A stretch of DNA of 21,137 nt from a virus, in IMG/VR virus record IMGVR_UViG_3300025286_001564, positions 1-21,137 of that record; one strand, 5' to 3'. Made by a program: the position numbers and the translations under genes. The notes under the pieces are model-generated. The model was not told the origin of the DNA and made no database searches. It saw nothing but the letters and a program-made list of their open reading frames with translations. Every line of letters begins with the position of its first letter. The stretch's first letter is position 1. Positions 1 to 21,137 of the stretch are shown here, one piece after another.

Positions 1-393
1 GCTTCGTTCATCAACTGAGCTAGAAAGGAGACCTGAGACGTTTTCCAAGAGGATATATCTGGGAGCCACTTCACGAATAACTCTGAGCGTATCAGGCCAT
101 TTGTTTCTGGAATCCTCAGAAGATCGCCTGGCTCCAGCAAACGAGTGCGGCTGGCAGGGGAATCCTGCTGTAACGAGGTCAACCATTCCTCTAAACTGTT
201 CACCCCTAAAGGAAGATATATCGGAGAAGATGGGTGCGTCCGATAAGAGTTTGTCTTTGATTCTTGCTTTGATAATTTCTTGTGCATACTTCTCCCATTC
301 GACATAAGCTATTGTCCTTGTGTTAATATTAGCGAGTTTCACGCCCAGGCTAATGCCTGAATATCCGGTAAACAAACTGAGTTCAGTAATCAT
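1..393 (-). CDS. C5-cytosine DNA methyltransferase, N-terminal part (cut by window edge)
   Basis: The ATG at 393 opens a frame that runs off the left edge after 131 residues. Motif I is seen as LFTGYSGISLGVK (residues 7-19), followed by an acidic residue for the cofactor in YVEWEKYA. The catalytic loop of motif IV is GFPCQPHSFAG with Cys80, and motif VI is LLENVSG (about 115-121). These are the ordered N-terminal motifs of enzymes that transfer a methyl group from S-adenosylmethionine to cytosine C5. The recognition domain and motifs VIII-X lie outside the window. The start overlaps the stop of the sigma-like gene as ATGA and has a GAGGGGG ribosome site, so it is translationally coupled at the distal end of the leftward operon. 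It probably protects phage DNA from host restriction. No restriction enzyme is visible beside it. Confidence 0.93.
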   Translation of the reverse strand, partial: MITELSLFTGYSGISLGVKLANINTRTIAYVEWEKYAQEIIKARIKDKLLSDAPIFSDISSFRGEQFRGMVDLVTAGFPCQPHSFAGARRSSEDSRNKWPDTLRVIREVAPRYILLENVSGLLSSSVDERS

Positions 394-896
394 GTACGCC
401 CCCTCATCATCTCGAATGCCCGGCGTTCTATCTGTTGGGCTCGTTGCTTGGTGACATTTAATCCTTCACCAATCTCTGCATGTGTTAACCGAAACTCATG
501 GTCCGGGTTCAATCCAAAGCGATCCATCACAACGCCCTTGTATTTATCCGGGAGTACACGCAACACCAGGGTAACCTGCTGTGCCAGTTGCATTGGCGTA
601 CCATCTAGATCAAGTGATAGCTGTTCCAGAAAGTGACGCCTTCTCTTATCCATCGTAGGCTCCTGGTCTTCTTCAATCCCTCGTGCTTGTACGAGGACTA
701 GCTCTATAGCTTTTGGAACCAGGCGTTGACCACAAAAGCATTCCACCTGGTAGGTGGCATAGCGATTGTTGTCTTTAATATGAATAGAGGTTCCTGTTAT
801 GTACCCCTGGTGTTTCCAGTGCCTATTGTATTTTGCGGTTCGAGGTACGAACTGCACCTTATCCCCATAGTAAAACTTACGTGAGTTGTTTCCCAT
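390..896 (-). CDS. Sigma-70 region 4-like DNA-binding protein (no region 2)
   Basis: This is a 168-residue protein counted from the ATG at 896, which has a GAGGGGAG ribosome site five bases upstream; a GTG at 911 is a longer alternative. The last 60 residues match sigma-70 region 4: an LRVLPDKYKGVVMDRFGL helix, then RLTHAEIGEGLNVTKQRAQQIERRA, the recognition helix-turn-helix that contacts -35 elements in RpoD-type sigmas. No region 2, the part that melts the -10 element, is present. The N-terminal 70 residues look beta-rich, with KFYYGDKVQFVPR and a CFC pair, and I do not recognise them. It overlaps the gene before it by 20 bases and the methyltransferase after it by four. It could be a late transcription factor or a regulator that captures host RNA polymerase. 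The region-4 call is firm; the role is inferred. Confidence 0.8.
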   Translation of the reverse strand: MGNNSRKFYYGDKVQFVPRTAKYNRHWKHQGYITGTSIHIKDNNRYATYQVECFCGQRLVPKAIELVLVQARGIEEDQEPTMDKRRRHFLEQLSLDLDGTPMQLAQQVTLVLRVLPDKYKGVVMDRFGLNPDHEFRLTHAEIGEGLNVTKQRAQQIERRAFEMMRGRT

Positions 897-1308
897 AATG
901 TCTCCCCTCACAGGCTTTGCAGTTAACTATCGCAGCCTCTGAGCAAAAATTTTCTGGTGCATGTATGCACTCGGTATCCTGTGGTGCTATCTCCCGGTAT
1001 AGTTTCTCTAGTCTATCCCATAAATCCAGATGATCCATCAGCCATTCATGTGTATGGATCATCCTCTCTTGTGTGGCCGTCAGCATTGCTCGAATACCCG
1101 GTAGGTCTGCCGTCAAGGTAACGAGATCCTGTTTGTTATTCTTTAACATCTTCATTATTATCTCGAGTTGGCCTGGGTCTATTGTATCAGGGGGTTTCAC
1201 CCCTAGGTCCGCACCATCCGGGATAATCGTGAAGCCATTAAGGCGTACAGTTTCATAGAGCTGTACGCCTTTTTCAATTTGTCTAAGGTCTACTATATTT
1301 TGGTCCAT
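877..1308 (-). CDS. Hypothetical protein with Cys-rich C-terminus
   Basis: This is a 143-residue protein that I do not recognise. The ATG at 1308 is preceded by a strong GAGGGGGGAG ribosome site and overlaps the end of the ATPase gene by 16 bases. The middle is helical (about residues 45-110) and could form a short coiled coil. The last 30 residues hold four cysteines in the order CIHAPENFC then CKAC, a spacing that could bind zinc. It sits between the RepA-like ATPase and the sigma-like gene, so a role in DNA metabolism or regulation is plausible, but nothing in the sequence fixes it. Confidence 0.8.
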   Translation of the reverse strand: MDQNIVDLRQIEKGVQLYETVRLNGFTIIPDGADLGVKPPDTIDPGQLEIIMKMLKNNKQDLVTLTADLPGIRAMLTATQERMIHTHEWLMDHLDLWDRLEKLYREIAPQDTECIHAPENFCSEAAIVNCKACEGRHYGKQLT

Positions 1309-2612
1309 GCTCCCCCCTCATATGGTACTTCATCATAGGTAGCAGGCAAGGCGTACTTTTCTCCCACCTTGGTTAACTTGTTATCTCTTACCCATTCAGA
1401 CAGGCGAGGAGCCATACTCCTCTCCATGTAGTCCCCTATTTCCTGGGCTGTTTTAGCCCCGGACATCAGGTAGTTTTTAACCTGGTCATATTGTGTCTGG
1501 GCAGTACGCATCTCTGTTTTAGATATATCGCTTGAACTAAGCCTTTGTATGGATGACAAGCGATTATCCTCAAAGCTGAACTGCCACCCCATCTCTTTTA
1601 TCAGCCCGGTATTGTTTGCTTTACGGTGGAACAAACCAAACTTGGTTACGTTCTCTCCTACCTGTTGATCCTTTAATACCTCAAACACATGGCGAGAAGC
1701 ATTAACCTTATAGACAGAACCATGCAATGCCTTGAGCCCTGTCTCCTGTTTGTTTGGATGATCAATAATCATAGAAGATATCTTTAGTTCTCGTAATGCC
1801 ATGAATGCCCGTAACACTACGTCTTGTGCGGTTGCGTCGCCCATTACTGCTGTTCCCATAGAATCTATAACAACAAATTCTATTTCTTTATCAGATACTA
1901 TATCCTTTAGGGTTTCAACCTCATCGGCTATACCAGAGGTCATCGACTTGTACCATATGTGTGACTTGCCTGGCAATCCCAACACACTACGTATCTGTGT
2001 AACACGGCTATGTAGTTCTTGATAAGATGTTTCCCAGTCCAGGTACAGCACGTTCTTACGTTGTACCTTTAGGCCGCCATGTTCATAGCCGGCATCGACC
2101 AGCACTGCTAGGTACTGAGCGAATAAACTTTTGCCGGCAGATCCAATACCAAAAATTAGTGTTGGGTTTTCTACTTGTATTAGTGGATAAATGAGCCACT
2201 CGGCCTGTTCCTCTTTGGCGTCACCGGTTAGCAGCATCTCTGGTGAGCCTGATCGATAGTCAGTTAATATTGATTCGCAGAGCTGCTCCATGATGATGTC
2301 CCACTCTGCTTTTTCAACGCTTGGATCTGCATCGAATAGTAATTTAGCGAATGAGTTTCTACTAGTGGGGCTAGTCAATATGACTCGCCCCCCACGTAGA
2401 TGGCCCTGACTAGTGATGCGTTCCGATGAGAACTGAATCTCAGCTTTCACTTCTTTGTCATGGCTGGTACGAAAGTACTTAGCGGTAGCCCGGACATTTA
2501 ATTCGGGCCACGTCAGGGTGTAGTTGCCAGTGCCTCGTATACCACCAAGTTCAAAGTTATCTGTTCTTTTCTTTGGGTCGGTAATATCATCCATCAATTC
2601 GTCTGGGTTCAA
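1293..2612 (-). CDS. RepA/AAA_25-type RecA-fold ATPase with C-terminal winged helix
   Basis: This 439-residue protein has a Walker A loop FGIGSAGKS (about 154-162), a following LYLDWET strand, and Walker B EFVVIDS (about 245-251). This order and the flanking PLIQVENPTLIFG segment are typical of RepA/AAA_25 hexameric helicases and related DNA-dependent ATPases of phages and plasmids. The C-terminal 60 residues, starting near VKNYLMSGAKTAQEIGDYM, look like a winged helix. I chose the TTG at 2612 because an AGGGGGG ribosome site lies about seven bases upstream. A GTG at 2675 and an ATG at 2594 are alternatives, neither with such a site. It overlaps the small upstream gene by 26 bases. Replication helicase or loader is the likely role, but a recombination ATPase is possible. 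Confidence 0.88.
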   Translation of the reverse strand: MNPDELMDDITDPKKRTDNFELGGIRGTGNYTLTWPELNVRATAKYFRTSHDKEVKAEIQFSSERITSQGHLRGGRVILTSPTSRNSFAKLLFDADPSVEKAEWDIIMEQLCESILTDYRSGSPEMLLTGDAKEEQAEWLIYPLIQVENPTLIFGIGSAGKSLFAQYLAVLVDAGYEHGGLKVQRKNVLYLDWETSYQELHSRVTQIRSVLGLPGKSHIWYKSMTSGIADEVETLKDIVSDKEIEFVVIDSMGTAVMGDATAQDVVLRAFMALRELKISSMIIDHPNKQETGLKALHGSVYKVNASRHVFEVLKDQQVGENVTKFGLFHRKANNTGLIKEMGWQFSFEDNRLSSIQRLSSSDISKTEMRTAQTQYDQVKNYLMSGAKTAQEIGDYMERSMAPRLSEWVRDNKLTKVGEKYALPATYDEVPYEGGAWTKI

Positions 2613-2847
2613 TGTTTGTCCCCCCTGTAGTCTTAGGAGATTCTGCCGGACGAGGTGTAGCCTGTAAATACACACGGCGTGGTGACTGTTCAGTGTTCAC
2701 CCATTCTCCTAGCGTTCTTAATTCTATTTCTCTTTCCTTGAGGTTGTTGGTCCGCCGCATCTCTGCTAGTATCAGGGCCTGTTGCTGTTGGTTGTAACAG
2801 GCATCGCACCATATAGGTGCGTGTGGATAATCAAGGGTGCAGATCAT
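2587..2847 (-). CDS. Small hypothetical protein with N-terminal CxnCxxC motif
   Basis: This is an 86-residue protein. Its start overlaps the stop of the nuclease gene as ATGA and has an AAGGGGGCGAG ribosome site. The N-terminus has three cysteines, Cys3, Cys14 and Cys17 (CTLDYPHAPIWCDAC), a possible half zinc knuckle, followed by a Gln-rich helix and a charged helix (LKEREIELRTLGEW). The last third is Pro/Thr/Arg-rich and probably disordered. Position between a RecB-like nuclease and a RepA-like ATPase suggests an accessory replication or recombination factor. I do not recognise the family. Confidence 0.72.
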   Translation of the reverse strand: MICTLDYPHAPIWCDACYNQQQQALILAEMRRTNNLKEREIELRTLGEWVNTEQSPRRVYLQATPRPAESPKTTGGTNIEPRRIDG

Positions 2848-3629
2848 CTCGCCCCCTTGATAGATCCCGTTAGTTGTCCTACCAAGTGAGCCATCCTGGC
2901 AGACAGCCCAAAGATTTCTGTGCTGAGTCGCAGGTCTACCGGGACAACATCAGCATAAGAGCCGTCTCTCATGATGTATACAATGTTTGCCTTAGTGGGG
3001 GTGTAGATACTACCCATGTTATCCAGGGCATTAGCATAAGCTGCGAGTTGGGCATGGTCTTTAGAATATAATGCGGGCCCATAAGTTTCATAAGTGTCGC
3101 GATTTTTGGTTTTCCAGTCCCATAAGACAGGCTCCATAGTTTTAGGATCAAATGATATAGCATCTGCTGTGCCACCATAGTTTAGTACCGGGTGGTAGAG
3201 GAACACCTCTGAAGCAATCCAGTTATGTTTAGATCCGACATCTTTCAGCCAGGCTGTAAACATATCATTCTCTTCATCTATTTCTTTGCCGTTACTTTTT
3301 ATGTACCTCTCGATACATTCATGTAGAGCATTGCCTTCAGCTATACTCTTGGCAGTTTCCTCTTTGGCTGCATTGAAGTTAGTCGGCTTACTATTCCGGA
3401 TTAATTTCGTGGCCCAGCTAACAGCTATACCAAAGTTATCTCCTGCGGTATGCGTATTCAAGGCGGTCACGCTCGATAGTTCAGCACTAGGTTCTCCCCC
3501 CGGGTACGTCACCATGTATTTATGCACCTCATTGTCCCCGTGTTTTCTGGTGATCCGGGTAATGTTTACATTTGTTTTAGACTTTAGGGTATGTTCCTGT
3601 GTTATTGGTTCTTTTATTTCTTTTGCCAT
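2844..3629 (-). CDS. PD-(D/E)XK nuclease, RecB/Cas4-like
   Basis: The protein is 261 residues from the ATG at 3629, chosen over an ORF start at 3743 because GGAG lies eight bases upstream and because this start sits just after the preceding gene's stop. The motifs run in family order: EGNALHE (98-104), SEVFLYH with Glu141, GGTADAI with Asp156, WDWKTK with Asp171 and Lys173, and QLAAYA with Gln194. These supply the metal-binding and catalytic residues of RecB/Cas4-type exonuclease domains. No helicase domain and no Cas4-type iron-sulfur cysteine cluster is evident, so it is a stand-alone nuclease. It is the kind used in phage recombination or DNA-end processing. It lies in the replication operon and overlaps the next gene by four bases (ATGA). 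Confidence 0.88.
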   Translation of the reverse strand: MAKEIKEPITQEHTLKSKTNVNITRITRKHGDNEVHKYMVTYPGGEPSAELSSVTALNTHTAGDNFGIAVSWATKLIRNSKPTNFNAAKEETAKSIAEGNALHECIERYIKSNGKEIDEENDMFTAWLKDVGSKHNWIASEVFLYHPVLNYGGTADAISFDPKTMEPVLWDWKTKNRDTYETYGPALYSKDHAQLAAYANALDNMGSIYTPTKANIVYIMRDGSYADVVPVDLRLSTEIFGLSARMAHLVGQLTGSIKGAR

Positions 3630-3630
3630 T

Positions 3631-3933
3631 TTATATACTCCACATCTGTAATTGTTTTTCTTTGATGTACCAGGTTGCCTGGTATTTACCGCTCCCCCCA
3701 TACACTCGAGGCTCTCCCCGAAAGATGAGGCCATCACGCTCAAGTTCCGGGAGTCTCTTCCATAGTCCTGATATTGTTGGGTTCTTGTCTCCTATCTCCC
3801 CGGCTGTTGCGCCGGGGTACTCTTCTATTGTATTCAATACTACCTCTTTCAGCCGGGGCTTGTTGGCCACCGGCTGAGTAGAAGTCCACGGATCGTTCAA
3901 TCTATGGGTAGGGTAGATGTCCTGTAGGTTCAT
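3631..3933 (-). CDS. Winged helix-turn-helix protein
   Basis: This 100-residue protein has its core at about residues 29-90, which reads as a winged helix. The first helix is EVVLNTIEEYPG, a short second helix is TAGEIGDK, the recognition helix is TISGLWKRLPELERDGLI, and a two-strand wing follows (FRGEPRVYGGSGKYQATWYI). The 'helix, then LxxLExDGLI, then wing' layout is common to MarR/ArsR-type and phage DNA-binding proteins. The ATG at 3933 overlaps the stop of the preceding gene as ATGA with a GAAGG ribosome site. It ends one base before the nuclease start. It may regulate the operon or help load replication proteins; the sequence does not decide. Confidence 0.78.
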   Translation of the reverse strand: MNLQDIYPTHRLNDPWTSTQPVANKPRLKEVVLNTIEEYPGATAGEIGDKNPTISGLWKRLPELERDGLIFRGEPRVYGGSGKYQATWYIKEKQLQMWSI

Positions 3934-4562
3934 ACCTTCATTACCCCTTGGTCATCAGGGGTGTTGTCCACAACGTCCTCTTCATCTACGATATCTTCCA
4001 CCCCAATGGTATTCGCACGTATATGTGCAGCCAACTTGTTAACTGCCAGTGCTGCCATCTCTATCCACTCGGGATCTGGGAACTCTCCTGTGCGCTCGTA
4101 GTACGCTACTATGAGAGCCGTCGCATTGGTCTTGGAGTTGCCAGTCTCTTGTCCATCAGCTCTCCACTGATCTGATTGGGATGGTGTCCACCCGGTAGGT
4201 GCTACCACCTGTGGGGTTGGAGCTAGGGGTGGAGCTGTGGCGGTGGGCTCAACGCTCGTAGCATCAGGCTGTTTCGCTATTGTTACTGAAACCAGGTTGT
4301 ACTGAGACCTACCCTCATATTCCCCGGAAGGTCTGGCTGATACCATGATATGCTGGCCTTCCAAGCTATGTACGTCTCCGAGCTGGGCCTCTAGGATCAC
4401 TAGGTATTTTGGTTTTTCTCTAGTCTCCCGGGCTAACCAAATCTTTAAGTCTATCGTTTCATCCGCGTTATCCGGGCGCAAAATTATTCTACCTGGCCGG
4501 GTCTCTTCCGGTTCAAAATATCTTTCAACGATACCGGCAATCGCTATTGGGTCAGCGGGCAT
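3930..4562 (-). CDS. Possible OB-fold / SSB-like DNA-binding protein
   Basis: This is a 210-residue protein in three parts. The first 95 residues are beta-rich with alternating hydrophobics (GRIILRPDNADETIDLKIWL, YLVILEAQL, HIMVSARPSGEYEG, YNLVSVTIA) and look like an OB-fold. Residues about 97-130 are a Pro/Thr/Ala linker. The C-terminus has a helical segment, then an acidic run (VEDIVDEEDVVDN) before a VMKV end. A fold-linker-acidic-tail layout is usual for single-stranded DNA-binding proteins, but the tail lacks the classic DDDIPF-type tip and I see no diagnostic SSB motif. The ATG at 4562 has an AAGGAG ribosome site and overlaps the HTH gene by 11 bases. One copy of the AATACA motif lies just upstream. 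Confidence 0.7.
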   Translation of the reverse strand: MPADPIAIAGIVERYFEPEETRPGRIILRPDNADETIDLKIWLARETREKPKYLVILEAQLGDVHSLEGQHIMVSARPSGEYEGRSQYNLVSVTIAKQPDATSVEPTATAPPLAPTPQVVAPTGWTPSQSDQWRADGQETGNSKTNATALIVAYYERTGEFPDPEWIEMAALAVNKLAAHIRANTIGVEDIVDEEDVVDNTPDDQGVMKV

Positions 4563-4803
4563 AAATCTCCTTCACGTTTGTATTAATTCTGTCTGCATTT
4601 TTTACCTTGATTGCAGCATCAAGCTGATCCTTGGTGTACACATACCCACGCTGAAATGGAATGCCTTGCAACCATCCCTCATTCCTATACGTATTCAACG
4701 TAGAAGCTGATACACCTATGTAGTTACGAGCCTCGACGGGCTCGTACAATTCCACGATACAGGCATTACTCCTACAGCTACAGCCGTTATGGATTCTGAT
4801 CAT
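4552..4803 (-). CDS. MerR/excisionase-type helix-turn-helix protein
   Basis: This 83-residue protein is the first gene of the leftward DNA-metabolism operon. After a Cys-containing N-terminus (CSCRSNAC), residues about 21-66 read EPVEARNYIGVSASTLNTYR and then a short wing with GYVYTKDQLDAAI. This is the shape of the MerR/excisionase-like helix-turn-helix used by Xis-type architectural proteins and operon regulators. The ATG at 4803 has a perfect AGGAGG seven bases upstream and lies 38 bases downstream of a near-consensus promoter. First position in the operon fits an autoregulator or excisionase. No integrase is in the window to support the second. Confidence 0.78.
   Translation of the reverse strand: MIRIHNGCSCRSNACIVELYEPVEARNYIGVSASTLNTYRNEGWLQGIPFQRGYVYTKDQLDAAIKVKNADRINTNVKEIYAR
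4567..4588 (-). promoter_or_regulatory. AATACA motif copy I, before the OB-fold-like gene
   Basis: On the minus strand it reads AATTAATACA, eight bases, then GGAG and the ATG of the gene ending at 3930. It lies inside the coding end of the HTH gene. Confidence 0.4.
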
Positions 4804-4840
4804 GTTTCCTCCTTACTAAAGATATTGTGATCTATAAGCT

Positions 4841-4869
4841 ATTATACAATTAGGGCGTACTAAAGTCAA
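4841..4869 (-). promoter_or_regulatory. Sigma-70-type promoter of the leftward DNA-metabolism operon
   Basis: On the minus strand the -35 box is TTGACT (4869-4864), the spacer is exactly 17 bases, and the -10 box is TATAAT (4846-4841). This is five of six and six of six to the bacterial consensus. The first gene starts 38 bases downstream. The -35 box contains the stop codon of the candidate Cys-rich small gene. Confidence 0.87.
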
Positions 4870-4994
4870 CTTTTCTTACACCAACGGCACTGGCATCGGC
4901 GAGGTAGTTGGTGTTTGCGGAAGAAGCATAGAAGCCAGTGCCACCTTGTAGAATGTATTAATCGTAAGCACTCACCACAAATTACTATCGTCAA
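4866..4994 (-). CDS. Candidate 42-residue Cys-rich (zinc-ribbon-like) small protein
   Basis: A TTG at 4994 with a GGGGGTG ribosome site five bases upstream opens a 42-residue frame. It has six cysteines at 6, 9, 23, 34, 36 and 39: CGEC near the start and CQCRWC near the end, with a basic, aromatic middle. Two CxxC pairs 26 residues apart fit a small zinc ribbon. It lies downstream of a terminator (5062-5094) and upstream of the next operon's promoter. No sigma-70 promoter is visible between, but AATACA motif F lies just before its ribosome site. Inverted repeats overlap it, so the stretch could be a structured RNA or operator rather than a gene. Confidence 0.45.
   Translation of the reverse strand: MTIVICGECLRLIHSTRWHWLLCFFRKHQLPRRCQCRWCKKS
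4878..4942. repeat. Two interleaved inverted repeats
   Basis: ACACCAAC (4878-4885) is inverted as GTTGGTGT (4907-4914), and GGCACTGGC (4886-4894) is inverted as GCCAGTGCC (4934-4942). The arms alternate A-B-A'-B', the order of a pseudoknot. They could be two alternative hairpins or operator half-sites upstream of the promoter at 4841-4869. Confidence 0.6.
4946..4963 (-). promoter_or_regulatory. AATACA motif copy G
   Basis: On the minus strand it reads GATTAATACA, seven bases, then AGG. It is inside the candidate Cys-rich small gene and is the weakest-supported of the copies with a nearby purine run. Confidence 0.3.
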
Positions 4995-5000
4995 GGCTCA

Positions 5001-5020
5001 CCCCCTGTTCTGTATTCATT
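5001..5020 (-). promoter_or_regulatory. AATACA motif copy F, before the Cys-rich small gene
   Basis: On the minus strand it reads AATGAATACA, four bases, then AGGGGG and the TTG at 4994. It lies directly after the hairpin at 5021-5061 and is the only recognisable initiation signal between the terminator and the small gene. Confidence 0.45.
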
Positions 5021-5061
5021 GGGTCGGGTAAACGGTGCAGAGTGCACCACCTGCCCGGCCC
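5021..5061. repeat. Extended hairpin abutting motif F
   Basis: The outer arms GGGTCGGG (5021-5028) and CCCGGCCC (5054-5061) pair with one T-G wobble. The inner arms GGTGCA (5034-5039) and TGCACC (5043-5048) pair perfectly around GAG. It lies between the T-run of the terminator and the AATACA motif. It may be an operator or an RNA structure. Confidence 0.6.
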
Positions 5062-5094
5062 AAAAAAAAGGGGTGGTCCTTAGTGACCACCCCT
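5062..5094 (-). terminator. Intrinsic terminator of the 7.2-5.1 kb leftward transcript
   Basis: A perfect 10-bp stem (5069-5078 with 5085-5094) has a six-base loop and is followed on the minus strand by a run of eight T (5069-5062). It lies 17 bases past the stop of the last gene, so it should end the transcript of the 5111-7187 genes. Confidence 0.92.
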
Positions 5095-5110
5095 CGGATC
5101 TTGAATTGTT

Positions 5111-5350
5111 TTAACTCTCACCCCCTTCGCAGTCTTTCGGCCCGTGCCAACCTCGGCCTAATTGAACGCCGTGAACGCTACAGTGCTGTTCCGGAAACTG
5201 CTCCTGGGTGGGCATCAGGATTATATTGATCCGGGTTGCACCACCACTGATGTTTATTTCCAGGTTGTATTCACTGATGTCATAGTGATCGCTTAACATC
5301 TTGCGTACAGCTCTCAAGACTTTCTCTTCCCGACTTATTGGATCAACCAT
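5111..5350 (-). CDS. Hypothetical protein, Cys/His-containing C-terminus
   Basis: This is a 79-residue protein from the ATG at 5350, which has a GAGAGGAG ribosome site; the longer frame from 5386 overlaps the preceding gene and has no such site. A helical N-terminal half (ISREEKVLRAVRKMLSDHY) is followed by beta strands (YNLEINISGG, TRINIILMPT). The tail has His68, Cys69, His72 and Cys86-type residues in QHCSVHGVQL and GPKDCEGG. I do not recognise it. It is the last gene before a strong terminator and probably shares a transcript with the two genes upstream. Confidence 0.72.
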   Translation of the reverse strand: MVDPISREEKVLRAVRKMLSDHYDISEYNLEINISGGATRINIILMPTQEQFPEQHCSVHGVQLGRGWHGPKDCEGGES

Positions 5351-5367
5351 TATTTTCTCCTCTCTCT

Positions 5368-5943
5368 TTAAGATATTCGCTTCCAACAGTCATACGTTCC
5401 CTGTCCATACATACCAGACTTGCTATCACCTACGTTTGCAGTCATTAGGAATGTGTAAAATTCTGGATACTCTACCTTCAAATCTCCTTCACCTGTACCA
5501 AAGTTCTCCAATATAACTTGTAGGTCAAAGACTTCTTCTTCTAGTATCTCTAATCCAAGAGGTGTTCTTGTGTCATAGTGAATAAATGTTTTTTCTTCAG
5601 TCATACTCTGTTCCTGTTTGGGGTCTAGCCTAAAGGATGCATTGGCTATTCCTTCAGATATACATGGATCATGTTTAGTTCCACACTGTCCGCTATGTTG
5701 TTGTTCAGCAATGGTCATCACCCTAGCAACAACCCCGATGATGGACAAACTTGTTGCAATGTGGTCTGGTAGGTTAACTACTTCCTCAACCTCGACCCCT
5801 TGCCTATCGCAATAGACTCTGACTGTATAAGAATTCGTATTAGTTCTTTCCTGTAATGTCTTAATGGTAGTCTGGAGCGAGTCAACCATTGCCTCGCATA
5901 TCCCGTGTGGATTCTCCTCTACTAGTCTCTTAATCTTTCCCAT
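5368..5943 (-). CDS. Hypothetical protein, 191 residues
   Basis: I do not recognise this protein. The ATG at 5943 has AGGAG eight bases upstream, directly after AATACA motif E. Residues 1-40 are helical. Residues 41-105 are mixed and include GQCGTKHDPC, a possible metal-binding or disulfide pair. A second half begins at an internal ATG (MTEEKTFIHY, about residue 114) with an AGGAAC run before it, so two products from one gene are conceivable. The C-terminal part is acidic and beta-rich, ending in YGQGTYDCWKRIS. It lies between a cluster of very small ORFs and the short gene at 5111. Confidence 0.75.
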   Translation of the reverse strand: MGKIKRLVEENPHGICEAMVDSLQTTIKTLQERTNTNSYTVRVYCDRQGVEVEEVVNLPDHIATSLSIIGVVARVMTIAEQQHSGQCGTKHDPCISEGIANASFRLDPKQEQSMTEEKTFIHYDTRTPLGLEILEEEVFDLQVILENFGTGEGDLKVEYPEFYTFLMTANVGDSKSGMYGQGTYDCWKRIS

Positions 5944-5951
5944 ATGTTCTA

Positions 5952-5970
5952 CTCCTATACTGTATTTATG
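5952..5970 (-). promoter_or_regulatory. AATACA motif copy E, before the 191-residue gene
   Basis: On the minus strand it reads CATAAATACA, four bases, then AGGAG and the ATG at 5943. It contains ATAAATA, the core of the T4-type late promoter (TATAAATA), and directly follows a hairpin (5970-6012). Confidence 0.5.
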
Positions 5971-6012
5971 GCTCTCGCCTACACCCCCCGGGGGGTGTTT
6001 CGACCGGGAGCC
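5970..6012. repeat. Hairpin with 18-bp perfect palindrome, abutting motif E
   Basis: ACACCCCCC (5981-5989) and GGGGGGTGT (5990-5998) form a perfect, spacer-free palindrome. Outer arms TCG/CGA and GGCTC (5970-5974)/GAGCC (6008-6012) extend it with small bulges. There is no T-run on either side, so it is not a standard terminator. Confidence 0.7.
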
Positions 6013-6032
6013 ACTCGGTCTCGTCAGGGCGA

Positions 6033-6164
6033 TTAATCTGTTGCCGTCACCTCTTTCTGTTTTGTATTCACTGCTTTTATATCCTCGACCACTACAAATT
6101 TAATGGCCGGGAATGTGTATGGGTATGGGATAAATCCCTGGTCGATAGCTTGTTTAGAATTCAA
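6033..6164 (-). CDS. Candidate 43-residue small protein
   Basis: A TTG at 6164, four bases after AAAGAGGT and just after AATACA motif C, opens a 43-residue frame. It contains DQGFIPYPYTFPAIKFVVVE and ends in an acidic/Thr tail. The middle is aromatic and hydrophobic enough to be a folded or membrane-active peptide, but it is too short to assign. The spacing of motif, ribosome site and start matches that of the larger gene at 5943, which is the main support. The end of this frame contains motif D. Confidence 0.4.
   Translation of the reverse strand: MNSKQAIDQGFIPYPYTFPAIKFVVVEDIKAVNTKQKEVTATD
6051..6072 (-). promoter_or_regulatory. AATACA motif copy D
   Basis: On the minus strand it reads AGTGAATACA, nine bases, then GAGGTGA. 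It shares CAGAAAGAGGT-type downstream sequence with copy C. It lies inside the end of the 43-residue frame. No convincing start follows closely. Confidence 0.4.
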
Positions 6165-6170
6165 TGTTAC

Positions 6171-6192
6171 CTCTTTCTATTCTGTATTAATT
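6171..6192 (-). promoter_or_regulatory. AATACA motif copy C, before the 43-residue frame
   Basis: On the minus strand it reads AATTAATACA, then GAATAG and AAAGAGGT, followed by the TTG at 6164. It overlaps the end of the 31-residue micro-ORF. Confidence 0.45.
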
Positions 6193-6272
6193 GTTCCTCG
6201 GATCAGGTTGCTAGTCGCAATGTGTCTCGGTCTAATATTTTCGCCCCCTTTCATAATGTATTCATTGCTCAT
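6177..6272 (-). CDS. Candidate 31-residue micro-ORF
   Basis: An ATG at 6272 opens MSNEYIMKGGENIRPRHI and ends at 6177 in INTE-stop. An internal ATG lies at codon 7. The ribosome site is weak (GTGG), and a GTG two codons earlier is an alternative. It is soluble in character. Support is only its clean fit between the GP88-like gene and the next small frame, so it may not be real. Confidence 0.25.
   Translation of the reverse strand: MSNEYIMKGGENIRPRHIATSNLIRGTINTE
6244..6266 (-). promoter_or_regulatory. AATACA motif copy B
   Basis: On the minus strand it reads AATGAATACA, eight bases, then GGGGGCGA. It lies within the 31-residue frame in a different phase from copies C and D. Confidence 0.4.
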
Positions 6273-6305
6273 GGCCACGTTTTCGGATTTGGCCTAAGCT
6301 CCTCT

Positions 6306-6332
6306 GGAATTCTGGAAAATTTCCAGAATTCC
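6306..6332. repeat. 27-bp palindrome downstream of the GP88-like gene
   Basis: GGAATTCTGGAAA (6306-6318) and TTTCCAGAATTCC (6320-6332) are perfect inverted arms around a single A. It lies 18 bases past the stop at 6351. No T-run follows in the leftward direction (AGAGGAGC follows), so it is more like an operator or processing hairpin than a terminator. Confidence 0.8.
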
Positions 6333-6350
6333 AATGGACCAGATCAATTT

Positions 6351-7187
6351 TTAATGTATGCCTATAACTACAGGAATATTTTTAAACTTCCAAGATCCGC
6401 AAGCATGCTCTTGATTAGGTAGGCATGCGTAACATTTGCCCGGACATACAAACGAATTTGCATATCCAAGTTTACGCGCTGATTCTTTTACTACTTTTGC
6501 CCATTGTGCCCATAGTGTCGGCGTGTCTAGTTTGTTAGGCATTTTAAAGGGTGCCGTAACTGCGACGAATTCCCCGCGGACAATTGGCAATTGTTCCATA
6601 TGGGCCCGTAATTGGCCGTTGTATTTACTACCACCTGATAAATTAAGCATATAATTTGTTGGCCAAGGTTGGCCAGTTTTGTCATATGCTAGGAACACGG
6701 CCCATGACTTGGAGTATCCATATACTTGCAAGTCGGGCCGTTTGGCCAATAGATCAAACCAAAATTCGAGAGTGTCCAGGCTGTCTATATCGCCGTCAAC
6801 ATATAAACGGATGGTCTCATTTGTTGGTAAGTTTAAGAATGCATTCGTGATATGTTCGGATTTATTCATAATCAGAATAGTATTCTGTAATTGTCTAAAG
6901 TATGCATCAGGATACCGCCAAGCCTTGAAACTATAACACCAATTTAGACAGTCACCCGCCCCTGGGCAAGATATTTTTGGCAGTGTGGAAAACTGCCAAA
7001 ACTTTAACTTGGAATTGCCTTTGACGAATATATTCCATTGTGGTTGACCTGTGGCCGTGAATTCCGTGAATTTACTGTGGGCCCGTTTCCAATTCGGGCC
7101 CCAATGGGCCGGGGCCCCATGGCCGAGGCCGTCCGGGTTGTTAATCGCCGCCTCGGCGAATTCTATCAATTCCGCTCTTGTTACCAT
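6351..7187 (-). CDS. GP88-like Cys-rich protein
   Basis: This 278-residue protein starts from the ATG at 7187, which has GGAG seven bases upstream; a TTG at 7202 is less likely. Diagnostic pieces are SCPGAGDCLNWCYSFK (Cys74, 80, 84), RLYVDGDIDS (about 127-136), VYGYSKSW (about 155-162), LSGGSKYNG, and a second cysteine cluster FVCPGKCYAC (Cys248, 252, 255) with Cys263. From memory this matches the 'gene product 88' family of phages and plasmids, whose function is unknown. Family members usually have a GDF after the RxHxS strand where this has YVDGDI. Seven clustered cysteines suggest a metal or iron-sulfur site. It has its own promoter and is unusually rich in GGCC and GAATTC sites compared with its neighbours. 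Confidence 0.75.
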   Translation of the reverse strand: MVTRAELIEFAEAAINNPDGLGHGAPAHWGPNWKRAHSKFTEFTATGQPQWNIFVKGNSKLKFWQFSTLPKISCPGAGDCLNWCYSFKAWRYPDAYFRQLQNTILIMNKSEHITNAFLNLPTNETIRLYVDGDIDSLDTLEFWFDLLAKRPDLQVYGYSKSWAVFLAYDKTGQPWPTNYMLNLSGGSKYNGQLRAHMEQLPIVRGEFVAVTAPFKMPNKLDTPTLWAQWAKVVKESARKLGYANSFVCPGKCYACLPNQEHACGSWKFKNIPVVIGIH

Positions 7188-7194
7188 GTTCACA

Positions 7195-7214
7195 CTCCAC
7201 AATTTTGTATTTGT
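7195..7214 (-). promoter_or_regulatory. AATACA motif copy H, before the GP88-like gene
   Basis: On the minus strand it reads TACAAATACA, seven bases, then GGAG and the ATG at 7187. It lies in the short leader between the sigma-70-type promoter and the gene. Confidence 0.4.
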
Positions 7215-7233
7215 AAGCTTGGCCTACCTCTAG

Positions 7234-7262
7234 ATTATACGCTCATGATAGCCGAATGTCCA
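7234..7262 (-). promoter_or_regulatory. Sigma-70-type promoter for the GP88-like gene and downstream genes
   Basis: On the minus strand the -35 box is TGGACA (7262-7257), the spacer is 17 bases, and the -10 box is TATAAT (7239-7234). This is five of six plus six of six to consensus. Initiation near 7227 would leave a leader of about 40 bases before the ATG at 7187. The next leftward terminator is at 5062. Confidence 0.8.
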
Positions 7263-7436
7263 TACCTATAGTCAATAGATTTATAGCTAGATCATCCTAT
7301 GCTAACACCGTCACAAGTCTGGGAATTGGGCCGAATTCCTAGGCTTTGACAGGCGCAATCCCTGGAAACGTGGCGCATGCGTGGACGTAGACAGTAGATA
7401 CAGTGTAATTCCATATAAAAAGGGATTTTATCCTGT

Positions 7437-7481
7437 CATCCCAGGCATCCCAGGCATCCCAGGAACCCTAGGAACCCCGAG
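7437..7481. repeat. 9-bp tandem repeat, five units
   Basis: CATCCCAGG occurs three times without change (7437-7445, 7446-7454, 7455-7463), followed by two degenerate units, AACCCTAGG and AACCCCGAG. Translated in one frame it would give a collagen-like IPG run. Confidence 0.85.
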
Positions 7482-7536
7482 CCCGGGCCCGAGCATGAAC
7501 CCGGCACCCTCACACAACACACCACAACACTATGAT

Positions 7537-7566
7537 CAAGACACTATTAAGCAAGACACTATTAAG
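7537..7566. repeat. 15-bp perfect tandem duplication
   Basis: CAAGACACTATTAAG is present twice back to back (7537-7551, 7552-7566), with a partial third copy after it. Confidence 0.9.
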
Positions 7567-7825
7567 CAATACAGACACTAGAGACAACACATGGGAGAAC
7601 ATCACCAGTAGCATCATCCGGGGGTGGACAGGAGGCTGGGCAACGGAGCGGAGCGACAACAATGGGCGGTCTCATACACCTAGGGCAGCAACATCGCACT
7701 TTAGAACACATAATCGTCAGCAATCAGGGGGGAGGGGTAGGGCTTGGGTGGAGTTGGGATAGTACATGGATACCCCTGACAATAAATTTTCCGCTAAAAG
7801 GCCTCCCGGCAACGCGCTACGTCCA

Positions 7826-7840
7826 CAATGTATTCATTAT
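7826..7840 (-). promoter_or_regulatory. AATACA motif copy A
   Basis: On the minus strand it reads AATGAATACATTG, identical over 11 bases to copy B. A GGGAGG lies 21 bases further on but no convincing gene follows. Confidence 0.3.
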
Positions 7841-7853
7841 TACGCAATGTAGA

Positions 7854-7883
7854 TTGACTTATATGTCTTCCTATGTTAGTAAT
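7854..7883 (+). promoter_or_regulatory. Weak candidate promoter for the late operon
   Basis: TTGACT (7854-7859), an 18-base spacer and AGTAAT (7878-7883) are five of six and four of six to the sigma-70 consensus. It would give a leader of about 190 bases containing the TTACA/TGTAA array. No better rightward promoter was found before the small terminase. Confidence 0.3.
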
Positions 7884-8062
7884 TACATAGGATTACATGG
7901 GATTGTTACAAGGATCTAGGAATTACAATGTAACTGGTTGTAACTTACATGTAATTCGTGACTAGTTACAATGTAATTACATGTAATTATTATGTAAGTT
8001 ACAAATTACATTACATTTCGGGTCTCTATAAGACCCGTAAATGTAATTATGTAAGTATGTAA
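7883..8062. repeat. TTACA/TGTAA pentamer array
   Basis: By eye I count ten TTACA and nine TGTAA in 180 bp. Several are joined as palindromes such as TTACATGTAA and GTTACAATGTAAT. The left part has iteron-like units of the type ATTACATRGG. It may be a binding array for a phage protein, an origin, or a structured leader. Confidence 0.75.
8011..8046 (+). repeat. Long hairpin upstream of the small terminase
   Basis: TTACATTT (8011-8018) pairs with AAATGTAA (8039-8046) and CGGGTCT (8019-8025) with AGACCCG (8031-8037), with one bulged T and a five-base loop. Further TTACA/TGTAA pairs can extend it outward to about 7999-8062. No T-run follows. The ribosome site GGGAG at 8066 begins just outside the extended stem. 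Confidence 0.75.
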
Positions 8063-8076
8063 ATAGGGAGATGTTA

Positions 8077-8568
8077 ATGGCAAAGCGTAGCACAAAGGGA
8101 AACTACGACAATACGCCCGAAGGCATGGCCTTAAACAAGAAGCTATTGCTCCAGGCCGTAGAGGAATGGGGTGGTAACTCCAAGGCAATCAAGGTAGCCG
8201 GCATTTCCCGGGCTACGTATTTCAGATGGATAAAAGATGACCCTGGTTTTGCGGACGATCTCGAGCAGTCCAAGGTAGCATTTGGGGAGAAGATGTTAGC
8301 GGTGGCGATTGACAGGGTTCAGAACCCGGACAAGAATCGTGGATCTGATGTTTTGCTTATTTCTTTATTGAATGCGTTCCTGGGCCATATCTTTAAGCCG
8401 CAGATGGTTGTTGGGGAAGACTCGGCGAGGGAGCTTATCACGGAGTGGCGCAAGGCTGCCCGTCAGGAATTAACTAGCCAGGAGCCTTTATCTGAGAATA
8501 TTGAAGAGACGCTGGATAGTATTCTGGATAGAAAGAGGACTGGCAATGGCGAAGCCCAAGTCGATTAA
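8077..8568 (+). CDS. terS: Terminase small subunit
   Basis: This is a 163-residue protein from the ATG at 8077, chosen over the ATG at 8071 because GGGAG ends directly before 8071 and sits at proper spacing only for 8077. The N-terminal third carries a helix-turn-helix typical of small terminases: AVEEWGGNSKAIKVAGISRA, then TYFRWIKDDPGFADDLEQSK, the usual 'W-x-x-D-P-x-F' signature. The middle is helical (ISLLNAFLGHIF) and likely the oligomerisation part, with a charged C-terminus. It would recognise the packaging site and feed DNA to the large subunit. It is the first late gene, placed after the repeat-rich control region, and its end overlaps the basic micropeptide by 23 bases. Confidence 0.88.
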   Translation: MAKRSTKGNYDNTPEGMALNKKLLLQAVEEWGGNSKAIKVAGISRATYFRWIKDDPGFADDLEQSKVAFGEKMLAVAIDRVQNPDKNRGSDVLLISLLNAFLGHIFKPQMVVGEDSARELITEWRKAARQELTSQEPLSENIEETLDSILDRKRTGNGEAQVD

Positions 8569-8629
8569 GCAGATGAAGAAGGCCCGTAAGAAGGCACGTA
8601 AGCATGATAAGGTGGGACGCAAGAGGTAA
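8546..8629 (+). CDS. Highly basic 27-residue micropeptide between terminase genes
   Basis: An ATG at 8546 with GAGG nine bases upstream opens a 27-codon frame beginning MAKPKSIKQMKKARKK. It has ten lysines, four arginines and one histidine. It overlaps the end of the small terminase and stops three bases before the large terminase start; its final codons contain the AGAGG ribosome site of that gene. It would be a DNA- or RNA-binding or packaging-associated peptide if made. The composition is far from random and the layout suits translational coupling, but no family is known to me. Confidence 0.55.
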   Translation: MAKPKSIKQMKKARKKARKHDKVGRKR

Positions 8630-8632
8630 AAG

Positions 8633-9991
8633 ATGACTACTGCCGTTAGGAAGCCGGTTAGAGACCAGGTATTTGATATAGTGGGCTTTGTTCCTACCAA
8701 GGAGCAGAAGGTTATTATAGATTCTCCGTATCGGTTTAACCTCGTGGCCGGGGGAGAGCAGGCTGGTAAGAGCATGATTGCTTCCAAGTATCTCCTGCAC
8801 CAGTATTTCTTACATAATGAAGAACATGGTCCTGCGTTATATTGGCTGGTAGCTGCGGACTACGAAAGAACAAGGGCTGAATTTGAATATCTCAAGGATA
8901 ATTTTGGGATATTGAAGATGTTAAAGAAATATTCTCTCCGTGTAGATCCCGGGTTCCTGGAATTGGTGGACGGCACGAGGATAGAGACTAAATCCGCTAA
9001 AGACCACAGGACACTGGCAATGAGAGCCCCCAACGGAATACTTGGGTGCGAGGCATCTCAACTGGATTTAGATACATTCCACAGGCTTATGGGCAGATGT
9101 GCCCCTAAAAAGGGATGGCTGTTCCTCTCAGGTACATTTGAGGGATCTCTCGGATGGTATCCACAGATGTTTACAGCGTGGGCATCGGGAGCTGATAAGC
9201 AGGCCAGGGCCTATTCCCTACCGAGCTGGACTAATAAGTATTTATATCCGGGCGGAGAGAACGATCCAGAGATTATCAGGCTGAAGAATTTAGCCAGCGA
9301 TGACTTTTTTATGGAACGTATAGCAGGAAAGCCCAGTCCTCCAAGGGGTCTGGTCTTCCCTGAGTTCCGGCCTGATGCACATGTCGGCAACGTGGAGTAT
9401 GATCCCCATGTCCCTGTTCATATATGGATGGACCCGGGGTACGCCGGAGCATATGCAGTCGAGGTGATACAATTCGTTGGGGAACAGATACGGGTTATCG
9501 ATGAAATATATGAACAGGGTTTAATAACCGAGGATATTATAGATATTGTTACTGCCAGGCCGTGGTGGCGGGATGTAAAGTACGGCGTCATTGATATAGC
9601 CGGTACCCAGCACCAGGCAATGGCAGCTCCCGCAGAGCTGTGGCTGGATAAAGCAGGGCTCTTTATGGCTAGTCAGAAGATAAAAATCAATGAAGGATCT
9701 GAAAGATTGAAGAGCTGGCTTAAAATTGACCCCTCTACACACGCACCAAAGATAGTAATAGACGCAAAGTGCCAGGGATTACTGTCAGAATTCGGTGCAT
9801 CGCCTAATCCTTTCGACGGACAAACGAAAGCATATAGGTGGAAAACAGATAGAGAAGGTAATATAGTGGGGGAAGTACCTGAAGATAAGAACAATCACGG
9901 CGTCAAAGCCCTTATCTATGGACTGATTGATAAGTTTGGCTACGGATATGTACACAACCGTGACAGTATTCGCGTAAAAAGGTGGGTATAA
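8633..9991 (+). CDS. terL: Terminase large subunit (packaging ATPase/nuclease)
   Basis: This is a 452-residue protein with AGAGG six bases before its ATG. The ATPase half has Walker A GGEQAGKS (40-47), a Walker B strand ending GILGCEASQLD with catalytic Glu140, and the coupling motif LFLSGTFEGS (about 164-172). The nuclease half has metal-binding Asp267 in IWMDPGYAG and Asp321 in GVIDIAGTQ, and a C-terminal KNNHGVKALIYGL helix where many relatives carry the third acidic residue. It pumps DNA into the prohead through the portal and cuts the concatemer. The aspartate usual before the catalytic glutamate is Cys here. It directly abuts the portal gene: the ATG follows the TAA with no gap. Confidence 0.95.
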   Translation: MTTAVRKPVRDQVFDIVGFVPTKEQKVIIDSPYRFNLVAGGEQAGKSMIASKYLLHQYFLHNEEHGPALYWLVAADYERTRAEFEYLKDNFGILKMLKKYSLRVDPGFLELVDGTRIETKSAKDHRTLAMRAPNGILGCEASQLDLDTFHRLMGRCAPKKGWLFLSGTFEGSLGWYPQMFTAWASGADKQARAYSLPSWTNKYLYPGGENDPEIIRLKNLASDDFFMERIAGKPSPPRGLVFPEFRPDAHVGNVEYDPHVPVHIWMDPGYAGAYAVEVIQFVGEQIRVIDEIYEQGLITEDIIDIVTARPWWRDVKYGVIDIAGTQHQAMAAPAELWLDKAGLFMASQKIKINEGSERLKSWLKIDPSTHAPKIVIDAKCQGLLSEFGASPNPFDGQTKAYRWKTDREGNIVGEVPEDKNNHGVKALIYGLIDKFGYGYVHNRDSIRVKRWV

Positions 9992-11839
9992 ATGGCACGT
10001 AGAAAACCAGAAGATATCGTTAAGTTAGTGGATGCCCACTATAATGCGACCGAACCGCTCAGACAGAGAATGCAGGATGACCATTCTCTGTACAGGCTGG
10101 ACCCCTATGACGCAGGGGAAGGCTATCAGTCATATACTTCTAATGAACCACACAATTACGCACAGAAAGTAATCGGGTGGATAGCAGGAGCTGAGATGAC
10201 TGTGCGTATTCCGCACGACCAGGCCGACCCGGAACTACGCGACCGCAATGATTTAAAGGAAAGATTCCTTATTGGTATTATTAAAGCAGCGGATGAGAGG
10301 CTCTGCCGTATGATGCTGCCCACGGTACGAGATCAACTTGCATGGTATTCTTCACTCCGTGGATGGTACTCCGGCAGAGCCTTGCTGGCAAAACGGGACG
10401 ATGGCACAACATACGTGGATATCACACCCTGGGACCCGATGCATACTTACTGGGGCGTCGGATCAGACGGATTAGAGTGGGCGTGTTACAAGGTTCCTAA
10501 GACCAGAGATCAGATACTGGCGCAATATAATGTACGCGTCGATTGGGATAGCCAGTATACAGCCGAGGGCATAGATGTCTATGACTTCTATGATAAGGAA
10601 ATGAACACGATTATTATCCACGCAGGCTCTGAGAATCAGCCTTTAATCAGGGTTGTGAAGAAACAAACCAAGCACGGAGCCAACCAGGTTCCTGTATTTT
10701 TGGGACCGATAGGATCTAATCCATACATAATCGCTATGACCCATACGAATATGGACAATACTATCGCTGATGTAGGCGAAGCAGTGTACACGTCCACTAG
10801 GGATTTGTACGAAAAACATAACATGATGATGAGTACAATGCTGGAGATGACAGCAAGATCCAGGAGGCAGGGGCTTATTGTAAGATCCAGAGATGGAACA
10901 AAAACTTTAGATGAAGATCCATACCTGGAGGGTTCTGAGATTGCGCTTTCACAAAACGAGAACGTGGAACCCCTGGGACTTCTGGAAGTGGCCAAGGAAA
11001 CAGGTGCGTTTATGCAGCTCGTATCCGGGGAAATGCAAAGAGGTGCTATCCCCTACTCAGTATATGGGGATGTCCCCTTCCAGCTCTCAGGGTTTGCTAT
11101 TAATACACTCCGACAGGGAGTGGAAACAGTAGTAAGTAAATACCTGAGAGGCGTAGAGAAAGCCTACGAAATGATATTCAATTTAGTATCAGATCAATAT
11201 GTAACCGGATCGTTCCAGTCGCTAGAGTTATCAGGAATGGATCGGCATAGAATGTATTTCACAGAGACAATTGAACCTGATATGCTGAAAGCTACCGGCG
11301 TTCCGGTCGTGAATCTGGTCGGACAATTGCCACAGGACGATATGACCAGGTACTCAATGGCACAGATTGCCAGGGAAGGCCCAACGCCTCTCTTGTCAGA
11401 TCGTGCAATCAGAGATAGAATCTTGGCTATACAAGACGCCGACCAGATGGATGACTCTATTAAGGAACAAATGGCGGAAAGAATGTTGCCGGAAGCAGCA
11501 TTGTGGACGCTACTCCGAGCATCCGAGCGTCAAGGGCGTGAGGATCTCGTCAGTTTTTATACAGGAGAATTGATGAACGTGATCATGCAGAAGCGACAGG
11601 CTGCACAGATGATGCAGCAACAAATGGCAATGCAGGCCGGTGGACCCCCAGGACCGGGGGGACCCCCCGGACCGGGCGGACCCCCTTCCCCGACCGGACC
11701 TCCCGGGGGACCACCGACTACCCGACCAGAAGTAATGCCTAATGCCATGATGGGCGTACCCCCTCCAGCTCCTACGCCACAAGCAGGACCACTAGTACCG
11801 CCGGGCACTCCGAGACCTGGCGCACAAGGAGGGCCATAA
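9992..11839 (+). CDS. Portal protein with Pro/Gly-rich C-terminal tail
   Basis: This 615-residue protein lies immediately downstream of the large terminase, in the usual portal position. It has a portal-like pattern: an N-terminal region (about 1-90), a mixed crown/wing region with ITPWDPMHTYWGVG, then long helices with TSTRDLYEKHNMMMSTMLEM and AIPYSVYGDVPFQLSGFAINTLRQ, and a Gln/Met-rich helix near 530-548. The last 65 residues are low-complexity (GGPPGPGGPPGPGGPPSP and similar), probably disordered. The portal forms the dodecameric ring for DNA entry and exit. The AAGGTGGG ribosome site overlaps the terminase end. The function rests on position and helix pattern, not on a single motif. Confidence 0.85.
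   Translation: MARRKPEDIVKLVDAHYNATEPLRQRMQDDHSLYRLDPYDAGEGYQSYTSNEPHNYAQKVIGWIAGAEMTVRIPHDQADPELRDRNDLKERFLIGIIKAADERLCRMMLPTVRDQLAWYSSLRGWYSGRALLAKRDDGTTYVDITPWDPMHTYWGVGSDGLEWACYKVPKTRDQILAQYNVRVDWDSQYTAEGIDVYDFYDKEMNTIIIHAGSENQPLIRVVKKQTKHGANQVPVFLGPIGSNPYIIAMTHTNMDNTIADVGEAVYTSTRDLYEKHNMMMSTMLEMTARSRRQGLIVRSRDGTKTLDEDPYLEGSEIALSQNENVEPLGLLEVAKETGAFMQLVSGEMQRGAIPYSVYGDVPFQLSGFAINTLRQGVETVVSKYLRGVEKAYEMIFNLVSDQYVTGSFQSLELSGMDRHRMYFTETIEPDMLKATGVPVVNLVGQLPQDDMTRYSMAQIAREGPTPLLSDRAIRDRILAIQDADQMDDSIKEQMAERMLPEAALWTLLRASERQGREDLVSFYTGELMNVIMQKRQAAQMMQQQMAMQAGGPPGPGGPPGPGGPPSPTGPPGGPPTTRPEVMPNAMMGVPPPAPTPQAGPLVPPGTPRPGAQGGP
11638..11835 (+). repeat. GC-rich low-complexity repeat encoding the portal tail
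   Basis: Short units built from GGACC and CCCGG repeat here and encode the Gly-Pro-Pro-rich tail. The stretch is much richer in GC than the rest of the operon and is open in several frames on both strands. Confidence 0.8.
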
Positions 11840-13843
11840 ATGGAGCAGCGTAGTCATTTAAATAGAATTCCTGAGTTGGCTGCGAGTATATGGACGGGAG
11901 GCCCAGCGAATGTTTTCTGGGATATGTACTACGGTGATAAGACATTTGAGGAATCAATGGAAGATTTCGGCAATACTATGCTGGGCCATATGGAAGATTA
12001 TGATATGGCGTCCGCTTATGAAGATGATGAGTTTGCCGTCGAGAAAGCCGCATATCAGATTGAAATGGCAGGATCTGCCGACCCGGCAGCTCTTGCTGGA
12101 GTAACAGGGATGTTAACACCCTGGGGTCCAGGGCTTGATGTCCCAGACATTGCCAGTCTCCTTGAGGAATTTCCTGCTGTCGAGGTGGGCTTCAATACCA
12201 ACGACGAAGGCCTCTTTGATGAAGCAAATGCTATTTCTAACCATCCGGCATTTACCGGAGCTGTTGACAGGATTGAAGACGAGGCTGAAGACCGGGGCCT
12301 CCTAGCAGATATTAAAAACATATTCAGTGGCGTTGGTGACTGGCTTGGGGAAAACGTGTTCTCTCCACTGGGTGAGGGTGTGGTGGCACAAGGCGAGGGG
12401 ACAATGGCAATCGGAGAAGGTATCGGTGACGCCATAACAGATAGCATTACCACTGCCGGGGATAATTGGCAGTTAAACCAACTGGGGAACAAAGCAGCCT
12501 GGGAGCATACGTTAGGCCAGGGAGTAAGCGAGCAAACCAATAATAAGTTTATGGAACTAGAAGACAAGGCAATGACTCGAGAATACTTCCGGGTCTTAGA
12601 TGATATTCTGAAAGATGAAGGCCCAGCCGCGCTGAAGGCATATATAGGAGACGAGCGTAACTATCAGACCGGAGAGCTAGACATGGGCATGGTGAACGAG
12701 TGGCTCGAGGATTATCACAACAAAATAAGCGGTGGTGCAGCTGACCCCAATAAATGGAATAGTATGCAGACGTGGCAAAATGCCGTGGATGCTGTACAGT
12801 TTTCTATGGATCAGGAATCCAAAGATGTTACTGCAACTATGCAGCCCACACCCCGCCTGGCAACTTCCTTGCCAGTAGAGTCATGGAAACAAGACATACC
12901 GTCCAATATTTATTTAGGTGACGCGGATCAGGATAAATACAAACCATACTTTATGCCGGGTTCGGCTGGCGATTGGGATGCAGAGGCGTTAATGGAAGAA
13001 GGGTTGGAACCAGACGAACTCAGTCCGCAAGAACAAATGCTGGGTCACCCACTAGATAGCACTCCATATGACCGATTAAGGGCAGTAGACCGTGATCTTA
13101 TGCAAGCAAGCGGGACTATGCCTAAAGGAAGATTCACGCCCACAGAAGAAGAGGCGTTAATGGAAGAAGGATTAGACCCAATGTGGGACAAAATTTGGGC
13201 AAAGCCAAAAGAAGAGGCCTACGGTCCAGGATACCCTGATTATTACACTAGGTTCTTGAATGCGTTTAATCAGAGAGAAGGATCAGGCCGATATGATTAT
13301 CGACAGAAGCTTCCGGAATTATATGCAGAAGCGGAAATGCTGTATTACTTAACCGAACCCTGGGATACAGAGGGTCGGCCAGGAGACAACCCAGCAAAAG
13401 GTGTTAATTACCAGATAGTAGAAGGAGTTAAACTACCACAATATATAGATGAAGACCTGACACAAGAACACGACCACTTTACAAACTGGGCTAATCAGTT
13501 TATGGATAATCCAAGGAATAGACGAGGGATGTTCTTTGATGCGGCAGAAAACTTACGAGACAACATGTCCCAGTTTATGGGCGTAACGTATGAGGATATC
13601 TTGGGTGAAGAAATGGATGCGAATACTCAGTATCAAAGAATGCTGTTTATGGATCCCGATAGCTCTGGTTCGGCTAGAAGAACAGCGAGACTGGTGGCAG
13701 ACTATAACTTACCGCCTGATGCAGAGCCCTGGTTAAAGCAAAGAATGCGGGAGCAGATGGCAGACAACCTTAAAAACTGGGAAGCAGCAGGTAAAACACG
13801 AGAGGAATTTTTAGTTACCTTTATGAAGGAAAGACCATATTAG
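11840..13843 (+). CDS. Unknown acidic virion or scaffold candidate, 667 residues
   Basis: I do not recognise this protein. The ATG follows the portal stop directly, with AAGGAGG seven bases upstream. It is strongly acidic and helical overall. It has a Gly-rich amphipathic section at about 160-215 (NIFSGVGDWLGENVFSPLGE, VVAQGEGTMAIGEGIGDAIT) that could interact with membrane. A short internal repeat, EALMEEGL(E/D)P, appears at residues 382-391 and 438-447; at DNA level 27 of 30 bases match. Position after the portal suggests a scaffold, protease, internal virion or ejection protein. No protease catalytic motif or major-capsid pattern is visible. Confidence 0.8.
   Translation: MEQRSHLNRIPELAASIWTGGPANVFWDMYYGDKTFEESMEDFGNTMLGHMEDYDMASAYEDDEFAVEKAAYQIEMAGSADPAALAGVTGMLTPWGPGLDVPDIASLLEEFPAVEVGFNTNDEGLFDEANAISNHPAFTGAVDRIEDEAEDRGLLADIKNIFSGVGDWLGENVFSPLGEGVVAQGEGTMAIGEGIGDAITDSITTAGDNWQLNQLGNKAAWEHTLGQGVSEQTNNKFMELEDKAMTREYFRVLDDILKDEGPAALKAYIGDERNYQTGELDMGMVNEWLEDYHNKISGGAADPNKWNSMQTWQNAVDAVQFSMDQESKDVTATMQPTPRLATSLPVESWKQDIPSNIYLGDADQDKYKPYFMPGSAGDWDAEALMEEGLEPDELSPQEQMLGHPLDSTPYDRLRAVDRDLMQASGTMPKGRFTPTEEEALMEEGLDPMWDKIWAKPKEEAYGPGYPDYYTRFLNAFNQREGSGRYDYRQKLPELYAEAEMLYYLTEPWDTEGRPGDNPAKGVNYQIVEGVKLPQYIDEDLTQEHDHFTNWANQFMDNPRNRRGMFFDAAENLRDNMSQFMGVTYEDILGEEMDANTQYQRMLFMDPDSSGSARRTARLVADYNLPPDAEPWLKQRMREQMADNLKNWEAAGKTREEFLVTFMKERPY
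12983..13180 (+). repeat. Pair of 30-bp direct repeats inside the 667-residue gene
   Basis: The copies at 12983-13012 and 13151-13180 begin with an identical 20 bases and match at 27 of 30. They are 168 bp apart, in frame, and encode EALMEEGLEP and EALMEEGLDP. Confidence 0.85.
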
Positions 13844-13853
13844 GAGGTTCAAC

Positions 13854-14573
13854 ATGCCCAATGGCAACGATGCATCGATGGAAGATTTATTTGCAGGTAT
13901 AGGGGGGATAGATACAGACTGGCTAGGGGAAACAGCGTTTACTCCGGCAGAACGGTTTAGACAATTTGCTACACGCAGGACTGCGCCAGGGTCTGTGATG
14001 CGTAACGCACTGTATGGCTTGCAGTCACCTCTACTACAGCAATATTATCTGGGTGGCTTTGGTGGAGGCACACCAAGATTCGGTACACAGACCGGGTTTG
14101 GTGGTAGCTTTGCTGATTTTATGGGTGGATATACTGGCGCGACTCCAACAGACTTACGCTCTTTAGCGGGGGAGATTGGTCGCATCAGTCAAATGCCGGA
14201 GGGCACAGGGCCTGGTGGCTTTCTAGAGTATCTAACAGGCATTGGTGAGCCCGTGCCTGGTGCTGGTGTATCTCCAGGGCCCGCGGTACCAAGAACCATT
14301 AGCCCGGAAGAAGCTACCCTGTTTAGGGAACTATATGCAAGCGGGCAGGGCGCAAGGGAAAACAGGCTTGGCCTAGCGAATCTCTTGGCATTACAACGAC
14401 CGGGCGGTGGCCTTTATGGGGGTGTTGTTGGACAGGCTATGGGGGGTGTCTTGAATGAATTATATGATGCATATGTGGGCCAGAACCCAATGGGTAATTT
14501 CTTGAATTACTTCCTGACACAGACAGGTGGCGGAACTGATGCAAGCACTGCACTGTCTCAACTTTATGGATAG
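13854..14573 (+). CDS. Unknown Gly-rich late protein, 239 residues
   Basis: An AGGAGG overlapping the previous gene's stop serves the ATG at 13854. The protein is rich in glycine and aromatics, with stretches such as QQYYLGGFGGGTPRFGTQTG, GFGGSFADFMGGY and GGGLYGGVVGQAMGGVL. Such composition suits a flexible internal or surface virion protein. It begins MPNGNDASMEDLFAGIGG; the next gene begins MANGDAFTDYLAGGGWG, so the two may be distant relatives. I see no enzyme motif or transmembrane segment. Function unknown. Confidence 0.8.
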   Translation: MPNGNDASMEDLFAGIGGIDTDWLGETAFTPAERFRQFATRRTAPGSVMRNALYGLQSPLLQQYYLGGFGGGTPRFGTQTGFGGSFADFMGGYTGATPTDLRSLAGEIGRISQMPEGTGPGGFLEYLTGIGEPVPGAGVSPGPAVPRTISPEEATLFRELYASGQGARENRLGLANLLALQRPGGGLYGGVVGQAMGGVLNELYDAYVGQNPMGNFLNYFLTQTGGGTDASTALSQLYG

Positions 14574-14582
14574 GAGTTAATC

Positions 14583-14948
14583 ATGGCTAATGGTGATGCA
14601 TTTACAGACTACCTAGCGGGTGGTGGCTGGGGATCATTATCGCCGGCGGTTGGGCAAATGGTTTTAGCCCAGCTTCCACAGGCGGCATACTTTAGTTCGC
14701 CTGCCGGAGAAGCCTTTGGAAGCCAAAGCCCACGTCGCAGTCGCTATATGCAAAGGGCATATCAGGATGTTTATGGTGATTATCTTGGTGAAATTGGCAG
14801 ATCATTCCGCCAGGGTCAACCCCCTGCTACATTCATGGACTATCTGGAAACAGATCCGTGGACTAAGAGATATGGTCAGCTACCGCAATTCGAGAGGGGA
14901 GTCACACAGCAGTTTACTAATCCAAGAACGAGGTTCATCTTTTATTAA
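14583..14948 (+). CDS. Unknown late protein, 121 residues
   Basis: The ATG at 14583 has TAGGAG seven bases upstream, partly formed by the preceding stop. The protein is Gly/Ala-rich at the N-terminus and aromatic-rich at the C-terminus (YMQRAYQDVYGDYLGEIGRS, ATFMDYLETDPWTKRYGQ). Its opening residues resemble those of the gene before it, and both contain xxFxDYL/FLxYL-type segments, so a duplicated short module is possible. It ends with TAATG, overlapping the start of the giant gene by one base, so the two are translationally coupled. Function unknown. Confidence 0.78.
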   Translation: MANGDAFTDYLAGGGWGSLSPAVGQMVLAQLPQAAYFSSPAGEAFGSQSPRRSRYMQRAYQDVYGDYLGEIGRSFRQGQPPATFMDYLETDPWTKRYGQLPQFERGVTQQFTNPRTRFIFY

Positions 14949-17900
14949 TGCCTAGCGAAGAACAAAGAGAAAAACTACGCCAGATGGCAGAACAACGGCG
15001 GCAGAGGGAAGAACGACAAGCCCGGCCTATTCCCCAGACGGGAATGAATTTGGCGGGCAAATATCTTGCGCCTATTCTCCAGAGCAAGCCGGCACAGGCT
15101 GCTATGGAATATCCTCGCCGTGCTGCGGTTGAGGAGATTCAGAGAATCGGAGAATTGAAAGAGGCCTACGAGCAGGGCGGAATAGGCGGTATGTTATGGC
15201 ATGGAGCAAGAGAGTATGGAAGCGATATTTTAGATATCGGGGCGGATGTTTCGTCTGGGTTTGGATTAAAGCCTGGTGGAATGCCAGAGAGCTGGGGGGA
15301 GAGGCTAGATCCTTCTCGTAATGTAGAGCTTGGGGCACAAGTCGAGGCAGACAAACAGGCCTTTCGTGATCGTGAAGGCCGTAATCCCACGATGACAGAA
15401 GAATACGATATCATGGCGCAAGTCCAGGATGTAGCAATGCCCTGGCTAACAGAACGCCATAAGGTTGGGCCGGTAGAGTTTTCTAACAGGATGCTTGTTG
15501 AACTGCCAACGGAAGTGGCAGCCGGTATTGGAGAGACGGTATTAACCGGGGGCACGGCATTTGCCGCAAAGACTGTTGCAAGGCTAGGTGCTAGGAAAGC
15601 AGCTCAGATGGGAGCTGATACCCTGGCTCAACAAGCTGCACGTAATACGGTAAGGGCTACCACAGAAGCAACCAGACAAGCATTATTAATTCCTAAACGT
15701 ATTGATGATCTTGCAGGGCGCATAATAACAGCACCTTTTAAAGCAGCCTTTACTGGCGTCCGAGGTGGCATTGCCGGTACCAGGCTAACATTTAGGGGAC
15801 TTGAAACTATGGTTAATAAGTTCCGCAGGAAGGCACAGGAAGAGGGCCTGCCCATGGATCAGGTTAACGCAACTGCAAAGCAAGCAGTTGATGATGCCGT
15901 GAACAGCGGACATATTGAAGGCGTACCTTTTGATTATGTCTTCTACGATGAAATGTTTGAAGAACAGCTCGACAATCCGACTTGGGTTTTGCCTCGACAA
16001 GAAGTGGAAGGCACAGTTACCGCACCAGTTACCACGGTAGTACGCCTAGCGGAGTCTATGGCTGGTACTGGCACACTTGCTGGAGGCCTAAAACCAGGTT
16101 CTTACGTTAATGTACACGTTGATGAATATGATCCAGAGATTATCCAGGCGTTCAATATCGCACATGGAACGAACTTCACCGCGAGGAGCATTGCTGATGA
16201 TGCTTCCTTGCAGTCACTGATCGCTTCTAATGCCGAGCATTACCACGCCTCTCCAGTTTGTAAGAAATTTTCATTAATAAATCCCAACCGGATAGTTGAC
16301 GAGAATGATTATGCCATCGCAACATCCGTGGCAAGAAACATACGCATGACCAGCCCCAAGACTATTACCATAGAAAATGTTCCGCAGTATCAAAACACGT
16401 TGCTGTTTAAGCAAATCACAGATGCAATAGATGCAGATTCTATTGGGTATAAATGGGATGTACAACTAGTAAATGCTGCTGACTACGGTGGGTCGCAGCA
16501 CAGACCTAGAATGCTTCTTAGGGCTGTTCGCAATGATGTTGGTGAGCTTCCAGCTCTTCCTGAGAAAACAGGTCCGACAGACTGGTATGACAACCTGGAG
16601 GATTTAATTAAAGCAGAAGAGGATGCTGGTAATGCAATGTCACTCGCCCAGGCGTTTAGGCCTATCACCCGTGAGACCCATTGGGAGGTAGACCGAATAC
16701 GTACTATGATTGCAGAAGGAAAGCTAGATTCTAACCGGCCTATTTTAACCACAGGGGGATCAGGTGTCTTTGAAGAGGCCAACGCGAGAAACTCCGGGAG
16801 AAACCTTCATACTAGGGAGTACGCTGGGCCACAGGCAGGGGGAACACTTGTAGCGTCCAAGGGGCAAGTGCCACGTATTATTCTGCCAGGGCCAACAGGG
16901 ATTGATGATGAAGCGACGAAAGTGATAAGGGCAACCCCTGATATGTGGAAAAGGTACATGGGCCTTCCTGATGATTTCGTTATACCGCCCCCAGGTAAAT
17001 ATGGGAAGGATTACACAGGCAATCAACTTGCCAAGACAGTACTTGGTAATGGCATACATGGGGCGGTGACCAGGGACTTTATACAGCCTATCGTGGATAT
17101 TCATCAAGCCAAACGCCTAGTTGATACCCCGGACATCAGGCCAAACGCAGCAAACGATTTTGCCGCACAGCAAGCGTCTGCCAATGACAACACCTTTGGT
17201 GTACCGGATATTGAGATGGTGTCACCAAGGACCGGGTTTGGTAGCAAAATGCTACAGACATATCAAAATGTAAAGTCGGCCATAGCAGATAAAACAGCGG
17301 TTAATGCAACAAATAATCTAATGGCTACGGCCAACAACATGTTGCGACGCAAATCCACAATAATACCGGATCTTTTTCAACGAAGGACAAAACCTGAGAC
17401 CGCAGAAGAATTATATGAACGGGGGATTGGAAGGGAAGCTGCTGACAAGATTAAAAGTTGGTCTGACGGTACGGCTAACCGGGTTGAAGGACATGCGACC
17501 GTTGTTAGGGAAAAGACGGGGATTGGGATTGCCACAATACAGGCATTGTTTCCTAAACTATTAAAGTCCAACATGGGTGGTCCGATTGAAAGGCGCATAG
17601 CACAATCTTTTGATGCGGACAATAATATTGTTACCGCCCAGGGGGAACTCTTAGAGAACTTATTGTTATCAGAGAAACAGGGCAATCAGATTAACTTTGC
17701 TTTTACAGATGAATATTTTATAGACAACAATATAGATCAAACTGTATTGGGTAACTCTATAGTTGACCTCAGTACTCCCGCAGGCCAGAGGTATAAGAAT
17801 ATTGCTCCTGGCGATGTGAAAAAAAATATGAGGGGGGAAGACATAAGCCTGACTCTACAGCCGGGATATCGTGATGTAGTGGAGCGACTACCTTTATATG

Positions 17901-20900
17901 TAGCTGCATTAAAGTCTGCCGTTGTTACGCTAGACAAGGATCTAATAGGGAGAGTTAATAAACGTGGGGGTTCGTTGTTTGGATTCAAAGAAGGAGACAA
18001 GGTGTCAGCGTATGACATTATGTCTGAACTTGCCGCGATACCCAAAAGGTATGAGGCGCAATTAATCCAAGAGGGAGTTGGCGGAGCTGGCAAAGCTCGC
18101 CACGTTTTATACAATGAAGGTGCCGGATATCAGCCCAGTAATGTCATGGGAGAATCGGTACAAGATGATGGTGTGTTGTCACGGGGGTTGAGTGAATTAG
18201 AATTATCAGACCAGGGTGATATACCAAAGAGATGGGGAGTGAAATCCGTGAAAGAACGAGAGATGCCCTCGCAGGCTCTAGGCATGTTCTTTCGTCATGT
18301 GTATGCCAGTCCTGCTGTATCTAACGGTGAGTTTGTGGAATACGCAGGCAACATAGTGCAGAACAGAAAGCTGGGCCAGTATGTTAATCGGATTGCCAAT
18401 GAAAACATGAAGGGTAGATATGGCACAGTCGCACAGCTTGTTGGCGAAAAGGTTTATAAAAAATACAACATTAACTTGGTCGAGATCAAACGGCTATTAA
18501 AGAATGTTGCCAGAAGAGAATGGACGGGCCGTGGCAGGCAGGCACGTCTCCTATCGAGAGCTGAGGTTATTATTGCCGAGATGGAAGCAGCCGGTAAAAT
18601 CACCCCTAATGTCACTAGCGATTTGGGAGACATTGATATATCTGTGATAGCACGGGCGGAAACGGATCGCCTCGAGGCAAGCCTTGTTAAGTGGAGAAAA
18701 GAAATAGATAGCCTGATGACCAACAAGGGCTGGAACAAGGCCGAGAAAGAGAGACTTACAAAATTATTCAAGAAGGCTACCCGTGATATGGAACAGATGA
18801 AAAAAGAGGTCACGGGCCGTATGGGCCAGTTATCCGGCATTGGACTTGAGGGACATTATTTCCCGGTATTATTTAGAGACGCCATCATAGAGAGCCAAGA
18901 GTTTATAAAGCGTACTACAGATCCATCAGGTTTTGCCAAAGCGTATATGGCTCTTAACAATCTGATGAGAACCTATGGTGCAACTGGGGACATGAGTGCT
19001 ATGGGTATTCAAGGGTGGTCTACGGTTATGAACGATGCACTACGTCGTGTCGTAGAAGACCCGTTGCGCAAAGGTACAGGCAGGGGTCAGCATTTACTTG
19101 TAGCTGACCGACGGGGTGATGGCATCACTGCCATTCGTGATTCCTGGGAAGCTTTTGTTCATGCAGGACCCGAGGTTGTTGGAGAGTTCTTCCAGCTACA
19201 AGATGTGTTGGCTAAACAAACAGGTAGGGCAACACCACTAGAAGCTGCCAGTTCTGGGTTGGCCATACTAGGCAATGCCCCGGATATGTTCCTTAATAGG
19301 CGCATGGCTCAATTTCCTGGTTTGAAAAACTTTGACAGAGCATTTACGCACTACGGCAACGTACTACGATATCAGCTCTTTGATGCTGAAATGCAATTAC
19401 GAATGGTGGATACAGGGATGACTACCAAGCAACTCATAGATAGTGGGGATGCAGCACAGATATCTTCTATAGTAAACGTAATGACCGGTGTGGGTAAGCG
19501 TGGGTATGGTGGCAGTATAGGCCAGTTCCTCTTATTTGCACCACGCTTCTTTGCCGCCAGAATGAGTTTCGCAGGCCATGCTATTAAGGGAGCCGCTAAA
19601 GGAGATAGGGCTACATTACAGGAACGCATTGCCAAACAATACATGAGTAAAATGATGGGCACGGCAACATTCCTTACCTTTGCTATCAATGAAGCGATGG
19701 GAGAAGAAACAGATATCAGTCCCTGGCTACGAGACGAGGCAACCGGTAAGTGGCACTTCAACCCAAACTTTATGCGTATCCATGTAGGGGATTTAGATAT
19801 TAGTTTATTCGGCCCCTGGGATACAATGTTCCGAATAGCATCAACGCCATTCTTTGCTGTGGCAAATGGCATAGGAGAGGGGGGCGGAATAGACGAGAGC
19901 TTCAAGGCTTTCCGGGGATTAGTTAGCGGACCTGCTGCAAGTCTAGCTATGGATCTTGCTACGGGCACGGATGCTATTGGCCAGACTACACGTCCTATTG
20001 TCGGCAAGCAGTTAGTCGATGGCGAGATAGTACATGTAAGTAATTTTGATAGCCTAATGAGCGGACAAACAATAGGGACTTTGGCGGAACACCTGATTCC
20101 CTTTGCCTGGGACGAACTGTTCCGTGCAGATCCGGGTAAGGAATCCTTAATACAGAGGACATATGGAGGGGTGCAACAGATAAGACAAGGCGATGTATTG
20201 GGTGGTGGAGCAGACATTGCGACAGCAGCAGGCCAGGGACTCGGCCAATTGTTTGGCATAAAGAGTAGCTATGAATCCCTTAATGAAACATTGGATGAGG
20301 TGTATGCATCGGTTCTGGAACTAGGCCCGACCAATGTAGATTTACAGGAAGCTTTCAGTATGACTGAAGGCGAACTGGCAGAGTATCTAAGGGACATTGG
20401 TAAGGGTGGATGGAATGATGGGCGTGGCTTTGATGTTAGTCTCAGCATCAGGAGATTGTTGTCGGGCAACCAGACGCCAAGCTTCTCTGAGGTTGCCGGC
20501 GATTATCGCAAGAACATTAAAAGAATGACAGAAGAAGGTCGCTTTGCAGATATTCTATCTCCAGAGGATTGGGAGAAGGCAAAGGCTAAGATTGACGAGA
20601 GGGTTCGGAATAGTGCTAGCGAGTACACTAGATACAAAGCTGAACGAGACCGCCTTTTAGTAGAGGAGCAGAATTTTTTACAGGTAGCTGAAGACGCATT
20701 TATAGCTAATGGAATGCAAAACATAACAACATATTACGCAGATGTACGAGAGATACGTAAAGAGGCTTCAGATAAAAGACGTGCCCTTACCGGGCCACAG
20801 GGAGCTTTTAGGGGTGTAGACGAGCTGTTTACTTTTGGACGGGAATCTTCTTTGGGTATATTATCTAACGCTGATGTTGATGTATATGACTTTGCCCAGG

Positions 20901-21137
20901 CGTCTTACTATGACAAGCTATATGGAGAAGATAACATCATTATCCCAGCCACGGGTGAACCGGACTGGGATAAGCGAGACCGCAAGCTCGAGGAGTGGGC
21001 GGTCGATATGAAGAAGAGGTTTAAGACTCTAGCGGATTCTGACATTGCGTCCTATCTATTAAGGGTACAACAGTCAGCCAAACGAGAAGCCCCTCCCGTT
21101 GCCAGTGCTATGCTGGAAATATCTGAGCGTATTGCAC
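14948..21137 (+). CDS. Giant polyvalent-type virion protein with embedded C5-cytosine methyltransferase (3' end outside window)
   Basis: The frame from the ATG at 14948 stays open for 2063 codons to the window edge. Residues 1-30 are a charged coiled coil; about 30-360 are mostly helical with an Ala/Gly-rich amphipathic part (185-290). Residues about 364-720 form a C5-cytosine methyltransferase: motif I RLAESMAGTGTLAGGL (366-381), motif IV ASPVCKKFS with Cys438, motif VI IENVP (475-479), motif VIII NAADYGGSQHRPR (509-521), motif IX TREYAGPQAGGT (622-633) and motif X VLGNGIHGAVTRDF (from about 698). The rest is long and helical. QFLLFAPRFFAARMSF (about 1526-1541) and MRIHVGDLDISLFGPWDT (1609-1626) resemble, from memory, segments of large polyvalent phage proteins (LPD38-like). 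The start is coupled to the preceding gene. Ejection with the DNA is inferred. Confidence 0.9.
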   Translation, partial: MPSEEQREKLRQMAEQRRQREERQARPIPQTGMNLAGKYLAPILQSKPAQAAMEYPRRAAVEEIQRIGELKEAYEQGGIGGMLWHGAREYGSDILDIGADVSSGFGLKPGGMPESWGERLDPSRNVELGAQVEADKQAFRDREGRNPTMTEEYDIMAQVQDVAMPWLTERHKVGPVEFSNRMLVELPTEVAAGIGETVLTGGTAFAAKTVARLGARKAAQMGADTLAQQAARNTVRATTEATRQALLIPKRIDDLAGRIITAPFKAAFTGVRGGIAGTRLTFRGLETMVNKFRRKAQEEGLPMDQVNATAKQAVDDAVNSGHIEGVPFDYVFYDEMFEEQLDNPTWVLPRQEVEGTVTAPVTTVVRLAESMAGTGTLAGGLKPGSYVNVHVDEYDPEIIQAFNIAHGTNFTARSIADDASLQSLIASNAEHYHASPVCKKFSLINPNRIVDENDYAIATSVARNIRMTSPKTITIENVPQYQNTLLFKQITDAIDADSIGYKWDVQLVNAADYGGSQHRPRMLLRAVRNDVGELPALPEKTGPTDWYDNLEDLIKAEEDAGNAMSLAQAFRPITRETHWEVDRIRTMIAEGKLDSNRPILTTGGSGVFEEANARNSGRNLHTREYAGPQAGGTLVASKGQVPRIILPGPTGIDDEATKVIRATPDMWKRYMGLPDDFVIPPPGKYGKDYTGNQLAKTVLGNGIHGAVTRDFIQPIVDIHQAKRLVDTPDIRPNAANDFAAQQASANDNTFGVPDIEMVSPRTGFGSKMLQTYQNVKSAIADKTAVNATNNLMATANNMLRRKSTIIPDLFQRRTKPETAEELYERGIGREAADKIKSWSDGTANRVEGHATVVREKTGIGIATIQALFPKLLKSNMGGPIERRIAQSFDADNNIVTAQGELLENLLLSEKQGNQINFAFTDEYFIDNNIDQTVLGNSIVDLSTPAGQRYKNIAPGDVKKNMRGEDISLTLQPGYRDVVERLPLYVAALKSAVVTLDKDLIGRVNKRGGSLFGFKEGDKVSAYDIMSELAAIPKRYEAQLIQEGVGGAGKARHVLYNEGAGYQPSNVMGESVQDDGVLSRGLSELELSDQGDIPKRWGVKSVKEREMPSQALGMFFRHVYASPAVSNGEFVEYAGNIVQNRKLGQYVNRIANENMKGRYGTVAQLVGEKVYKKYNINLVEIKRLLKNVARREWTGRGRQARLLSRAEVIIAEMEAAGKITPNVTSDLGDIDISVIARAETDRLEASLVKWRKEIDSLMTNKGWNKAEKERLTKLFKKATRDMEQMKKEVTGRMGQLSGIGLEGHYFPVLFRDAIIESQEFIKRTTDPSGFAKAYMALNNLMRTYGATGDMSAMGIQGWSTVMNDALRRVVEDPLRKGTGRGQHLLVADRRGDGITAIRDSWEAFVHAGPEVVGEFFQLQDVLAKQTGRATPLEAASSGLAILGNAPDMFLNRRMAQFPGLKNFDRAFTHYGNVLRYQLFDAEMQLRMVDTGMTTKQLIDSGDAAQISSIVNVMTGVGKRGYGGSIGQFLLFAPRFFAARMSFAGHAIKGAAKGDRATLQERIAKQYMSKMMGTATFLTFAINEAMGEETDISPWLRDEATGKWHFNPNFMRIHVGDLDISLFGPWDTMFRIASTPFFAVANGIGEGGGIDESFKAFRGLVSGPAASLAMDLATGTDAIGQTTRPIVGKQLVDGEIVHVSNFDSLMSGQTIGTLAEHLIPFAWDELFRADPGKESLIQRTYGGVQQIRQGDVLGGGADIATAAGQGLGQLFGIKSSYESLNETLDEVYASVLELGPTNVDLQEAFSMTEGELAEYLRDIGKGGWNDGRGFDVSLSIRRLLSGNQTPSFSEVAGDYRKNIKRMTEEGRFADILSPEDWEKAKAKIDERVRNSASEYTRYKAERDRLLVEEQNFLQVAEDAFIANGMQNITTYYADVREIRKEASDKRRALTGPQGAFRGVDELFTFGRESSLGILSNADVDVYDFAQASYYDKLYGEDNIIIPATGEPDWDKRDRKLEEWAVDMKKRFKTLADSDIASYLLRVQQSAKREAPPVASAMLEISERIA

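Follow-up and report, generated by a model that had tools for sequence, protein, structure and literature searches.

The window, by which we mean the whole stretch of 21,137 nucleotides analysed here (positions 1 to 21,137 of virus record IMGVR_UViG_3300025286_001564), combines an opposite-strand block at its left end with a head gene cluster on the plus strand. The left block begins with the 5' part of a separate, canonical C5-cytosine methyltransferase (MTase) gene (1..393, minus strand; motif GFPCQP; PF00145, E 2.5e-25), and the same block holds exonuclease-like and primase/helicase-like genes. This solo MTase is complete in contig L009 (562-1833, minus strand), whose terminase is 100% identical to that of the window; its stop-to-stop frame has 424 codons, with the first Met at codon 25. 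At 390-911 (minus strand), the window also encodes a small protein whose C-terminal part is similar (E 5e-6) to the end region of PHROG_351, a family of RNA polymerase sigma factors.

On the plus strand, a probable small terminase gene (8071..8568; weak match to PHROG_4044, E 0.00098) and a large terminase gene (8633..9991; PHROG_2, E 1e-20) precede a probable portal gene (9992..11839), which has no family match in Pfam or PHROGs and is assigned from its position in a conserved gene order. Further downstream lies the giant protein gene that is the subject of this report (14948..21136, plus strand). The first-pass annotation had placed this gene in the late operon after terminase and portal; the place in the head cluster and the terminase are confirmed, and the "portal" stands by position only.

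Relatives were collected from viral contigs in two ways, namely through the large terminase (the best 80 of 124 loci) and through a search with an alignment of the giant's core, which yielded 42 loci. Altogether, 43 giant frames were read (the core set plus L003), of which 30 are complete and 21 of these distinct; some frames come from one contig, for example L003 and L093. In contigs that reach far enough, the terminase is followed by the portal-position gene and then by three small or variable genes, the giant, a gene of about 250 aa and the major capsid gene, the last supported by PHROGs and by tblastn matches at 29-34% identity to Pelagibacter phage capsid proteins. In distant relatives, some neighbours escape recognition by sequence: L119 and L123-L130 are without two variable genes, L116, L120 and L122 show only a weak capsid match among the neighbours, and L117 and L121 show no neighbour match. 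The genes of L026, L070 and L084 occupy the same place and align poorly, and we treat them as doubtful homologues; L013 is not a homologue and was dropped later. All four are nevertheless among the 17 proteins of the Pfam and PHROGs scan described below. After the capsid gene lies a 255 aa gene (L003:17644-18408) that is 89% identical to its counterpart in L101, with a pS of 0.60, compared with 67% for the capsid and 71% for p421 between the window type and L101, which points to mosaic exchange at other places among the late genes.

Compared with the terminase, portal-position and capsid genes on the same contigs, the giant has diverged much more rapidly. Between L108 and the window, the major capsid protein (MCP) is 93% identical, the portal 85% and the terminase 82%, compared with 39% for the giant; for L113, the corresponding values are 67%, 78%, 73% and 32%. 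Apart from L005 and L006, relatives carry giants that are 25-39% identical to that of the window. This rapid divergence suggests host-driven diversification or frequent exchange.

The giant frame (14948-21136, plus strand) runs without a stop over 2,063 codons and continues past the window end, and its ATG overlaps the stop codon of the preceding gene (TAATG). The whole gene is present in L003, a near-identical contig (99.993% to the window over 15,140 bases), where it encodes 2,198 aa, so that the unbroken frame of at least 2063 codons read in the first pass is borne out. Three parts can be distinguished: an N-terminal arm (residues 1-345, 14948..15982), conserved in relatives that have no MTase; a C5-cytosine methyltransferase module (residues 361-725, 16028..17122); and a C-terminal arm from residue 741 (17168..21136, where it leaves the window), common to the MTase-less relatives, the best-conserved core of which spans residues 1291-1640. 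All these sequences are metagenomic contigs, and an MTase gene could in principle have been wrongly joined to another gene during assembly. However, the same fusion is found in L002 and L003, further contigs of the same phage, in L005 and L006, two contigs that encode a 75%-identical protein, and in the divergent L110, and we consider an artefact very improbable.

Residues 361-725 of the giant form a full C5-cytosine methyltransferase domain. PF00145 matches residues 368-695 in a Pfam profile search (E 4.2e-22, 79 bits against a cut-off of 22), and it also exceeds the cut-off in the giants of L005 (69.5 bits) and L110 (70.8 bits); PHROG_116 and PHROG_363, both annotated as DNA methyltransferase, match as well. 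The NCBIfam dcm model TIGR00675 scores 44.3 bits (E 1.7e-11), below its cut-off of 100.65, which marks the domain as a divergent member of the family; the solo MTase of the phage (L009) reaches 99.5, just under the same cut-off. C5 MTases carry a set of named motifs in a fixed order, including the catalytic Cys, ENV, QxRxR and GN. In the giant, M371-A-G-T-G (motif I), A434-S-P-V-C438-K (motif IV; Cys438 codon at 16259..16261), E476-N-V (motif VI; residues 476-478, 16373..16381), Q517-x-R-x-R521 (motif VIII; 16496..16510) and G700-N (motif X; residues 700-701, 17045..17050) follow one another in this order, and Cys438, ENV, QxRxR and GN are retained in all three MTase versions found.

An AlphaFold2 model of the domain, built from six sequences (pLDDT 69.5, pTM 0.73), aligns with M.HhaI (1fjx) over 293 residues (Z 22.5, rmsd 4.0), and the alignment covers residues 9-372 of the 391 in the model. 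The domain is thus predicted to adopt the SAM-dependent Rossmann fold together with a target recognition part. Among proteins of solved structure, the nearest in sequence are M.HhaI and M.HaeIII (E about 8e-5). In BFVD, the model matched ordinary C5 MTases and also longer proteins, including A0A8S5V6E6, a 1,154 aa protein named DNA polymerase, which indicates that large phage proteins with a C5 MTase-type domain exist elsewhere. The proposal of a complete C5 MTase with its core motifs in order, made from the letters of the DNA, is therefore upheld by profile, motifs and predicted fold.

C5 MTases usually have Pro before the catalytic Cys and Gln after it, and the same residues are visible in the alignments to sequences of solved structure. 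In the giant, V437 stands directly before Cys438 and Lys follows it, and the ASPVCK loop is common to all three MTase versions. These two substitutions would favour a domain that no longer methylates and instead binds DNA as a clamp during packaging or ejection. Against such a loss of activity, the motif residues are kept across MTase versions that differ at 38% of positions, and some solo phage MTases, predicted to be active from their sequence, carry Cys or Glu in place of the Pro; we regard an inert clamp as improbable. Ten solo MTases had a readable motif IV and ENV. Five of them (Acica, L092, Farewell, BaxterFox and Seahorse) have SPCC or SPEC, with Cys or Glu before the catalytic Cys, and the other five have the usual FPC or PPC; this ratio is no estimate of frequency, because the Pro-less enzymes are L092 and relatives found with it, picked for the variant. 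HTVC111P gp17 (FPPC, ENP) and the canonical enzymes of L009 and L015 were left out of the ten. Since some solo phage MTases are likewise without Pro before Cys, the PVC loop appears to be no clear lesion and, taken alone, does not indicate inactivity. The loop had been singled out in the first pass as a variant whose activity should be checked; the Val is real, and it is less odd than was thought.

The MTase is an exchangeable module at one site in the giant. Homologues align to residues 1-345 and 741-2198, and the MTase stretch between them is absent. In phmmer comparisons, 19 of the 21 distinct complete giants lack the module, the exceptions being the window type and the L005 type; a third MTase giant, that of L110, is cut at its 5' end and contains the whole module. 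Six of the 43 frames carry the MTase, representing three distinct proteins with the module at one site. For a tree of the giant core, 11 frames were removed by name (duplicates, near-duplicates and short pieces) and three more by a length rule (L126, L128 and L130), leaving 29 rows; the MTase state was set to unknown in eight 5'-cut rows (L096, L102, L109, L111, L112, L114, L127 and L007). With these eight left out, the 21 remaining rows require two changes in MTase presence, and a single clade of MTase carriers is rejected (3 rows against 18; p-AU 5e-34, a model-dependent value on a tree with some long branches). L110 groups with the MTase-less L101 with a support of 100/100. In the giant of L007 (L007:1-2700, open 5' end), about 900 residues precede the first detectable match to the C-terminal arm of the window protein; these have no Pfam match and are perhaps a different module in the same place. 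Close relatives of the giant MTase subtype were found only in giants, with L092 as a distant one at 29% identity, and a search of bacterial genomes for the giant MTase, using a pattern pre-screen that misses distant relatives, returned nothing.

Comparison of the window with L110 revealed that the module is more similar than its surroundings, also at silent sites, on which the function of the protein places no constraint. Amino acid identity is 62% in the MTase, 50% in the core and 24-36% in the arms, and pS is 0.57 in the MTase, compared with 0.78-0.90 in the other parts of the giant and 0.77-0.82 in the control genes p251, MCP, p255 and p421. Third bases at fourfold sites are equal in 48/108 cases in the MTase and in 71/256 in the arms (Fisher p 0.0023; chance 0.25). 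In 60-codon segments, the values are 0.48-0.66 within residues 351-710 and 0.67-0.97 outside; these ranges almost touch, and the silent signal is therefore a property of the whole module, not of each piece. Misalignment hardly explains the low pS of the MTase, since in this pair the capsid and p421, at 65% and 63% amino acid identity, have pS values of 0.77 and 0.82. Judging from this lower silent divergence, the MTase cassette probably moved between lineages, or entered both from related donors, after the giants diverged. Between the window and L005, equal fourfold sites are no different in the MTase (101/143) and in the rest (430/608; p 1.0). In this pair, dN/dS is 0.27 in the MTase, 0.34 in the N-terminal arm, 0.21 in the core and 0.37 at the C-terminal end; the value of 0.27 places the MTase under purifying selection.

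Apart from the MTase, no named domain was found in the giant above Pfam cut-offs in sets of 17 and 15 proteins, and PHROGs returned only MTase families below E 0.005 for the 17. Sub-threshold Pfam matches were set aside, namely PspA_IM30 (E 0.003, in 2 of 15), PRC (0.009, in 1 of 17) and DUF2385 (E 0.021, in 2 of 17). Neither Pfam nor PHROGs matched the arms to a virion-protein family or the giant to a helicase or LPD domain; a direct LPD38 search matched nothing, but neither did its controls, so that it carries no information. A model of residues 1001-2198 was of low confidence (pLDDT 60, pTM 0.36). With this model, BFVD gave three unnamed or uncharacterized matches at E <= 0.001 and two "large polyvalent protein associated" proteins at E about 1-1.5, and the PDB gave mostly helical look-alikes (best Z 9.3, YicC, 114 residues). 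A search of 50,697 phage records with residues 767-2063 returned no homologue; plasmids likewise gave none for residues 1296-2198, and bacterial genomes none for the giant core, the last again through a pattern pre-screen that misses distant relatives. With no named domain besides the MTase above cut-off and a poor model of the C-terminal arm, the earlier suggestion that the C-terminal half resembles large polyvalent proteins is unsupported: Pfam and PHROGs do not back it and the structure search was uninformative. A remote relation may exist.

We propose that a competent C5 MTase is carried as an exchangeable module in a giant head-cluster protein whose arms form an internal, ejected virion protein, and we give this reading a probability of roughly 45%. 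The arms (residues 1-345 and 741-2198) would most likely make a virion protein that is ejected with the DNA. Once delivered, the MTase domain would draw on host SAM in the cytoplasm and methylate the entering genome at cytosines within a specific sequence. Such methylation would precede early gene expression and thereby blunt restriction, and the solo canonical MTase would keep up modification during replication. We infer the enzymatic activity of the domain, its target and the late expression, packaging and ejection of the giant from the features described above. The head-cluster position fits a packaged DNA-modifying protein and is also compatible with an assembly factor. Of the packaged-MTase idea as first put forward, a conserved and selected C5 MTase in an unbroken head-cluster giant stands, and presence in the capsid and entry into the cell stay inferred. 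The lack of the module in most relatives, its apparent exchange between lineages and the solo C5 MTase at the left end go beyond that first reading.

The main rival is an active MTase that is never delivered: the late-made giant would methylate progeny DNA inside the cell that produces it, while packaging is under way or shortly beforehand, and the domain would be an ordinary anti-restriction MTase of a phage, fused by chance to a head-assembly protein. The giant gene adjoins the portal-position and capsid genes in the head cluster, the enzyme appears intact by PF00145 and by its M.HhaI fold, and C5 MTases are common in phages, with 814 phage records matching one such enzyme, all of which would suit late methylation. 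However, the phage already has a solo C5 MTase, and late methylation does not need fusion to a fast-evolving scaffold of 2,198 aa; we consider this rival unlikely, though a serious one. The second C5 MTase counts against delivery as well. Alternatively, the chief substrate of a delivered MTase might be host DNA, with the effect of altering the expression of host genes or of blocking host nucleases. The rapid divergence of the giant suggests host interaction and would agree with such a target, but an MTase near the ejected DNA would presumably reach that DNA first, and a main action on the host strikes us as distinctly improbable. The fuller proposal is that the virion delivers an exchangeable C5 MTase cassette, housed in a hypervariable head protein that is ejected, and that this enzyme modifies the incoming genome or the host DNA ahead of all phage gene expression; it is tentative, and we place it short of an even chance.

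If the giant travels in the particle, the phage would bring its own DNA-marking enzyme at entry. A C5 cassette moving between head-cluster giants would demonstrate that the chemistry of packaged DNA modification can be swapped. A clean natural comparison is available between relatives that carry the module at this site and those that lack it there, and entry-time methylation is directly testable by 5mC mapping.

The closest relatives in organisation are the MTase-less giants of the same uncultivated phage family (such as L101, L094 and L108), which share the arms and the gene place and have neither the MTase module nor any named domain above Pfam cut-offs. Solo phage C5 MTases, such as those of PaV-LD, Pseudomonas phage U8 and Acidovorax phage Acica, have the same kind of domain and the same motifs; unlike the module, they are separate genes of 308-528 codons (six checked at full length) outside a head-cluster protein, and five solo phage MTases found with the giant's domain are 23-28% identical to it.

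The closest system in kind is DarB of phage P1 and the DarB-like polyvalent proteins, including those of the Thermus Lalka phages. According to PMC5512222 and PMC11437467, these proteins, like the giant, are very large, head-linked and equipped with an embedded DNA MTase. DarB is packaged and belongs to a system that guards DNA from restriction; packaging of the giant would be the corresponding step. According to PMC9024508, DarB resides in the virion head, from where it is believed to pass into the cell, and a stretch of its first 30 residues is enough to send a reporter to the capsid. The mechanism by which DarB protects is unsettled as a precedent, and physical shielding of DNA by Dar proteins is reported as an idea in PMC12707154. 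The DarB-type enzymes methylate adenine at N6 and almost always occur in fusion with an SF2 helicase and LPD36, whereas the giant has a C5-cytosine MTase, no helicase or LPD match and no detected relation of its scaffold to theirs. MTases in polyvalent phage proteins are described as mostly of one adenine type in the survey PMC5512222, in which words beginning with "cytosine" occur once, in the reference list. Our searches of open-licence PMC papers brought up neither a packaged or virion C5 MTase nor a C5 cassette in a head-cluster giant. If our reading is correct, the giant would be a C5 answer, which evolved on an unrelated scaffold, to the problem that P1 DarB is credited with solving. Taken together, packaged MTases are known in kind from the adenine-type DarB, and what appears new here is a C5 cassette set in a head-cluster giant, from which it may be delivered into the cell.
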